Part shown: piece after piece, positions 1 through 64,000 of the stretch
Position numbering within the stretch: the stretch's first letter is position 1
How the letters are laid out: every line of letters begins with the position of its first letter
Notes under the pieces: model-generated
What the model was told of the DNA's origin: nothing
Seen by the model: the letters and a program-made list of their open reading frames with translations, nothing else
Databases searched by the model: none
Position numbers and translations under genes: made by a program
Assembly: GCF_013522725.1 (NCBI RefSeq)
Contig: NZ_JAAMRF010000002.1
Location: 372,001-436,000 of the forward strand
Length of the DNA: 64,000 nucleotides
Direction: 5' to 3'
Source of the DNA: Stutzerimonas azotifigens
Lineage (GTDB): Bacteria > Pseudomonadota > Gammaproteobacteria > Pseudomonadales > Pseudomonadaceae

Positions 1-228
1 AAGGATCGAGCAGCTGCCCTGGTCTTCCAGGGCGACCTGGACCTGATCGCTATCGATGTTGACGTACTTGCGGATCACCTCCACCAGCTCTTTCTGCAGG
101 GCCGGCAGGTAGTCCGGCTCGCTGCGCTGGCCGCGCTCGTGGGCGACGATGATCTGCAGGCGTTCCTTGGCGATCGCGGCAGGAGTTTCCTTCTTCTTGC
201 GTTCACGGAAGAAGTCGAAAAGATTCAT
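1..228 (-). CDS. minE: Cell division topological specificity factor MinE (3' end cut by window)
   Basis: The reverse strand encodes [12 protein letters not shown] and continues through [10 protein letters not shown] to the window edge, giving 76 codons of a protein usually about 84 residues long. The N-terminal amphipathic stretch and the [10 protein letters not shown] segment, which in MinE contacts MinD, are intact. MinE stimulates the MinD ATPase and drives the pole-to-pole oscillation that keeps the division inhibitor away from midcell. Its ATG overlaps the minD stop codon (ATGA), so it is translationally coupled as the last gene of minCDE. The C-terminal residues lie outside the window. 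Confidence 0.95.
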
Positions 229-1040
229 TCGCGACCTCCGAAAAGTCGTTGCAGGAAGCCGGGCTTCTTGATGTCGAGGAAGCGGTGCGCGACTTCCTTG
301 CCCAGCAGGCGGTCGACCGCATCGCTGTAGGCCTGGCCGGCATCGCTCTGGTCGTCGAGGATCACCGGGATGCCCTGGTTGGACGCCTTGAGGACGGCCT
401 GGGATTCGGGAATGACGCCGAGCAGGCGGATCGAGAGGATTTCTTCGACGTCTTCCACGCCGAGCATCTCGCCCTTGGTCACGCGCTCGGGGTTGTAGCG
501 CGTCAGCAGCAGGTGTTCCTTGATCGGCTCCTGGCCGCTTTCGGCGCGGCGGGACTTGCTGGCCAGCAGGCCGAGCATGCGGTCGGAGTCGCGTACGGAG
601 GAGACTTCCGGGTTGGTCACGACGATGGCTTCGTCGGCGAAGTACATCGCCAGGTGAGCGCCTTTCTCGATACCGGCGGGGGAATCGCAGATGACGTATT
701 CGAAGTTCTCGGCCAGTTCGGTGATGACTTTCTCGACGCCTTCGACGGTCAGCGCGTCCTTGTCACGGGTCTGGCTGGCGGCCAGCACGTAGAGGTTTTC
801 AAGGCGCTTGTCCTTGATCAGCGCCTGGGTCAGGGTCGCATCGCCCTGAATGACGTTGACGAAGTCATACACCACGCGCCGCTCGCAGCCCATGATCAGG
901 TCCAGATTGCGCAGGCCGACGTCGAAATCGACAATGACGGTCTTGTGCCCACGCAGGGCGAGGCCGGTGCCGATGGCAGCGCTGGTGGTAGTTTTGCCGA
1001 CGCCACCCTTACCGGAAGTGACTACGAGGATCTTGGCCAA
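225..1040 (-). CDS. minD: Septum site-determining ATPase MinD
   Basis: 271 residues. The deviant Walker A motif GKGGVGKTT sits at residues 10-18, as in ParA/MinD ATPases, and the extreme C-terminus ([14 protein letters not shown]) is the amphipathic membrane-targeting helix. MinD binds the inner membrane when ATP-bound and recruits MinC (inhibitor) or MinE (activator). It lies between minC, 93 bp upstream, and minE, overlapping by 4 bp. Length, motif and neighbours all fit the family, so the identification is secure. Confidence 0.97.
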
Positions 1041-1133
1041 GGTGATTCACCCTAAAATATGAAAATGTCGGGTCCGTCGCCTTTTTGGCTGACAGAGCGC
1101 CGTTTGGTGCTTGTAAATTCGCGGCAGTATCCG

Positions 1134-1859
1134 TTAAAGGCGGGTGATGTTCAACACGTCACCGGACAGCCCGATCCGTACGGCTTCACCCCAGAGAGGA
1201 TCGCGTCTGATGTCCTCGGCGACCTTGTACTGACCCGCGATGGAGACCATTTCCGCCGCCAGTTGCTGGCAGAAAATGCGTGCGTTGACGTCGCCTTTGA
1301 TACCGGCGAGTGCTCGGCCCCGTAATGGGGCGTAGACATGGATGTTGCCGTCGGCGAGAAGTTCCGCACCGGGGCTGACCGGGGCGAGCACGATCAGGTC
1401 ACCGCCTTGCGCATAGATCTGCTGGCCGCCGCGAATCGGCGCGGTGATGACCCGGCTCGGGCGATAGACCGGCTCTGCCGGAGCGGCGGGCTTGGCCGGT
1501 TCGCCGTCGTGCGGGTCGATCTTGCGTTCGCGCGCGCCGGAGGGTGGAAGCACGGGCAGGTCCAGCGCGCTGGCCGCGCCGATGTGGGCCGCGTGGCTGG
1601 CCCTGATGGCGAGGGTGCGCAGGCCGTGGTGACGGCAGACGCTCATCAGCTCTGCCAGGTCGAATCGCTCGTCGGCCTGGGGCAGTTTGTCCAGCGCGAG
1701 CACCAGCGGCGTATTGCTGAAGAAGTTCGGCGCCTGCGCGACTTTGCGCGCCAGCTGCTGGTCCAGGCGCTCGGGATCGTTGTCGGCCAGCTCCAGGACG
1801 GTGATGGCGAGCATGCTGCCCTTGAGCTGGAATACGGGATCTTGATCGGCTTGGCTCAT
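1134..1859 (-). CDS. minC: Septum site-determining protein MinC
   Basis: 241 residues. An N-terminal domain (about 1-105) that in MinC inhibits FtsZ is followed by a Pro/Ala-rich linker ([16 protein letters not shown]) and a C-terminal beta-helix domain (about 140-241) with the conserved [15 protein letters not shown] stretch that dimerises and binds MinD. First gene of minCDE, transcribed away from lpxL. The 181 bp between the two starts must hold both promoters; I could not pick out clear boxes there. Confidence 0.95.
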
Positions 1860-2040
1860 GGTCTGCCTGCTACGGTAAATGGCGAGGACTTATAGCGGTC
1901 ACGACGCGGACCTGCAAGGGCAAGCGGCCTGCATCAGGCCGGTGAGCGGGAGTGTCCGGACAGCCGGAGGGCGATCAGGGCCGACCCGTTTCTGCGTTTG
2001 CCGTTAGAATGTACGGCTTTCCATCCGGTTCGAGCGTTTC

Positions 2041-2964
2041 ATGGATCGCCCCCGCTTCAGTCGCAAGTTCCTCCATCCGCGTTTCTGGCCGCTCTGGGCG
2101 GGGCTCGGTCTGCTCTGGCTGCTGGTGCAGCTACCGTATTCGGTGCTGCTGGCGCTGGGCCGCGCTCTTGGCGCGCTGATGTACCGCGTGGCCGGTTCGC
2201 GTCGCCACATCGCGCGGCGCAACCTCGAATTGTGCTTCCCGGAAGTGGCGCAGACCGACCGCGAGCGGCTGTTGCGCGAGAACTTCGCGTCCACGGGCAT
2301 CGCCTTTTTCGAGATGGCGATGAGCTGGTGGTGGCCAAAGGCGCGCTTGCAGCGCCTGGCCAGGATCGAAGGGCTCGAGCATCTGCAGCAGGCCCAGGCA
2401 GAAGGGCAGGGCGTGATCCTGATGGCGCTGCATTTCACCACCCTCGAGATCGGCGCGGCGCTCCTGGGACAGCGACATACCATCGATGGCATGTACCGCG
2501 AGCACGACAATCCATTGTTCGACTTCATCCAGCGCCGCGGGCGGGAGCGCCACAATCCGGACGCTTCGGCGATCGAGCGCGAGGATGTGCGGGCCATGCT
2601 CAAGGTGCTGCGCGCCGGTCGCGCCATCTGGTACGCGCCCGACCAGGATTACGGTCGCAAGCAGAGCCTGTTCGTGCCGCTATTCGATATCCAGGCGGCG
2701 ACAGTCACGGCGACCACCAAGTTCGCGCGGCTCGGGCGCGCCCGGGTGTTGCCGTTCACCCAGGAGCGGCTCGCCGACGGCAGCGGTTACCGTCTGGTGA
2801 TACATCCGCCCCTGGAGGACTTCCCCGGGGAAAGCGAGGAGCAGGATTGCCTGCGCATCAACCAGTGGGTCGAGCAGGCGGTGCGCCAGTGCCCGGAGCA
2901 GTATCTGTGGGCGCACCGGCGCTTCAAGACGCGGCCGGAGGGGATGCCCAGCCTGTATCGCTGA
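2041..2964 (+). CDS. lpxL: Lipid A biosynthesis lauroyl acyltransferase (LpxL/HtrB family)
   Basis: 307 residues, the usual length for the LpxL/LpxM late acyltransferases, which transfer an acyl chain from acyl-ACP to the lipid A precursor at the inner membrane. A hydrophobic N-terminal anchor (about 15-50) precedes the catalytic H-X4-E motif, seen as HFTTLE with His131 and Glu136. It is divergent from minC; the same min/acyltransferase adjacency is known in Pseudomonas. LpxL and LpxM paralogues cannot be separated from sequence reading alone, so the acyl-chain specificity is unassigned. Confidence 0.88.
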   Translation: MDRPRFSRKFLHPRFWPLWAGLGLLWLLVQLPYSVLLALGRALGALMYRVAGSRRHIARRNLELCFPEVAQTDRERLLRENFASTGIAFFEMAMSWWWPKARLQRLARIEGLEHLQQAQAEGQGVILMALHFTTLEIGAALLGQRHTIDGMYREHDNPLFDFIQRRGRERHNPDASAIEREDVRAMLKVLRAGRAIWYAPDQDYGRKQSLFVPLFDIQAATVTATTKFARLGRARVLPFTQERLADGSGYRLVIHPPLEDFPGESEEQDCLRINQWVEQAVRQCPEQYLWAHRRFKTRPEGMPSLYR

Positions 2965-3048
2965 GCGTTAGCCTGGGGTGTCTGATTCCTGCGACACGGC
3001 GATGCCCTGCTCAGGGCCTTCGCCGCTCGTGGCGATGTGCTGCAGATG

Positions 3049-3819
3049 TCACTCGTCGATTTGCAGCTTGCGCGCCCGCGTATAGACGTACCGCACCTTC
3101 TCGTACTCGAACGGCGAATTGAGCTGGCCGTAGCGGAAGTTGGTGGTGTAGCGGGTGTCCACGGCACGCAGCGCCGTGAGCTCCAGGTGCCCACCGCTCA
3201 TCTCCCCATAGCTCAGGAAGTTGATTTGCCGCTCGGTGCCGAAGTCCGCTACCAGGCCTGTGGTATCGCGCAGGTTGGAAGGACCGAACGCGGGCAGGAT
3301 CAGGTAGGGTCCATCCGGTACACCGTAGAAGCCCAGAGTCTGGCCGAAATCTTCGGCCTGGCGTGGCAGGCCCATGCGGGTCGCGGGATCCCAGACGCCG
3401 CCGACGCCGATGATGGTGTTGAACAACAGTCGGGCGGTGGTATCCATCGCGCGCTTGCCTTTGAGCTGCAGCACGCTGTTGACCAGATTGGTGACGTCGC
3501 CCAGGTTGTCGAAGAAGTTGCTCACGCCGCTGCGCACCACACGTGGCGTGACCTTTCGGTAACCGCTTACGACCGGCAGCATGACCCACTGATCGAGCCG
3601 GTAGTTGAAGTGGTACATCCGCCGGTTGACCGACTCGAACGGGTCGTAGACGTTCAGCGCCTCGAAGGTGGCGCGCTCGAACTCGTGCTGGTCCAGACCG
3701 GGGTTGAATTCCAGATCCCGCAACGGATGGGTAAAGCCGTCCTCGTCGACGTAGCGGGTTTCTGCCTGGGCGACCGCGGCGGCCAAAAGCAGGGGCAACA
3801 GCAGAAGGGATCTAGCCAC
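3049..3819 (-). CDS. mlaA: MlaA/VacJ family outer-membrane lipid asymmetry protein
   Basis: 256 residues with GTG start. The protein has a signal peptide (LLLLPLLLAAAVAQA) and the VacJ core: YDPFESVNRRMYHFNY, the NFFDNLGD segment, and DFGQTLGFYGVPDGPYLILPAFGPS. MlaA removes mislocalised phospholipids from the outer leaflet and passes them to the Mla transport chain. Oddity: the signal region ends in AQA with no cysteine, so unlike the classical lipoprotein form this copy has no visible lipobox. Its start overlaps the end of the upstream hydrolase gene by 8 bp, implying translational coupling. Confidence 0.88.
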   Translation of the reverse strand: MARSLLLLPLLLAAAVAQAETRYVDEDGFTHPLRDLEFNPGLDQHEFERATFEALNVYDPFESVNRRMYHFNYRLDQWVMLPVVSGYRKVTPRVVRSGVSNFFDNLGDVTNLVNSVLQLKGKRAMDTTARLLFNTIIGVGGVWDPATRMGLPRQAEDFGQTLGFYGVPDGPYLILPAFGPSNLRDTTGLVADFGTERQINFLSYGEMSGGHLELTALRAVDTRYTTNFRYGQLNSPFEYEKVRYVYTRARKLQIDE

Positions 3820-5110
3820 GGAAGAACTCCAGCATGTGTTCGGCGTTGACGCGGTAATTGAGGTTGCCGCAATGGCCCCCGTACGGGTAGAGCGTCAGCC
3901 GGTCGCCGAAAGTGCGGCGCAAAAAGCCGATATCGCCGGGCCCTAGAATGATGTCGTCGGCGTTGTGCATTACCGAGATCTTCGGGCTGTCGCGCAGGTA
4001 GTCTTCCAGCGCATAGAGGCTGACCTGCTGGACCAGTTGGGTCAGGCTGCCGCCATCGTATTGCGCGCGCCACATGGGGATCAGTTGCTGGGTCATATAG
4101 CACTCGAAGTCGCACAGCAGAGAGCGGCGGAAGAACGGCTCGAGGCTGGTGCCCTCGGTGATCGGGTGTTTCGGTGGAATCAGGATCCCGCGGCGGTTGA
4201 TCAGGTCCGAAGTGAAGGCGATATCGGCGGCGGAGAAGCGGAACGAGGTGCCGATGAGCATCGCCATCTCTTCATCGCTCAGGCGTACGGTCGATTGCTG
4301 AAAATCGAACAGCATCGCTTCGTCCAGATTGATATTGCCCTGGTAGCGGAAGTAGCGAGTGAGCTTGTCCATCACCAGCTCATAGAACGTCGTCTGTTTG
4401 TCGATGCCCTCGACGCGCGTCTGCACGAGCTTGTCGAGGTTGCGTATCGAGGTCTGCAGGTTCACCGGCGGGTTGAGCAGCAGCACGCGCTTGAAATCGA
4501 AGCTGTGGCGCGTTTCATCGAGGCGGCTGACGAAGGCGGCGTGCAGCGCGCCCAGGCTGTAGCCGGTCAGATGGAATTCGGTGACCGGCAGATCCCGCTG
4601 CTGTGCTCGTACGGCCTGCATGACCCGGTACAGGTCCTTGGCATCGTCCTCGCTCAAGCCAGGTGTGGCGTAGCGGGAGGCGGCGGCCATGAAGTCGTAG
4701 CTGGTCGGCGACGACAGCTGGACCACGTGGTAGCCGGCGCCATAAAAGATTCGCTTGAGCGATTCGGAGATACCGCTGGAGTAGTGCGCCCCGGTGCCGG
4801 CAATGATGAAGATCAGCGGCGCGGGACCCTTCTGGCGTGCCACGCGGTAGCCCAGGCGGGTCACCGGCCAGAAGTTAGGCGGCAGGGTGAACTCGCGCTC
4901 CGGACGCAGCTTGAGGCTGTAGTCGGCCTGGTCGATGTCCTCGTCACTGGGTACGACTGCCCTGAGGCCCGGCGGGGTGGTGGCGATCGTCGCCTCGAAG
5001 GGGTTGGTAAGGGGGAAGGCGTAATCGGCGGCATCTATATCCCGCGCGAACAGCGATGCGCTGGTGAGCAAGCTGCCCAGCAGCAGTGTGAGTGACCAAA
5101 ACCTGAGCAT
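3812..5110 (-). CDS. Exported alpha/beta-hydrolase fold protein coupled to MlaA
   Basis: 432 residues. The start at MLRFWSLTLLLG is chosen because AAAGGGA lies just upstream and a signal peptide (about 1-22, cleavage after LFA) follows directly; the frame stays open further upstream but has no better site. A nucleophile elbow GYSLG (Ser185), a late Asp in HNADD and a His in GGHCGN make a plausible catalytic triad. The natural substrate is unknown. The 8 bp overlap with mlaA and the shared export signal suggest an envelope lipid or ester substrate, which is inference. Homologues are sometimes labelled serine/threonine kinase, but no kinase motif is visible. Confidence 0.75.
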   Translation of the reverse strand: MLRFWSLTLLLGSLLTSASLFARDIDAADYAFPLTNPFEATIATTPPGLRAVVPSDEDIDQADYSLKLRPEREFTLPPNFWPVTRLGYRVARQKGPAPLIFIIAGTGAHYSSGISESLKRIFYGAGYHVVQLSSPTSYDFMAAASRYATPGLSEDDAKDLYRVMQAVRAQQRDLPVTEFHLTGYSLGALHAAFVSRLDETRHSFDFKRVLLLNPPVNLQTSIRNLDKLVQTRVEGIDKQTTFYELVMDKLTRYFRYQGNINLDEAMLFDFQQSTVRLSDEEMAMLIGTSFRFSAADIAFTSDLINRRGILIPPKHPITEGTSLEPFFRRSLLCDFECYMTQQLIPMWRAQYDGGSLTQLVQQVSLYALEDYLRDSPKISVMHNADDIILGPGDIGFLRRTFGDRLTLYPYGGHCGNLNYRVNAEHMLEFFRG

Positions 5111-5258
5111 GCAAAATCCCTTTCGGTGACAGCCCATTGGGAGAGAGTGCCTTTCGGCAATGAGTCCGGCATGACAACCGGTCGATCTGCTATATGACCT
5201 GCGTAATAGGGCAGAGTGCCGCTTCCTTTGTTCGGCTGCAATGCTCAGGTCAGCGGCA

Positions 5259-5480
5259 TCATGCCTGATGATGCAACCAGGCGTGAGGTGGGATGTGGCG
5301 TTTGGCGCCCTTGGCTTCGAACCGTTGCCAGATCTTTTCGTGGAAATAGAAGCCCACCGAATTGCACAGGGGTTCGATGGCCGCCACAAGGCCGCCGACG
5401 GCCAGGCTACCGGTCAGCGCATAGGTAACCGAGAAGGCGATGCAGAAGTGCATGAGCGTAAAGGTGATGGTCTTGAGCAT
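5259..5480 (-). CDS. DUF2061 small membrane protein
   Basis: 73 residues from MLKTITFTLMHF, preceded by a GAGG ribosome site. Two hydrophobic segments and the pattern HFCIAFSVTYALTGS...VEPLCNSVGFYFHEKIW (written here with a break; this copy reads AIEPLCNSV) match DUF2061, an uncharacterised family of small inner-membrane proteins. It is a single gene, upstream of and collinear with the hydrolase-mlaA pair but 148 bp away from it. No function can be assigned. Confidence 0.7.
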   Translation of the reverse strand: MLKTITFTLMHFCIAFSVTYALTGSLAVGGLVAAIEPLCNSVGFYFHEKIWQRFEAKGAKRHIPPHAWLHHQA

Positions 5481-5657
5481 GACAACCTCGGAATGGAGAC
5501 GGTGCGATGCTGAGAGGCTAAGCGTCCGCCCGCTCGTTCGGAAATGGTCGATGCATATCGGGTAGATAGTCGGCAATAATCGATTCGCTTGTTTCGATAG
5601 TTGATTTGGCGTGACGGGTTTCATGGCCGCGTATTTCGAATCGAAGGGGGAGGCGAC

Positions 5658-6053
5658 ATGGCTGATCGATTAACCGCCGATGCGATAGTGGTCGTACACC
5701 TTCTGTTCATCGCCTTCGTACTGCTCGGTGGACTACTGGTGCTGCGTTGGCCACGTCTGGCCTGGCTACATCTCCCCGCGGTGGCCTGGGGCATTCTGGT
5801 CGAGGTGCTGCATCTGGACTGTCCCTTGACGCCTTGGGAGAACCGCTTTCGCCAGGCTGCCGGGCAGGGCGGCTACGACGGCGGTTTCGTCGAGCACTAC
5901 CTGATCCCGCTGATCTACCCGGCCGCACTCACTCCGCAGATTCAACTGTGGTTCGGGGCGCTGGTCGCTGCGCTGAACGCTGCGATCTACGGACGCCTGC
6001 TCTATCGTCGTCGCCGTCACGGGCGGGTTTGCCGGGGTCATTCAGCGCCCTGA
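5658..6053 (+). CDS. DUF2784 family membrane protein
   Basis: 131 residues starting at MADRLTADAIVVVHLLF, with a strong GGGGGAGG ribosome site a few bases upstream. Three or more hydrophobic helices are separated by the conserved LHLDCPLTPWEN and EHYLIPLIYP stretches that characterise DUF2784. The family is uncharacterised. It is divergent from the DUF2061 gene and 66 bp upstream of the SDR gene, so the two may share a transcript. Confidence 0.72.
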   Translation: MADRLTADAIVVVHLLFIAFVLLGGLLVLRWPRLAWLHLPAVAWGILVEVLHLDCPLTPWENRFRQAAGQGGYDGGFVEHYLIPLIYPAALTPQIQLWFGALVAALNAAIYGRLLYRRRRHGRVCRGHSAP

Positions 6054-6119
6054 TGAAGGCTGGCGCCGGGGTTTCCTTCGCTAAACTCGTCGTAACAAAA
6101 CGAACGGAAGGCTTCCTCG

Positions 6120-6929
6120 ATGCAGAACCGCATGATGATCACTGGCGCCGGCTCCGGTCTGGGCCGCGAAATCGCGTTGCGCTGGGCCCGGGAGGGCTGG
6201 CACCTGGCGCTCTCGGACGTGAATGAGCAGGGCCTTGCCGAAACCTTACAGATGGTCCGAGAAGCCGGTGGCGACGGGTTCACCCAGCGTTGCGACGTCC
6301 GCGACTACAGCCAGTTGATCGCGCTGGCGCAGGCGTGCGAGGAAAAGCTCGGCGGTATCGATGTCGTGGTCAACAACGCCGGCGTGGCGTCGGGCGGATT
6401 TTTCGACGAGCTGTCGCTGGAGGACTGGGACTGGCAGATCTCGATCAACCTGATGGGCGTGGTCAAGGGCTGCAAGGCTTTCCTGCCCCTGCTGCAGGCC
6501 AGCAAGGGTGCCATCGTCAACATCGCCTCGATGGCGGCGCTGATGCAGGCGCCGGGGATGAGCAACTACAACGTGGCCAAGGCAGGGGTCGTCGCGCTCT
6601 CCGAGAGCTTGCTGGTCGAGCTCAAGCCAGAAGGCATTTCGGTGCACGTGGTCTGCCCGTCGTTCTTCCAGACCAACCTGATGGACTCCTACCGGGGCCC
6701 GACGCCGAACATGAAGGCCCAGATCAGCAAGCTGCTCGAGTCCTCGCCGATTTCCGCCGCGGATATCGCCCAGTACATTCACGAGGGGATGGTGCGCGGC
6801 GATTTCATGATCCTGCCCCACGACGAAGGGCGTATGGCCTGGAAGATCAAACAGCAGAACCCCCAGGCGATCTACGACGAAATGTTCACCCTTACCGAAA
6901 AGAAGCGCGCCAAGGCCCGCTCCCTCTGA
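6120..6929 (+). CDS. Short-chain dehydrogenase/reductase (classical SDR)
   Basis: 269 residues, a typical classical SDR. The nucleotide-binding motif TGAGSGLG is at residues 8-15, NNAG at 85-88, and the catalytic Ser137, Tyr150 and Lys154 (YNVAK) are present. The Asp at the end of the second strand (LSDVN) favours NAD(H). Homologues are annotated only as SDR oxidoreductases, and the substrate cannot be read from sequence. A rho-independent terminator follows, separating it from the MFS gene. Confidence 0.85.
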   Translation: MQNRMMITGAGSGLGREIALRWAREGWHLALSDVNEQGLAETLQMVREAGGDGFTQRCDVRDYSQLIALAQACEEKLGGIDVVVNNAGVASGGFFDELSLEDWDWQISINLMGVVKGCKAFLPLLQASKGAIVNIASMAALMQAPGMSNYNVAKAGVVALSESLLVELKPEGISVHVVCPSFFQTNLMDSYRGPTPNMKAQISKLLESSPISAADIAQYIHEGMVRGDFMILPHDEGRMAWKIKQQNPQAIYDEMFTLTEKKRAKARSL

Positions 6930-6950
6930 TCGATAGCTTGCTCATGAAAG

Positions 6951-6983
6951 AGCCGGGGAGTACGGTGGCCGCCCCGGCTTTTT
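6951..6983 (+). terminator. Rho-independent terminator after the SDR gene
   Basis: AGCCGGGG (6951-6958) pairs perfectly with CCCCGGCT (6972-6979) across a 13-base loop and runs into TTTTT. It lies 22 bp after the SDR stop codon and just before the GTG of the MFS gene. Confidence 0.85.
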
Positions 6984-7004
6984 CGACAGGCTTCGGTTGC
7001 CCCC

Positions 7005-8171
7005 GTGAACGTTCACATCCGTCTTCTTTTCATGCCCGCGCTGGTAATGGCCGCGGTCAATCTGCGTCCGGGCATCACCTCCTTCGCTCCGCTGATCGAG
7101 CGCATCGCTGATGAGTTGCAGCTCAGCCGCGGCCTGATCAGCCTGACCACCGCAGCACCCGTACTGCTGATGGGTCTCCTGGCCCCGCTGGCGCCACGGC
7201 TGGCGGTTCGTTTCGGACTCGAGCGCACCATCACCGCCTGCCTGCTGACCCTATGCATCGCCCTGGCACTGCGTCTGTTCGGGCACCATGCCGGGCTGCT
7301 GATTGCCACCGCGGTATTGCTAGGGGCCGCCATTGCGATCGCCGGCCCGCTGCTGTCGGGCTACATCAAGCGTCATTTCCGCGAGCGTATCGGCAAGACG
7401 GTCGCCTGGTTTTCGCTGAGCATGGCGATCGGCGGGACGCTGGGCGTGGTCCTTACCGCTCCGATCGCGCATCTGTTGGGCGAGCAATGGAATCTTGGCC
7501 TGGCGATCTGGACGATCCCCGCCGTGCTGGCGCTGCTGGTCTGGCTGAGGGTGCCGAACCAGCCTGAACCCTCGACGCAGAGCCCAGCCGGTCTGCCTTG
7601 GCGAGAGCCTCGCGCCTGGCTGGTGAGCATCTTCTTCGGGCTCCAGGCCGGACTCTTCTATGCACTGGCGACCTGGCTGGTCGCTCGTTACAGCGAGGCC
7701 GGTTTCAGCGTGCTGCGCGGCAACGCATTCTTCAGTGGTTTCATGCTGATCGGGCTGCCCAGTGCCTTCGTGATGCCCTGGCTGGCCCAGCGCTTCGGAC
7801 GGCGTCACCTGATGCTCTTCGGCTGCAGCCTGGTCGCGCTGTTCTGCCTGACCGCGATCACCTGGTGGCCAAGCGCTCAACCGATGCTCGTCTGCATGTT
7901 GCTGGGCATCGCCCTCAACGGCAGCTTTTCCCTGGCGCTGGCTCTGCCCATGTACGAGGCCGGCTCACCGCTCGCGGTAAGCCGATTGACCGCGATGATG
8001 CTGTGCGCCGGTTACGGGCTCGGCGGTCTGGCGCCCATGCTCGCAGGGCTGGGACGCGATCTGGGCGGTGACTATCGTGCGCCGTTCGCCGCCCTGGTCG
8101 CAGTGGCGGCGATGATGACTATGCTCAGCCTGTTTCTGCGTCCCCGCCGCGATGCGAACCCACTCGTCTAG
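7005..8171 (+). CDS. MFS transporter of the CynX/NimT type
   Basis: 388 residues, GTG start. About twelve hydrophobic segments; the opening NLRPGITSFAPLIERI and the short central loop resemble the cyanate/nitroimidazole-type MFS group. Substrate unknown. The gene stands alone: a terminator lies immediately upstream and 124 bp separate it from the next gene, so context gives no hint of what is moved. Confidence 0.8.
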   Translation: MNVHIRLLFMPALVMAAVNLRPGITSFAPLIERIADELQLSRGLISLTTAAPVLLMGLLAPLAPRLAVRFGLERTITACLLTLCIALALRLFGHHAGLLIATAVLLGAAIAIAGPLLSGYIKRHFRERIGKTVAWFSLSMAIGGTLGVVLTAPIAHLLGEQWNLGLAIWTIPAVLALLVWLRVPNQPEPSTQSPAGLPWREPRAWLVSIFFGLQAGLFYALATWLVARYSEAGFSVLRGNAFFSGFMLIGLPSAFVMPWLAQRFGRRHLMLFGCSLVALFCLTAITWWPSAQPMLVCMLLGIALNGSFSLALALPMYEAGSPLAVSRLTAMMLCAGYGLGGLAPMLAGLGRDLGGDYRAPFAALVAVAAMMTMLSLFLRPRRDANPLV

Positions 8172-8295
8172 GATGGAAGCTGTGGCGCGGTTCACCTCCT
8201 GCCGTGGCGCGCATGACCGTTGCGCGCCGCTGTGTTAGAACGCTGCGCAAACGCCCGACCCGTAACCTTTTGATCGTCTGCCCTGGAGTGTTCGA

Positions 8296-8724
8296 GTGGA
8301 GTCAGAATCCATCGTCTATGGCTGCATCCGTGACTGGCCGTCGGCGGACGACGACCAGCGTCGGCAGCGCCGACTGGCCAATCTGCGTGCGCTCGAGCAA
8401 TTGCCACAGGGTGAGGGCTGGCCGTTCATCGGACGGGAGATGTTTTCCTTCTGCGCGCAGGAAGAGATCGGCCTCTACCAGACCCAGGTGATCCACTTCG
8501 GCGCCAGCTACCGAGCGGTGGAATACGAGTGGGCGTTGTGGGTGGAAAACTTCGAGGCGCTGCTCAAGCAGCTGTACTGGACTGGCGCGGTGGTGCACCT
8601 GGAAACCGAGCTCAACGGTACCCACACCTTTCGCTGGGAAACCGACTCGGGGTCCCACAGCCCCAACGACAGCGGCCTGCGCATGCGCTGTTCGTGGGAG
8701 CGTGAAAGCGGGTTGCTTGGCTGA
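8296..8724 (+). CDS. Conserved hypothetical protein
   Basis: 142 residues from a GTG with TGGAG eight bases upstream. The protein is soluble, acidic and tryptophan-rich, with no signal peptide, membrane segment or motif I recognise. Phase and codon use match the neighbouring genes, so it appears to be a real gene. Its stop codon directly abuts the stop of the convergent YheU gene with no intervening base, so both must end inside each other's transcripts. Confidence 0.6.
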   Translation: MESESIVYGCIRDWPSADDDQRRQRRLANLRALEQLPQGEGWPFIGREMFSFCAQEEIGLYQTQVIHFGASYRAVEYEWALWVENFEALLKQLYWTGAVVHLETELNGTHTFRWETDSGSHSPNDSGLRMRCSWERESGLLG

Positions 8725-8955
8725 TCAGTCTTCCAGCCATTCGCGCGGTACGTCGCGCTTGAGTGCGAGCTGACACTGGCCGCTGTCCGGATCGAAGACG
8801 ATCACCGCCTCGCCCTTGTGCAGGGCGCGGCGTACTCGCTCGACCCGTGTGGATAGCGGCGTTTCGTCCCCGTTGTCGGTGCCGTCGCGGGTGACGAAGT
8901 CTTCGATGAGACGGGTGAGGGTGTCGGCTTCGAGCTGATCGTGGGGAATGAGCAT
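8725..8955 (-). CDS. YheU family protein (UPF0270)
   Basis: 76 residues beginning MLIPHDQLEADTLTRLIEDFV and containing RDGTD and KGEAVIVFDPDSGQC, the hallmarks of UPF0270/YheU, a small cytoplasmic family of unknown function. It lies 31 bp after the hybrid kinase on the same strand and is probably co-transcribed with it. The same kinase-YheU order is found next to the NAGGN locus in other pseudomonads, as far as I recall. Confidence 0.8.
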   Translation of the reverse strand: MLIPHDQLEADTLTRLIEDFVTRDGTDNGDETPLSTRVERVRRALHKGEAVIVFDPDSGQCQLALKRDVPREWLED

Positions 8956-8986
8956 AGTGCGCGGGTTACCTGGCGTGCGGTGACGC

Positions 8987-11740
8987 CTATTTTAACCCGG
9001 CTTCGGTGGTTCCCATCTGACTCTCTGTTTCGCCCAGGTAATGATCGAGTCGTTCGTGCAGTGCCAGGTCGTTGAGCGGCTTGCCGAGGAACTCGTTCAT
9101 GCCGGCGAGGGCGCCCCGTTCGCGTTGCTCCTCTGGCAGGTGCGCGGTCAGTGCGATGATCGGCACCGGCGACAGACCGAGCTGTGCTTCGAACGCTCTG
9201 ATCTGGCGGCTGGCCTCGAAGCCGTCCATCTCCGGCATTTCGCAGTCCATCACGATGGCCTGGATCGCGCTCGGCGCGCGACGGTAAATATCGAGTGCCT
9301 GCTGGCCGTTGTCCACCAGCGTGACCAGGTAGCCGCGCTTTTCGAGAAAGCCCCGGATCACCATCTGATTGACCTGATTATCTTCGGCAACCAGCACGCA
9401 GGGACGGTCGACACCGGGACGTTGTCGCGGGGGCGGCGGCGTTGCGGCGGATTCGTCGCGGATCGCGAACAAGCCGTGCAACGCCTCGCGTAGCGGGGCG
9501 ATGGCCAATGGCAGAGCAATGCGGATGTCGACAGGGCGAGGTGTCGGTCGGTTGGCGGGGGCATCGAGCAGTAGCAGGGGCGCTTGCGGCGGTTGGCAGT
9601 ATTCCAGGGCCTCGAGCCACTCGGTTGGCTGACCCGGTAGGGGCATCATCAATACCAGCAGGTCCTGGCCGCCCAGTTGCTCGAGGCAATCGGCCAAGGT
9701 CTGGGAGTTTTCGCAGTGCATGCCCCAGCGCTCGAGCAGGCATGTCAGTGCGTCCATTGCCTGCTCGTCGGACGACGCGAGCAGGGCGCGCCGTCCTGCC
9801 AGCAGTTGAGTGAGGGGATCGGCCGGCTGCGGAACCTCGGGTGATGGCAGGGTGAGCAGGAAACGGCTGCCCTGCCCGGGCGTGCTCTGGACGTCGATGG
9901 CGCCGCCCATCATCTCCACGAGTTCCTTACTGATGGCTAGCCCCAGGCCGCTGCCGCCGTAGCGTCGACTCGTGCTCGAGTTCTCCTGGGAGAAGGACTC
10001 GAACAGCTGCGGCAGTGCGCTTGGGTGGATGCCGATGCCGGTGTCGATCACGGCAAATTGCAGCTGCGCCACGCCGTTGCCGTCGCGGCTCCAGCTGACC
10101 GTCAGGGCGACGTGGCCGCTTTCGGTGAACTTCACCGCGTTGCTCAGCAGGTTCAGCAGGACCTGCTTCAGGCGTGTCGGGTCTCCGCGCACCATCCGTG
10201 GGACACCGGGGTCGAGGCTGATGTAAAGGCTCAGCTGCTTTTCCAGAGCCTGTGCGGTGAACAGGCTCATGGCCTCGGATACCAGCGTCTCGAGGTCGAA
10301 CTCGATGTCTTCGAGTACCAGCTTGCCGGATTCGATCCGGGCGTAGTCGAGGATGTCGTTGATTACCGTCATCAGCGAGCGGCCAGAGCTGGAAATGGTA
10401 TCGACGTAGAACCGCTGGCTGCCGTCCAGGCGGGTCTCGCGCAGTAGCTGGAGCATGCCCAGCAGGCCGCTGAGCGGGGTGCGGATTTCGTGGCTCATCT
10501 TTGCCAGGAACCGGCTTTTGGCCTGGTTCTCGATGCGTGCCCGGGCGGCCGCCTGGCGCGAGCGGTAGCCTTCCTCCTTGAGCTGGGTGATGCGGTCGGC
10601 CAAGCCGATCGACAAGGTGATCAGTTCGATGGCGACGCTGACCTTGACCACCGAGCTGCCATAGACGCCGAAGAGCTCGAAGCCCAGCGAACCGGCGGTG
10701 ACGATGATGAAGGAGACCAGCAGGATGCCCCAGGCCAGGATGTAGTACGAACCATAGCGTACCCCCCGATGCCAGGCATAGGCGCCGGTCAGCAACAGGC
10801 CGATCGAGGTACTGAGCACCGCGACGCTGGCCAGGATGCTCCAGGTCTGCAAGGGCACCAGCAGCCCTGTGACAAGGCCGGCGAAAGAAACCAGTACCGC
10901 GCCGCGAAGCAACTGATCCAGGCGCGGGAAGTGCTCGCGGGTATGCAGGAAATGGCGGCTGAACTGCACGGAGGTGAAGCAGTGCGTAAGCATCAGCAGA
11001 TAGATGAGCACGCCATGGAGCCCACCCAGTTCGGGCAGCAGCTTGAGCAGCAGGCCGTCGAAGCTGGCCGCGAACAGGCCGATGTTGAGGTTGTAGATCA
11101 GATACCAGAAGTACGCCGGTTCGCGCAGCGAAAGGAACAGGAAGAGGTTGTAGCAGAACATCGCCAGGAGCACGCCGTAGAACCCGCCGTAGAGTGCTGT
11201 GCTGTGTTCCTGGGCCGCGGCGCTGGCGCCGTGGGTGCTGAGGTAGATCGGTACGAACAGGCTGCTGGTGCTGTGAACCTTCACCAGCAGGGTCGTCGAA
11301 CCGGGCGAGAGCTCGACCGGGAACCAGAAGTTGCGCACCTTCACGGGGCGCTGATCGAAGGGGTAGTCGTCACCGGCCAGCTGGCGGGTCTGTCGGCCGG
11401 ACGCATCGACCAGGAACAGCTCGATGTGATCGAGCAGTGGGTAATTGATTTCGACGAAGCCGCGCAGGATGTCGGCGCGAGGATTGTCCAGACGGACTTT
11501 GAACCACCAGGTCGAGTCGTTCTTGCCCTTGTTGGCGTGCTGGCTTTCGATCGGCTCGAAGCGCTCGGGTGGCGAGGCGAGAACCTGCGCGACATCGAGG
11601 CGGCCCTTTGGGTCTTCGAACGACTCGAGCCACTGGCCCAGCGACAGACGAAAATCGCCATCCGGCAGGTGCACGGGCGCGGCAGCTTTGCAGCCGAGGC
11701 TCAGGCAGAGCAATAGCAGAGCCAGTCCGTAGCGCGCCAT
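8987..11740 (-). CDS. Hybrid sensor histidine kinase with 7TMR-DISM sensor
   Basis: 917 residues. Signal peptide with a lipobox-like LSLGC (Cys17); extracellular 7TMR-DISMED2-type domain about 25-170; seven hydrophobic helices about 183-385; HisKA with the phospho-acceptor in SHEIRTPL (His417); HATPase with [11 protein letters not shown] (531-539), DTGIGI and GGSGLGLA (595-602); a degenerate receiver-like region about 645-760 lacking the acidic pocket; and a canonical receiver 780-900 with Asp832 ([10 protein letters not shown]) and Lys887. The layout resembles the RetS/SagS group, although RetS itself carries two receivers. It has no cognate response regulator or Hpt gene nearby. Its position 97 bp downstream of the NAGGN operon makes an osmotic sensing role an attractive but unproven guess. 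Confidence 0.85.
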
Positions 11741-11837
11741 ATTCGATCCATGAAAAAAGTCGCGACACTTTGCCTCTATGTGTGCTCTGCGGCAACGCTT
11801 GCTGGCCCGAACCTAGTGCCTAGTCACGTATGCGGCC

Positions 11838-13034
11838 TTAACGGTCGGGGTCGTCGGACCTGCCGACCAGGGTTTCGACCGCCGGCACACGGGTGTCGTT
11901 CTCCATTTGCGCTTCATGTTCGAGCTGATGGCTGAAGCGTTCGAGCGAGTCCTTGCCGGCATGGGCGTCGCTGGCGAATACCGGCGGGCTGAGCAGGTAG
12001 GCGCTGATCAGCTGGGTCATCGCTGCGAGGCTGTCGATGTGAGTGCGCTCGTAACCGTGGGTCGCGTCGCAGCCGAAGGCGATCAGGGCGGTGCGGATGT
12101 CATGGCCCGCTTCGACCGCGGACTGCGCGTCACTGTGGTAATAGCGGAACAGGTCGCGGCGCACCGGGATCTCATGTTGGCCGGCAAGCTTGAGCAGGTG
12201 CCGGGAGAGATGGAAATCATAGGGGCCGCCCGAGTCCTGCATCGCTACCGTGACGGCATGCTCGGTAGACTGCTGGCCCTTGGCGCTGGGCGCGATGTCG
12301 ATGCCGACGAATTCGCTGACGTCCCAGGGCAGGGCGCCGGCAGCGCCGGAGCCGGTCTCCTCGGTGATGGTGAATAGCGGGTGGCAGTCGATGGGCGGTT
12401 CGCGGCCGCTATCCACCACGGCCTTGAGTGCCGCCAGCAGTGCGGCGACACCGGCCTTGTCGTCCAGGTGGCGTGCGCTGATATAGCCACTTTCAGTGAA
12501 TTCGGGCATTGGATCGAAGGCGACGAAATCACCGATGTTCACGCCCAGGGCAACGGTTTCCGCGCGGCTGTAGGTGAACGCATCCAGGCGCAGCTCGACA
12601 TGATCCCAACTGATGGGCATTTCATCGACCGCCGTGTTGAAGGCATGGCCGGAAGCGAGCAGAGGCAGCACGCTGCCGCGGATGACGCCGTGGTCGGTAA
12701 ATACGCTCACGCGGCTGCCCTCGGCGAAGCGACTCGACCAGCAACCCACCGGGGCCAGTCCCAGCCGACCGGTGTCCTGGATCTCGCGAACGATTGCCCC
12801 GATGGTATCGACGTGGGCGGCGACTGCGCGGTCCGGGCTGTAGCGACGGCCCTTGAGCGTGGCGCGGATGGTGCCTCGACGGGTCAGCTCGAAGGGAATG
12901 CCCAGTTCCTTCAGGCGCTCGGCCACATAGCGCACGATGGTATCGGTGAAACCGGTCGGGCTTGGAATGGCAAGCATCTCGAGTAGAACGCGTTGCAGAT
13001 AATTCAGATCGGGTTCGGGCAGTTTCGGAATCAT
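11838..13034 (-). CDS. NAGGN-system M42 family peptidase
   Basis: 398 residues from MIPKLPEPDLNYLQRVLLEM, with AAGGAG directly upstream of the ATG. Metal-binding segments of M42/M20 di-zinc aminopeptidases are visible: AAHVDTIGAIV, ARHLDDKAGVAALL, TITEETGSGAAG, GIDIAPSAKG and YYHSDAQSA. It is the third gene of the osmolyte cluster (asnO, ngg, peptidase). A turnover or processing role for N-acetylglutaminylglutamine amide is the usual assumption, but to my knowledge the reaction has not been settled. A long perfect palindrome lies in the 113 bp between ngg and this gene. Confidence 0.88.
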   Translation of the reverse strand: MIPKLPEPDLNYLQRVLLEMLAIPSPTGFTDTIVRYVAERLKELGIPFELTRRGTIRATLKGRRYSPDRAVAAHVDTIGAIVREIQDTGRLGLAPVGCWSSRFAEGSRVSVFTDHGVIRGSVLPLLASGHAFNTAVDEMPISWDHVELRLDAFTYSRAETVALGVNIGDFVAFDPMPEFTESGYISARHLDDKAGVAALLAALKAVVDSGREPPIDCHPLFTITEETGSGAAGALPWDVSEFVGIDIAPSAKGQQSTEHAVTVAMQDSGGPYDFHLSRHLLKLAGQHEIPVRRDLFRYYHSDAQSAVEAGHDIRTALIAFGCDATHGYERTHIDSLAAMTQLISAYLLSPPVFASDAHAGKDSLERFSHQLEHEAQMENDTRVPAVETLVGRSDDPDR

Positions 13035-13098
13035 GGAGTCTCCTTGTGTGGCTTGACGTGCCGGGTCGGGAGGTAGTTGGCGAGGATGATGGACGCAA

Positions 13099-13136
13099 TG
13101 CACGACACCGCAAACGGACGTTTGCGGTGTCGTGCA
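13099..13136. repeat. Perfect 18-bp inverted repeat inside the NAGGN operon
   Basis: TGCACGACACCGCAAACG (13099-13116) and its exact complement (13119-13136) are separated by only two bases. In RNA this would be a very stable hairpin in the leader of the M42 peptidase message, just past the ngg stop codon. No T-run follows on either strand, so a simple intrinsic terminator is unlikely. A processing or stability element, an attenuator or a protein-binding palindrome are alternatives. Confidence 0.9.
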
Positions 13137-13147
13137 GCGCGGCCGCG

Positions 13148-14890
13148 TCAGCTGTTGGTATGGCTGAGCGGGAACAGCAGATCGATGAAACGCTCGGCGG
13201 TCGGCTGCGGTTGATGGTTCGCCAAGCCGACACGCTCGTTGGCTTCGATGAAGACGTACTCGGGCTGGTCGGCCGCCGCAACCATCAAGTCTAGCCCGAC
13301 TACCGGGATATCCAGCGCACGCGCCGCCTTGACGGCGGCGTCGACCAGGGTCGGGTGCAGGATGTCGGTAACGTCCTCTAGCGTGCCTCCCGTATGCAGG
13401 TTGGCTGTGCGACGTACGGCCAGCCGTTCGCCCTCGGCCAGGACGCTGTCGAAGTCGTAATTCGCCGTGCGAATGCACCGCTGGGTTTCCTCGTCGAGCG
13501 GGATGCGACTTTCACCTCCGGTGGCCGCCATTCGCCGACGGCTTTGCGCCTCGATCAGCGCGCCAATGGTGTGATGGCCGTCGCCGATGACCTCGGCCGG
13601 ACGGCGGATAGCCGCGGCGACCACTTCAAAGCCGATGACCACGATGCGCAGATCCAGCCCCTCGTGGAAGCTTTCCAGCAGCACACGGCTGTCGAATTGC
13701 TCTGCCCGACGAATCGCCACTTCCACTTCTTCAGCGCTGCGCAGATCCACCGCGACGCCCTGGCCTTGCTCGCCGTCGACCGGCTTGACCACCACGCTGC
13801 CGTGCTCCGCCAGGAAGGCGGCGTTGTCAGCCGCCGCCCCCGCCAGTTGCTGGGCCGGCAATTGGAGCCCGGCGCGTGCCAGCGTGCGGTGGGTCAGCTG
13901 CTTGTCCTGACAGAGGGTCATGCTGACGGCGCTGGTCAGGTCCGACAGCGATTCGCGACAACGAACCCGCCGGCCGCCGTGAGTCAGGGTGAACATGCCC
14001 GCTTCGGCATCGTCGACATGCACCTCGATGCCTCGGCGACGGGCTTCGTCGACGATGATTCGGGCATAGGGGTTGAGGTCCGCTTCAGGGCCGGGGCCGA
14101 GGAACAACGGTTGGTTGAAGCTGTTCTTGCGCTTGACCGTGAAGGTCGGCAGGTCCCGGAAGCCGAGCTTGGCGTAGAGGGCCTTGGCCTGCAGGTTGTC
14201 ATGCATCACCGACAGGTCGAGGTAGGCCAGGCCGCGCCCCATGTAGTGTTCGACCAGGTGACGTACGAGCGCTTCGCCCACGCCCGGGCGCGGGCAGTCC
14301 GGCGATACGGCCAGGCACCAGAGGCTGCAGCCGTTTTCCGGGTCGTTGAACGCCTTGTGATGGTTGATTCCCATCACGCTGCCGAGGATCTGTCCGGTGT
14401 CTTCGTCCTCGGCTACCCAGAACACCGGGCCCCCTTCTTCATAAGGGGTGCAGCGCGTCGGATCCACCGGCATCATCGAACGGGACTGGTACAGGCAGTT
14501 GATCGCATCCCAGTCGTTCTGGCATTGGGTGCGGCGGATGGCGAAGCCTCTAAAACGACGTTGGGCGGGTCGATAGTCGGTGAACCACAGCCGCAAGGTG
14601 TCGGAGGGGTCGAGGAACAGCTGCTGAGGCGCCTGCGCCAGTACCTGCTGAGGCGCGGCCACATACAACGCGATGTCCCGGTCGCCCTGCTGCTCGTTGA
14701 GCAGGTCGTTGGCGATCATGGCCGGGTCCGAGTACGTATGGCCGACGAGAATTCTCCCCCAGCCGCAGTGAAGGATCACCGGGCTGTCGGGATGAGCCTG
14801 GCCGTCTTCGGCAAAACGTGCCTGCAACCTCTGGTAGGTTGGCGCCTGGCCGCGCAACAGGCGCTGACCATAAGCTTGAGACTTCTGCAT
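13148..14890 (-). CDS. ngg: N-acetylglutaminylglutamine synthetase (GNAT/ATP-grasp fusion)
   Basis: 580 residues from MQKSQAYGQRLLRG, with AAGGAAG upstream; 11 bp after the asnO stop. The N-terminal half contains a GNAT acetyltransferase module (LWCLAVSPDCPRPGVGEALV and YLDLSVMHDNLQAKALY). The C-terminal half is an ATP-grasp ligase (GSVVVKPVDGEQGQGVAV, then VVGLDLMVAAADQPEYVFIE and a closing ANERVGL). The enzyme acetylates and joins glutamine units to make N-acetylglutaminylglutamine, which AsnO then amidates. Fusion order and length match the known family. Confidence 0.92.
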   Translation of the reverse strand: MQKSQAYGQRLLRGQAPTYQRLQARFAEDGQAHPDSPVILHCGWGRILVGHTYSDPAMIANDLLNEQQGDRDIALYVAAPQQVLAQAPQQLFLDPSDTLRLWFTDYRPAQRRFRGFAIRRTQCQNDWDAINCLYQSRSMMPVDPTRCTPYEEGGPVFWVAEDEDTGQILGSVMGINHHKAFNDPENGCSLWCLAVSPDCPRPGVGEALVRHLVEHYMGRGLAYLDLSVMHDNLQAKALYAKLGFRDLPTFTVKRKNSFNQPLFLGPGPEADLNPYARIIVDEARRRGIEVHVDDAEAGMFTLTHGGRRVRCRESLSDLTSAVSMTLCQDKQLTHRTLARAGLQLPAQQLAGAAADNAAFLAEHGSVVVKPVDGEQGQGVAVDLRSAEEVEVAIRRAEQFDSRVLLESFHEGLDLRIVVIGFEVVAAAIRRPAEVIGDGHHTIGALIEAQSRRRMAATGGESRIPLDEETQRCIRTANYDFDSVLAEGERLAVRRTANLHTGGTLEDVTDILHPTLVDAAVKAARALDIPVVGLDLMVAAADQPEYVFIEANERVGLANHQPQPTAERFIDLLFPLSHTNS

Positions 14891-14901
14891 GGTGCGCTTC
14901 C

Positions 14902-16674
14902 TTAGAGGCCCTGTTCGGTCAACCAAAGGTTGACCGCCGCGAGTTGCCAGAGTTTTGAACCGCGCAGCGGGGTGAGCTGGCCATGGGGGTCGGACAGCAA
15001 GGTATCGAGCATCTCCGGCTGGTACAGGCCGCGGTCCTGGCTCGGATCCAGCAACAGCTCGCGCACCCAGTCCAGGGTGGCACCCTGCAGGTGCTTGAGC
15101 CCGGGCACCGGGAAGTAGCCCTTCGGCCGGTCGATGACCGCTGCGGGAATGACCTGACGAGCGGCTTCCTTGAGCACGTATTTGCCGCCTTCGGGCAGCT
15201 TGTATTGTGCGGGGATGCGCGCCGAGAGCTCTGCCACCCGGTAATCCAGGAACGGCGTGCGCGCCTCCAGGCCCCAGGCCATGGTCATGTTGTCCACACG
15301 CTTGACCGGGTCGTCGACCAGCATCACCGTGCTGTCGATGCGCAGTGCCTTGTCGACAGCCGCCTCGGCGCCCGGCTGGGCGAAGTGCCGGCGCACGAAA
15401 TCGCCGGAGAAATCGCCCTGGGCCCATTGCTTCTGGACCGTCTGGGTGTATTCCTCGTAGCTGCGGTCGCGGAAGGCCGCGAGGTACGCCGCCACCGGGT
15501 CCTGCGCCCCGTCAACCTGCGGATACCAGTGATAACCGGCGAACAGCTCGTCGGCACCCTGGCCGCTCTGCACCACCTTGCAATGCTTGGCCACTTCGCG
15601 CGAGAGCAGGTAGAAGGCGATGCAGTCATGGCTGACCATCGGCTCGCTCATCGCGCGGAAGGCGGCGGGAAGCTGTTCGAGGATTTCCTTTTCCTGGATC
15701 CGCAGCTGGTGATGACGGGTCTGGAACTGGTTGGCGATGATGTCGGAATACTTGAACTCGTCGCCGCGCTCGCCGCCCGCATCCTCGAAGCCGATGGAGA
15801 AGGTCAGCAGGTTTTCCGCCGCACCCGCTTCACGCAGCAGGCCGACCAGCAGGCTCGAATCGACGCCTCCGGAGAGCAGCACGCCGACGTCCACCGCGGC
15901 GCGCTGCCGGATGCCCACCGCTTCGCGCATGGTGGTCAGGACGCGATCCTTCCAATCTTCGAAAGTGTAGTTCTGCTCTTCGGGCTTGGCGCCGAATTCC
16001 AGCGTCCACCAGGTCTTGGTGGTGGTCTTGCCTTGGGCGTCGATGCGCATCCAGCTAGCCGGCGGCATCTTTTCGATACCGGCGATCAGGGTGTCGGGTG
16101 CCGGCACCACGGCGTGGAAGCTCATGTAGTGGTTCAGCGCGACCGGGTTGATCACGGCCGTGATGTCGCCGCCCTGCAGGAGCGAGGGGAGGCTGGAGGC
16201 GAAGCGCAGGCGCTGGTCGGTACGCGACAGATACAACGGCTTGACCCCAAGCCGGTCGCGGGCGATGAAGAGCTGCTGCGTGTCGCGCTCCCAGATGGCG
16301 AACACGAACATGCCGTTCAGGCGCGGCAGCAGGGCTTCGCCCCAGGCGTGGAAGCCCTTGAGCAGTACTTCGGTGTCGCCGTCGGAGAAGAAGCGATAGC
16401 CGAGCGATTCGAGTTCGGCGCGAAGCTCGGGGTAGTTGTAGATCGCACCATTGAAGACCATCGACAGACCTAGCGCCGAGTCGACCATCGGCTGCCCGGA
16501 GGCCTCGCACAAGTCCATGATCTTCAGCCGACGATGGCCCAGCGCGAGGGGCCCGTGACTATGGAAACCGCACGCGTCGGGCCCGCGAGAGGTCAGGTGA
16601 TGGGTGATGCGTTCGATGGCGGCCAGGCTGGCCGGTTGGTTATCGAAGCGTAGTTCTCCAGCTATTCCGCACAT
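14902..16674 (-). CDS. asnO: N-acetylglutaminylglutamine amidotransferase (AsnB-like)
   Basis: 590 residues. Cys2 (MCGIAGE) is the nucleophile of the class II glutaminase domain, with RGPDACG at 30-36. The synthetase domain carries the pyrophosphatase loop SGGVDSS at 268-274 and later GQGADELFAGYHWY and EARTPFLDYRVAE. It transfers glutamine amide nitrogen onto the dipeptide to give the osmoprotectant NAGGN. First gene of the asnO-ngg-peptidase operon, divergent from the MarR gene; the 139 bp between the two starts is AT-rich and contains a dyad. Asparagine synthetase itself is excluded by the linked ngg gene. Confidence 0.92.
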   Translation of the reverse strand: MCGIAGELRFDNQPASLAAIERITHHLTSRGPDACGFHSHGPLALGHRRLKIMDLCEASGQPMVDSALGLSMVFNGAIYNYPELRAELESLGYRFFSDGDTEVLLKGFHAWGEALLPRLNGMFVFAIWERDTQQLFIARDRLGVKPLYLSRTDQRLRFASSLPSLLQGGDITAVINPVALNHYMSFHAVVPAPDTLIAGIEKMPPASWMRIDAQGKTTTKTWWTLEFGAKPEEQNYTFEDWKDRVLTTMREAVGIRQRAAVDVGVLLSGGVDSSLLVGLLREAGAAENLLTFSIGFEDAGGERGDEFKYSDIIANQFQTRHHQLRIQEKEILEQLPAAFRAMSEPMVSHDCIAFYLLSREVAKHCKVVQSGQGADELFAGYHWYPQVDGAQDPVAAYLAAFRDRSYEEYTQTVQKQWAQGDFSGDFVRRHFAQPGAEAAVDKALRIDSTVMLVDDPVKRVDNMTMAWGLEARTPFLDYRVAELSARIPAQYKLPEGGKYVLKEAARQVIPAAVIDRPKGYFPVPGLKHLQGATLDWVRELLLDPSQDRGLYQPEMLDTLLSDPHGQLTPLRGSKLWQLAAVNLWLTEQGL

Positions 16675-16743
16675 AATCCTTACCGGTTCTCCGTTGGGGT
16701 GTGGGCGTGCTTGTTCAGCACTTTTTTACCTAACCAAATCGAC

Positions 16744-16759
16744 ACTTTCATGTCAAAGT
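16744..16759. promoter_or_regulatory. Dyad in the asnO-MarR divergent promoter region
   Basis: ACTTT-N6-AAAGT in the AT-rich spacer between asnO and the MarR gene, 55 bp before the MarR start and 70 bp before asnO. MarR proteins bind short palindromes and often regulate divergent genes, so this is a candidate operator. Five-base arms can occur by chance. Confidence 0.35.
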
Positions 16760-16813
16760 AGTTCGTTGTATGTTTTTGGCAAGAATAGCCGCTCCGTAGC
16801 TCAGCAGAATGTT

Positions 16814-17284
16814 ATGACTGAAACTAAATCATCAGCCCGGGAAGCCTATGCGCTTTCGATATTCCAGGCCTTGCGTCGCTTGCAGCAGGCGGCTGAGGTC
16901 CACGCCAAGCGCCTGTCGCGCTATGGCGGGCTGACACCGTTGCAGCAACTGATCCTGCAGGTATTGGCGGTGGAGAAGGAACTCACGGCCAGTCAGTTGG
17001 CGCGTTTCGTCAGTCTGTCGCAGGCCTCGCTGTCGGGAGTGCTCGAGCGTCTGGAGGGGCGGGGGCTGATCAGCCGGCGGCGTGACGAGCAGGACCGGCG
17101 CAAGCAGTGGCTACATCTGGATGAATCGGGGCGGGACGCCTTGCGCGACGCGCCTTCGCTGTTGCCCGAGCACGTCCTGGAGCGTTTCGCCGCGCTGCCC
17201 GAGTGGGAGCGCCATTCGATTCTCGCGGCGCTGCTGCGCGCCGCCGAGCTGTTCGACTCGGCCGAGCTGGCCGAGCAGGTCTAG
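16814..17284 (+). CDS. MarR family transcriptional regulator
   Basis: 156 residues starting MTETKSSAREAYAL. The winged helix-turn-helix spans about 45-105 (LTASQLARFVSLSQASLSGVLERLEGRGLISRR, given here only for position) and the wing is RDEQDRRKQWLHL, both diagnostic of MarR. Divergent from asnO, an arrangement conserved beside NAGGN genes in pseudomonads, so control of the osmolyte operon is likely though unproven. Its last 4 bp overlap the end of the convergent LysR gene. Confidence 0.82.
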   Translation: MTETKSSAREAYALSIFQALRRLQQAAEVHAKRLSRYGGLTPLQQLILQVLAVEKELTASQLARFVSLSQASLSGVLERLEGRGLISRRRDEQDRRKQWLHLDESGRDALRDAPSLLPEHVLERFAALPEWERHSILAALLRAAELFDSAELAEQV

Positions 17285-18132
17285 AGGCGAAACCCCTCGA
17301 CGATGTGTTCGGCCAGCGTTTCGCTGATCTGCGACTGTTGGCCGTTGCGCAGCAGCACGATGCTGCAGCCGGGCAACGGAGGCAGCCCCTGGGCCTCGTC
17401 GAGAATGCGCAGCTGCGACGGGATCACGCTCTGCAGCTGGGCGGTGACCGCGAGGCCGGCGCTCACCACCGCGACGATCGCCGCCAGGCTGGGGCTGGTG
17501 TAGGCCATCCGGTAATCGATTTCCCGGGCGTCCAGCGCATTGCACGCCCAGGCGCGGCAGAAGCAGTCCGAGTTGAACATCGCCAGCGGTAGCGGCCGCT
17601 GTTCATGCACTTCGAAGCCCGGCGCCTCGGCCCATACGAAACGTTCCTGGCGCAGCAGCTGGCCGATCTCGGTGCCCGGCTCGCGGGTGACGATGGTCAG
17701 GTCCAGGTCCTTGCGTTGCAGCAGCAGGGTCGAGGGCTCGCAATGCACCTCCACTTGAACCAGCGGAAAGCTCTGGGCGAAACGCGAAAGGATGCCCGGC
17801 AGAAAACGCATCACGTAATCGTCCGGCGTACCGATGCGCACGGAGCCGACCATGTGCGGCTCGCGCAACGTGTTGATCACCTCGCCATGCAGCTTCAGGA
17901 TGCGCCGCGCGTAGCCCAGCAGCACTTGGCCTTCGGCTGTGAGCCGCACGCCGCGACCGTCGCGCTCGAAGAGGTCACGCTGCAGCACGTCCTGCTCGAG
18001 CCGTTTCATCTGCATGCTGATGGCTGATTGGGTTCGATTGACCGCCTCGGCGGCGCGAGTGAAACCGCCGTGGTCGGCGATGGCGACGAAGCTGCGCAGC
18101 AGTTCGGTGTCGATACTCGGGTAGGTCGCCAT
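17281..18132 (-). CDS. LysR family transcriptional regulator
   Basis: 283 residues. N-terminal winged helix-turn-helix (LRSFVAIADHGGFTRAAEAV, then RTQSAISMQMKRLE) and a substrate-binding domain from about residue 90. Target and inducer unknown. Divergent from the DUF1127 gene with a 95 bp spacer containing a GGATT-N6-AATCC dyad, so autoregulation and control of that gene are plausible. Confidence 0.85.
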   Translation of the reverse strand: MATYPSIDTELLRSFVAIADHGGFTRAAEAVNRTQSAISMQMKRLEQDVLQRDLFERDGRGVRLTAEGQVLLGYARRILKLHGEVINTLREPHMVGSVRIGTPDDYVMRFLPGILSRFAQSFPLVQVEVHCEPSTLLLQRKDLDLTIVTREPGTEIGQLLRQERFVWAEAPGFEVHEQRPLPLAMFNSDCFCRAWACNALDAREIDYRMAYTSPSLAAIVAVVSAGLAVTAQLQSVIPSQLRILDEAQGLPPLPGCSIVLLRNGQQSQISETLAEHIVEGFRL

Positions 18133-18172
18133 GCATCAATCTCTCAGATGAGTTGGATCACGAAGATTCGTT

Positions 18173-18188
18173 GGATTGATATTAATCC
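18173..18188. promoter_or_regulatory. Dyad between LysR and DUF1127 genes
   Basis: GGATT-N6-AATCC lies midway in the 95 bp divergent spacer, where a LysR operator is expected. The arms are perfect, but the T-N11-A spacing typical of LysR boxes is not cleanly met. Confidence 0.3.
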
Positions 18189-18227
18189 GAGGCCGACACT
18201 TCTTCCATCCCACAGGAGGATGGACAG

Positions 18228-18488
18228 ATGAAAAACGACAAGGGTGTTTCGCGTAGCGGGTGGTCAGTGCTGCGTCTGCAGCTGGTCCGCTGGTGGCAAC
18301 TGCATGACCAACGCCAACGGCTCGCTGCGCTGGATGACGCCGCGCTGAAGGATCTGGGCCTGAGCCGGGCCGACGTCGTTGCCGAAAGCGAGCGGCCTTT
18401 CTGGGACGACCCATTCGGCTCGCCGCCGCGCTCGGAAAAAGCCGGCCGCTGCTTCGATGACAGCCGCCAGGCGCTACACGGCCGCTAA
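18228..18488 (+). CDS. DUF1127 domain small protein
   Basis: 86 residues. The central LVRWWQLHDQRQRLAALDD and DAALKDLGLSRADVVAE form the short helical DUF1127 (YjiS-like) module: Arg-rich, Trp-containing, about 45 residues. Related small proteins in other bacteria have been tied to RNA binding and metabolite homeostasis, but nothing specific can be read here. A GGAGG ribosome site precedes the start. The stop overlaps the convergent TauE gene by 4 bp. Confidence 0.75.
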   Translation: MKNDKGVSRSGWSVLRLQLVRWWQLHDQRQRLAALDDAALKDLGLSRADVVAESERPFWDDPFGSPPRSEKAGRCFDDSRQALHGR

Positions 18489-19240
18489 CCCGGCAGCAGC
18501 TTCTGGATGCCCAGTGACAGGCTCACCGCCACCAGCATCAGCGCGAACAGGCGCTGCAGGATGCCGCTGTTCAAGCGCTGGGCCAGTCGGTTACCGGTGA
18601 GTACGCCACAGGCGCCTCCGGCAGCCAGGCCGCCAAGCAGCAACGCCGGCGGATGCGCCCCGCTGAGGTAGATCAGGAAGCCACCGCCGCTGACCAGCGC
18701 GATCACACCCATCGAGGTCGCCATGGCGCTGAGCAGCGGCAGCGGGGTGAACCAGAGCAAGGCCGGCACGATGAGAAAGCCGCCACCGACCCCCATCAGG
18801 CCGGACAGCACACCCACGCCCAGGCCGATAAGTACCAGTGAGCCAGTGCGTTCGTGCTCGACGACCCGTGCCGGCAGGCTGGCGCCACGCCACATGCGGC
18901 GGGCCGACCAGAGCACCAGCAGACAGAACGCGACGATCAGCGCCTTTTCCGGGACGAAGCGCCCGAGCCATTGACCCAACGCATTGCCGGGCAGCCCGAA
19001 GACCACCAGCAGCATCAACGGGCGCCAAGCCACTTGGCCCTGAATCGCACGCGGGATGGCGCCGACCAACGCGGACATCGCCACCGCGCCCAGGCTCACG
19101 CCGATCGCGTCGCGCAACGGCAATTGCAAACTGAGCAGCAGGGGCAGGGCGACCAGCGAGCCGCCAGCGCCGGTCAGGCCGAGCAGCAAGCCCAGGACCA
19201 AGCCGATGCCGAGCGCCTCGATCAGCAGCAACTCCATCAA
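18485..19240 (-). CDS. TauE/SafE family sulfite/organic anion exporter-like permease
   Basis: 251 residues with about eight hydrophobic helices. The two internal repeats GLLLGLTGAGGSLVALPLL and GVLSGLMGVGGGFLIVPALL are the glycine-rich signatures of TauE/SafE (former DUF81). Family members export sulfite, sulfoacetate or other small anions; the substrate here is unassigned. Single gene between convergent DUF1127 and upstream mnmC. The 210 bp upstream of it show no recognisable element. Confidence 0.83.
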   Translation of the reverse strand: MMELLLIEALGIGLVLGLLLGLTGAGGSLVALPLLLSLQLPLRDAIGVSLGAVAMSALVGAIPRAIQGQVAWRPLMLLVVFGLPGNALGQWLGRFVPEKALIVAFCLLVLWSARRMWRGASLPARVVEHERTGSLVLIGLGVGVLSGLMGVGGGFLIVPALLWFTPLPLLSAMATSMGVIALVSGGGFLIYLSGAHPPALLLGGLAAGGACGVLTGNRLAQRLNSGILQRLFALMLVAVSLSLGIQKLLPG

Positions 19241-19450
19241 ATCGAACCGTATGGGCAGGGGAGGATTCGGCCAGTGTCCGTGCCGCCTTCAGCGGGAGAG
19301 GCGAGGGGATGAAGCGCTTCGCTCATGGGCGTCCTTGATTGGCGTTGGGCAGCGAGGATCCGTACCGGTTGGACATTATGGAGGCCGCTGAGACTGGAAT
19401 GTTCGTATCCACGGCGGTTTCTGTTCTGTGGCCGCCACTGCGCGGGGCGC

Positions 19451-21424
19451 TCAGCCTCTGATCGCCTTGCGCAGAAGGAAGCGGTTGGGGTGGCAGGCCT
19501 CGGCCACTTCGCGCGGAAGCGGCAGCGGATCACCATCGATCCAGGCCGCCAACAGTTCGCCTGAAAGGGGCGCGGTGATCAGACCGCGCGAGCCGTGCGC
19601 GGTATTGACGAAAAGACCCTTGTGCCAGGGGCAAGCGGCCTCGGGTATCTGCCGGGCATCCTTGCGCAGTACCGCATAGGTTTCGGCGAAGCCTTCGGCC
19701 TCTGCCAGAGGCCCGATGATCGGCAGATAATCGGGGCTGGTGCAGCGAAAGGCGACGCGCCCTTCGAGCCCGGCGAGCGGTCGCTCGTCCAGCTGCAGGC
19801 GCTGATAAAGGTCGGGCGAGATCGCCGCCAGCATGTCCAGATTGGAGCGGTGCTCGGCGTCGCTGGGCTCGAGGCCCGTCTGCTGGAAGTCGAAGCTGGC
19901 ACCGAGGGTGTGCTCGTCTCTCCAGGCCGGAGCGATATAGCCCTCGCCGCAGAGTACGGTCCGTAGCGCTGCGCTGCGCTCGGTGACGGGCAGGCGAGTG
20001 ATCTGCCCACGGATGCGCTTTAGCGGCACCCAGGCACTCTGCTCGAAACGCGCCACGTCTGCCGCGCCGGCCAGCACCACCACCGGTGCCTCGGCGAGCA
20101 ACCGGTCGCCTACACGCGCCTGCCAGAGGTCGCCGTGACGTTGCAGCTGCAAGGCTTCGCAGTGGGTGAGCAATTCGATGGAAGGGTGATTCGCCAGCTG
20201 GCGCGCCAGTGCCGGTGGGTGCACCCAGCCAGCGCTGGGGTAGTACAGCCCGCCACAGGGAAGGTCGAGCCCACTTAGCGCTTCGGCTTGCGTGCGATCC
20301 AGCGGTTGCAACAGACCGGGGAAGGCGGTGGCGAGCTTGGCCTGGCGCGTGCGCTCTTTCTCATCGAACGCCAGCTGCAGGACGCCGCAATCATCCCACT
20401 CCAGCCCTCGCGTCAGCCGTTCGAGCAGACGCCGGGTGTAGCCGAACCCACTGACGATCAACTGGGACAGCGCAGTGCCATGTGCCGACAGTTTCAGATA
20501 GAGCACGCCCTGGGGATTGCCCGAACCTTCTCTGGCCACCGCCGCGTGCCGCTCCAGTAGCGTCACCTGCCAACCGCGCGCCGCCAGGCTGGCCGCGCTC
20601 GCGCAGCCCGCCAGCCCGGCGCCGATCACCAGGGCCTTGCGCGCGCCCTGATGGGGATCGGGCCGCGCGTACCAGGGAGGGAAAGCCACACGCGACGTGT
20701 CCACGAATCGCCCGCTGAGCATCTCCCATTTCGTGCCGAAGCCCGGCACGCGTCGCACGGCGAAACCCGCCTCCACCAGCGCGCGCCGCACCACGCCAGC
20801 ACTGGTGAAGGTGGCGAGCGTCGTCTCCGGGGAGGACAGCCGCGCCAGTTCGGCGAACAGCGGCGGCTGCCACATCTGCGGGTTCTTCGCCGGCGCGAAG
20901 CCATCGAGGAACCAGGCGTCGACGCGCGCATGCAGGCGCGCCAGGCATTCGGTGGCGTCGCCCACCAGCAGCGTCAGGGTGACCCGGCCGCCCTCGAGGG
21001 TGAATTGCTGAAAGCCGGGGTGTATCGCCACGTACTGCTCGATCAAGGCGCCCGAATAGGGCGCCAGATCCGGCCACAGGCTCAGGGCCCGGCTGAGATC
21101 GTCGCGGGTCAGCGGATGTTTTTCGACACTGATGAAGTGCAGGCGCGCATCGGCCGGCGCGGTACGCTCGAACAGCTGCCAGGCGCAGAGGAAGTTCAGC
21201 CCGGTACCGAAACCGGTCTCGCCGATCACCAGCGAGCGCCCGGGCGCGAGTGCGGCGAAGCGCTGCGCCAGGGCGTTGGGCTCGAGGAACACGTGCCGCG
21301 TTTCGTCCACTCCGCAGCTGCGGGAAAAGTACACATCCCCATACTGGCGCGACTGCGGTACGCCGTTTTCGTCCCATTCGAGCTCGGCGTGCTGGAATCC
21401 GGGAGAGGCGGGGCGGTCGGACAT
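19451..21424 (-). CDS. mnmC: Bifunctional tRNA wobble-uridine enzyme MnmC (MnmD + FAD oxidoreductase)
   Basis: 657 residues from MSDRPASPGFQHAELEWDENG; an in-frame ATG 5 codons upstream has no room for a ribosome site. The N-terminal MnmD domain has GETGFGTGLNFL (SAM binding) and WFLDGFAPAKNPQMW. The C-terminal half starts with an FAD fold (ALVIGAGLAGCASAASLA, about residue 260) and ends with GSRGLITAPLSGELLA. The oxidoreductase half converts cmnm5(s2)U34 to nm5(s2)U34 and the MnmD half methylates that to mnm5(s2)U34 in tRNA. Divergent from the polyphosphate gene. Confidence 0.95.
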   Translation of the reverse strand: MSDRPASPGFQHAELEWDENGVPQSRQYGDVYFSRSCGVDETRHVFLEPNALAQRFAALAPGRSLVIGETGFGTGLNFLCAWQLFERTAPADARLHFISVEKHPLTRDDLSRALSLWPDLAPYSGALIEQYVAIHPGFQQFTLEGGRVTLTLLVGDATECLARLHARVDAWFLDGFAPAKNPQMWQPPLFAELARLSSPETTLATFTSAGVVRRALVEAGFAVRRVPGFGTKWEMLSGRFVDTSRVAFPPWYARPDPHQGARKALVIGAGLAGCASAASLAARGWQVTLLERHAAVAREGSGNPQGVLYLKLSAHGTALSQLIVSGFGYTRRLLERLTRGLEWDDCGVLQLAFDEKERTRQAKLATAFPGLLQPLDRTQAEALSGLDLPCGGLYYPSAGWVHPPALARQLANHPSIELLTHCEALQLQRHGDLWQARVGDRLLAEAPVVVLAGAADVARFEQSAWVPLKRIRGQITRLPVTERSAALRTVLCGEGYIAPAWRDEHTLGASFDFQQTGLEPSDAEHRSNLDMLAAISPDLYQRLQLDERPLAGLEGRVAFRCTSPDYLPIIGPLAEAEGFAETYAVLRKDARQIPEAACPWHKGLFVNTAHGSRGLITAPLSGELLAAWIDGDPLPLPREVAEACHPNRFLLRKAIRG

Positions 21425-21503
21425 AGGTAATGGCATCCTCGTGGGGGGCTGCAATTCTAGAGTCATTCGCGCCGGATGGGCACGAAGCCGTTGGGAGAGT
21501 CAG

Positions 21504-22985
21504 ATGTTCGAATCCGCGGAGGTCGGTCACACGATCGACAAGGCAACCTACGACGCCGAAGTACCGGCGCTACGCGAGGCGCTGCTGGAAGCGCAGTACC
21601 AGCTCAAGGAGCAGGCGCGCTTCCCCGTGCTTATTCTCATCAACGGCATCGAGGGTGCCGGCAAGGGCGAGACGGTGAAGCTGCTCAGCGAGTGGATGGA
21701 TCCGCGCCTGATCCGGGTCGACAGTTTCGATGTGCGCAGCGACGAGGAGCTGGCCCATCCACCCAGCTGGCGTTACTGGCGCAAACTGCCGCCCAAGGGA
21801 CGCATGGGGGTGTTCTTCGGCAACTGGTACAGCCAGATGCTACAGGACCGCGTCCACGGCAAGATCAAGGACAGCGAGCTGGAGCTAGCGCTGGGGCGTG
21901 CCGAGCGCATGGAACGCATGCTCTGCGACGAAGGCACATTGATCTTCAAGCTCTGGTTCCATCTTTCCAAGCAGCAGATGAAGGCGCGGCTGGAAACCCT
22001 CGAGGCCGATCCGCTGCACAGCTGGCGGATCAGCCCGCTGGACTGGCAGCAATCGAAAACCTACGACAAGTTCGTTCGCCACGGTGAGCACGTGCTGCGC
22101 CGCAGCAGCCGCGAATACGCACCCTGGTACGTCATCGACGGCTCCGACGAGCGCTATCGCAGCCTAACGGTCGGGCGGATCCTGCTCGAGGGCCTGCAGG
22201 CGGCCTTGGCCGACAACCGGCGCGCGAGCCAGCCGCCGCATGCCGCGCCGATGGTGGCCGCCTTTGAAGGGCCGACCCTGCTCGACAGGCTGGACCTGAG
22301 CCAATCGCTCTCCAAGGTCGCTTACAAGCAGCAACTGATCGAGGAGCAGGCGCGGCTCTCCCGGTTGTTTCGCGAGCCCCGGCTGCGGGAACGCGCGGTG
22401 GTGGCGGTCTTCGAAGGTCACGATGCGGCGGGCAAGGGCGGGGCGATACGACGGATCACCGGAGCGCTCGATCCACGCATGTATCGGATCGTTCCGGTAT
22501 CGGCGCCCAGTGAGGACGAACGCGCGCAACCCTGGCTGTGGCGCTTCTGGCGCAACGTTCCGGAGCGCGGCAATTTCACCATTTTCGATCGTTCCTGGTA
22601 CGGGCGCGTGCTGGTCGAGCGGGTCGAGGGTTTCTGCTCGCCTGCCGACTGGCTGCGTGCCTACGACGAGATCAATGATTTCGAAGAGCAGCTGGTCGAG
22701 GCGGGCATCGTCGTGGTGAAGTTTTGGCTGTCGGTCGATCCGGACGAGCAGCTGGCCCGCTTTCAGGCCCGTGAAGAGAACCCGATCAAACGCTTCAAGA
22801 TCACCGAGGAGGACTGGCGCAATCGCGAGAAGCTGGGCGATTACAACCTGGCCGTCAGCGACATGGTCGACCGTACCAGTACCGAAATCGCGCCCTGGAC
22901 GATGGTTGAAGCCAATGACAAGCGATTCGCCCGGATCAAGGTGCTGCGCACGCTGAACGAAGCGCTCGAGCGGGCTCTCGACTGA
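21504..22985 (+). CDS. pap: Polyphosphate:AMP phosphotransferase (two-domain PPK2)
   Basis: 493 residues from MFESAEVGHTIDK, with GGGAGA upstream; the frame is open far upstream, but that part is antisense to mnmC. Two tandem PPK2 domains: the first with GIEGAGKGE (about 50) but a degenerate partner motif (FFGNWYSQ), the second with GHDAAGKGG (about 310) and an intact DRSWYGRV. This matches class II PPK2/PAP, in which the C-terminal domain is the catalytic one. It makes ADP from AMP and polyphosphate in the cytoplasm. A thiolase gene follows, as in P. aeruginosa. Confidence 0.93.
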   Translation: MFESAEVGHTIDKATYDAEVPALREALLEAQYQLKEQARFPVLILINGIEGAGKGETVKLLSEWMDPRLIRVDSFDVRSDEELAHPPSWRYWRKLPPKGRMGVFFGNWYSQMLQDRVHGKIKDSELELALGRAERMERMLCDEGTLIFKLWFHLSKQQMKARLETLEADPLHSWRISPLDWQQSKTYDKFVRHGEHVLRRSSREYAPWYVIDGSDERYRSLTVGRILLEGLQAALADNRRASQPPHAAPMVAAFEGPTLLDRLDLSQSLSKVAYKQQLIEEQARLSRLFREPRLRERAVVAVFEGHDAAGKGGAIRRITGALDPRMYRIVPVSAPSEDERAQPWLWRFWRNVPERGNFTIFDRSWYGRVLVERVEGFCSPADWLRAYDEINDFEEQLVEAGIVVVKFWLSVDPDEQLARFQAREENPIKRFKITEEDWRNREKLGDYNLAVSDMVDRTSTEIAPWTMVEANDKRFARIKVLRTLNEALERALD

Positions 22986-23002
22986 GTCGTGGCTCCCGAT
23001 GG

Positions 23003-23025
23003 CCATTCATATATGGCTTGAATGG
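23003..23025. promoter_or_regulatory. Inverted repeat upstream of the thiolase gene
   Basis: CCATTCA (23003-23009) and TGAATGG (23019-23025) flank an AT-rich 9-base centre, about 70 bp before the thiolase ATG. No T-run follows, so an operator is more likely than a terminator. No cognate regulator is evident nearby. Confidence 0.35.
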
Positions 23026-23093
23026 TCATCGCCCGCCCGGCGAGCACGCGCTTATGCTGATCATCACTCCTAACAAGAACTCCGAGGTGTGCC

Positions 23094-24278
23094 ATGCGCG
23101 AAGTGGTAATCGTCGACAGCGTTCGGACCGGCCTGGCCAAGTCCTTTCGCGGCAAATTCAACATGACCCGTCCCGATGACATGGCGGCCCATTGCGTCGA
23201 CGCCCTGCTGGCGCGCAATGATCTCGATCCGGCGCTGGTGGAGGACTGCATCGTCGGTGCCGGCTCCAACGAAGGCGCGCAGGGCCACAACATCGGGCGC
23301 AACGTGGCGGTGCTGTCGGGCCTGGGGATTCAGACCGCCGGCATGACGTTGAACCGCTTCTGCTCGTCCGGTTTGCAGACGATCGCCATCGCCGCGAACC
23401 AGATCGCCTCCGGTTGCAGCGACATCATCATCGCTGGCGGCGTCGAGTCCATCACCCTGACGGCCAAGAGCCGTAACACCGAAAACCTGGTCAATCCGAT
23501 CCTGCAGGAGCGCGCGCCTGGCCTCTATCACACCATGGGACAGACGGCCGAGGCGGTCGCCCGGCGTTACAACGTCACTCGCGAGCAGCAGGACCGTTTC
23601 GCGCTGCAGAGCCAGCAGCGCACGGCGCGTGCCCAGGCCGAAGGGTTGTTCGACGACGAAATCGTGCCGATGAGCGTCCGGTACGTGGTCGAGGACAAGG
23701 CCACCGGGGAGAAGAAGATTCTCGAAGGCGTGGTAGACCGTGACGACTGCAACCGCCCGGACACCACCTACGAAAGCCTGGCCGGCCTCAAGCCGGTGTT
23801 CGCCGAAGACGGCTCGGTGACGGCCGGCAACGCCTCGCAGCTCTCCGATGGCGCTTCGATGACCTTGGTGATGAGCCTGGACAAGGCCCTCGAGCTCGGT
23901 CTCAAACCGCGCGCCTTCTTCCGCGGGTTCACCGTGGCCGGCTGTGAACCCGACGAGATGGGAATCGGGCCGGTGTTCTCGGTGCCGCGGCTGCTCAAGG
24001 CCAAGGGCCTGAATATCGACGATATCGACCTCTGGGAGCTCAACGAGGCCTTCGCGTCGCAATGCCTGTACTGCCGAGATACGCTCGGGATCGACAACGA
24101 GAAGTACAACGTCAATGGTGGCTCGATCTCCATCGGCCATCCGTTCGGCATGACCGGGTCGCGCACCACGGGCCACTTGGTACGTGAGCTTCAGCGGCGG
24201 AATCTGCGATACGGCGTGGTGACCATGTGCGTCGGCGGCGGCATGGGCGCCTCGGGTCTGTTCGAAGCGGTGCGCTGA
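23094..24278 (+). CDS. Acetyl-CoA C-acyltransferase (thiolase)
   Basis: 394 residues, the usual thiolase length. The acyl-accepting Cys is in NRFCSSGLQT (about residue 91), the catalytic His in GHPFGMTGSR and the second Cys in MCVGGGMGASGLFE. Thiolases cleave 3-ketoacyl-CoA with CoA or run the reverse condensation. There is no fadB partner next to it, so it is probably a stand-alone degradative thiolase. A terminator follows immediately. Confidence 0.9.
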   Translation: MREVVIVDSVRTGLAKSFRGKFNMTRPDDMAAHCVDALLARNDLDPALVEDCIVGAGSNEGAQGHNIGRNVAVLSGLGIQTAGMTLNRFCSSGLQTIAIAANQIASGCSDIIIAGGVESITLTAKSRNTENLVNPILQERAPGLYHTMGQTAEAVARRYNVTREQQDRFALQSQQRTARAQAEGLFDDEIVPMSVRYVVEDKATGEKKILEGVVDRDDCNRPDTTYESLAGLKPVFAEDGSVTAGNASQLSDGASMTLVMSLDKALELGLKPRAFFRGFTVAGCEPDEMGIGPVFSVPRLLKAKGLNIDDIDLWELNEAFASQCLYCRDTLGIDNEKYNVNGGSISIGHPFGMTGSRTTGHLVRELQRRNLRYGVVTMCVGGGMGASGLFEAVR

Positions 24279-24296
24279 GTTTTACCGCTGTTGGGA

Positions 24297-24318
24297 ACCC
24301 GCGCCTGGCGCGGGTTTT
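24297..24318 (+). terminator. Rho-independent terminator after the thiolase gene
   Basis: ACCCGCG (24297-24303) pairs with CGCGGGT (24309-24315) around a 5-base loop, followed by TTT. It begins 18 bp after the thiolase stop. Confidence 0.85.
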
Positions 24319-24452
24319 CTTCATCTGCGGCCAGGCGAGCCGTACAGTATCGGATGCAAAAGGTCGCAACTGTGCCTGTGCCGCACCGGTATCCGCTCTA
24401 GAATGCCAGGTCCATGCGGCGTCGCTCCCGGCGCCCCGGTATCGAGGCCCAT

Positions 24453-25412
24453 ATGCATATCTCTTCGGGGCGCTGGCTCTACGGTTTTTCCCTCGCACTG
24501 CTCACCGCCTTTCTCTGGGGCGTTCTCCCGGTCAAGCTCAAGCAGGTCTTGCAGGTGATGGATCCGGTGACCGTAACTTGGTATCGCTTGCTGGTCGCCG
24601 GCAGCGTCCTGCTGGCCTTCCTTGCCGCGACACGGCGGCTGCCCTCGTTCCGGCCGCTCGGCCGCAACGGCCTGGCCCTTGTGCTGCTGGCCGTCTGCGG
24701 CCTGACCACCAACTACGTGCTCTACCTGATGGGCCTCAACCTACTGACGCCAGGTACCACGCAACTGGTGCTCCAGGTGGCACCGATCCTGCTGCTGCTC
24801 AGCAGCCTGGTAATCTTCAAGGAACGTTTCAGCCTCGGTCAGGGGCTGGGGTTGCTGGTGCTGCTGGCCGGCTTCGCGCTGTTCTTCAATGAGCGTTTGA
24901 TCGAGCTCTTCTCCTCGCTTGGCGCTTACACGCTCGGGGTGCTGACCGTACTGGCGGCGGCCGCCTGCTGGGCTTTTTACGGCCTGGCCCAGAAGCAGCT
25001 GCTGACGGCCTGGAATTCGGTGCAGGTGATGATGGTGATCTACCTGTCCTGCACCGCGCTGCTGACATTCTGGGCGCATCCGCTGCAACTGCTGGAGCTG
25101 AGTCCCTTGCAGGGCTGGTTGCTGGCGGCCTGTTGCCTGAACACGCTGGTCGGGTATGGCGCGTTCGCCGAAGCCCTCGCGCACTGGGAGGCGTCGAAGG
25201 TCAGCGCGACCCTGGCGGTGCAGCCATTGTTCACCTTCGGCGCGGTAGCCGTTGCGTCGCTGCTATGGCCGAGCTACGTGCAGCCCGAAGAGATCAACTG
25301 GGTCGGCTACCTGGGTGCCTTTCTGGTGATGGCCGGCTCGGCCATCACTGCGCTCGGGCCGTCGTTGCTGGCCAGCTGGCGCGCGCGCAAGGCCACGCCA
25401 CTGGTGGGCTGA
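24453..25412 (+). CDS. DMT/EamA family transporter
   Basis: 319 residues from MHISSGRWLYGFSLALL; an upstream in-frame ATG at 24414 lacks a ribosome site, whereas GAGG precedes this one. About ten hydrophobic helices in two EamA repeats; FLWGVLPVKLKQ in the first repeat is characteristic. These carriers export amino acids or other small metabolites; the substrate is unknown. Convergent with fumC. Confidence 0.8.
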   Translation: MHISSGRWLYGFSLALLTAFLWGVLPVKLKQVLQVMDPVTVTWYRLLVAGSVLLAFLAATRRLPSFRPLGRNGLALVLLAVCGLTTNYVLYLMGLNLLTPGTTQLVLQVAPILLLLSSLVIFKERFSLGQGLGLLVLLAGFALFFNERLIELFSSLGAYTLGVLTVLAAAACWAFYGLAQKQLLTAWNSVQVMMVIYLSCTALLTFWAHPLQLLELSPLQGWLLAACCLNTLVGYGAFAEALAHWEASKVSATLAVQPLFTFGAVAVASLLWPSYVQPEEINWVGYLGAFLVMAGSAITALGPSLLASWRARKATPLVG

Positions 25413-25431
25413 GCGGGCAGGGTGCCCGCTC
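25411..25431. terminator. Hairpin between convergent DMT carrier and fumC genes
   Basis: GAGCGGGCA and TGCCCGCTC form a 9-bp stem with a GGG loop, starting at the carrier's stop codon and ending 7 bp before the fumC stop. It has no T-run, so it may be a weak bidirectional terminator. Confidence 0.45.
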
Positions 25432-25437
25432 GGGCGC

Positions 25438-26832
25438 TCAGGCGCCCTTGCCGGGCTCGAGCATGGTTTCAGGGCGCACCCACTGATCGAACTGCTCGTC
25501 GGTCAGGTGGCCAAGCGCTAGCGCCGCCTCACGCAGAGTCTTGCCTTCCCCATACGCCTTCTTGGCGATTTCAGCCGCCTTGTCGTAGCCGATATGGGGA
25601 TTCAGCGCGGTGACCAGCATCAGCCCACGCTCCAGGTGCTCGGCCATCCGCTCGGCGTCCGGCTCCATGCCGATCACGCAGTGGGTGTTGAAGTTGCGGC
25701 AACCGTCGGCCAGCAGGCGAATCGATTGCAGCACGTTATGAATGATCACCGGCTTGAACACGTTCAGCTGCAAGTGGCCCTGACTGGCTGCAAAGCCGAC
25801 AGTCGTGTCGTTACCCATCACCTGACAGGCGAGCATCGACAGCGCTTCGGATTGGGTCGGGTTGACCTTGCCCGGCATGATCGAGCTGCCCGGTTCGTTG
25901 GCCGGCAGCTTCACCTCGGCAAACCCGGCACGCGGGCCGGAACCAAGCAGGCGCAAGTCGTTGGCGAGCTTCATTAGCGCCACGGCGAGGGTCTTCAGGG
26001 CACCGGAAAGCGCGACCAGCGGCTCATGGCCCGACAGTGCGGCGAACTTGTTTGGCGCCGAGACGAAGGGCAGTCCCGACAGGGCCGCGAGTTCGGCAGC
26101 GATGGCTTCGGAGAAGCCATGCGGCGAGTTGAGGCCGGTGCCTACCGCGGTGCCGCCCTGGGCCAGTTCATATACCGCCGGCAGCGCGTTACGGATGGCC
26201 CGCTCGGCAATGTCGAGCTGAGCGACGAAGGCCGACAGCTCCTGGCCGAAGGTCACCGGGGTGGCGTCCATCATGTGGGTGCGTCCGGTCTTCACCAGCC
26301 GGCTGTGACGTGCCGCCTGCTCGGCCAGGCCGCCGGACAGCTCGGCGATGGCCGGCAGCAGCTGCTCGTGCACGGCTTTGGCGGTGGCGATGTGCATGGC
26401 CGTCGGGAAGCAATCGTTGGAGCTCTGGGCCCGGTTGACGTGGTCGTTCGGGTGCACCGGGCTCTTGCCGCCGCGCACGTTCCCGGCCAGCTCATTGGCA
26501 CGCCCGGCGATGACCTCGTTGACGTTCATGTTGCTTTGGGTGCCGCTGCCGGTCTGCCAGACGACCAGCGGGAACTGCTCGTCGTGTTGCCCGGCGAGCA
26601 CTTCGTCGGCGGCCTGTTCGATCAGGCGGGCAATGTCTGGCGGCAGTTCGCCGATGCGGTCATTGACCCGCGCGGCGGCTTTCTTGATCAGCGCAAGCGC
26701 GTGCAGCACCTGGATCGGCATCCGCTGATCGCCGATTTCGAAGTTGACCAGCGAACGCTGTGTCTGCGCGCCCCAATAAGCGTTTTCCGGGACTTCGACG
26801 GGTCCCAGGCTATCGGTTTCGGTACGTGTCAT
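25438..26832 (-). CDS. fumC: Class II fumarate hydratase FumC
   Basis: 464 residues, standard length. The superfamily signature [13 protein letters not shown] carries the mobile catalytic loop serine, and the substrate-site segments [26 protein letters not shown] and [12 protein letters not shown] are intact. This iron-independent enzyme interconverts fumarate and malate. In P. aeruginosa the equivalent gene sits in an iron-regulated cluster with sodM; here it is alone, and I see no clear Fur box in the 177 bp upstream. Confidence 0.95.
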
Positions 26833-27009
26833 GGACCTAAGCTCCCGGTTGGATATGGCAGTTTAGGCCGGTATGTGACCGAGCGGTTCCCCTAGGCCCG
26901 GTTGGGATGAGCCCTACCGGCACTCGCCGCACCCCGCCTTGAGGCCTGTCGGGCGAGGGCGTAGAGTGACCCGCCTTGGGCTACCCCTGCCAGAACCGAA
27001 GGAAACCGC

Positions 27010-27510
27010 ATGTCCCGACTGCTCACCCTCATAACCGCCTCGCTGCTGAGCTTCGGCAGCCTTCAGGCCCACGCCGACGCCCGCAGCCACCAGGCCGATG
27101 CCGAACGCTTCCTGCAGATGGTCCAAGCGGACAAGCTCGCCGTGCCGGTGTATGGCCAGGTGCAACAGATGTTCGCCCAGCGCTTCGCCCAGATCGAGGC
27201 GCCGGCCGACAAGCAGGCCACGCTGGAGCGCTACGTCGCCAAGGCCGATGCCGAGCTGGACAAGGCCATCGGCTGGCCCAAGCTCAAGCCCGAGATCGTC
27301 GAGCTCTACACCAGCACCTTCACCGAGCAGGAGCTCAAGGAGCTGATCGCCTTCTACGAGTCGCCGATCGGCAAGAAGATGATGGCGCGTCTGCCAGAGC
27401 TCAACGCCCGCTCGGCGCAGCTGACCCAGGTCAAGCTGGAATCAGCCGTTCCGCCGGTGAACAAGCTGCTCGAAGACATGACTGCCGAACTTCAACCGAA
27501 AAAGCCCTGA
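27010..27510 (+). CDS. DUF2059 exported protein
   Basis: 166 residues. A signal peptide (about 1-22, cleavage after AHA) is followed by a helical domain with the family pattern YTSTFTEQELKELIAFYESPIGKKM. The DUF2059 family is periplasmic and uncharacterised. It lies 13 bp upstream of the BolA gene, and the pair is probably co-transcribed. Confidence 0.8.
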   Translation: MSRLLTLITASLLSFGSLQAHADARSHQADAERFLQMVQADKLAVPVYGQVQQMFAQRFAQIEAPADKQATLERYVAKADAELDKAIGWPKLKPEIVELYTSTFTEQELKELIAFYESPIGKKMMARLPELNARSAQLTQVKLESAVPPVNKLLEDMTAELQPKKP

Positions 27511-27523
27511 CGGAGGCATTGCC

Positions 27524-27835
27524 ATGTCGAAGCGCGACCAGATCGTAGCCGCCCTGCAGGCCATCGAACCGCAGCACCTGGACGTGCTCGATGAAAGCCA
27601 CATGCATAGCCGTGGCCTGGAAACCCACTATAAGGTCGTATTGGTGAGCCCGGTGTTCGACGGACTGAACGCGGTCAAGCGCCACCAGAAGATCTACGCC
27701 ACCCTGGGCGATCTGATGGGGCAGGTCCATGCGCTGGCCTTGCACACCTACACGCCTTCCGAATGGCAGCAGCAGGGCGCGGCGCCCGATTCGCCCACCT
27801 GCCGCGGCGGCAGCAAGCACGACCTGGCCCACTGA
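27524..27835 (+). CDS. BolA family protein
   Basis: 103 residues. The BolA core is visible: LDVLDESHMHSRGLETHYKVVLVSPVFDGL followed by KRHQKIYATLGDLM and HALALHTYTPSEW (segments listed separately in the protein). BolA proteins partner with monothiol glutaredoxins in Fe-S trafficking and also affect gene expression. A GGAGG ribosome site precedes the start. The short tail after PSEW is rich in small residues and has one Cys. Confidence 0.85.
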   Translation: MSKRDQIVAALQAIEPQHLDVLDESHMHSRGLETHYKVVLVSPVFDGLNAVKRHQKIYATLGDLMGQVHALALHTYTPSEWQQQGAAPDSPTCRGGSKHDLAH

Positions 27836-27840
27836 GGCGG

Positions 27841-27861
27841 CGCACCGGGCAATCCGGTGCG
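27841..27861 (+). terminator. Hairpin after the BolA gene
   Basis: CGCACCGG pairs with CCGGTGCG across GCAAT, 5 bp after the BolA stop. A poor T-run means it may act as a weak terminator or a 3' end stabiliser. Confidence 0.45.
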
Positions 27862-28008
27862 ATTCCCAGCGCCGCGCCAGCCAGTGCGCGGCAATCGAGG
27901 CGCAGGACTGCGCCTGGTGCTTTTGCTAGACTGCGCCACCCGCCGGCCAGAGTCGGCACCCGTTGAACCCGGTCCGCCCTTTGCGAGGGCGACCACTGAG
28001 GAAGCCCC

Positions 28009-28953
28009 ATGCGCGATACCATTGTCGTGGCGGCGCTGTACAAGTTCGTCTCCCTGCCGGACTACGTTGCGCTGCGCGAACCCCTGCTGCAAACCCTCCT
28101 GGACAACGACATCAAAGGCACGCTGCTGCTGGCCGAAGAAGGCATCAACGGCACCGTGTCGGGCACTCGCGCCGCGATCGACGCGCTGCTCGACTGGTTC
28201 AGGCGCGACCCTCGCCTGGCCGATGTCGATCATAAAGAGTCCTATTGCGACGCTCAGCCGTTCTACCGGACCAAGGTCAAGCTGAAGAAGGAGATCGTCA
28301 CCCTCGGCGTGCCGGGCGTGGATCCCAATCAGCGTGTCGGCACCTATGTCGAGCCGCAGGACTGGAACGCGCTGATCTCCGACCCGGAGGTGCTGCTGAT
28401 CGATACCCGCAACGACTATGAAGTGGCGATCGGTACCTTCGAGGGCGCCATCGATCCGAAGACCAAATCCTTTCGCGAATTTCCGGAGTACGTGCGCAAG
28501 CACTACGACCCGTCCCGGCACAAGAAGGTCGCGATGTTCTGCACCGGTGGGATTCGCTGCGAAAAAGCCTCCAGCTTCATGCTCGGTGAGGGCTTCGAAG
28601 AGGTCTATCACCTCAAGGGCGGCATCCTCAAATACCTGGAACAGGTGCCTGAAGCCGAAACGCGCTGGCGCGGGGACTGTTTTGTGTTCGACAACCGGGT
28701 AACGGTGCGCCATGACCTCTCCGAAGGCGACTACGATCAGTGCCACGCCTGTCGCACCCCGATTTCGGTGGAGGATCGCCAGTCCGAGCACTACGCGCCA
28801 GGCATCAGCTGCCCGCATTGCTGGGACAGTTTGAGCGAGAAGACTCGCGCCAGCGCCCGCGAACGGCAGAAGCAGATCGAACTGGCCCGCCAACGCAACC
28901 AGCCTCATCCGATCGGCCGCGATCCGCGTGAGGTCGGGCCGCGTCAGGCCTAA
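28009..28953 (+). CDS. trhO: tRNA uridine(34) hydroxylase TrhO (rhodanese family)
   Basis: 314 residues. The N-terminal UPF0176 domain (about 1-95, with [11 protein letters not shown]) precedes a rhodanese domain (about 120-220) with the active-site [11 protein letters not shown], then a Cys-rich segment ([17 protein letters not shown]) typical of the family. TrhO makes 5-hydroxyuridine at tRNA position 34 from prephenate-independent oxygen chemistry. Its stop is 46 bp from the DsbA-like gene on the same strand. Confidence 0.92.
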
Positions 28954-28999
28954 AGCTGAAAACACCGGTGCGATGGCACCTTCGAGACGAGGCAAAACC

Positions 29000-29632
29000 A
29001 TGACAGCTCGACTGGTGTATGTAATGGACCCGATGTGCTCGTGGTGCTGGGGTTTCGCTCCGGTCCTGGAAGCGCTGGCCAAGCAGGCTGAGGCCGCGGG
29101 TGTCGGGCTGCATCTGGTGGTAGGAGGTCTGCGCAGCGAGCACAGCCCGATGGACGCAGCCGGGCGCGAGCGTATCCAGTCCTACTGGCGAGCCGTCGAG
29201 CAGGCCACCGGCCAGCGATTCGATTACGAAGCGGGAATGCCCGAGGGCTTCGTCTACGATACCGAGCCGGCCTGCCGTGCGCTTGTGGCCGCATGCCTGC
29301 TCGATGTCGCGTCGGTGCTGCCGCTGGCCAACGCGATTCAGCATGCTTTCTACCTGCAAGGACACGACCCTGCCTCGGCCCCGGTGCTGGTGGATCTGGC
29401 CGAGGCGGTGGGGCTGGCGCGTCATGCATTCGCAGAGTGCTTCGACAGTCTCAAGGCTATCGAGCAAACCCGCGCGGATTTCGCCTGGGCACAGAACCTC
29501 GGCATTGCGGGCTTCCCGACATTGCTCGCCGAGCGAGACGGCCAGCTCGCCTTGCTGACCAATGGCTACCAGCCGCTGGAGCGCCTGGCTCCATTGCTTG
29601 CGCGCTGGCTGGAGCAGGGTGCCAATGCCTGA
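29000..29632 (+). CDS. Cytoplasmic DsbA/FrnE-like thioredoxin-fold protein
   Basis: 210 residues from MTARLVYVMDPMCSWCWG. The CSWC redox motif (13-16) and a cis-proline in AGFPTLL mark a DsbA-like thioredoxin fold with a helical insertion. No signal peptide is present, so it should act in the cytoplasm, as in FrnE or HCCA-isomerase-like proteins. The last 8 bp overlap the start of the ABC transporter gene, indicating coupled translation. The reaction is unknown. Confidence 0.78.
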   Translation: MTARLVYVMDPMCSWCWGFAPVLEALAKQAEAAGVGLHLVVGGLRSEHSPMDAAGRERIQSYWRAVEQATGQRFDYEAGMPEGFVYDTEPACRALVAACLLDVASVLPLANAIQHAFYLQGHDPASAPVLVDLAEAVGLARHAFAECFDSLKAIEQTRADFAWAQNLGIAGFPTLLAERDGQLALLTNGYQPLERLAPLLARWLEQGANA

Positions 29633-31406
29633 TCGCCTGAGCTGGGCGGAGATTCGCCGCCTCGCGCTGTACCACCGCAAGTCGCTGATCTTCGCCAACC
29701 TGATCGCCGTGCTGGCAACCCTGTGTAGCGTGCCGATTCCGCTGCTGCTGCCGTTGCTGGTGGACGAAGTGTTGCTGGGGCAGGGCGACGCGGCGCTGCG
29801 TGTGATGGACCGCCTGCTGCCGGAGGGGCTGCAGAGCGCCTTCGGATACATCGGGCTGATGCTCGGCGTGACCTTGCTGCTGCGCTGCTCTGCTTTGGTA
29901 TTCAACGTGCTGCAGGCGCGCCTCTTCGCACGCTTGTCCAAGGACATCGTCTATCGCATCCGCATACGCCTGATCGAGCGCCTCAAGCGCATCGCGCTGG
30001 CCGAATACGAAAGCCTCGGCGGCGGCACCGTGGCCGCGCACCTGGTCACTGATCTGGAGACCATCGACAAATTCATCGGCGAGACCCTGAGTCGCCTGTT
30101 GGTGGCGGTGCTGTCGATCACCGGTACGGCCGCGATCCTGATGTGGATGCACTGGAAGCTGGCCCTGCTGATCCTGCTCTTCAACCCCCTGGTGATTTAC
30201 GCCACGGTGCAGCTGGGCAAGCGCGTCAAGCACCTGAAGAAACTCGAAAACGACAGCACCTCGCTGTTCACCCAGGCGCTGACCGAAACCCTCGACTCGA
30301 TCCAGGAAGTGCGCGCCAGCAACCGCCAGGGCTTCTTTCTCGGCCGGCTCGGCCTGCGCGCGCGCGAAGTGCGCGACTACGCCATCGCCTCGCAGTGGAA
30401 GACCGATGCCTCCAATCGCGCCAGCGGGTTGCTGTTCCAGTTCGGCATTGATGTGTTTCGCGCCGCGGCGATGCTCACCGTATTGCTCTCGGATCTGTCC
30501 ATCGGGCAAATGCTGGCGGTATTCAGCTACCTCTGGTTCATGATTTCCCCGGTCGAGCAGCTGCTCAATCTGCAGTACGGCTATTACGCCGCGGGCGGTG
30601 CGCTGAGCCGGATCAACCAGCTGCTGGCACGTGCCGACGAGCCGCAGTATGCGGGCACGCAGAATCCGTTCGAAGGGCGCAAGACGGTGGGCATCGAAGT
30701 CCGCGGCCTGCGCTTTTCGTACGCCGAGGAAACGGTGCTCGAAGGCCTCGACCTGCACATCGAGCCAGGCGAAAAGGTGGCGATCGTCGGGGCCAGTGGT
30801 GGGGGCAAGAGTACCCTGGTGCAGTTGCTGCTCGGGCTCTACCAGCCGCAGGCGGGGGAGATCCGTTTCGACGGTGTGAGCCTCGAGCAGATAGGCCTGG
30901 AAACCGTGCGCGACAACGTGGCGGTGGTGCTACAGCATCCCGCGCTGTTCAACGACAGCGTGCGGGCCAACCTGACCATGGGCCGCGAGCGTGACGATGC
31001 GGTCTGCTGGCAGGCGCTGGAAATCGCCCAGCTGGCCGAGACCGTGCGCCAGCTGCCGCAGGGTCTGGACAGCATCGTCGGGCGGTCCGGCGTGCGCCTT
31101 TCGGGAGGCCAGCGCCAGCGCCTGGCAATCGCCCGAATGATCCTCGCCGAGCCACGGGTGGTGATTCTCGACGAAGCCACCTCGGCGCTCGATGCGGCGA
31201 CCGAGTACGCCTTGCATCAGGCGCTGGCGCGTTTTCTCCATGGACGCACAACACTCATCATCGCCCACCGCCTGTCGGCCGTTAAGCAGGCCGATCGGGT
31301 GCTGGTGTTCGATGACGGACGCATCGCCGAACAGGGCGAGCATCGACAGCTGATCGCCGATGGCGGGCTCTACGCCAAGCTCTACGGCAGCGTCCAACAG
31401 CATTGA
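29625..31406 (+). CDS. ABC transporter, fused permease/ATPase (MsbA-like exporter)
   Basis: 593 residues from MPDRLSWAEIRRLALY. Six membrane helices (about 18-300) precede a nucleotide-binding domain with Walker A GASGGGKST (about 389-397), signature LSGGQRQRLAIA (about 492), Walker B VVILDEATSALD (about 512) and the H-loop in IIAHRLSA. It works as a homodimeric exporter. Coupling to a thiol-redox protein hints at a thiol-containing or peptide substrate, but that is inference. Lipid, peptide and drug exporters cannot be told apart here. Confidence 0.87.
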   Translation: MPDRLSWAEIRRLALYHRKSLIFANLIAVLATLCSVPIPLLLPLLVDEVLLGQGDAALRVMDRLLPEGLQSAFGYIGLMLGVTLLLRCSALVFNVLQARLFARLSKDIVYRIRIRLIERLKRIALAEYESLGGGTVAAHLVTDLETIDKFIGETLSRLLVAVLSITGTAAILMWMHWKLALLILLFNPLVIYATVQLGKRVKHLKKLENDSTSLFTQALTETLDSIQEVRASNRQGFFLGRLGLRAREVRDYAIASQWKTDASNRASGLLFQFGIDVFRAAAMLTVLLSDLSIGQMLAVFSYLWFMISPVEQLLNLQYGYYAAGGALSRINQLLARADEPQYAGTQNPFEGRKTVGIEVRGLRFSYAEETVLEGLDLHIEPGEKVAIVGASGGGKSTLVQLLLGLYQPQAGEIRFDGVSLEQIGLETVRDNVAVVLQHPALFNDSVRANLTMGRERDDAVCWQALEIAQLAETVRQLPQGLDSIVGRSGVRLSGGQRQRLAIARMILAEPRVVILDEATSALDAATEYALHQALARFLHGRTTLIIAHRLSAVKQADRVLVFDDGRIAEQGEHRQLIADGGLYAKLYGSVQQH

Positions 31407-31568
31407 ACTGGCTTGGTATGGCAGATCGGGCCTAACGCGCTGTGCTGTGCGCCGGTCGATGTGATGGCATATTGCTTTATCACTGTCTTTGATTATGATC
31501 CGATCCATAAAAATGGCGCTTGTTTGTTGACGTAATCAGCGCAGGGCCTGCTTGTTCATGTTCGGGCC

Positions 31569-31595
31569 TCAACTTTCATTAAGTCTGGCCGATGC
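31569..31595 (+). promoter_or_regulatory. FliA (sigma-28) type promoter upstream of the chemoreceptor
   Basis: TCAACTTT, an 11-base spacer, then GCCGATGC. This matches the flagellar sigma consensus TAAAGTTT-N11-GCCGATAA with exact spacing. It predicts a transcript start near 31602, 30-odd bp before the chosen ATG at 31636, and argues against the in-frame ATG at 31552, which would lie upstream of the promoter. Confidence 0.75.
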
Positions 31596-31635
31596 CTTGG
31601 TCAGTCGTTCTCTTTTCATGGATAGGATCCTTCAC

Positions 31636-33591
31636 ATGCAGCTTGTCATTCGCGCCTTCGCCAACATGGCGGTGGGAAAGAAGATGCTGCTGGGCTTTGG
31701 CCTGGTAATTCTGCTGACTCTGGCGGTGGTCGCCACTGGCTTCTTCGCGGTCGATGCGATTCGCACCCGTGGAGACCAGATGATCGAGGTATCGAAGGTC
31801 AATGCGGCGATCCTCGACATACGCACCCTCGAGCGCGGTTTCGCGCTGTCCCGTGATCCCAAGGCCGCCGATGCGCTGCGCCAGCAACTGCAGGCACTCA
31901 AAGCCGAGATCGAGCGGCTGCTCGGGGTGGCCGATACTGACGCGCAGGCCACGCTGCGTCAGATTCGCGAGGCGGTAGCCGCTTATGAAAAGCAGTTCGA
32001 GCGTTACATGCTGTTGCTGGGCAAGGCCGGCGAAGCCCGGGTAGTGATGGGCGAGGCCGCGCTGGAGAGTCGCGACCAGTTCGAAACCATCGAGATGGAC
32101 ATGTACGACGAAGTGCGCGTGCTGCGCCTGGAAGGCGACCGTCTCAAGGGTAGCGACCCGCTGACCCTGGCGGAAACCGCCTCGGGCCTGAGCAAGCGCA
32201 TGCTCGACCTGCGGGGTTATGAAAGCCAGTACATTCAGGATACCAGCGAAGAATCGGTAACCAGCTGGGAAGAGATCTACGAAGACCTCAGCACCATCGC
32301 CCGCAACCTGACCGTCTGGCTCAACGATTCGCAAAAGACGTCGATCGAAGCCGCGCTCGTTGCGCTGGATACCTACCGCAACAGCTTCATCAACTTCCGC
32401 GAGACTCGTTCCGAGCGCATCGCCAGTGAGAAGGAGATGGCCAACCAGTCGCAGGCTGTAATGGCTGCCGCCGATCGGCTGTTGAACGATGCAACGGCCG
32501 ACGTGCAGCAGGCCCAGGCGCGCTCCTACATGACCCTGACAATCATCGGCGTACTGGCCACCCTCATCGGCATCTTCGCTTCGTTCGTCATCACGCGCCT
32601 GATCGTTTCTCCGCTGCGCTACACCGTGGAGCTGGCAAAGAGGGTCGCGGCGGGCGATCTCAGTCAGGCCCAGGTGGCCAGCGGTCGTCGTGACGAGCTG
32701 GGCCAGCTGCAGGACGCGATGCAGAGCATGACCGGCAACCTGCGCAGTCTGGTAGGCAGCATCGGCAGCGGCGTTGGCCAGATCGCCACCGCCGCCGAGC
32801 AGCTTTCGTCGATCACCGCGCAGACCAGCCGAGGCGTGCAGAACCAGCGCGACGAAACCGAGCAGACCGCCACCGCCATGCACCAGATGGCTGCCACCGT
32901 GCAGGAAGTGGCGCGCAACGCCGAGCAGGCCTCCGAAGCGGCGCGCCAGGCCGACCGCGAAGCGCGCCAGGGTGATCTGGTGGTACGCGAGGCAGTGACC
33001 GAAATCGGCAATCTCGCCCATGAAGTCGAGCAGACCGCCGAGGCCATCGTCGCCCTTAATCAGGAAAGCGGTCGTATCGGCAGCGTGCTGGAAGTCATCC
33101 GTAGCGTTGCCGAACAGACCAACCTGCTCGCGCTCAACGCCGCCATCGAGGCGGCGCGCGCCGGCGAACAGGGTCGCGGCTTCGCGGTTGTTGCCGACGA
33201 GGTGCGGGCGCTCGCCATGCGCACCCACACCTCGACCGAGGAAATCGAGGGGCTGATCGCCAACCTTCAGCGCGTCGCGCAGAAGGCGGTGGAAAAGATG
33301 GACAGCAGCCGCAGCCTGACCCAGCGCACCGTGACGCTGGCCGGCGAGGCGGGCTCGGCCCTGGGCCGCATCACCGATGCGGTATCCACCATCGAGCAGA
33401 TGAACCAGCAGATCGCCGCGGCCGCCGAAGAGCAAAGCGTCGTGGCCGAGACCATCAACGAGAGCGTGACCCGGGTGCGCGACATCGGCGAGCAGAGCGC
33501 CACCGCCAGCCACCAGATCGCCGGCTCCAGCGCCGAGCTGGCGCGCCTCGGTGGAGACCTCCAAGGCCTGGTTGGCCGCTTCCGAACCTGA
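31636..33591 (+). CDS. Methyl-accepting chemotaxis protein with HBM-type sensor
   Basis: 651 residues from MQLVIRAFANMAVGKKMLL, with AGGA eight bases upstream. TM1 about 17-40; a long all-helical periplasmic region about 41-297, the size and character of a helical bimodular (HBM) domain, which in related receptors senses TCA acids or polyamines; TM2 about 298-322; HAMP about 323-375; signalling hairpin tip EQTNLLALNAAIEAARAGEQ about 492-511. No CheR-binding pentapeptide at the C-terminus. The ligand is not assignable, but nearby organic-acid catabolism makes TCA-type acids worth testing. Terminator follows. Confidence 0.85.
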   Translation: MQLVIRAFANMAVGKKMLLGFGLVILLTLAVVATGFFAVDAIRTRGDQMIEVSKVNAAILDIRTLERGFALSRDPKAADALRQQLQALKAEIERLLGVADTDAQATLRQIREAVAAYEKQFERYMLLLGKAGEARVVMGEAALESRDQFETIEMDMYDEVRVLRLEGDRLKGSDPLTLAETASGLSKRMLDLRGYESQYIQDTSEESVTSWEEIYEDLSTIARNLTVWLNDSQKTSIEAALVALDTYRNSFINFRETRSERIASEKEMANQSQAVMAAADRLLNDATADVQQAQARSYMTLTIIGVLATLIGIFASFVITRLIVSPLRYTVELAKRVAAGDLSQAQVASGRRDELGQLQDAMQSMTGNLRSLVGSIGSGVGQIATAAEQLSSITAQTSRGVQNQRDETEQTATAMHQMAATVQEVARNAEQASEAARQADREARQGDLVVREAVTEIGNLAHEVEQTAEAIVALNQESGRIGSVLEVIRSVAEQTNLLALNAAIEAARAGEQGRGFAVVADEVRALAMRTHTSTEEIEGLIANLQRVAQKAVEKMDSSRSLTQRTVTLAGEAGSALGRITDAVSTIEQMNQQIAAAAEEQSVVAETINESVTRVRDIGEQSATASHQIAGSSAELARLGGDLQGLVGRFRT

Positions 33592-33608
33592 CCATACGCT
33601 GCACCATG

Positions 33609-33634
33609 AAACCCCGGCCGTTGCCGGGGTTTTT
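33609..33634 (+). terminator. Rho-independent terminator after the chemoreceptor gene
   Basis: AAACCCCGGC and GCCGGGGTTT form a 10-bp stem with a CGTT loop and continue into T residues, 17 bp after the stop codon. Confidence 0.9.
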
Positions 33635-33787
33635 CGTTTCGGTCGATTCTGAACTCCGCCGGCCGACGCCGATCTAGAAAGAAATCGGGCGCCCCCAGGC
33701 ACCTATCGTCGCCGACCTGCTCGGGAACCGCACCATGCCGCTCCTTCTTTGCCATACCGATACGTCTGCGCAACGGCGGACCATGTC

Positions 33788-35110
33788 ATGAGTGCCCCTG
33801 CGCCCGTCAGCGGCGAGACCCGGTTGCACCGAGCCATTACCGGCCCGGCGCTGTTTCTTTTCATTCTCGGTGACGTGCTCGGCGCCGGGGTCTATGCCCT
33901 GGTCGGCAAGGTCGCGGCAGAGGTCGGTGGTGCGGTCTGGGTGCCGCTGCTCGTCGCGCTCGGCTTTGCCCTGCTGACCGCGGCGTCTTACGCGGAACTG
34001 GTGACCAAATACCCCAAGGCCGGCGGGGCGGCGGTCTTCGCCGAGCGTGCCTTTGGCAGCCCGCTGCTGTCGTTCCTGGTCGGGTTCTGCATGCTCGCCG
34101 CCGGCGTGACCAGTGCAGCGGGGCTCTCGCTGGCATTCTCCGGCGACTACCTCGGCGCCTTTCTCGACACACCAACGGTGCCGACGGCACTGGTGTTCCT
34201 GCTTCTGGTGGCGCTGCTGAACGCTCGTGGGATACGTGAATCCCTGGGCGCCAATGCGGTGATGACGGTGGTGGAGGTGTGCGGACTGCTGTTCGTGGTG
34301 ATCCTGGCCGCGCGTTTCGTGCTGTCCGGGCAGGGCGAGCCGTCTCGAGTATTGGAGTTCACGCCTGGGGTGTCGCCCGCGTTCGCGGTGCTCGGAGCGG
34401 CGCTGATCGCGTTCTATTCGTTCGTGGGGTTCGAGGTTTCGGCGAACGTCGCCGAAGAGGTCAAGGATGTTCAGCGGGTCTATCCACGTGCGCTATTCGG
34501 CGCGCTGCTAGCCGCAGGGTTGGTCTACATGGGCGTCGGTATGGCCGCCACTGCGGTGCTTTCCCCGCAGCGCCTGGGCGACTCGTCTGCGCCGCTGCTC
34601 GATGTGGTCCGAGCCACCGGTTATGCGGTGCCGGACGGGCTGTTCGCTGTCGTGGCGCTGGTGGCGGTCGCCAATGGCGCACTGCTCACGATGATCATGT
34701 CCAGCCGGCTCGCCTATGGCATGGCTGACCACGGCCTGCTGCCCGAGCCGCTCACCCGGGTACTGCCCAGGCGGCGCACGCCGTGGGTGGCGATCATCGC
34801 GACGACGCTGCTGGCCATGCTGCTGACAGTCACCGGAACGCTCGCGGCGCTGGCCGAAACCGTGGTGCTCCTGCTGCTGTTCGTGTTCATCAGCAGCAAC
34901 GTTGCGGTGTTGATGCTGCGCAAGGATACCGTCCCGCACCCTCACTTCCGCACGCCTACCTTCCTGCCGGTACTGGCGATCGGTTCCTGCCTGCTGCTGC
35001 TCTCTCAGCAGAGCGCCGGCACCTGGCTGCGGGCCGGGCTGCTGCTGGGATTGGGGGTCGGCCTGTACGCCCTCAGCCGCTGGCACCGTGGCCGCGTTAG
35101 CGGCGCTTGA
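33788..35110 (+). CDS. APC family amino-acid permease
   Basis: 440 residues from MSAPAPVSGETRLHRA. About twelve hydrophobic helices; GDVLGAGVYALVGKVAAEVGG in helix 1 and FYSFVGFEVSANVAEEVKD in helix 6 are typical of the APC superfamily substrate sites. Likely a cationic or neutral amino-acid or amine carrier; specificity unknown. An ATG 13 codons upstream is also in frame, but the extra residues look non-homologous. The last 14 bp overlap the end of the convergent DUF457 gene. Confidence 0.82.
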   Translation: MSAPAPVSGETRLHRAITGPALFLFILGDVLGAGVYALVGKVAAEVGGAVWVPLLVALGFALLTAASYAELVTKYPKAGGAAVFAERAFGSPLLSFLVGFCMLAAGVTSAAGLSLAFSGDYLGAFLDTPTVPTALVFLLLVALLNARGIRESLGANAVMTVVEVCGLLFVVILAARFVLSGQGEPSRVLEFTPGVSPAFAVLGAALIAFYSFVGFEVSANVAEEVKDVQRVYPRALFGALLAAGLVYMGVGMAATAVLSPQRLGDSSAPLLDVVRATGYAVPDGLFAVVALVAVANGALLTMIMSSRLAYGMADHGLLPEPLTRVLPRRRTPWVAIIATTLLAMLLTVTGTLAALAETVVLLLLFVFISSNVAVLMLRKDTVPHPHFRTPTFLPVLAIGSCLLLLSQQSAGTWLRAGLLLGLGVGLYALSRWHRGRVSGA

Positions 35111-36137
35111 GCTCGGCCGTCCATTCAGCCAGGGGGACCTCCGGTTGCTGGTGCCAGATGCGCTGCCAGAGCAGGTGCAGCCGGCTCATGTCGCCGCGCT
35201 CGGCGGGTAGGCGCTCGACGTAATCGATCGGCTGCCACTGACCGTCCACGCGTTCGGCCATGGGAAAGCGAAACGGGTGAAAACCGGTCATGCCCAGCCG
35301 AAGATCCGTGACCAGCAGTTGGTCGTCGATTTCGTCGTAGCGCAACACCCCGCCGGTGAACCACATCAGCCGGTGATGTTGGGTCGAGCGCTCGAGCTGC
35401 GCAGCGAGGTCGCCGCCGCGGTCCAGGCGCACCAATTGGGGCGGCTCGCGATCGAACCAGCTCACCAGTGCCTCGTAATAGTCGTCGCCATCGACCACAA
35501 CCGCGCGCCACAGCAGGCTGTTGAACGGCGTTGGCGTGGTGAACACCGTGTCTGGCTGCAGGCCGCGGTTGGCCAATGCCTGGTCGATTCGATGGTCGGC
35601 CATCAGCTTCCCACCGACGGTGAATGCCAGGTACACGGTGGACAGGCCGAGGGCCATTGCCGGCCAGCGTGCCACGCGCCCGTTCAATCCGGCGAAGGCT
35701 CCGGCCACCACCGCGAGCAGCAGGGGAACGGTGTAGAGCGGGTCGATGATGAAGATGGTCGACCACGCGGTCGGCTGTACCGGAAAGGGCCAGAACAGCT
35801 GGGTGCCGTAGCTGGTGAAGGCATCGAGCAGCGGGTGAGTGATGAGCACCAGCCACAGGGTCAGGAACAGCCGACCGGTCGTGTAGCCGGCGTTCGGCCA
35901 ACATCGCCGCACCAGCCCGGTCAGCACTGCGGCCAGGGCACTGAGTACCAGCAATGAATGACTGAAGCCGCGGTGGTAGGTCATTTCGGCAATGGCATCG
36001 CCGTAGTCGAGCACGACGTCCAGATCGGGAAGGGTGGCCAGGGCGGCGCCGTAGAGCAACGCCTTGCGTCCCTGCCAGCGGCCCAGCAGCGCACCTTGTA
36101 CGCTGGCGCCGAGAACAGCCTGGGTGATCGAATCCAT
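35097..36137 (-). CDS. Membrane-bound metal-dependent hydrolase, YdjM/DUF457 family
   Basis: 346 residues. The N-terminal MDSITQAVLGASVQGALLG, the DxD/HRGFSHS stretch (DLDVVLDYG, then YHRGFSHSLL) and LITHPLLDAFTSYG carry the Asp/His residues that define this family; four to five hydrophobic helices follow, and the C-terminal half (about 190-346) is soluble. The catalytic activity is predicted from the fold, and I know of no defined substrate. Convergent with the APC permease and divergent from arfB. Confidence 0.8.
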   Translation of the reverse strand: MDSITQAVLGASVQGALLGRWQGRKALLYGAALATLPDLDVVLDYGDAIAEMTYHRGFSHSLLVLSALAAVLTGLVRRCWPNAGYTTGRLFLTLWLVLITHPLLDAFTSYGTQLFWPFPVQPTAWSTIFIIDPLYTVPLLLAVVAGAFAGLNGRVARWPAMALGLSTVYLAFTVGGKLMADHRIDQALANRGLQPDTVFTTPTPFNSLLWRAVVVDGDDYYEALVSWFDREPPQLVRLDRGGDLAAQLERSTQHHRLMWFTGGVLRYDEIDDQLLVTDLRLGMTGFHPFRFPMAERVDGQWQPIDYVERLPAERGDMSRLHLLWQRIWHQQPEVPLAEWTAELKRR

Positions 36138-36274
36138 ATGAGGGTCCGGTGGTTGAGGTGGCGCTACCTTAGCCCAGGCGCCGCGGCTCTAGCGCGGGCA
36201 ATGTGCGAAAAGGTATGTCTCGCCTGTCTGGGCGTAGGACAATGACCGACGATTCCGATGCCGAACGAACCGCC

Positions 36275-36688
36275 ATGCTGGAAATTTCCAACGCCGTGCA
36301 CCTGCCCGATGCCGAAATCGAGCTGAACGCCATCCGCGCCCAGGGTGCCGGTGGACAGAACGTCAACAAGGTCTCCAGCGCCGTGCACCTGCGCTTCGAC
36401 ATCCATGCCTCGTCGCTACCGCCGTTCTACAAGGAGCGCCTGCTGGCGCTGCGCGACAGCCGCATCAGCAGCGAAGGCGTGGTGGTGATCAAGGCCCAGC
36501 AGTACCGAACTCAGGAACAGAACCGTGCCGATGCCCTGGAGCGGCTGGCCGAGCTGATCCGCAGCGTGACCAAGGTGGAAAAGGCGCGACGTCCGACGAA
36601 GCCGACCCTGGGCTCGAAAAAGCGCCGCCTGGAAGGCAAGACCAAGCGCGGCGCGATCAAGGCCGGCCGCAGCAAAGTCGATTTCTGA
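36275..36688 (+). CDS. arfB: Alternative ribosome-rescue factor ArfB (YaeJ)
   Basis: 137 residues from [20 protein letters not shown], the start that aligns with characterised ArfB proteins; an upstream in-frame ATG at 36242 has only a two-base gap after AGGA. The catalytic GGQ is at 26-28 ([12 protein letters not shown]). The basic C-terminal tail ([18 protein letters not shown] and on) enters the empty mRNA channel of stalled ribosomes. ArfB hydrolyses peptidyl-tRNA on non-stop ribosomes. Stands alone; convergent with the MFS gene 15 bp away. Confidence 0.92.
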
Positions 36689-36703
36689 GAAACCGTTGCG
36701 GGC

Positions 36704-38005
36704 CTAGTGCTTGGCCGGCTCCGGCTCTGCATAGGCCGCCGATTGAACTTCTTCGTCGGCTTCGTGCTGCTGAGCGTCATGATCGATTTCAGGCGTATCG
36801 GGCATGAGTTCGAGCACCGTGGGGCTGGTGCGCAATATCGGTGTGAAATGCCCGTGGGGTTCTGTGAGCAGGTCGACGACGCGGCGCGAGCGGTAGAACG
36901 AGTAGAGCGCCAGGAAGCCGAGGGTGACGGCGAAGAAGATCGGCAGGGCCATGGCTCCGAAGAAGGTCATCAGCCCGCCTGCCGCTACCGGGCCGAACGC
37001 GGCACCGAAGCCGTTGGCCAGCAGCAGCCCGCTGGAACCGGAAAGGATTTCGTCGGGATGCAGCTGGTCGACCATCTGCGCCACGGCGATCGAATAGATG
37101 GAAAACGCCAGCCCGCCCCAGATGAACATCAACCCGAGCAGCAGCGGGCCGGCGGTGAGCAGGCTGATGCCGATCGCCAGCACCACGGCCAGCGCGACGA
37201 CCCAGAGCATCACCAGGCGCCTGTCATGGGTGTCGGAGAACAGCCCGATCGGCCACTGCAGGACGGCGCCTCCAAGGATGGTCACGCTCATCATCAGGCC
37301 TACGCCCGACGCATCGAAGCCGACCTGGCTGGCATAGACCGGCGCCAATCCCCAGAACCCGCCGAGCGCAAGGCCCGAAATGCCGGCGGCCATCAGCGGC
37401 AACGGGGCGATGCGCGCCAGCTGCAGCAGGTCGGTACTGGGCATGTCGGGAAGCGTGGGTTGCGCCTGGCGGGTCAGGGTGATCGGCATCAGCGCACTGC
37501 AGATCAGGATCGCAGCGAGGGCGAAGAGGGTGAACTGCAGGGGGCTGTCAAGGCTCAGCAGTTGCTGCGCGAGGGCCAGTGCGCCCAGGTTGACCGCCAT
37601 GTAGAGGGCGAACACCTGGCCGCGCTTGTCGCCGCTGACCTGCGCGTTGAGCCAGCTTTCGATGACCATGTAAAGGGTCACCAGGGCGATGCCGTAGAGC
37701 ACGCGCAGCACCAGCCATACCCAGGGGTTGACGATCAGTACATGAAGCAGCGCGGCGATCGCGGCCAGGGCGGCATAAAAGGCGAAGGTGCGGATGTGAC
37801 CGACGCGGCGAATCAGCGAGGGCGCAAGCCAGGTGCCGACCAGGAAGCCGGCGAAATAGCCGGACATCATCACGCCGATCAGACCGGTCGAATAGCCTTC
37901 GGCGATGCCGCGAAGGGTCAGAAGGGTATTCAACAAACCATGGCCGAGCAGCAACAGGGCCACTCCACCCAGCAAGGAACCGATGGGGGCAAGTAAAGAG
38001 CTCAT
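36704..38005 (-). CDS. MFS transporter, YcaD-like
   Basis: 433 residues from MSSLLAPIGSLLGGVALLL. Twelve predicted helices, with VIESWLNAQVSGDKRGQVFALYM after helix 4 resembling the YcaD/MFS_1 group. A hydrophilic acidic C-terminal tail of about 50 residues (ending QQHEADEEVQSAAYAEPEPAKH, shown in part) is an addition not needed for transport. Substrate unknown. Stand-alone gene. Confidence 0.78.
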   Translation of the reverse strand: MSSLLAPIGSLLGGVALLLLGHGLLNTLLTLRGIAEGYSTGLIGVMMSGYFAGFLVGTWLAPSLIRRVGHIRTFAFYAALAAIAALLHVLIVNPWVWLVLRVLYGIALVTLYMVIESWLNAQVSGDKRGQVFALYMAVNLGALALAQQLLSLDSPLQFTLFALAAILICSALMPITLTRQAQPTLPDMPSTDLLQLARIAPLPLMAAGISGLALGGFWGLAPVYASQVGFDASGVGLMMSVTILGGAVLQWPIGLFSDTHDRRLVMLWVVALAVVLAIGISLLTAGPLLLGLMFIWGGLAFSIYSIAVAQMVDQLHPDEILSGSSGLLLANGFGAAFGPVAAGGLMTFFGAMALPIFFAVTLGFLALYSFYRSRRVVDLLTEPHGHFTPILRTSPTVLELMPDTPEIDHDAQQHEADEEVQSAAYAEPEPAKH

Positions 38006-38149
38006 GAAACTACCTAAGCAAGTGTGTCCGTGGTGACAGGTTGCCCGTTGCCGCAGGAGTCCATGCAAGAGCGCGGCGACGTGGCGAATTGTAGGGGAAC
38101 GCAGCGCCGACGGGCGCCCATTCTCCCCAGCTTGGGCAGCAATTGGCCG

Positions 38150-39481
38150 TCAGGATTCCAAACGGCTGCCCTTGATTAGTGCATCGTGGTGTCTGATGGC
38201 GACGTTCAGTCGCTCGATTGCGGCGTCGATCTCGTCCAGGTCGAGCGGGTCCGACAGCGATGCCGAGGCTTGGCCGACGACCGCCGACGCGTGACGCAGC
38301 AGCACCGCTTCGAGCTCCGCACCCGGGTCGCAGAACAGCAGGTTCTTGTACGCCTGCAGCAGGCTGAGCATCACCTGTACATCCTCTTTGCCGTAGGTGC
38401 ACAGCGGACCGAAGATGGCATGCAGCATCTGATGCAGGTCCAGCTCGCGGAAATACAGTCGCGCCGGCTGGTCGGGCAGTGGCTCGATGTCGAAGTCCGG
38501 CAGCTTCAGGCGCTCCGAGAAGAGCACGCTAAGCATGTCGATCGCCTTGATGGCGGTACCTGGGTCGTTGATGCCCGGACTCAGCGCCTTGGTCGCGATC
38601 TCCGTCATCTGCTTGAAGCCGAAGAAGAAATGGTCGTTGGCGTACTCCTCGACGAAAAAATCGAAGCTGTCGAGCAGGGCTTCGACGGTTTCCTCATCGG
38701 CGTGCCTGCTCAAACGAAAAAGCGGATGGCCTGGCATGACGAAGAAGCCATAGTGCACGCGCACCGTCATCTTCAAGTCGTGGCGGCAGAGCAGGTCGTG
38801 GACGGCGTCCACGTTGAGCGCTTTGAAATAGCCACTGCGGCGGGCGCGGACCACCATCCACTCGTCATCCTCAGGCCATTCGGGACGTTGCGGCTGCTGC
38901 TCCAGGTTTCGTTGCTGGCGTAACAGCTCCTGGCGGGTCTTTTTGAAAATGCCGTAGAGGATGTAGTCGACCTGGATCGATTGCGAAATCCCCCGAATGA
39001 AGGCGATGAACAGGCAGAGGCTGATGATCCCGAGCGCCAGCGCGAAGAAGATGCCAAGGCTCGGAATGGTGATGTCCTCGCCTTCCTGGATGGTCAGGAT
39101 CAGCAACAGCGAGTCGATGATCGTGCCCAGGTAGATGCCGAGGATGATCTGGTGGCTACGGCTGCTGATCAGGCTCGGGATGACTCGAGGGGAGAGGCTG
39201 GAGGAGGCCGAGTTGAGCACCACCATGACCATGCTGAAACTGAACACCATCAGCGAGACGATGCCGCCCACCAGGGTGCCGAGAATCAACCGCGCGTTGT
39301 TGGCGTTGTTCACCAGCCCGAGCTTCACGTCTTCCTTGTACGGCTGCAGCCAGGTCAGCTCCAGCACGATGCTTATCAAGCAAAGCAGCACCAGGCCCAG
39401 GGTGATCAGCGCCGGCACAAAGGCGATGCTGCTGACGATTCGCTGGTAGAGGCGAAACAGTCGGTTGTTAGTCGCTGCCAT
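38150..39481 (-). CDS. DUF2254 membrane protein (copy 1)
   Basis: 443 residues. Four hydrophobic helices (about 18-42, 64-90, 110-132, 139-163), including VFSFSMVMVVLNSASSSLSPRV, lead into a soluble C-terminal domain of about 270 residues with the conserved SPGINDPGTAIKAIDML. This is DUF2254, a family with no established function. A second member lies at 53805-55130. The helix 2-4 region and the NDPGTAI motif are shared closely, while the C-termini diverge. Stand-alone gene. Confidence 0.8.
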   Translation of the reverse strand: MAATNNRLFRLYQRIVSSIAFVPALITLGLVLLCLISIVLELTWLQPYKEDVKLGLVNNANNARLILGTLVGGIVSLMVFSFSMVMVVLNSASSSLSPRVIPSLISSRSHQIILGIYLGTIIDSLLLILTIQEGEDITIPSLGIFFALALGIISLCLFIAFIRGISQSIQVDYILYGIFKKTRQELLRQQRNLEQQPQRPEWPEDDEWMVVRARRSGYFKALNVDAVHDLLCRHDLKMTVRVHYGFFVMPGHPLFRLSRHADEETVEALLDSFDFFVEEYANDHFFFGFKQMTEIATKALSPGINDPGTAIKAIDMLSVLFSERLKLPDFDIEPLPDQPARLYFRELDLHQMLHAIFGPLCTYGKEDVQVMLSLLQAYKNLLFCDPGAELEAVLLRHASAVVGQASASLSDPLDLDEIDAAIERLNVAIRHHDALIKGSRLES

Positions 39482-39580
39482 GACCTTCCCGGTTCGGCCT
39501 TTGGCCGATCGATGTGAGGGGGAACCTGTGCCCTTTGGCAGTGCCGCTGGACGAATGTTCGCTTCGCGGGTGATGAAGCG

Positions 39581-40471
39581 TCAGACCGCGTCCGGCGCCA
39601 GGGTCGAGATCAGCGCGCGCACACTGCCGGGCAGGGCATCCAGCTCTCGGACCAGGATGCTGCGCTCGCGTACTGCCCAGGGTTCGTCCAGGGTGACGGT
39701 CGCGAGCTGCATGGTACGGCTATGCCGGCGCGCCGCCGACTCGGGAATGATGCCGATGCCGACTCCGGCTTCGATCATCCGGCAGATGGCCTCGAAGCTG
39801 GACATCTGGATGCGTAGCGACAGTGTCTCGCCGAGGCGTTCGACCTGGTCGCGCAGAAAGCTGAGCAGCGTACTGCCTTCGTGCAGGCCGATGTGCTGGT
39901 AGGACAGCGTCTGACGCAGGCTCACCTGCTTCTCTGCGGCCAGCGGATGGCCAATCGGCAGTGCCAGCAACAGCCGGTCGGTGCTGAAATGCATCACCTG
40001 CAGGCCACTGGCTTCCACGGGGCCGGCGATGATGCCGAGGTCGGCCGCGCCGTCGAGCACGCCGCGTACGATGTCGCGCGAGAGCCGCTCTTGCAGGTCG
40101 ACGCTGACCCCGGGGCGAGCAGCGAGGAAGCCTGCAAGGATCTCCGGCAGGAATTCGGTCACCGCTGTGGTGTTGGCAAAGATGCGGATATGCCCGGCGG
40201 CATCGGTCCCGTAGTCGGTGAACTCGCTCTTCAGGTAATCGACCTGGCGCAGGATCAGCCGCGCATGCTGCAGCAGCCGATGGCCCGCAGGCGTCAGCTC
40301 CACCCCACGGCTGTCGCGGTAGAGCAGGCGGGTGCCGAGTTGCCCTTCGAGGGTCTTGATCCGGGCGCTGGCCGCAGCCGGCGAAAGGTGCGCGCGGCGG
40401 GCGCCCTGGGTCAGGCTCGGCGACTCGGCGATGTGTATGAACAGGCGTAGGTCGGCCAGATCGAAATGCAT
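39581..40471 (-). CDS. LysR family regulator of the itaconate operon
   Basis: 296 residues from MHFDLADLRLFIHIAESPS; an ATG seven codons upstream is weaker. N-terminal winged helix-turn-helix (LTQGARRAHLSPAAASARIK) and an effector domain from about 90. It is divergent from ich, as in the P. aeruginosa itaconate locus, and an inverted repeat with T-N11-A spacing sits 29 bp before its start. It shares length and many core segments (SFEAICRMI, GVGIGIIPE) with the LysR at 51638, so the two are paralogues. Confidence 0.87.
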   Translation of the reverse strand: MHFDLADLRLFIHIAESPSLTQGARRAHLSPAAASARIKTLEGQLGTRLLYRDSRGVELTPAGHRLLQHARLILRQVDYLKSEFTDYGTDAAGHIRIFANTTAVTEFLPEILAGFLAARPGVSVDLQERLSRDIVRGVLDGAADLGIIAGPVEASGLQVMHFSTDRLLLALPIGHPLAAEKQVSLRQTLSYQHIGLHEGSTLLSFLRDQVERLGETLSLRIQMSSFEAICRMIEAGVGIGIIPESAARRHSRTMQLATVTLDEPWAVRERSILVRELDALPGSVRALISTLAPDAV

Positions 40472-40499
40472 GCTCGTTGTCCTCACAGCCATGTGGTGG

Positions 40500-40520
40500 G
40501 CGTTCAGTTTACCCGAACGC
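40500..40520. promoter_or_regulatory. LysR-type operator between regulator and ich
   Basis: GCGTTC-N9-GAACGC is a perfect 6-bp dyad and contains the T-N11-A spacing of LysR boxes. It lies 83 bp upstream of the ich ATG and 29 bp upstream of the regulator start, the classic position for dual control. Confidence 0.6.
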
Positions 40521-40602
40521 CGGTGTCATCAATTACAAATTCACAGAACGCTGGGGCCGGGCGCATGCTGGCCCTACAACAACTAGCCGCGGATGACATT
40601 CG

Positions 40603-41430
40603 ATGACCGACGCAGCACCCTCTGCCTGGATCGGGCGAACCGAACAAGCCCACGACCAACTCAGCCGCAACCTGCTCAAGCGCATCGCCGCCACCCTGGG
40701 CGAGCCCGCCGTCGGGCATGGCGAGCCGCTGCCGCCGCTGTGGCAATGGTGCTTTTTCCAGGAGCCGCTCGACGAGCGTGAACTCGGGCAAGACGGTCAT
40801 CCGGCACGTGGCGGATTCCTACCGCCTGCCGACAACCGCAACCGTATGTGGGCCGGCGGGCGTGTCGAGTTCTTCGAGCCGCTGATCGCCGGAGGCGAGG
40901 CGACGCGCGTTTCCACCATCACCCAGGTCGAGGAAAAGCAGGGCCGTACCGGCTCGCTGCTGTTCGTCACCGTGCGACACGACTATATGCAGGATGGCCG
41001 GCTGGCGATTCGCGAAGAGCAGGACATCGTCTATCGCGAGCCAAGCCCGCCGAAGACCAGCAGCTCCGAGGCGCTGATCCAGGGCGATTGGCGCGAGCCG
41101 GTCAACCCGACCCCGACGTTGCTGTTCCGCTATTCGGCGGTGACCTTCAACGGCCATCGCATTCATTACGACTGGCCCTATGTCACCGAGACCGAAGGCT
41201 ATTCCGGGCTGGTGGTCCACGGCCCGCTGATCGCGACGCTCAGCCTGCGCGCGTTCTGTCGCGCCAATCCGCAGGCGCAGCTGAAGCGCTTCGCCTACCG
41301 CGGCGTGCGCCCGCTGATCGCGCCGCAGCCGTTCGAGGTTGGGGGGCGCATCGTCGAACCGGGCAAGGCCGAGCTGTGGGCTGGCGATGGCAGCGGCCCG
41401 GCGCAGAAAGCCGAGGTGGAATTCGAATAA
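40603..41430 (+). CDS. ich: Itaconyl-CoA hydratase (MaoC/hot-dog family)
   Basis: 275 residues. Two hot-dog-like halves; the second carries FNGHRIHYDWPYVTETEGYSGLVVHG (broken at natural points in the protein), the hydratase motif with its Asp/His pair, as in mesaconyl-C4-CoA hydratase. In the itaconate pathway it hydrates itaconyl-CoA to (S)-citramalyl-CoA. First gene of the operon ordered exactly as in P. aeruginosa (ich, acyl-CoA dehydrogenase, VOC, MmgE/PrpD, ict, ccl). Assignment rests on this context; the fold alone would also fit other enoyl-CoA hydratases. Confidence 0.82.
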   Translation: MTDAAPSAWIGRTEQAHDQLSRNLLKRIAATLGEPAVGHGEPLPPLWQWCFFQEPLDERELGQDGHPARGGFLPPADNRNRMWAGGRVEFFEPLIAGGEATRVSTITQVEEKQGRTGSLLFVTVRHDYMQDGRLAIREEQDIVYREPSPPKTSSSEALIQGDWREPVNPTPTLLFRYSAVTFNGHRIHYDWPYVTETEGYSGLVVHGPLIATLSLRAFCRANPQAQLKRFAYRGVRPLIAPQPFEVGGRIVEPGKAELWAGDGSGPAQKAEVEFE

Positions 41431-41440
41431 GGGGCACGCT

Positions 41441-41630
41441 CCTCACCCTAGCCCGCTTCCTGAAGGGGAGAGGGGACCGGACGAGCAGGCCTCAAGCTCC
41501 TCGCCCGGAAACACCGAACTGCCTCTCCTGAGAGAGGACAGGGATGAGCGGGACGGACGAGAGGTCGACACTTCTCGCCGGCAAACCACCAACAGCCCCC
41601 TCTCTGAGGGAGGGTGTTGGGGTGAGGGGA
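41441..41630. repeat. Degenerate intergenic repeat copies between ich and acyl-CoA dehydrogenase
   Basis: CCTCACCCTAGCCC...GAAGGGGAGAGGGG at 41441-41476 is matched in inverted orientation by CCCCCTCTCTGAGGG...GTTGGGGTGAGGGG at 41596-41630, with a third degenerate copy near 41520-41552. This CTCACCCYARCCC/GGGAGAGGG family is a dispersed intergenic repeat in many proteobacterial genomes. It fills most of the 297 bp gap inside the itaconate operon. Confidence 0.7.
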
Positions 41631-41727
41631 GGGTCCAGCGGCTAACACCCCATTCGGCCATCGCCCGCAAATAGAACAACGAATCAGCGCAACAGGCGCA
41701 CAGGCACCAAGCTTTCGAGGAACCGAG

Positions 41728-42891
41728 ATGAACGCGAACAAGATCGAAGAACTGAATTTCATCCGTGAAGGCGTGCGCGGCCTCTGTGCCGAGTTCCCTG
41801 CCGAATACTGGCGCAAGATCGACGAGCAAAAAGGCTTCCCGGAGGCCTTCGTCACGGCATTGACCCAAGCTGGCTGGCTGTCTGCGATGATTCCAGAAGA
41901 ATACGGCGGCTCGGGCCTGGGCCTGGCCGAAGCCTCGGTGATCCTCGAGGAGGTGAACCGCTGCGGCGGCAACTCCGGCACCGTGCACGGGCAGATGTAC
42001 AACATGTTCACCCTGCTGCGTAACGGCAGCGACGAGCAGAAGCGCTTTTACCTGCCGAAACTCGCCAGCGGCGAGCTGCGCCTGCAGTCCATGGGCGTGA
42101 CCGAGCCCACCACCGGTACCGACACCACCAAGATCAAGACCACGGCGGTGAAGAAGGGCGACAAGTACGTCATCAATGGGCAGAAGGTATGGATCTCGCG
42201 CATCCAGCATTCGGACCTGATGATCCTCCTGGCGCGCACCACGCCGCTGGCGGAGGTGAAGAAGAAATCCGAGGGCATGTCGATCTTCCTCGTCGACCTG
42301 CGTGAAGCTATCGGCAACGGCCTGACCGTGCAGCCGATCGCCAACATGGTCAACCACGAGACCAACGAGCTGTTCTTCGACAATCTTGAAATTCCGGCCA
42401 GCAGTCTGATCGGCGAGGAAGGCAAGGGCTTCCGCTACATCCTCGACGGCCTCAACGCCGAGCGCACCCTGATCGCCGCCGAATGCATCGGTGACGGCCG
42501 CTGGTTCATCGAGAAATCCGCCGCCTACGCCCGTGACCGCGTGGTGTTCGGTCGTCCGATCGGGCAGAACCAAGGCGTGCAATTTCCCATCGCCGAGGCC
42601 CATATCGAGATCGAGGCGGCCGACCTGATGCGCTGGCGCGCCTGTGAAGAGTACGACAGCGGCAAGAACGCCGGCGCCGCCGCCAACATGGCCAAGTACC
42701 TCGCGGCCAAGGCCAGCTGGGAGGCAGCCAACGCTTGCCTGCAGACCCATGGCGGCTTCGGCTTCGCCAACGAATACGACGTCGAGCGCAAGTTCCGCGA
42801 AACGCGGCTGTACCAGGTGGCGCCGATCTCCACCAACTTGATCCTGTCGTACGTGGCCGAGTACCTGCTCGAGCTGCCGCGCTCGTTTTAA
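41728..42891 (+). CDS. Acyl-CoA dehydrogenase of the itaconate operon
   Basis: 387 residues, full length for an FAD acyl-CoA dehydrogenase. LRLQSMGVTEPTTGTD and KVWISRIQHSDLMILLAR form the FAD/substrate pocket; ERTLIAAECIGDGRW and LQTHGGFGFANEYDVERKFRETRL complete the C-terminal helical domain. In P. aeruginosa the equivalent gene sits second in the itaconate operon, but its reaction is not part of the core three-step pathway. It may handle a related methyl-branched dicarboxyl-CoA such as methylsuccinyl-CoA, which is inference. Confidence 0.85.
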   Translation: MNANKIEELNFIREGVRGLCAEFPAEYWRKIDEQKGFPEAFVTALTQAGWLSAMIPEEYGGSGLGLAEASVILEEVNRCGGNSGTVHGQMYNMFTLLRNGSDEQKRFYLPKLASGELRLQSMGVTEPTTGTDTTKIKTTAVKKGDKYVINGQKVWISRIQHSDLMILLARTTPLAEVKKKSEGMSIFLVDLREAIGNGLTVQPIANMVNHETNELFFDNLEIPASSLIGEEGKGFRYILDGLNAERTLIAAECIGDGRWFIEKSAAYARDRVVFGRPIGQNQGVQFPIAEAHIEIEAADLMRWRACEEYDSGKNAGAAANMAKYLAAKASWEAANACLQTHGGFGFANEYDVERKFRETRLYQVAPISTNLILSYVAEYLLELPRSF

Positions 42892-42898
42892 CGGCGAG

Positions 42899-42967
42899 CG
42901 TAGGGTGGATGTCGCGCAGCACATCCACCGCCGCGTGGTGGAAATGCTTCGCGATTTCCACCCTACG
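42899..42967. repeat. Two-hairpin palindromic repeat (CGTAGGGTGGA family)
   Basis: The element begins with CGTAGGGTGGA and ends with its exact complement TCCACCCTACG. Inside are two hairpins: GGTGGATGT/ACATCCACC (8-base loop) and GGTGGAAAT/ATTTCCACC (8-base loop). This BIME-like arrangement lies between the dehydrogenase stop and the VOC ribosome site. The same CGTAGGGTGGA core recurs at 50066-50199. Confidence 0.85.
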
Positions 42968-42983
42968 AAGAGGGGAGTGCGTC

Positions 42984-43367
42984 ATGAATATCAGCCACCT
43001 CGACCACATGGTCCTCACCGTCGACGACCTCGAGGCAACGATCGATTTCTACACGCGCGTGCTCGGCATGCAAGCGGTCACCTTTGGCGAAGGGCGCAAA
43101 GCGCTCGCGTTCGGCCAGCAGAAGATCAACCTGCACCAGGCCGCTCGTGAGTTCGAGCCCAAGGCCGAGCGCCCGATGCCGGGTTCGGCTGATCTCTGCT
43201 TCATCGTCGCCACGCCGCTGGAAGAGGTCATCGCAAACCTCGAACGCCAAGGCGTTGCGCTCGTCGAGGGGCCGGTACAGCGCACCGGTGCCACCGGGCC
43301 GATCCGCTCGGTGTACGTGCGCGACCCCGACCAGAACCTCATCGAACTCTCCCAACCGATTGGCTAA
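42984..43367 (+). CDS. VOC (glyoxalase/bleomycin resistance) family protein
   Basis: 127 residues from MNISHLDHMVLTVDDLEAT. The two beta-alpha-beta-beta-beta units carry the metal-ligand pattern LDHMVL, INLHQA and LIELSQP. VOC proteins include epimerases, lyases and dioxygenases. Third gene of the itaconate operon; an epimerase or isomerase acting on a citramalyl-CoA stereoisomer is possible, but nothing in the sequence shows it. Confidence 0.8.
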   Translation: MNISHLDHMVLTVDDLEATIDFYTRVLGMQAVTFGEGRKALAFGQQKINLHQAAREFEPKAERPMPGSADLCFIVATPLEEVIANLERQGVALVEGPVQRTGATGPIRSVYVRDPDQNLIELSQPIG

Positions 43368-43385
43368 CCCACTGGAGCCGATAGC

Positions 43386-44738
43386 ATGAGCCAGCACACC
43401 CACGCGTTGACCGAATTTCTCGCCGGGCTGCGTTACGAGCAGATCCCCGAGCCAGTGCTTGCCCGCACCGAAGACCTGTTCCTGGACTGGCTCGGCTCTG
43501 CCCTGGCCAGTGCCGGTTCGCACCCGATTCCGCTGTTCGAGCGCTACGCGCAGGAGATGGGGCCGGCCTCCGGTCCATCCCGCATTTTCGTCAACCGCGG
43601 CAGCAGCTCGGCCTATTTCGCCGCGCTGGTGAACGCTGCTAGCTCGCACTTGGTGGAGCAGGACGACCTGCACAACAGCTCGGTGCTGCATCCGGCCACC
43701 GTGGTGTTCCCAGCCGCGTTGGCGGCGGCGCAGCACCTGGGCAAATCAGGGCGTGAGCTGCTGGTGGCCTCGGTGGCCGGTTACGAGGCGGGCATCCGCA
43801 TCGGCGAGTTCCTTGGCCGTTCGCATTACCGCATCTTCCACACCACTGCGACCGTTGGCACCCTGGCCGCCGCAGTGGCAGTGGGCAAGCTGATGGATTT
43901 TGACCAACAGAAGTTCATCCACCTGCTGGGCAGCGCCGGCACCCAGGCCGCCGGGCTCTGGGAGTTCCTGCGCGACGCCGCCGATTCCAAGCAACTGCAT
44001 ACCGCCAAGGCCGCCGCCGATGGCTTGCTCGCCGCCTACCTGACCCGGGAGGGCCTGACCGGCGCGCAGAATATCCTCGAAGGCGAGCAGGGCATGGCCG
44101 CGGGCATGTCTACCGATTCCGATCCGAGCAAGCTGTCCGACCGCCTCGGCACGCGCTGGGCGTTGGCGGAAACTTCGTTCAAATACCACGCCTCCTGCCG
44201 TCATACCCATCCGGCCGCCGATGCACTGCTCGAGTTGATGCAGCGTGAGGGGCTACGCGCCGAAGATATCGCCCAGGTCACCACACGCGTGCACCAGGGT
44301 GCCATCGATGTGCTTGGTCGGGTGACCGTGCCGCAGACGGTGCACCAAGCGAAGTTTTCCATGGGCACCGTGCTCGGGCTGATCGCGGTGCACGGCAAGG
44401 CCGGGCTACCGGAGTTCCACACGCTGGCGCTGACCGATCCGGCGGTGGCTGCGTTCCGCGACAAGGTGAGCATGCTCCTCGACCCCGAAGTGGACGGCGC
44501 CTATCCGGCGCGCTGGCTCGGCCGAGTCGAGGTCACCACCACCGACGGGCGCAGGCTGAAGGGCGCTATCGACGAACCCAAGGGTGACCCGGGCAATACG
44601 CTCAACCGTGATGACCTGGAAGACAAATTCCGCCGCCTGGTGCAGTTCTCGAATGCGCGCAGTGCCGATGAGGCAGGTGAGCTGATCGAACAGGTCTGGC
44701 GGCTGCGTGAAGCTGCCGACCTGAGCGGGCTGGCATAA
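43386..44738 (+). CDS. MmgE/PrpD family protein of the itaconate operon
   Basis: 450 residues, full length. Family segments are present: VEQDDLHNSSVLHPATVVFPAALA near 90-115, AETSFKYHASCRHTHPAADAL near 260, and QAKFSMGTVLGLIAVHG. MmgE/PrpD enzymes dehydrate or isomerise methylcitrate- or aconitate-type acids; cis-aconitate decarboxylase belongs to this fold. The Lys/His-rich active-site segment KYHASCRHTHP is retained. In this operon its substrate is unknown. It starts 18 bp after the VOC gene. Confidence 0.83.
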   Translation: MSQHTHALTEFLAGLRYEQIPEPVLARTEDLFLDWLGSALASAGSHPIPLFERYAQEMGPASGPSRIFVNRGSSSAYFAALVNAASSHLVEQDDLHNSSVLHPATVVFPAALAAAQHLGKSGRELLVASVAGYEAGIRIGEFLGRSHYRIFHTTATVGTLAAAVAVGKLMDFDQQKFIHLLGSAGTQAAGLWEFLRDAADSKQLHTAKAAADGLLAAYLTREGLTGAQNILEGEQGMAAGMSTDSDPSKLSDRLGTRWALAETSFKYHASCRHTHPAADALLELMQREGLRAEDIAQVTTRVHQGAIDVLGRVTVPQTVHQAKFSMGTVLGLIAVHGKAGLPEFHTLALTDPAVAAFRDKVSMLLDPEVDGAYPARWLGRVEVTTTDGRRLKGAIDEPKGDPGNTLNRDDLEDKFRRLVQFSNARSADEAGELIEQVWRLREAADLSGLA

Positions 44739-44810
44739 AGGCCACCGAAGTTACCCAGGCGGCAGTGAATTGCAGGTGCGGTCGTTACCGCGAGATGGTG
44801 CGCGGCCTTA

Positions 44811-45055
44811 TCGCGGTCAAGACCGCTCCCACAAAGATGCGTGACGCGATCTGAGTAGTGAATGGCGGTAAAGGAGGGAGTGGCTTGAGACCTCCCCCCA
44901 AAGATCGATGGCACGACGTGGTGATAGTGGTTTGGCGGTAAAACGTGGGAACGGTCGGGGAGGCCTAGTCTTGACCGCAGAATGTGCAGGCTTCGTCGCG
45001 ACCTGGACCGCTTCCACAGGAAAAACATTGGGCGTAAGAGCGACCTTGTCGCGAA
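44811..45055. repeat. REP-like elements in the 349-bp gap before ict
   Basis: The gap 44739-45087 has no convincing gene. It contains GCGGTCAAGACCGCTCCCAC (44813-44832), whose core GCGGTC-AA-GACCGC is the classic Pseudomonas REP hairpin; a partner-like CGCGACCTGGACCGCTTCCACAGG (44998-45020, degenerate); and AGCGACCTTGTCGCGA near 45040. These look like two or three decayed REP copies. The gap also has to supply the ict ribosome site (AGGA, 45077-45080). Confidence 0.65.
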
Positions 45056-45087
45056 TGGCCGTTGAACCGATTTGGCAGGAAAACGAA

Positions 45088-46293
45088 ATGAACGAGACAA
45101 CAGCGAACCCCCGTCCCCTTGACGGCATCACCGTGATCAGCCTGGAACATGCCATCGCCGCACCCTTCTGCACACGGCAGCTGGCCGATCTCGGCGCCCG
45201 GGTGATCAAGGTCGAGCGCCCTGGCGCTGGCGATTTCGCCCGCGGTTACGACGAGCGCGTCAACGGTCTGGCCTCGCATTTCGTCTGGACCAACCGCAGC
45301 AAGGAGAGCCTGACGCTGGACCTCAAGCAGGACGCCGCGACGCAGGTGCTCGAACAGCTCCTGGTCGATGCCGACGTGCTGGTGCAGAACCTCGCGCCGG
45401 GTGCCGCCGCGCGTATGGGCCTGTCGTTCGAGGCGCTGCACGAGCGCTTCCCGAAGCTGATCGTCTGCGACATCTCCGGCTACGGAGAGGGCGGCCCCTA
45501 CGAGCAGAAGAAGGCCTACGACCTGCTGATCCAAAGCGAGGGCGGTTTTCTCTCGGTGACCGGGGGGCCGGGTGAGGATGAGATGGCCAAGGCCGGTTGC
45601 TCGATCGCCGACATCGCCGCGGGCATGTATGCCTACACCGGCATCCTCTCGGCCCTGATGCTGCGCATGCGCACTGGCGAGGGCAGCCGCATCGACGTCT
45701 CGATGCTCGAAAGCCTGGTCGAGTGGATGGGCTACCCCCTGTATTACGCCTATGAAGGCGCGACTCCGCCGCCGCGTGCCGGTGCCGCCCACGCCACCAT
45801 CTATCCCTACGGGCCGTTTCCCACCGGCGGTGGCGGCACGGTGATGCTCGGCCTGCAGAATGAGCGCGAGTGGGTGCTGTTCTGCGAGAAGGTCCTGCTG
45901 CAACCGCAACTGGCCGAAGACGAGCGCTTTTCCAGCAACGCCCGGCGATCCGAACACCGCGAGGCGCTGCGGGCGATCATCGTCGAGCGCTTCGCGAGCC
46001 TGAGCGCCGAAGAGGTCATCGCGCGTCTCGACTCCGCGCCCATCGCCAATGCCCACGTCAACGACATGGCAGGCGTCTGGGCTCATCCCCAGCTCAAGGC
46101 ACGACAGCGCTGGAGTGAAGTGGGCAGCCCGGCAGGGCCTTTACCGGCCTTGCTGCCGCCGGGGCGCAACGCGGCCTTCGCGCCTCGCATGGACCCCGTG
46201 CCTGCGTTGGGAGAACACAGCAGCCAGTTGCTCGCCGAGCTGGGCTATGCCGAGGGCGATATCGAGCGCATGCGCGAACAGGGCGTAATCTAG
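45088..46293 (+). CDS. ict: Succinyl-CoA:itaconate CoA-transferase (class III, CaiB/BaiF)
   Basis: 401 residues from MNETTANPRPLDGITVISLE with AGGA upstream; the frame is open further upstream only through REP-like sequence. CaiB fold: LADLGARVIKVERPGAGD, ISGYGEGGPYEQKKAYD and the catalytic Asp175 in SIADIAAGMYAYTG. It activates itaconate with CoA from succinyl-CoA as the first pathway step. Assignment to itaconate comes from operon order; other dicarboxylates are possible. Confidence 0.85.
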   Translation: MNETTANPRPLDGITVISLEHAIAAPFCTRQLADLGARVIKVERPGAGDFARGYDERVNGLASHFVWTNRSKESLTLDLKQDAATQVLEQLLVDADVLVQNLAPGAAARMGLSFEALHERFPKLIVCDISGYGEGGPYEQKKAYDLLIQSEGGFLSVTGGPGEDEMAKAGCSIADIAAGMYAYTGILSALMLRMRTGEGSRIDVSMLESLVEWMGYPLYYAYEGATPPPRAGAAHATIYPYGPFPTGGGGTVMLGLQNEREWVLFCEKVLLQPQLAEDERFSSNARRSEHREALRAIIVERFASLSAEEVIARLDSAPIANAHVNDMAGVWAHPQLKARQRWSEVGSPAGPLPALLPPGRNAAFAPRMDPVPALGEHSSQLLAELGYAEGDIERMREQGVI

Positions 46294-46353
46294 CGGCCGC
46301 CGCCAAGCGCCGATCCGCCATAGGCGACAACGAGAACAACGAAGGACAGAACC

Positions 46354-47181
46354 ATGGCACAACCGATCATCCGCAGCGCACTGTTCGTCCCGGCGACGCG
46401 TCCCGAGCGCTTCGCCAAGGCGCTGGCCAGCGGTGCCGATGCCGTCATCGTCGATCTCGAGGATGCCGTCGCCGAACCGCTGAAGGTCGAGGCACGCGCC
46501 AGCCTCGACGACTTCCTGCAGACCAACCCCGAGGCGCAGGTTCTGGTGCGCGTCAATGCGCCGGGGCATGCGCAGCAGGCCGAAGATCTCGCGCTGTGCG
46601 AACGTCACCGGGGCGTGGTTGGCATTCTGCTGCCCAAGGCCGAAAGCGCGGCTCATGTATCGAAAGCCGCTGCGACCGGCAAACCGGTCTGGCCGATCAT
46701 CGAAAGCGCCCGCGGGCTCGACACGCTGAGCGAAATCGCCGGTGCCGCCGGGGTTGAGCGCCTCTCGTTCGGTGCCCTGGACCTGGGGCTGGACCTGGGG
46801 CTGGCCAGTGGCAGCGCGGCGGCCGAGCGCGTGCTCGATCAGGCCCGTTACGCTTTACTGTTGCAGTCGCGGCTGCGTGAGCTGGCCATGCCACTCGACA
46901 GTGTCTATCCGGACATCAAGAATCCGCAGGGCCTTGCCCGCACTGTTGCCGACGCCCGCGACATGGGCTTCGGCGGCTTGCTGTGCATTCACCCCAGCCA
47001 GGTGGCTGTGGTACATGAAACGCTGATGCCCTCCGGCGATGAGCTGGCCTGGGCGCAACGTGTCCTCGAGGCCGGATCCACCGGCGAAGGGGTCTTCGTG
47101 GTTGATGGGCAAATGGTCGACGCTCCGGTGATCGGCCGCGCCCGCCGCCTGTTACAACGTGCCGGTCAGACGCTGCCCTGA
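46354..47181 (+). CDS. ccl: (S)-citramalyl-CoA lyase, CitE-like (HpcH/HpaI family)
   Basis: 275 residues. RSALFVPATRPERFAKALASGADAVIVDLEDAV, split by the family boundary after RPER, is the CitE N-terminal hallmark, with metal ligands in DLEDAV and near FGALDLGLDLG; PIIESARGL carries the conserved Glu. It cleaves citramalyl-CoA to acetyl-CoA and pyruvate, the last step of itaconate breakdown. 60 bp after ict and 59 bp before dctP on the same strand. Confidence 0.87.
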   Translation: MAQPIIRSALFVPATRPERFAKALASGADAVIVDLEDAVAEPLKVEARASLDDFLQTNPEAQVLVRVNAPGHAQQAEDLALCERHRGVVGILLPKAESAAHVSKAAATGKPVWPIIESARGLDTLSEIAGAAGVERLSFGALDLGLDLGLASGSAAAERVLDQARYALLLQSRLRELAMPLDSVYPDIKNPQGLARTVADARDMGFGGLLCIHPSQVAVVHETLMPSGDELAWAQRVLEAGSTGEGVFVVDGQMVDAPVIGRARRLLQRAGQTLP

Positions 47182-47222
47182 AGGGCGGCCTGCGGCGAAC
47201 ACGTGCCAACCGACAAAAATAA

Positions 47223-48230
<1,008 letters not shown>

Positions 48231-48238
48231 TGCACGAC

Positions 48239-48266
48239 CGGCACCCGGCCCCTGCGCCGGGTGCCG
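48239..48266 (+). terminator. Strong hairpin directly after dctP copy 1
   Basis: CGGCACCCGGC and GCCGGGTGCCG form an 11-bp stem around CCCTGC, starting 9 bp after the dctP stop. No T-run follows. It probably ends or stabilises the itaconate operon mRNA. Confidence 0.6.
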
Positions 48267-48336
48267 CTGTTGCGCAGGCATCTGCTCGACGAGACACTTG
48301 TCGCACCTCATCGATGCCTTGGCACAGGACTTCCCT

Positions 48337-49005
48337 ATGAAGGTAAGCGACGCGCTGCGCCAGCGGCGCAGCATTCGCGCGTTCGACCGCCGCCCGGTGG
48401 ACGATGCGCTGTTACGGTCATTGCTGGAACAGGCCTGCCGCGCGCCTTCGAGCGGCAATCTGCAACCCTGGCGGATCTTCGTCCTGCAGCGCGACGCGCT
48501 GGTGCGTTTTCGCGAGGCGATGCAGCAGTACCTGGCCGAGGCCCCCGCGCCAGAGGCGCGGGACTATGCGATCTACCCTGAGCCGATCTTCGAGCCCTAC
48601 CGCGGTTATCGCTTCCGGGTCGGCGAAGACATGTATCGCCTGCTCGGCATCGCCCGGGAAGACAAGGCGGCGCGCCTGGCCTGGTTCGCACGCAACTTCA
48701 CATTCTTCGACGCGCCCTGTGCGCTGTTCTTTTTCGTCGATCGGCGCATGGGCCCGGGCCAGTGGGCCGATCTTGGCATGTACCAGCAGAGTCTGATGCT
48801 GCTGCTCAAGGAGCACGGCCTCGACAGCTGCGCCCAGGCCTGCTGGGCACGTTATCCGCGACAGGTGAGCCAGTGGCTGGACGCGCCGCCGGAGCTGGTG
48901 CTGCATTGCGGCATGGCGGTGGGCTATGCCGACCCGCAGGCACCGGTCAACCAGCTGCGCAGCGAGCGGATGCCGCTGGCCGACTACTGCCGATTCGTCG
49001 ACTGA
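48337..49005 (+). CDS. Nitroreductase family protein
   Basis: 222 residues from MKVSDALRQRRSIRAFDRRP, with AGGA nine bases upstream. RQRRSIRAF binds FMN phosphate, ACRAPSSGNLQPWRIFVL and the C-terminal GMAVGYADPQAPVNQLRSERMPL complete the FMN fold. FMN-dependent reductases of this kind act on quinones, nitro or enone compounds; the substrate is unknown. It sits between the two catabolic modules, convergent with the HMG-CoA lyase gene, and need not belong to either. Confidence 0.83.
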   Translation: MKVSDALRQRRSIRAFDRRPVDDALLRSLLEQACRAPSSGNLQPWRIFVLQRDALVRFREAMQQYLAEAPAPEARDYAIYPEPIFEPYRGYRFRVGEDMYRLLGIAREDKAARLAWFARNFTFFDAPCALFFFVDRRMGPGQWADLGMYQQSLMLLLKEHGLDSCAQACWARYPRQVSQWLDAPPELVLHCGMAVGYADPQAPVNQLRSERMPLADYCRFVD

Positions 49006-49107
49006 CGACAGATGTTCAGTAGGCCATGGCGGCGTTGAGCATCAGTAGGGTGTCGTCTTTGCCTGCGTGGTTCCGATACCAGGTCAGTCGCCGCGGTCGG
49101 GGAGCGC

Positions 49108-50037
49108 TCAGGGCGCCTCCATCCATTTGGGCTTCGGATAACGCCGGTCGGCCTTGCCGGCCTTGAGGATTGCGCTCGGCACATCGTGGCCTACCAGCTC
49201 CGGCAGTCGCGCCGCGGCGTCGAGCAGCTGGTCCAGATCGACTCCGGTTTCCAGTCCCATGCGCTGGAACATATGCACCAGGTCTTCGGTGCAGATATTG
49301 CCGCTGGCCCCAGGGGCATAGGGGCAGCCGCCGAGCCCGCCCAGGGACGCGTCGAAGCGGTCGATGCCCGCGTTGAGCGCAGCAAGCGCGTTGGCCAGGC
49401 CCATGCCACGGGTGTTGTGGAAATGTGCGGTGAACACCGACTGCGGCCAGCGCCGGCGGGCTTCGTTGCAGATCCGTTCGACCTGTGCGGGGTCCGCCAT
49501 GCCGGTGGTGTCGCATAGGGTCACGCCCTGCACGCCGATGTCCAGCAGCTTCTGCACGAGTTCGTAGACGCGCGCTTCCGGCACCTCGCCTTCGAACGGG
49601 CAACCGAAGGTGGTCGACAGCGAGGCGTTGACGAACACGTCAGTGCCGCGAGTGACTTCGATGATCGCCTTGAACTGCTCCAGTGACTGTTCCGGGGTCA
49701 TCCTCAGGTTGGCCAGGCCGTGGGTGTCGCTGGCCGACATCACCAGGTTGATCTCGTCCACCTCGCAGGCCAGCGCACGCTCGCAGCCCTTTACGTTGGG
49801 CACCAGTACGGTGTACTCGACGCCTTCCACACGACGGATGCCGCGCATCACCTCTTCGGCATCGCGCAGGTTGGGGATCGCCTTGGGCGAGGTGAACGAG
49901 GTGACTTCGATCTTCGCCAGTCCGGTCAGCGAGAGCTGGTCGATCAGAGCGATCTTGTCTTCGGTCGGCACGAAGGCCGATTCGATCTGGAAGCCGTCGC
50001 GGGTGGCGACGTCCTGGATGTAGAGGCGTTTACTCAT
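49108..50037 (-). CDS. Hydroxymethylglutaryl-CoA lyase
   Basis: 309 residues, DRE-TIM metallolyase fold. All key residues of human HMG-CoA lyase have counterparts at a constant offset of 28: Arg13 and Asp14 (ATRDGFQ), His205 and His207 (AHFHNTRG), Cys238 (GGLGGCPYAPGASGN) and Glu251. It cleaves 3-hydroxy-3-methylglutaryl-CoA to acetyl-CoA and acetoacetate. The leucine-degradation partners are not here; the upstream neighbour is a class III CoA-transferase, suggesting that the CoA ester is made from the free acid. A repeat-filled gap of 213 bp separates the two genes. Confidence 0.9.
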   Translation of the reverse strand: MSKRLYIQDVATRDGFQIESAFVPTEDKIALIDQLSLTGLAKIEVTSFTSPKAIPNLRDAEEVMRGIRRVEGVEYTVLVPNVKGCERALACEVDEINLVMSASDTHGLANLRMTPEQSLEQFKAIIEVTRGTDVFVNASLSTTFGCPFEGEVPEARVYELVQKLLDIGVQGVTLCDTTGMADPAQVERICNEARRRWPQSVFTAHFHNTRGMGLANALAALNAGIDRFDASLGGLGGCPYAPGASGNICTEDLVHMFQRMGLETGVDLDQLLDAAARLPELVGHDVPSAILKAGKADRRYPKPKWMEAP

Positions 50038-50065
50038 GGCGAAGTCCTATCGGTTATGCCCGGTT

Positions 50066-50199
50066 CGTAGGGTGGATGACGCTTTGCCCATCCACCGTTA
50101 CGAAGGGCGCGTAACTCAGGTTCGTAGGGTGGGTGACGCTTTACCCATCCACTGTTACGGGAATGCCGCGGTGGATGGAAAAGCGCCATCCACCCTACG
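50066..50199. repeat. Triple CGTAGGGTGGA palindromic repeat
   Basis: Copy 1 (50066-50102) and copy 2 (50123-50159) are direct repeats of CGTAGGGTGGRTGACGCTTT followed by RCCCATCCAC. Copy 3 (50170-50199) is inverted and ends CCACCCTACG. Each can fold by pairing GGTGGATG with CATCCACC. It occupies the gap between the CoA-transferase stop and the HMG-CoA lyase start. Confidence 0.85.
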
Positions 50200-50250
50200 C
50201 GGTACGCTGTCGGTTTGAAGCCTGTGGCTTGCAGCTTGGCGCTGCTTCCA

Positions 50251-51453
50251 TCAGATGATCCCGCGCTCGCGCAGGCCCTGGCGTTGTTCATCGGTCAGGC
50301 CGAGCCCAGCGAGCACGTCGTCGGTGTGCTCACCCAGTTGCGGGCCGCCGGTACCGAGGCGGCCTGGTGTGCGGCTCAGCTTGGGCAGTACGCCCGGCAC
50401 CTTCAGCGGGCCCGCGGAGGTCTGCACCTGCTCGATCATCTGGCGGGCCAGGTAATGTGGATCGCTGACGATGTCCGCGGCGGTATAGGGGTAGCCTGCC
50501 GGCACCCGCGCGCCCTTGAGCGCTTCGATCACCTCGTCGCGGCCGCGCGTACCAGTCCACTCGCCGATGGCGGCGTCGATCATCTCGGCGTGCTGGCTGC
50601 GTCCGTCGTTGTGCGCCAGGCGCGGGTCATCGGCCAGATCCTGGCGGCCGATCAGCATCATCAGGCGCTTGTAGATGCTGTCCCCGTTGCCGGCGATCAG
50701 CACATAGCTGCCATCGTTGCAGGGGTAGGAATTGGACGGCGTGATGCCGGGCAGGGCGCTGCCGGCCGGTTCGCGCACGTAGCCGAAGGCATCGTATTCG
50801 GGTATCAGGCTTTCCATCATCGCGAACACCGATTCATACAGCGCCACGTCGATCTCCTGGCCGACGCCGCTGCGGGCCCGCTCCTGCAGGGCCAGCAGCA
50901 CGCCGATCACCCCATAGAGCGACGACAGCGAGTCGCCGATGCTGATACCGACGCGCACGGGCGCCTGGCCGGGGTAGCCGGACAGGTGACGCAGCCCGCC
51001 CATCGCTTCGCCGATGACGCCGAAGCCGGGCAGGTCGCGGTAGGGGCCGGTCTGCCCGTAGCCGGAGATACGCAGCATGATCAGCTTCGGGTTGAGCGCG
51101 GCCAGCTCGGCGTAGCTCAGGCCCCAACCCTCCAGCGTGCCGGGGCGGAAGTTCTCCACCAGGATGTCGGCTTCGCAGATGAGCCGGCGGGCGATGTCTT
51201 GCCCCTCGGCTTCTTTCAGATCCAGGGTGATCGAACGCTTGTTGCGCGACTGCACATGCCACCAGAGCGAAGTGCCGTCCTTGATCTTGCGCCACTTGCG
51301 CAGCGGGTCGCCGACGCCTGGGGGCTCGATCTTGATCACGTCGGCGCCGAATTCGCCGAGCAGCTTGCTGGCGAAGGGGCCGGCGATCAGCTGGCCCATC
51401 TCGACCACCTTGAGGCCGTGCAGCGGCATGCCGCCTGAGATCTGTTGCGTCAT
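50251..51453 (-). CDS. Class III CoA-transferase (CaiB/BaiF), HMG-type candidate
   Basis: 400 residues from MTQQISGGMPLHGLKVVEMG. LLGEFGADVIKIEPPGVGDPLRKW, the NKRSITLDLK strand, ISGYGQTGPYRDLPGFG and catalytic Asp174 in SIGDSLSSLYG mark the family. It is divergent from a LysR gene with an operator between them, and upstream of an HMG-CoA lyase. The combination parallels the mammalian succinate-hydroxymethylglutarate CoA-transferase, so free 3-hydroxy-3-methylglutarate is the leading substrate guess; formate/oxalate-type use is less likely given the neighbour. Confidence 0.82.
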   Translation of the reverse strand: MTQQISGGMPLHGLKVVEMGQLIAGPFASKLLGEFGADVIKIEPPGVGDPLRKWRKIKDGTSLWWHVQSRNKRSITLDLKEAEGQDIARRLICEADILVENFRPGTLEGWGLSYAELAALNPKLIMLRISGYGQTGPYRDLPGFGVIGEAMGGLRHLSGYPGQAPVRVGISIGDSLSSLYGVIGVLLALQERARSGVGQEIDVALYESVFAMMESLIPEYDAFGYVREPAGSALPGITPSNSYPCNDGSYVLIAGNGDSIYKRLMMLIGRQDLADDPRLAHNDGRSQHAEMIDAAIGEWTGTRGRDEVIEALKGARVPAGYPYTAADIVSDPHYLARQMIEQVQTSAGPLKVPGVLPKLSRTPGRLGTGGPQLGEHTDDVLAGLGLTDEQRQGLRERGII

Positions 51454-51534
51454 CCTGTTCACCCTGTCTGAGCGGTTACCGGGCAGCCTGGCCCGTGACT
51501 GCATGCAGCATGATCAAGCTGCGCCTGGTGGGCA

Positions 51535-51551
51535 ATTGGCTGTTCACCAAT
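51535..51551. promoter_or_regulatory. LysR-type operator between CoA-transferase and LysR genes
   Basis: ATTGG-CTGTTCA-CCAAT is a perfect 5-bp dyad with T-N11-A spacing (T51537, A51549). It lies 82 bp from the CoA-transferase start and 87 bp from the LysR start, fitting control of the divergent pair. Confidence 0.6.
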
Positions 51552-51637
51552 GAAGGCTTCGCGATCGGCGAAGGCAAGGCTGTCGCAACGGTCTTCAAGG
51601 CCTTAGGCTTGTCACTCGTTCACGCAGGAAGCCAGAC

Positions 51638-52534
51638 ATGCGCCGCATCGATTTCGTGACCCTTCGGCTGTTCGTCGCCATTGCCGACGAGCGCAACCTG
51701 ACCCGCGCCGCCGAGCGCGAGCATCTGGCGCTCGCTGCGGTGAGCAAGCGTATCAGCGACCTGGAGGGACAATTGGGTATCGCGCTGCTCTATCGCCAGC
51801 CCAAGGGCGTCGAGCTGACGCCGGCCGGCCATGCGTTACTGCATCACGCCCGCCACATTCTCGACAACCTGCAGCAGATGAGCGCCGACCTCAGCGAATT
51901 CAGCGAGGGAGTCAAGGGCCACGTACGCATCCACGCCAACACCTCGGCGGTGATCGAATTCCTGCCCGAGGACCTGAGTGCATTCAGTCGTGCGCATCCC
52001 GAGGTGAAGATCGACCTTGAGGAACGCGTCAGCAGCGAGACCCTGCACGCGGTGCGCGAAGGGCTTACCGACATCGGTGTTTTCGCCGGCCACATGCCGG
52101 CCGAGGGATTGCAAGTCTATCCCTATCGACACGACCAACTGGTGCTGGTCACGCCGCGCACGCATCCACTGGCGGAGCGCGAGCGCATCAGCCTGGGCGA
52201 GGCGGCGGGGTACGACTTCATCGGCCTGCAGCAGGATGCCTCGCTGCACACCCTGCTTCAGCAGACCGCCGCGCAACTCGGCACGCCTTTGCGCCTGCGC
52301 ATCCAGGTGCGCAGCTTCGAAGCGATCTGCCGGATGATCCACACCGGCATGGGCATCGGCGTGCTGCCCGAGCAGGTGGTGTGCAATTACCTGCCGGCGC
52401 TCGACGTCTCGACGATTCCACTTTCGGATGGCTGGGCGCGGCGGGAGCTCAAGATCGGCGTGCGCAACCTCGACGGGCTGTCGGTCACGGCGCGGCAGAT
52501 GCTCGAACACCTGATCGGCGACCGGCCGCTCTAA
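51638..52534 (+). CDS. LysR family regulator of the second module
   Basis: 298 residues. Helix-turn-helix LTRAAEREHLALAAVSKRIS; effector domain from about 90 with VRIHANTSAVIEFLPEDL and SFEAICRMIHTGMGIGVLPE, closely resembling the LysR at 39581. Divergent from the CoA-transferase and followed 123 bp later by dctP copy 2. It most likely governs both in response to the imported acid or its CoA ester. Confidence 0.86.
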   Translation: MRRIDFVTLRLFVAIADERNLTRAAEREHLALAAVSKRISDLEGQLGIALLYRQPKGVELTPAGHALLHHARHILDNLQQMSADLSEFSEGVKGHVRIHANTSAVIEFLPEDLSAFSRAHPEVKIDLEERVSSETLHAVREGLTDIGVFAGHMPAEGLQVYPYRHDQLVLVTPRTHPLAERERISLGEAAGYDFIGLQQDASLHTLLQQTAAQLGTPLRLRIQVRSFEAICRMIHTGMGIGVLPEQVVCNYLPALDVSTIPLSDGWARRELKIGVRNLDGLSVTARQMLEHLIGDRPL

Positions 52535-52545
52535 CACCGTTTTAA

Positions 52546-52572
52546 CAAGCCTTCGCGGATGCCGAAGGCTTG
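52546..52572 (+). terminator. Hairpin after the second LysR gene
   Basis: CAAGCCTTCG and CGAAGGCTTG pair over 10 bp with a 7-base loop, 12 bp after the LysR stop and before the dctP leader. No T-run. It may terminate the LysR message or act as an attenuator for dctP. Confidence 0.5.
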
Positions 52573-52576
52573 CTTG

Positions 52577-52594
52577 CCAAAATGCGAATTTTGG
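52577..52594. promoter_or_regulatory. Dyad upstream of dctP copy 2
   Basis: CCAAAA-N6-TTTTGG, an AT-rich perfect dyad 64 bp before the dctP ATG, could be an operator. Its sequence differs from the ATTGG-N7-CCAAT dyad of the divergent promoter, so a shared regulator is not proven. Confidence 0.35.
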
Positions 52595-52645
52595 TCAGGC
52601 GTAGGCCGGCGTAGAGTCGACTCCGCTACCGCTCAACAACGATAA

Positions 52646-53659
<1,014 letters not shown>

Positions 53660-53680
53660 GCGTTGGACCTTGGTTCAATG

Positions 53681-53700
53681 GCCGCACCGCCCGGTGCGGC
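53681..53700 (+). terminator. Hairpin after dctP copy 2
   Basis: GCCGCACCG and CGGTGCGGC form a 9-bp stem across CC, 22 bp after the stop. No T-run; probably a 3' end element of the dctP transcript. Confidence 0.5.
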
Positions 53701-53747
53701 GTAGAACAGCAGCGACAAATCTGCGTGATCGGATTTGAGCGTGTCAT

Positions 53748-53763
53748 GCAATCAGCTGATTGC
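53748..53763. repeat. Perfect 16-bp palindrome before a terminator
   Basis: GCAATCAGCTGATTGC is fully self-complementary and abuts the terminator at 53765. It may be an operator-like site or an extra stem at an RNA 3' end. Confidence 0.6.
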
Positions 53764-53764
53764 G

Positions 53765-53793
53765 AAGACGGCCCTCTGGGCCGTCTTTTTTTT
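53765..53793 (+). terminator. Strong rho-independent terminator
   Basis: AAGACGGCCC and GGGCCGTCTT form a 10-bp stem with TCT loop and run into eight T residues. It lies 105 bp after dctP copy 2 and 12 bp before the end of the convergent DUF2254 gene. Confidence 0.92.
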
Positions 53794-53804
53794 GCCGCCC
53801 GATT

Positions 53805-55130
53805 TCAGTCGCCTCGATTGGGGGGTAGCGGCTGCAGGCGCGGGGTCGGCAGTTCGAGCTCGTTCAAGCGGTCGATCACATCGTTGATGGAAATTCGGTC
53901 CCGGCAGTTGTTCACGCACTCATCGGCCTCGTCGCGCACGGCCTGGACCTCTTCCCAAAGCGCGTCCAGCTGGTCAGGCGACGGGCCGAAATGGATGGCG
54001 TTCTTGATGCACTGCAGCAGCGCGGTGATGACCTGCGGATCGCCCCGGCCGTAGTTGCGAATCGGGCTGGTGACTGCCGTCAGCAGACGGCGCATTGGCA
54101 GTTGTCGGTAGAACAGACGAGGCCTTCCGTTATCGAAACAGCCCACGTCATACGCGGGCACACCCATCAGCCGGCTCAGCAGCACGCCGATCAGGTTCGC
54201 GGTGCGAATGGCTGTGCCGGGGTCGTTCACGGCCGGGCTGATCGCCTTTACCGCGATCTCCGACATCTGTCGCATCCCGTAGGCGGCGTTGGACGAGGCG
54301 TATTCGTCATTGCTGAAGTCCATGCAGTCCTGCACTTCCCGGGCTTCGCGCTCCGACAGCTCGCCGCTGAGCTTGATCAGCGGGTGCCCTTCGATGAGGA
54401 AGAAGCCCGGCTCGACCTGCAGCGTGGCCACCATGTCCCGTTTCTCGAGCAGCTCGCTCAGACGTTTCTCGTTCACGTGGCGCAGATAACCCGGGCGCTG
54501 CGCGGTCAGGCAATGCCAGTTGTCGTCGTTGGGTACCGCGGGCGCACGTTGCAGACGCTTCTTTCGTTCTTCCAGTTGGGACAGCGCGTCCCGGTAGAGG
54601 CGGCTGACGTTCCAGTCCACCTGTATCGATTGCGAGACCGAACGGATGAACACCACGAACAGGATCAGGCAGACCGCGGCAAACAACACCGCCAGCAGCA
54701 TGCCGAGCGTTGGAATGCTCTGTGGGTCGCTCTTGTTGATCAGGATGATCTGGGACAGGTAGTACAGGATGCTGCCCAGATAAACGCCGAGAATCACCCG
54801 GTTGCGCAGGTCGCTGATCAGGCCCGGCAGTACCCGTGGCGATAGCCTCGCTGCGGCGCCGTTGAGCACCACCATCACCATGGAGAAGCTGAAGACCGCG
54901 AGCGAGACGATGCTGGTGATCAGCGTGCCGAGGATTTCCCGCGCGTTGTCGGCGTCGGTCAGGCCGCTGGGCAGGTCGTCGCGCAAACGCGATGCCAGGG
55001 GTGTCGTCTCGAAGGCGATCACCAGCCCGCTAATGACCAGATAGGCGGCAGCAATAACGGTCGGGTAGAAGGCGATGCTATAGCGAATGCGATACAGCGC
55101 GCGAAACAGCGCGTTCGAGGCTTGGGCCAT
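53805..55130 (-). CDS. DUF2254 membrane protein (copy 2)
   Basis: 441 residues from MAQASNALFRALYRIRYSIAF, the start chosen by alignment with copy 1 (443 residues); an in-frame ATG 17 codons upstream would add an unrelated tail. The four helices, VFSFSMVMVVLNGAAARLSPRV, FIRSVSQSIQVDW and SPAVNDPGTAIRTANLIGV match copy 1. Unknown function. Lies between the second catabolic module and acsA, transcribed from the acsA side. Confidence 0.8.
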   Translation of the reverse strand: MAQASNALFRALYRIRYSIAFYPTVIAAAYLVISGLVIAFETTPLASRLRDDLPSGLTDADNAREILGTLITSIVSLAVFSFSMVMVVLNGAAARLSPRVLPGLISDLRNRVILGVYLGSILYYLSQIILINKSDPQSIPTLGMLLAVLFAAVCLILFVVFIRSVSQSIQVDWNVSRLYRDALSQLEERKKRLQRAPAVPNDDNWHCLTAQRPGYLRHVNEKRLSELLEKRDMVATLQVEPGFFLIEGHPLIKLSGELSEREAREVQDCMDFSNDEYASSNAAYGMRQMSEIAVKAISPAVNDPGTAIRTANLIGVLLSRLMGVPAYDVGCFDNGRPRLFYRQLPMRRLLTAVTSPIRNYGRGDPQVITALLQCIKNAIHFGPSPDQLDALWEEVQAVRDEADECVNNCRDRISINDVIDRLNELELPTPRLQPLPPNRGD

Positions 55131-55365
55131 GGGTGGTTCCGACAGTTGAACATGCCGAATATCAGACACCTTCTGTTGCAAACGTGCGCCCGGTGATCGC
55201 GGCTATGCTCAAGAGGACCGCGCACGTCTCATCAGGCGGTCATGATAGGTCCGGTCCCCCGTGAAGGCGGGCCGCGCTGGCGTTTGGACTATGGTCGTAT
55301 GGTCCGGGTGGGGAGGGGCGGGCTACAACTGAGGGCATAACAAAATAGATTCGAGGTGTTATTCC

Positions 55366-57321
<1,956 letters not shown>

Positions 57322-57341
57322 TCCGGAAAGTCGCGCCAACG

Positions 57342-57367
57342 AAACCCCGGTTTTCCCGGGGTTTTTT
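57342..57367 (+). terminator. Rho-independent terminator after acsA
   Basis: AAACCCCGG and CCGGGGTTT pair across TTTTC and continue into T residues, 20 bp after the acsA stop. Confidence 0.9.
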
Positions 57368-57597
57368 ATGTCTGTCGAAAGGCATAAAACCGTCTTGCCG
57401 GCGGTTCGCGTCCCAGCCTCGGGACAGGTGGGGCGTGCGCCAGCTGTGCTCTACCGCCGTTATTCGCACAGGTATGGCGCGAGATCGAGATTTATCAAGA
57501 AGCGGGGGAAATCGCGGTTCCCGATGGTGTCAATAGCGAAACGGCTGCGCGCTGGCTGCCATGCTTTGGGGCGCCGGTGGGAACGCTGGTCAGTAAG
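57368..57597. other. Non-coding spacer between acsA and the Anbu operon
   Basis: An open frame crosses this stretch in one phase, but its product is Arg/Cys-rich with no homologous look and no ribosome site. Base composition is lower in GC than the flanking genes. The functional elements I can support lie at its downstream end: an NtrC-like dyad and a sigma-54 promoter. Confidence 0.5.
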
Positions 57598-57614
57598 TGC
57601 TCCACTGTGGTGCG
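57598..57614 (+). promoter_or_regulatory. NtrC-like enhancer site
   Basis: TGCTCC-ACTGT-GGTGCG differs from the NtrC consensus TGCACC-N5-GGTGCA at two positions and keeps the exact spacing. It is centred about 85 bp before the predicted transcript start, within the range for sigma-54 activators. Only one good site was found. Confidence 0.5.
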
Positions 57615-57664
57615 TCACGGCAGAGGGGTTTCGCCAGGTAATTGATCCTGAAGGAAATTTCTTC

Positions 57665-57679
57665 TGGCATGCCGCTTGC
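57665..57679 (+). promoter_or_regulatory. Sigma-54 (RpoN) promoter of the Anbu operon
   Basis: TGGCATG-CCGC-TTGC fits the consensus TGGCACG-N4-TTGC with one mismatch; the invariant GG (57666-57667) and GC (57678-57679) have the required spacing. The transcript would start near 57691, leaving a 25-base leader with GGGAG before the ATG at 57716. Confidence 0.78.
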
Positions 57680-57715
57680 GAAGCATCAATGTGTTGCGAC
57701 AGGCGGGAGCGCTGA

Positions 57716-59125
57716 ATGACGCGGGTCTTTTACGATGAGATGTACGACGCCGACGGCCATTGCCGCCCGCATTATCACGCGTTCGCTCAATGGCTGGCCA
57801 ACACCCCGGCGGACGAGCTGGCCAAGCGTCGGCAGGAGGCCGATCTGCTGTTCCATCGGGCCGGCATCACCTTCACGCTGTATGGCGACGAGCAGGGCAC
57901 CGAGCGGCTGATTCCCTTCGACACCATTCCGCGCAGCATTCCTGCCAGCGAGTGGCGAACGGTGGAGAGGGGCTGCATTCAGCGCGTCCAGGCCCTGAAC
58001 CTGTTTCTTGAAGATCTCTACCACGGCCAGCGCATCCTCAAGGAGGGTGTGGTTCCCATCGAGCAGGTGCTGACCAACGACGGGTATCAGATGGCGATGC
58101 AGGGGCTAGACCTGCACCGAGGCCTGTATGCGCACATTGCCGGTGTCGATCTGGTGCGTGACGGCGACGGCCGCTACTTCGTGCTCGAGGACAACCTGCG
58201 CACCCCGAGCGGGGTGAGCTACATGCTCGAAGACCGCAAGATGATGATGCGGCTGTTTCCCGAGCTCTTCGCGGCGCAGCGCATCGCGCCGGTCAACCAC
58301 TATCCGAACCTGTTGCTCACCACGCTCAAGGAGTCCAGCCCGCTGGACAACCCCAGTGTGGCGGTACTGACGCCGGGCCGTTTCAACAGTGCCTATTTCG
58401 AGCATGCCTTCCTGGCGCGGGAGATGGGCGTGGAGCTGGTCGAGGGTGCGGATCTTTTCGTTCGCGACGAGCACGTCTACATGCGCACCACTTCCGGGCC
58501 GCAGCGCGTCGATGTGCTTTATCGCCGGCTCGACGATGCCTTTCTCGATCCACTGGCCTTCAACCCCGAGTCGACGCTGGGGGTGCCGGGTCTGCTGGCG
58601 GCCTATCGTGCCGGCAATCTGGTGCTGGCCAATGCCATCGGCACCGGCGTGGCTGACGACAAGTCGATCTACCCTTATGTCAACGACATGATCCGCTTCT
58701 ATCTGAGCGAGGAGCCGATCCTGAATAACGTGCCCACCTGGCAATGCCACAAACCTGATGAGCTGTCCCATGTGCTGGCGAACCTGCCGGAGCTGGTGGT
58801 CAAGGAAACCCAAGGCTCCGGCGGTTACGGCATGCTCGTCGGGCCGGCATCCACCAGCGCGCAGATCGAGGCGTTTCGCGAGCGGCTCAAGGCCAATCCG
58901 GCCGCCTATATCGCGCAGCCGACGCTGAGCCTGTCCACGTGCCCGACGTTCGTCGAAAGCGGCATCGCGCCGCGTCATATCGACCTGCGGCCATTCGTGC
59001 TCTCCGGGCGTGAAACCCGCCTGGTACCCGGCGGGCTGACGCGCGTGGCACTGCGCGACGGTTCGCTGGTGGTCAACTCGTCCCAAGGGGGCGGTACCAA
59101 GGACACCTGGGTGGTGGAGGATTGA
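57716..59125 (+). CDS. Circularly permuted ATP-grasp type 2 protein (Anbu operon)
   Basis: 469 residues. Contains FVLEDNLRTPSGVSYMLEDRKM (in two parts), DVLYRRLDDAFLDPL, VVKETQGSGGYGMLVGP and RHIDLRPFVL, the nucleotide- and metal-binding segments of the circularly permuted ATP-grasp family. ATP-grasp enzymes join carboxylates to amines, so a peptide or amino-acid ligase is predicted; the product is not known. First gene of a four-gene operon, 2 bp before the alpha-E gene, preceded by a sigma-54 promoter. Confidence 0.85.
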   Translation: MTRVFYDEMYDADGHCRPHYHAFAQWLANTPADELAKRRQEADLLFHRAGITFTLYGDEQGTERLIPFDTIPRSIPASEWRTVERGCIQRVQALNLFLEDLYHGQRILKEGVVPIEQVLTNDGYQMAMQGLDLHRGLYAHIAGVDLVRDGDGRYFVLEDNLRTPSGVSYMLEDRKMMMRLFPELFAAQRIAPVNHYPNLLLTTLKESSPLDNPSVAVLTPGRFNSAYFEHAFLAREMGVELVEGADLFVRDEHVYMRTTSGPQRVDVLYRRLDDAFLDPLAFNPESTLGVPGLLAAYRAGNLVLANAIGTGVADDKSIYPYVNDMIRFYLSEEPILNNVPTWQCHKPDELSHVLANLPELVVKETQGSGGYGMLVGPASTSAQIEAFRERLKANPAAYIAQPTLSLSTCPTFVESGIAPRHIDLRPFVLSGRETRLVPGGLTRVALRDGSLVVNSSQGGGTKDTWVVED

Positions 59126-59127
59126 CC

Positions 59128-60078
59128 ATGCTTTCCAGAACCGCCTCCGATCTGTACTGGATGTCGCGCTACCTCGAACGGGCCGAGAACCTGGCGCGCA
59201 TGCTCGAGGTGAGCTATTCGCTGTCGCTGATGCCGCAGAAGGGCCTGGGCGACGGCCTCGATGAACTGGCGATGCCGTTGCTGATCACCGGTACGCTCGA
59301 CGATTACCTGCTGCGTCACGGCCCGCTGGACGCGAGAAAACTGCTGCATCATTTCGCTTTCGATCCGGACAATTCCGGCAGCATCTATAACTGTTTCCAG
59401 GCCGCGCGGATCAACGCGCATGCGGTACGCGGGCGCATCACCACCGACATGTGGGAGAACATCAACGCGACCTGGCTGGAAATGCGCATCATCGCGACCC
59501 AGGACCTCAGCCGCTACGGCATCAGCCGCTTCTGCGAGTGGGTCAAGGAACGTTCGCACATCTTTCGCGGCGCCACCTACGGCACCATCATGCGCAGCGA
59601 CGCCTACCGCTTCATCCGCCTGGGCACCTTCATCGAGCGCGCCGACAACACCTTGCGTCTGCTCGATGCGCGCTACGAGTTGCTGGGAGACGATATCGAC
59701 GACATCGACGACGGTTCGGCCCGCGCCTATTACCAATGGAGCGCGCTACTGCGTGCGGTGTCCTCGTTCGAGGCCTTCGCCGAGATCTACCGGGGCTCGC
59801 CCAAGGTGCGCAAGGTGGCCGAGATGCTGCTGCTGCGTCCGGACGTACCCCGCTCGGTACGTGCCTGCACCGATGAACTGAACCAGATGCTGGCCAGTCT
59901 GCCTGGTATCAACGGTCGGCCTGCCCAGCGTATGGCGGCGGAGCTCGAAGCCCGCCTGCGCTATACCGGCGTCGATGAAATCCTCAAGGCGGGGCTGCAC
60001 GACTGGTTGACCGAGTGCATCCAGGAGGTCAACCGGCTCGGTCAGGCCATCCACAGCTCGTACCTGGAGGTCGCATGA
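59128..60078 (+). CDS. Alpha-E domain protein (Anbu operon)
   Basis: 316 residues from MLSRTASDLYWMSRYLERAENLARM; a TTG two codons earlier is less likely. The protein is almost entirely helical, with the recurrent Asp/Glu/Arg pattern (SRYLERAENLARML, FIRLGTFIERADNTLRLLDAR) that names the alpha-E family. It always travels with the permuted ATP-grasp protein and may be a substrate-carrying or scaffold partner; no activity is established. Overlaps the transglutaminase gene by ATGA. Confidence 0.83.
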   Translation: MLSRTASDLYWMSRYLERAENLARMLEVSYSLSLMPQKGLGDGLDELAMPLLITGTLDDYLLRHGPLDARKLLHHFAFDPDNSGSIYNCFQAARINAHAVRGRITTDMWENINATWLEMRIIATQDLSRYGISRFCEWVKERSHIFRGATYGTIMRSDAYRFIRLGTFIERADNTLRLLDARYELLGDDIDDIDDGSARAYYQWSALLRAVSSFEAFAEIYRGSPKVRKVAEMLLLRPDVPRSVRACTDELNQMLASLPGINGRPAQRMAAELEARLRYTGVDEILKAGLHDWLTECIQEVNRLGQAIHSSYLEVA

Positions 60079-60869
60079 AACTCTCCATCAGCCATGACAC
60101 CAGCTATCACTACGACGATACGGTACGTACCAGTATTCAGTATCTGCGGCTCACGCCCCAGGAGAGCGAGCGCCAGCACGTCCTCAACTGGCGGCTCGAC
60201 CTGCCTCGGCCGGCGCGCAGTCAGATCGACCCCTACGGCAATATCCTCCATGTCCTGTCGCTGGAGGACCCGCACGAGGAAATCCTCATCCATGCCAGCG
60301 GCCAGGTCGAGATCGACGAGCGCTGCGAAGCCGAGCACGACACGCAGTCGCCGTTCCCGTTTCTGCGCATGACGCGGCTCACCCACCCCGATGAGGCGCT
60401 TAGAGAGCTCGCCGGGCGCAGCGTCGGAGAGCGGCGCGACCGCGCCGGATTGGCCGACCTGATGCAGGCCTTGGGTGAGCACATGCTCTACAGCCCAGGC
60501 TCGACCGGGGTGGAGAGCACTGCCGCCCAGGCGTTCGCGGCCCGCGCAGGCGTATGCCAGGACCACACCCATGCTTTCCTGGCCTGCGCGCGCAGCCTTG
60601 GTATTCCGGCGCGCTATGTATCCGGCTACCTGCTGACCGATGACCAGACCCACCTGGCCAGTCATGCCTGGGCCGAGGCCTGGCTGAATGGAGCCTGGTA
60701 CAGCTTCGATGTGACTAACCAACTGGAACGCCCGGAGCGTCATCTCAAACTTGCCGTCGGTCTGGATTACCTCGATGCCTGTCCGGTTCGTGGAAGCCGT
60801 CGCGGTGGTGGCATCGAAACCATGCACGCCCGGGTATTTGTCTCGCCAATCACACAGGCCCAGCAGTAA
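60075..60869 (+). CDS. Transglutaminase-like cysteine peptidase (Anbu operon)
   Basis: 264 residues from MKLSISHDTSYHYDD, start in ATGA overlap with the alpha-E stop. An N-terminal beta region (about 1-90) precedes the transglutaminase core with Cys161 (AGVCQDHTHAFLA), His197 (SHAWAEAWL) and Asp212 (WYSFDVTN), a complete Cys-His-Asp triad. It could hydrolyse or form isopeptide/amide bonds in a peptide made by the ATP-grasp enzyme; direction unknown. No signal peptide, so cytoplasmic. Confidence 0.87.
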   Translation: MKLSISHDTSYHYDDTVRTSIQYLRLTPQESERQHVLNWRLDLPRPARSQIDPYGNILHVLSLEDPHEEILIHASGQVEIDERCEAEHDTQSPFPFLRMTRLTHPDEALRELAGRSVGERRDRAGLADLMQALGEHMLYSPGSTGVESTAAQAFAARAGVCQDHTHAFLACARSLGIPARYVSGYLLTDDQTHLASHAWAEAWLNGAWYSFDVTNQLERPERHLKLAVGLDYLDACPVRGSRRGGGIETMHARVFVSPITQAQQ

Positions 60870-60951
60870 AGTGGCGCCAGCGGCCGTCCAGGTCTGCCGA
60901 TAGAAGCAGACCGGGCGACGCCGTGTTTCGTCCTGACAGTCCGGATCCGCC

Positions 60952-61686
60952 ATGACTTATTGCGTTGCCATGAACCTGAGCGAGGGCTTGGTGTTCGTTT
61001 CCGACTCCCGTACCAATGCCGGAGTCGACCACATCGCCACCTTCCGCAAACTTTATATCTTCGGTGTTCCGGGAGAGCGGCTGATCGTATTGCAAGCGGC
61101 GGGCAATCTCGCCACGTCGCAGTCGGTCATCAGTCTTCTACGCCAGCGGCTCAAAGGCAAGGGGCCTCACCTGTGCAGTGTCGACAGCCTGTTCGAAGCG
61201 GCGCAACTGGTCGGCAAGACGATGCGTGAAGTGGTCTCGCGCGACGCCGAGCCCACCATGTCGGCCGGCGTGGACCTGACCTGCTCGTTTCTGCTGGGCG
61301 GACAGATCGGCGAAGAGCCACCAGCGCTGTTCAACCTGTACCCGCAGGGCAACTTCATCGCGGCGACACCCGATACGCCGTATTTCCAGATCGGTGAAAG
61401 CAAATACGGCAAGCCGATTCTCGACCGCGCGCTGACTTACCAGACGCCGCTGGATCACGCCTTGCGCTGTGCGCTGATTTCGTTCGACTCGACCATTCGC
61501 AGCAACCTGTCGGTCGCCTTGCCGCTGGACGTGCTGGTCTACCGAAGCGGCAGCCTGGAAGTCCCGAAAGGCTACCGCGTGCAGGAAGGGGATCCGTATT
61601 TCGAGGAAATTCGCGACTACTGGGGAGGCGGATTGCGTCGCCTGCTCGGCGAGCTGAGCTCGCCGCCGGACGGTTACTGGAACTGA
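60952..61686 (+). CDS. Anbu (proteasome-type N-terminal nucleophile peptidase)
   Basis: 244 residues beginning MTYCVAMNLSEGLVFVSDSR. After Met removal Thr2 would be the nucleophile, and SDSRTNAGVDHIATFRKLY carries the conserved Asp and Lys of proteasome beta/HslV folds. The protein matches Anbu, the bacterial proteasome-like family. Fourth gene of the operon, 82 bp after the transglutaminase. No unfoldase gene accompanies it, unlike HslV with HslU. Peptidase activity and natural substrate of Anbu remain debated. Confidence 0.88.
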   Translation: MTYCVAMNLSEGLVFVSDSRTNAGVDHIATFRKLYIFGVPGERLIVLQAAGNLATSQSVISLLRQRLKGKGPHLCSVDSLFEAAQLVGKTMREVVSRDAEPTMSAGVDLTCSFLLGGQIGEEPPALFNLYPQGNFIAATPDTPYFQIGESKYGKPILDRALTYQTPLDHALRCALISFDSTIRSNLSVALPLDVLVYRSGSLEVPKGYRVQEGDPYFEEIRDYWGGGLRRLLGELSSPPDGYWN

Positions 61687-61708
61687 CCGAGCCGGAGGCG
61701 AGAGAGGC

Positions 61709-62830
61709 TTACGCTGGCTGAGGTTCGGCGCCCTGGTCGCCATTGGCGGCGGGGCGATCCTTGGGCATCCCCGCGACGGTGATTTCCGGCAGCTTGCCGC
61801 CGATGAACTCGACGCTCTGGGTGGGGAAGGCGAACTGCACTTCCATCTCGGCGAGATGCTCCATCAGCTTCAGGTTGATCTCCTGCTGGATATCCATGTA
61901 ACGGTTGTACTCGGAGCTGAGCACCATATAGACCACTTCAAAGGTCAGCTGGTAGTCGTCGAAGGCCAGAAAATGCGCCCGATCGAAACGGGTCATCTCG
62001 ATCCCTTCGATGATGCTGCGAACTACCCCACCAATCTCACGCACCTTGGCCGGCGGCGTGTTGTAGGTGACACCGAACTTGAAGACGATACGCCGCTGCT
62101 GCATGCGCTTGTAGTTGTGCAGCGTTTGCTTGAGCAGGTCCGCGTTGGAGCAGACGATCTGTTCTCCGCTCAGCGCGCGGATGCGCGTGGTCTTCAGGCC
62201 TATATGTTCGATGTTACCGGCCACCTCGCCGAAGACCACGAAATCACCAACTTCGAACGGCTTGTCGATGCCGATCGACAGCGAGGCGAAGACGTCGCTG
62301 AGCAGGGTCTGAACCGCGAGCGCGATGGCGATACCGCCGACGCCGAGGCTTGCCACCAGTGCGGTGATGTCGACCCCGAGGTTCGCCAGGATAGACAGCA
62401 GCATCATGGTCCAGACGACCAGGCGGATCATGATGCCGATGATGGTCGTGGTCACCGGGTTTCGCGTCTTGCCATCATGGGTCAGGCTTTCCATCCATAG
62501 CCGCACGCCGCAATCGAGCCAGAGTGCGATCTGGAACGCGAGCGCCACGAACCAGCCGTGCGCCATGGTGGCTTCCCAGCGCGGGGAAAGCTCGACGATC
62601 TTCAGGCCGATCAGCAAGGAGAAGGCGAAGATCAATAGCCGACTGGTGCGGCTGAGCATCTCGGCGACGAATGTGTAGATGCGTGTCTTCGAGCCCTTGG
62701 CCATGGTTTGCAGGCGCCTGGTCAGAACCTTGACCAAGGTGCGCAGTACCCAGTAACTGATTACCGTCACAGCCGTGACGATGGCGAAATCGATCCAGAT
62801 CGACTCGTTCAACAGAACGTCCCAATTCAT
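61709..62830 (-). CDS. MscS-family small-conductance mechanosensitive channel homologue
   Basis: 373 residues from MNWDVLLNESIWIDFAIV, with AGGAG ten bases upstream. Four or five N-terminal helices, then the pore helix LVASLGVGGIAIALAVQTLLSDVFASLSI (about 175-203 in two parts) and FEVGDFVVFGEVAGNIEHIGLKTTRIR, diagnostic of MscS TM3 and beta domain. Releases solutes on hypo-osmotic shock. Convergent with anbu, 22 bp apart. Osmotic relevance fits the NAGGN locus elsewhere in the window but no linkage is shown. Confidence 0.87.
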   Translation of the reverse strand: MNWDVLLNESIWIDFAIVTAVTVISYWVLRTLVKVLTRRLQTMAKGSKTRIYTFVAEMLSRTSRLLIFAFSLLIGLKIVELSPRWEATMAHGWFVALAFQIALWLDCGVRLWMESLTHDGKTRNPVTTTIIGIMIRLVVWTMMLLSILANLGVDITALVASLGVGGIAIALAVQTLLSDVFASLSIGIDKPFEVGDFVVFGEVAGNIEHIGLKTTRIRALSGEQIVCSNADLLKQTLHNYKRMQQRRIVFKFGVTYNTPPAKVREIGGVVRSIIEGIEMTRFDRAHFLAFDDYQLTFEVVYMVLSSEYNRYMDIQQEINLKLMEHLAEMEVQFAFPTQSVEFIGGKLPEITVAGMPKDRPAANGDQGAEPQPA

Positions 62831-63088
62831 TAAAAAATGGCTCCTGTGAGGCTGCGCGCAAGGCGCAGAGATAAGGGCGGGGCTGTTTTTCAGTCGGCCA
62901 TAGGCGCGATAAGTTCCCGTCAAAGGGGTACGCATACGCCTTTGCTGGCTGAGGTCGGCTGGGGTTTCGGGGCGCGGAAAGAGGCCGGGGCGGGGCCTGG
63001 AGTGCCCGCCGCTACTGCTCGGGCATGGCGAGGCGGCGCGGATGGTCGCGGTGACGTACAGGCCAGAACGGCTCACATCGCGGCTTGC

Positions 63089-63184
63089 TCAACTGAAAAT
63101 CCGGGTGAGGTTGGGGAGAATCAGCACAACGGCTGTAGCGAGAAGAATCAGTGTTGCCTGGCGAAGTTTTTTTTGTTTAAACAT
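63089..63184 (-). CDS. Possible 31-residue single-helix membrane protein
   Basis: MFKQKKLRQATLILLATAVV is followed by LILPNLTRIFS: a basic N-terminus, one strong hydrophobic helix and a short polar tail, the pattern of small membrane proteins. An AAAGG-like site lies about ten bases upstream of the ATG. Too short for similarity to be judged by eye; it may be chance. Separate from the MscS gene by 258 bp in which I see nothing else. Confidence 0.35.
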   Translation of the reverse strand: MFKQKKLRQATLILLATAVVLILPNLTRIFS

Positions 63185-63527
63185 GGGGCGGCCTTTTATT
63201 TTTCTGGACGCCTGGCGGCGAGTCGCTCTGCAGGCGTGCTGTTGTAAAGTTTCGTCCCGGCCTTGAGCCGGCGGCACGTTTTGCTTGAATAAGTGACCGA
63301 TAAATTCCGTCATTCATGCATCCGTTGGGCGGCTCGCCCAGTCATGACCTGACCGTCCGCATTGCCGCGATCGTCGCAATTCCCGTGCCAGAGGGCTTGG
63401 ACGGGGTGTCCACATCATCTCTACCGTTCGTCGTTTCTCGGTTACTGCATTCGGTGGCGGCGGCGGGGCACCTTAGGCGTCGTGGGAGGGTCCACTTTAT
63501 AAATCGACCCCAGTTTTGGAGGTAGTC
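63185..63527. other. Non-coding region upstream of the secreted protein gene
   Basis: No supportable gene on either strand. TTATAA (63497-63502) is a possible -10 for the gene that follows, without a convincing -35. GGAGG at 63519-63523 is its ribosome site. Confidence 0.4.
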
Positions 63528-64000
63528 ATGAAGTGCACAGCTTTCCCCCTGATGCTTCTGACGGTGGCGTTATCCGGTGCCACGCTGGCGCAGGAAGACA
63601 TGACCTTGCAGCAGGAGCGCGACCAGATCGGTGCCGACATGGTGGATAACCGCCAACAGACCGGACAGGGCATCAATGCCATACGTGAACCTGCACCTGC
63701 GGGTGAGACCGGGGGTGCCGCAGGCGGTGCAACCCGTCCTGACATCGGCGTCAACAGTCCGCAGTTCGACTCTTCGCCGGCAACTTCACCTAGCCGAACC
63801 GTTCCGGACCGACCCGCTACTACGCCGGCACCAACCGGCTCGACCACCGCGCCTGCCGGTGGCGGCACGGTTAGTCCGCTGCCATCCAACACGGGCGAAG
63901 GGGTCGACGTACGGCCGGGAGCCGGCAGCACGGGTGGAAACGGAACATCCACCGGTAGCGGAGGCGCCGCGACGCCATCCGGTGGTGCCGCAACGCCGTC
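63528..64000 (+). CDS. Secreted Pro/Thr/Gly-rich protein (runs off the window)
   Basis: 157 codons are visible with no stop before the edge. Strong GGAGG ribosome site; signal peptide MKCTAFPLMLLTVALSGATLA followed by QEDMTLQQERDQIGADMVDN; a Cys at position 3 only, so not a lipoprotein. From about residue 55 the sequence becomes low-complexity: runs of TTPAPTG, GGGTVSP, GNGTSTGSGG and GAATPSGGAATPS. Function unknown; a cell-surface or periplasmic linker-type protein is suggested by composition. Confidence 0.65.
   Translation, partial: MKCTAFPLMLLTVALSGATLAQEDMTLQQERDQIGADMVDNRQQTGQGINAIREPAPAGETGGAAGGATRPDIGVNSPQFDSSPATSPSRTVPDRPATTPAPTGSTTAPAGGGTVSPLPSNTGEGVDVRPGAGSTGGNGTSTGSGGAATPSGGAATP

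Follow-up and report, generated by a model that had tools for sequence, protein, structure and literature searches.

An earlier proposal on this subject, cited in the Anbu-operon literature, is reportedly that of Iyer and colleagues in 2009. The four-gene Anbu operon itself has been described in two papers (PMC5666114, PMC6376114), and its order is given as ATP-grasp, alpha-E, transglutaminase (TGase) and Anbu (PMC6376114). According to these papers, the Y. bercovieri ATP-grasp protein has ATPase activity (PMC6376114), epoxomicin reacts with Thr1 of Anbu (PMC5666114), and a pull-down in Y. bercovieri with Anbu as the sole bait brought down none of the other operon proteins specifically (PMC6376114).

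Operons of this type are already known to be under nitrogen regulation. One of its families, COG3484, is presumably Anbu. COG3484, described as a proteasome-type protease, is found in predicted sigma-54 regulons (PMC12316311), and in marine metagenomes a correlation has been seen between the operon's Pfam families and domains of urea metabolism (PMC3597751). A Burkholderia cenocepacia cluster of DUF404/407, DUF403, TGase and large-TGase genes falls by log2 8.2, 9.4, 9.4 and 6.0, respectively, in an ntrC mutant, and has been named a common target of NtrC and sigma-54 (PMC5491218). The P. putida genes PP_2686-2688 are up 11-15x under nitrogen limitation in the wild type and stay induced, at 14-20x, in an rpoN mutant; control by NtrB/NtrC was called likely for them, and urtABCD, which are assigned to NtrB/NtrC, also retain induction in the rpoN mutant (PMC7801951). 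The Anbu gene PP_2685 gave 1.12x in the wild type in that work (PMC7801951) and 11.1x in another study (PMC3325844).

The window analyzed here, a stretch of 64,000 nucleotides from Stutzerimonas azotifigens, contains this published operon. The open reading frame list and domain searches placed ATP-grasp, alpha-E, TGase-fold and Anbu genes next to one another on one strand at 57716-61686, so that the four-gene cassette proposed from the sequence alone was borne out in its order and place by the reading frames and the Pfam and PDB matches. The ATP-grasp ligase (57716..59125, + strand; 469 aa, circularly permuted, type 2), identified from Pfam and PDB matches and its residues, is followed after 2 nt by the all-helical alpha-E protein (59128..60078, +; Pfam and alignment), whose frame as called runs from a TTG (59122-60078), the conserved Met being the ATG at 59128. 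A 4-nt overlap joins alpha-E to the gene for a TGase-fold (papain-like) cysteine enzyme (60075..60869, +), the ATG of which lies inside a longer listed frame, and a gap of 82 nt, the widest among the four genes, precedes Anbu, a proteasome-like Ntn-hydrolase (60952..61686, +) with Thr2 exposed once Met is removed. In a folding calculation on the window sequence alone, a stretch around this gap outscored all 200 of its shuffled versions (z -2.6). The genome has a single copy of alpha-E and no match to DUF2126, and the PADLOC models of anti-phage defence gave 0 matches to the six proteins submitted.

The cassette was apparently inserted between acs and mscS. The inferred inserted segment (57322..61708, +) comprises 4387 nt between these genes, with the four genes and the promoter region. 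Among ten congeners of our choosing, acs and mscS adjoin in seven, all without the cassette, while the remaining three carry it elsewhere and have no mscS near acs. The cassette occurs in 8 of 36 congeners, and in none of the eight did the retrieved neighborhood show acs or mscS next to it. A plasmid collection held 114 records with similar DNA. The simplest reading is a gain of the genes together with their promoter; repeated loss of the cassette is the alternative account of the acs-mscS pattern.

The evidence as a whole suggests that the cassette forms and breaks an amide bond at nitrogen shortage. The explanation we favor, with slightly less than even confidence, is a nitrogen-limitation amide-ligation module consisting of an ATP-grasp/alpha-E ligase, a thiol amidase or transferase, and an optional Anbu hydrolase; that confidence was reduced because the P. 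putida rpoN mutant keeps induction. Also against it are the negative Anbu pull-down, the 1.12x value for P. putida Anbu, the many cassettes whose upstream region scored below 21/23 for the sigma-54 element, the lack of a neighbor that names a substrate, the ATP-grasp/alpha-E pairs that have no TGase within 4.5 kb, and a broken alpha-E copy (L245) with a TGase but no ATP-grasp beside it.

The nitrogen setting is supported by the promoter region. For its scoring we used the sigma-54 consensus with hand-set weights. A perfect -24/-12 element, TGGCATGCCGCTTGC, lies at 57665..57679 (+), its 3' end 36 nt before the ATP-grasp ATG, and is one of 10 in the 4.83 Mb genome. Elements with at most one mismatch number 4 in the window versus 4.03 by chance; since the window element is at that stringency no rarer than chance, the weight rests on conservation. 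In each of the eight cassette-bearing congeners a near-perfect element (21/23) begins 47 or 51 nt ahead of the ATG. Usable ATP-grasp upstream regions numbered 168 (one of them, L072, stemming from a fused-type cluster), and the named loci span alpha-, beta- and gammaproteobacteria; 86 of the 168 scored at least 21/23, against 0 for antisense, 0 for reversed and a mean of 1.25 for shuffled sequences. After near-identical regions had been dropped the element was present in 73 of 154 (antisense 0, reversed 0, shuffled 1.7). The other 82 of the 168 scored below 21/23, and other controls therefore exist.

An NtrC-like palindrome, TGCTCCACTGTGGTGCG (57598..57614, +), which agrees at 10 of 12 positions, is centered 59 bp 5' of the -24 element. 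Of 98 non-redundant cassettes with a sigma-54 element, 31 have a site of at least 10/12 upstream, compared with 1.9 +/- 1.4 for shuffled and 5 for reversed sequences. The center is 59-60 bp from -24 in the window and at six further loci, and at 16 to 141 bp elsewhere. By itself the site carries little weight: at two mismatches the pattern has 600 matches per strand in the genome, versus 225 for the control, and among nine loci of the genus 10/12 is reached at this position only in the window and in L055, with weaker sites in seven of the eight congeners. NtrC together with sigma-54 probably switches the operon on, a prediction from sequence for which NtrC dependence has been published in the related Burkholderia cluster. 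The rpoN-mutant result speaks against strict sigma-54 dependence in P. putida, and the data from relatives conflict on RpoN. What we add to the known regulation is the breadth of the promoter evidence, which, with the published expression data, supports the choice of nitrogen limitation as the apt condition in the sequence-only reading.

The ATP-grasp protein matched Pfam CP_ATPgrasp_2 (E 4.4e-163) and, over its full length, PDB entry 3n6x (E 5.4e-206; 1.4e-248 with a profile). CP_ATPgrasp_1/2 were the only Pfam families matched, NCBIfam gave no match, no model of glutathionylspermidine or peptidylpolyamine synthetase sequences in either collection recognized the protein, and a profile search of PDB sequences returned only 3n6x and one ribosomal protein at chance level. 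E158-x-N160, K316, K363 and the Gly loop are intact in the window protein, and in an alignment of 198 rows (170 unfused and 28 fused; this residue count and those below include the window protein twice) the 170 unfused rows retain E158, N160 and K316 in 169 cases each and K363 in all 170. The sole deviant, L072, is a fragment from a broken or split gene, and its residues resemble those of the fused proteins. The fold, judged from a model of the homologous fused domain and from 3n6x and not from the window protein itself, is the one found in glutathione, glutathionylspermidine and peptidylpolyamine synthetases. Fold class and residues support the assignment of a predicted intact ATP-dependent C-N ligase, which, by analogy with these synthetases, would turn a carboxylate into an acyl phosphate and join it to an amine.

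The alpha-E protein (Pfam Alpha-E, E 2.3e-94) has a charged core of R16, E19, R20, R26, R103, E172, R173 and R244 (numbered from the TTG at 59122). Each of these residues is conserved in 172-177 of the 177 unfused rows and in 26-29 of the 30 fused ones. Of 299 genomes sampled from the phylum, 171 have the family (PF04168), the S. azotifigens genome among them. We examined 179 loci, namely the window, 98 others and 80 further named ones; the neighborhood loci were centered on alpha-E matches, mostly the best-scoring, a choice that favors the window type. The first 99 loci contain 119 alpha-E frames, 96 of them unfused and 23 fused, and every one has an ATP-grasp in frame or upstream on the same strand, even at L125, where the distance is 778 nt. 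ATP-grasp accompanies alpha-E in 76 of the 80 named loci; it was not seen in L244, L246 and L254, which the start of the contig truncates. L245, outside the 99 loci, has a broken alpha-E copy beside a TGase without ATP-grasp. A short same-strand TGase lies within 4.5 kb of 62 of the 96 unfused alpha-E genes and Anbu within 4.5 kb of 51 (contig ends included in both counts), and one alpha-E/TGase fusion was found (L252). These observations suggest that ATP-grasp and alpha-E are the fixed core of the cassette and Anbu an optional add-on, which would move the operon's center from Anbu to the ATP-grasp/alpha-E pair. Within that pair alpha-E would be an obligate partner, its Arg/Glu core probably serving to bind or present one of the substrates.

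Across the loci no neighbor names a substrate. There were no constant partner genes around the cassette either, and from this the substrates are probably common metabolites. A narrower form of our explanation, possible but carrying rather less weight than the general one, is that a small peptide or polyamine conjugate is made and later hydrolyzed for nitrogen. The fold class, being that of small-peptide and polyamine ligases, the lack of constant partners and the nitrogen-limitation setting are all consistent with this, as is speE near the cassette in 11 of the 179 loci. However, the speE link is confined to one family, the Pseudomonadaceae, no constantly linked transporter was found across the loci, and a new amide would cost ATP and nitrogen under nitrogen stress unless amines were scavenged.

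The broader amide-ligation module also accommodates the third gene. The TGase-fold protein matched Bact_transglu_N (E 6.5e-23) and Transglut_core (E 1.1e-20) in Pfam and 3isr in the PDB. Its Cys161-His197-Asp212 triad, correctly read as intact at the outset, is kept in 131, 132 and 132 of 135 short homologue rows, and in 35, 35 and 35 of 35 large ones. In glutathionylspermidine synthetase/amidase a cysteine amidase half cleaves the bond made by the synthetase, and the TGase-fold enzyme may likewise be the opposing thiol amidase, or an acyl-transferase, on the bond formed by the ligase. The sequence-only reading had the ATP-grasp protein ligate, the TGase edit or attach, and Anbu degrade; the ligase fold and residues and the thiol triad agree with the first two steps, and the chain as a whole is partly supported.

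Anbu scored 19 bits against the Pfam proteasome family, under the cut-off of 22.4, and matched the solved Anbu 5lox at E 1.3e-102; the expected Thr2 is present, and T2, D18 and K33 are kept in 87 of 87 rows. Anbu is present in 115 of the 299 genomes, 113 of which also have alpha-E; the two exceptions belong to one genus and lack ATP-grasp too. Of 17 fetched loci at which Anbu lies apart from alpha-E, 15 have no member of the other three families in the stretch; L273 has a TGase frame directly 5' of Anbu and L277 a large TGase in the stretch. The claim that Anbu degrades the product was left unsupported, given that an Anbu match (E 1e-10) is missing from 58 of the 171 genomes with alpha-E and that two published studies detected neither peptidase nor amidase activity (PMC5666114, PMC6376114). 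In the favored module Anbu would come in as an optional further layer, trimming a product of peptide-like nature.

These data also bear on protein tagging and degradation, the original proposal and one discussed in print, in which proteins receive a peptide or amino-acid tag from ATP-grasp and TGase and are destroyed or de-tagged by Anbu. Although it would fit the near-constant company of Anbu with alpha-E, the reactivity of Thr1 toward epoxomicin and the presence of two amide-forming folds within one operon, we consider it unlikely in view of the alpha-E genomes without an Anbu match and the negative peptidase results just mentioned. The window's four genes, moreover, leave no space for an extra tag gene, and the operon is without an unfoldase. 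The earlier statement that an HslU-like unfoldase is missing holds for the cassette, in which there is no dedicated AAA+ unfoldase (an HslVU/proteasome-type partner), but fails genome-wide, a full hslU being located on contig C29; the substrate may be small or unfolded, as the sequence-only reading supposed. Least probable of all, and very doubtful, is bulk nitrogen recycling, in which Anbu degrades damaged proteins, the TGase deamidates glutamine to ammonia and the ligase lies on a side path; although expression under nitrogen limitation (PMC7801951, PMC3325844) fits it and PMC6376114 names the possibility, the invariant unit is ATP-grasp/alpha-E and the optional one Anbu.

A comparison for the proposed amide-ligation module is provided by the fused ATP-grasp/alpha-E proteins. 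The Mg/ATP dyad of their ATP-grasp domain is lost in 28 of 28 (E158 is present in 1, N160 in 0, K316 in 0 and K363 in 14 of the 28 rows). As the alpha-E core is kept in fused rows that have lost the ATP-grasp catalytic residues, the core outlasts the ligase residues, and the fused protein is, as judged from its residues, a pseudo-ligase that keeps the charged core of alpha-E. Titles and abstract openings of the literature searched held no description of a dead fused ATP-grasp, and we claim no priority. An unfused alpha-E is in the same fetched stretch for 26 of the 28 fused ATP-grasps, a figure biased upwards because the loci were mostly picked via the unfused copy.

The large protein of the clusters that hold the fused form is TGase plus DUF2126 (one protein scanned). 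DUF2126 is found in 91 of the 299 genomes, and alpha-E in 91 of these 91. Genomes with alpha-E have Anbu and DUF2126 in 57 cases, Anbu only in 56, DUF2126 only in 34 and neither in 24, the two being independent of one another (p 0.33, Fisher's test with kinship ignored). With alpha-E present in 113 of the 115 Anbu carriers and in every DUF2126 carrier, both Anbu and DUF2126 are accessory to it. We offer as speculation, rather improbable as a whole, that alpha-E and not Anbu is the hub, being the substrate-presenting subunit of exchangeable nitrogen-stress amide ligases: the live ATP-grasp in the window type, and a DUF2126 amidoligase that would do the chemistry where the fused ATP-grasp is a dead scaffold, with TGase and Anbu as alternative hydrolases of the same novel amide-linked conjugate.

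Given how common the alpha-E family is, the product of the operon would be of wide interest. The evidence speaks against Anbu as the operon's center and narrows the search for that product to nitrogen limitation, to ATP-grasp with alpha-E instead of Anbu, and to amines and glutathione-like acids as candidate substrates; the clusters with a dead ATP-grasp offer a useful comparison to the live cassette.

Among known systems, the Anbu operons of Y. bercovieri, P. aeruginosa and P. putida (PP_2685-2688) share the four families and the catalytic residues with the window, which differs in its chromosomal site between acs and mscS and is otherwise of the same kind. The DUF2126 cluster (TGase-DUF2126, fused ATP-grasp/alpha-E, TGase) has the alpha-E and TGase families in common with the window and often adjoins a copy of the window-type cassette; unlike the window, it has the dead ATP-grasp and the putative amidoligase DUF2126. 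Methylobacillus Mfla_0391 (3n6x), a full-length match to the ATP-grasp protein, is a structure entry only, titled 'putative glutathionylspermidine synthase'. Glutathionylspermidine synthetase/amidase and YgiC/YjfC, by contrast, are about 10% identical to the window ATP-grasp protein and have no Pfam match in common with it, and the window differs from them in having a separate TGase-fold gene together with alpha-E and Anbu.

The ATP-grasp/alpha-E fusion proteins of the DUF2126 clusters, related gene sets that also encode a TGase-DUF2126 protein, are predicted from residue comparison to be pseudo-ATP-grasps, as the E-x-N dyad and the equivalent of K316 (catalytic residues E158, N160 and K316 in the window protein) are missing in all 28. 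For 26 of the 28, an unfused alpha-E is present in the same fetched stretch, these loci having been picked for the most part through an unfused copy. Loci from other genomes that carry the fused protein include L065, L066, L067, L215, L234, L243 and L248. Alpha-E is also naturally fused to a transglutaminase-fold enzyme, in a single frame of 584 aa (L252:1954-3708).

In two genomes of one genus (L262 in G149, L263 in G301), Anbu is present while alpha-E and CP-ATP-grasp are absent, and in Pseudomonas mediterranea (L245) a second alpha-E, apparently broken into two overlapping frames, adjoins a TGase without an ATP-grasp. A search of a plasmid collection found related cassettes in 114 records, among them Sinorhizobium (63), Azospirillum (12), Caballeronia (10) and Klebsiella (3).

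Directly upstream of the cassette, or no more than about 2 kb away, L056, L057, L058, L062, L183-L187, L205 and L211 carry a putative spermidine synthase gene, speE; farther upstream in L056 lie frames similar to methionine-salvage genes.

In the window, a second perfect match to the sigma-54 sequence pattern lies at 63376-63390 on the minus strand; a 74-aa ORF (63089-63313, minus strand) starts 63 nt downstream of it, and the long mscS frame begins 300 nt past it. The 82-nt gap between the TGase and Anbu genes (60870-60951) contains a hairpin, GGTCTGC/GCAGACC. In one published P. putida dataset, obtained under nitrogen limitation, the other three cassette genes (PP_2686-2688) were induced, but Anbu (PP_2685) barely so (PMC7801951).
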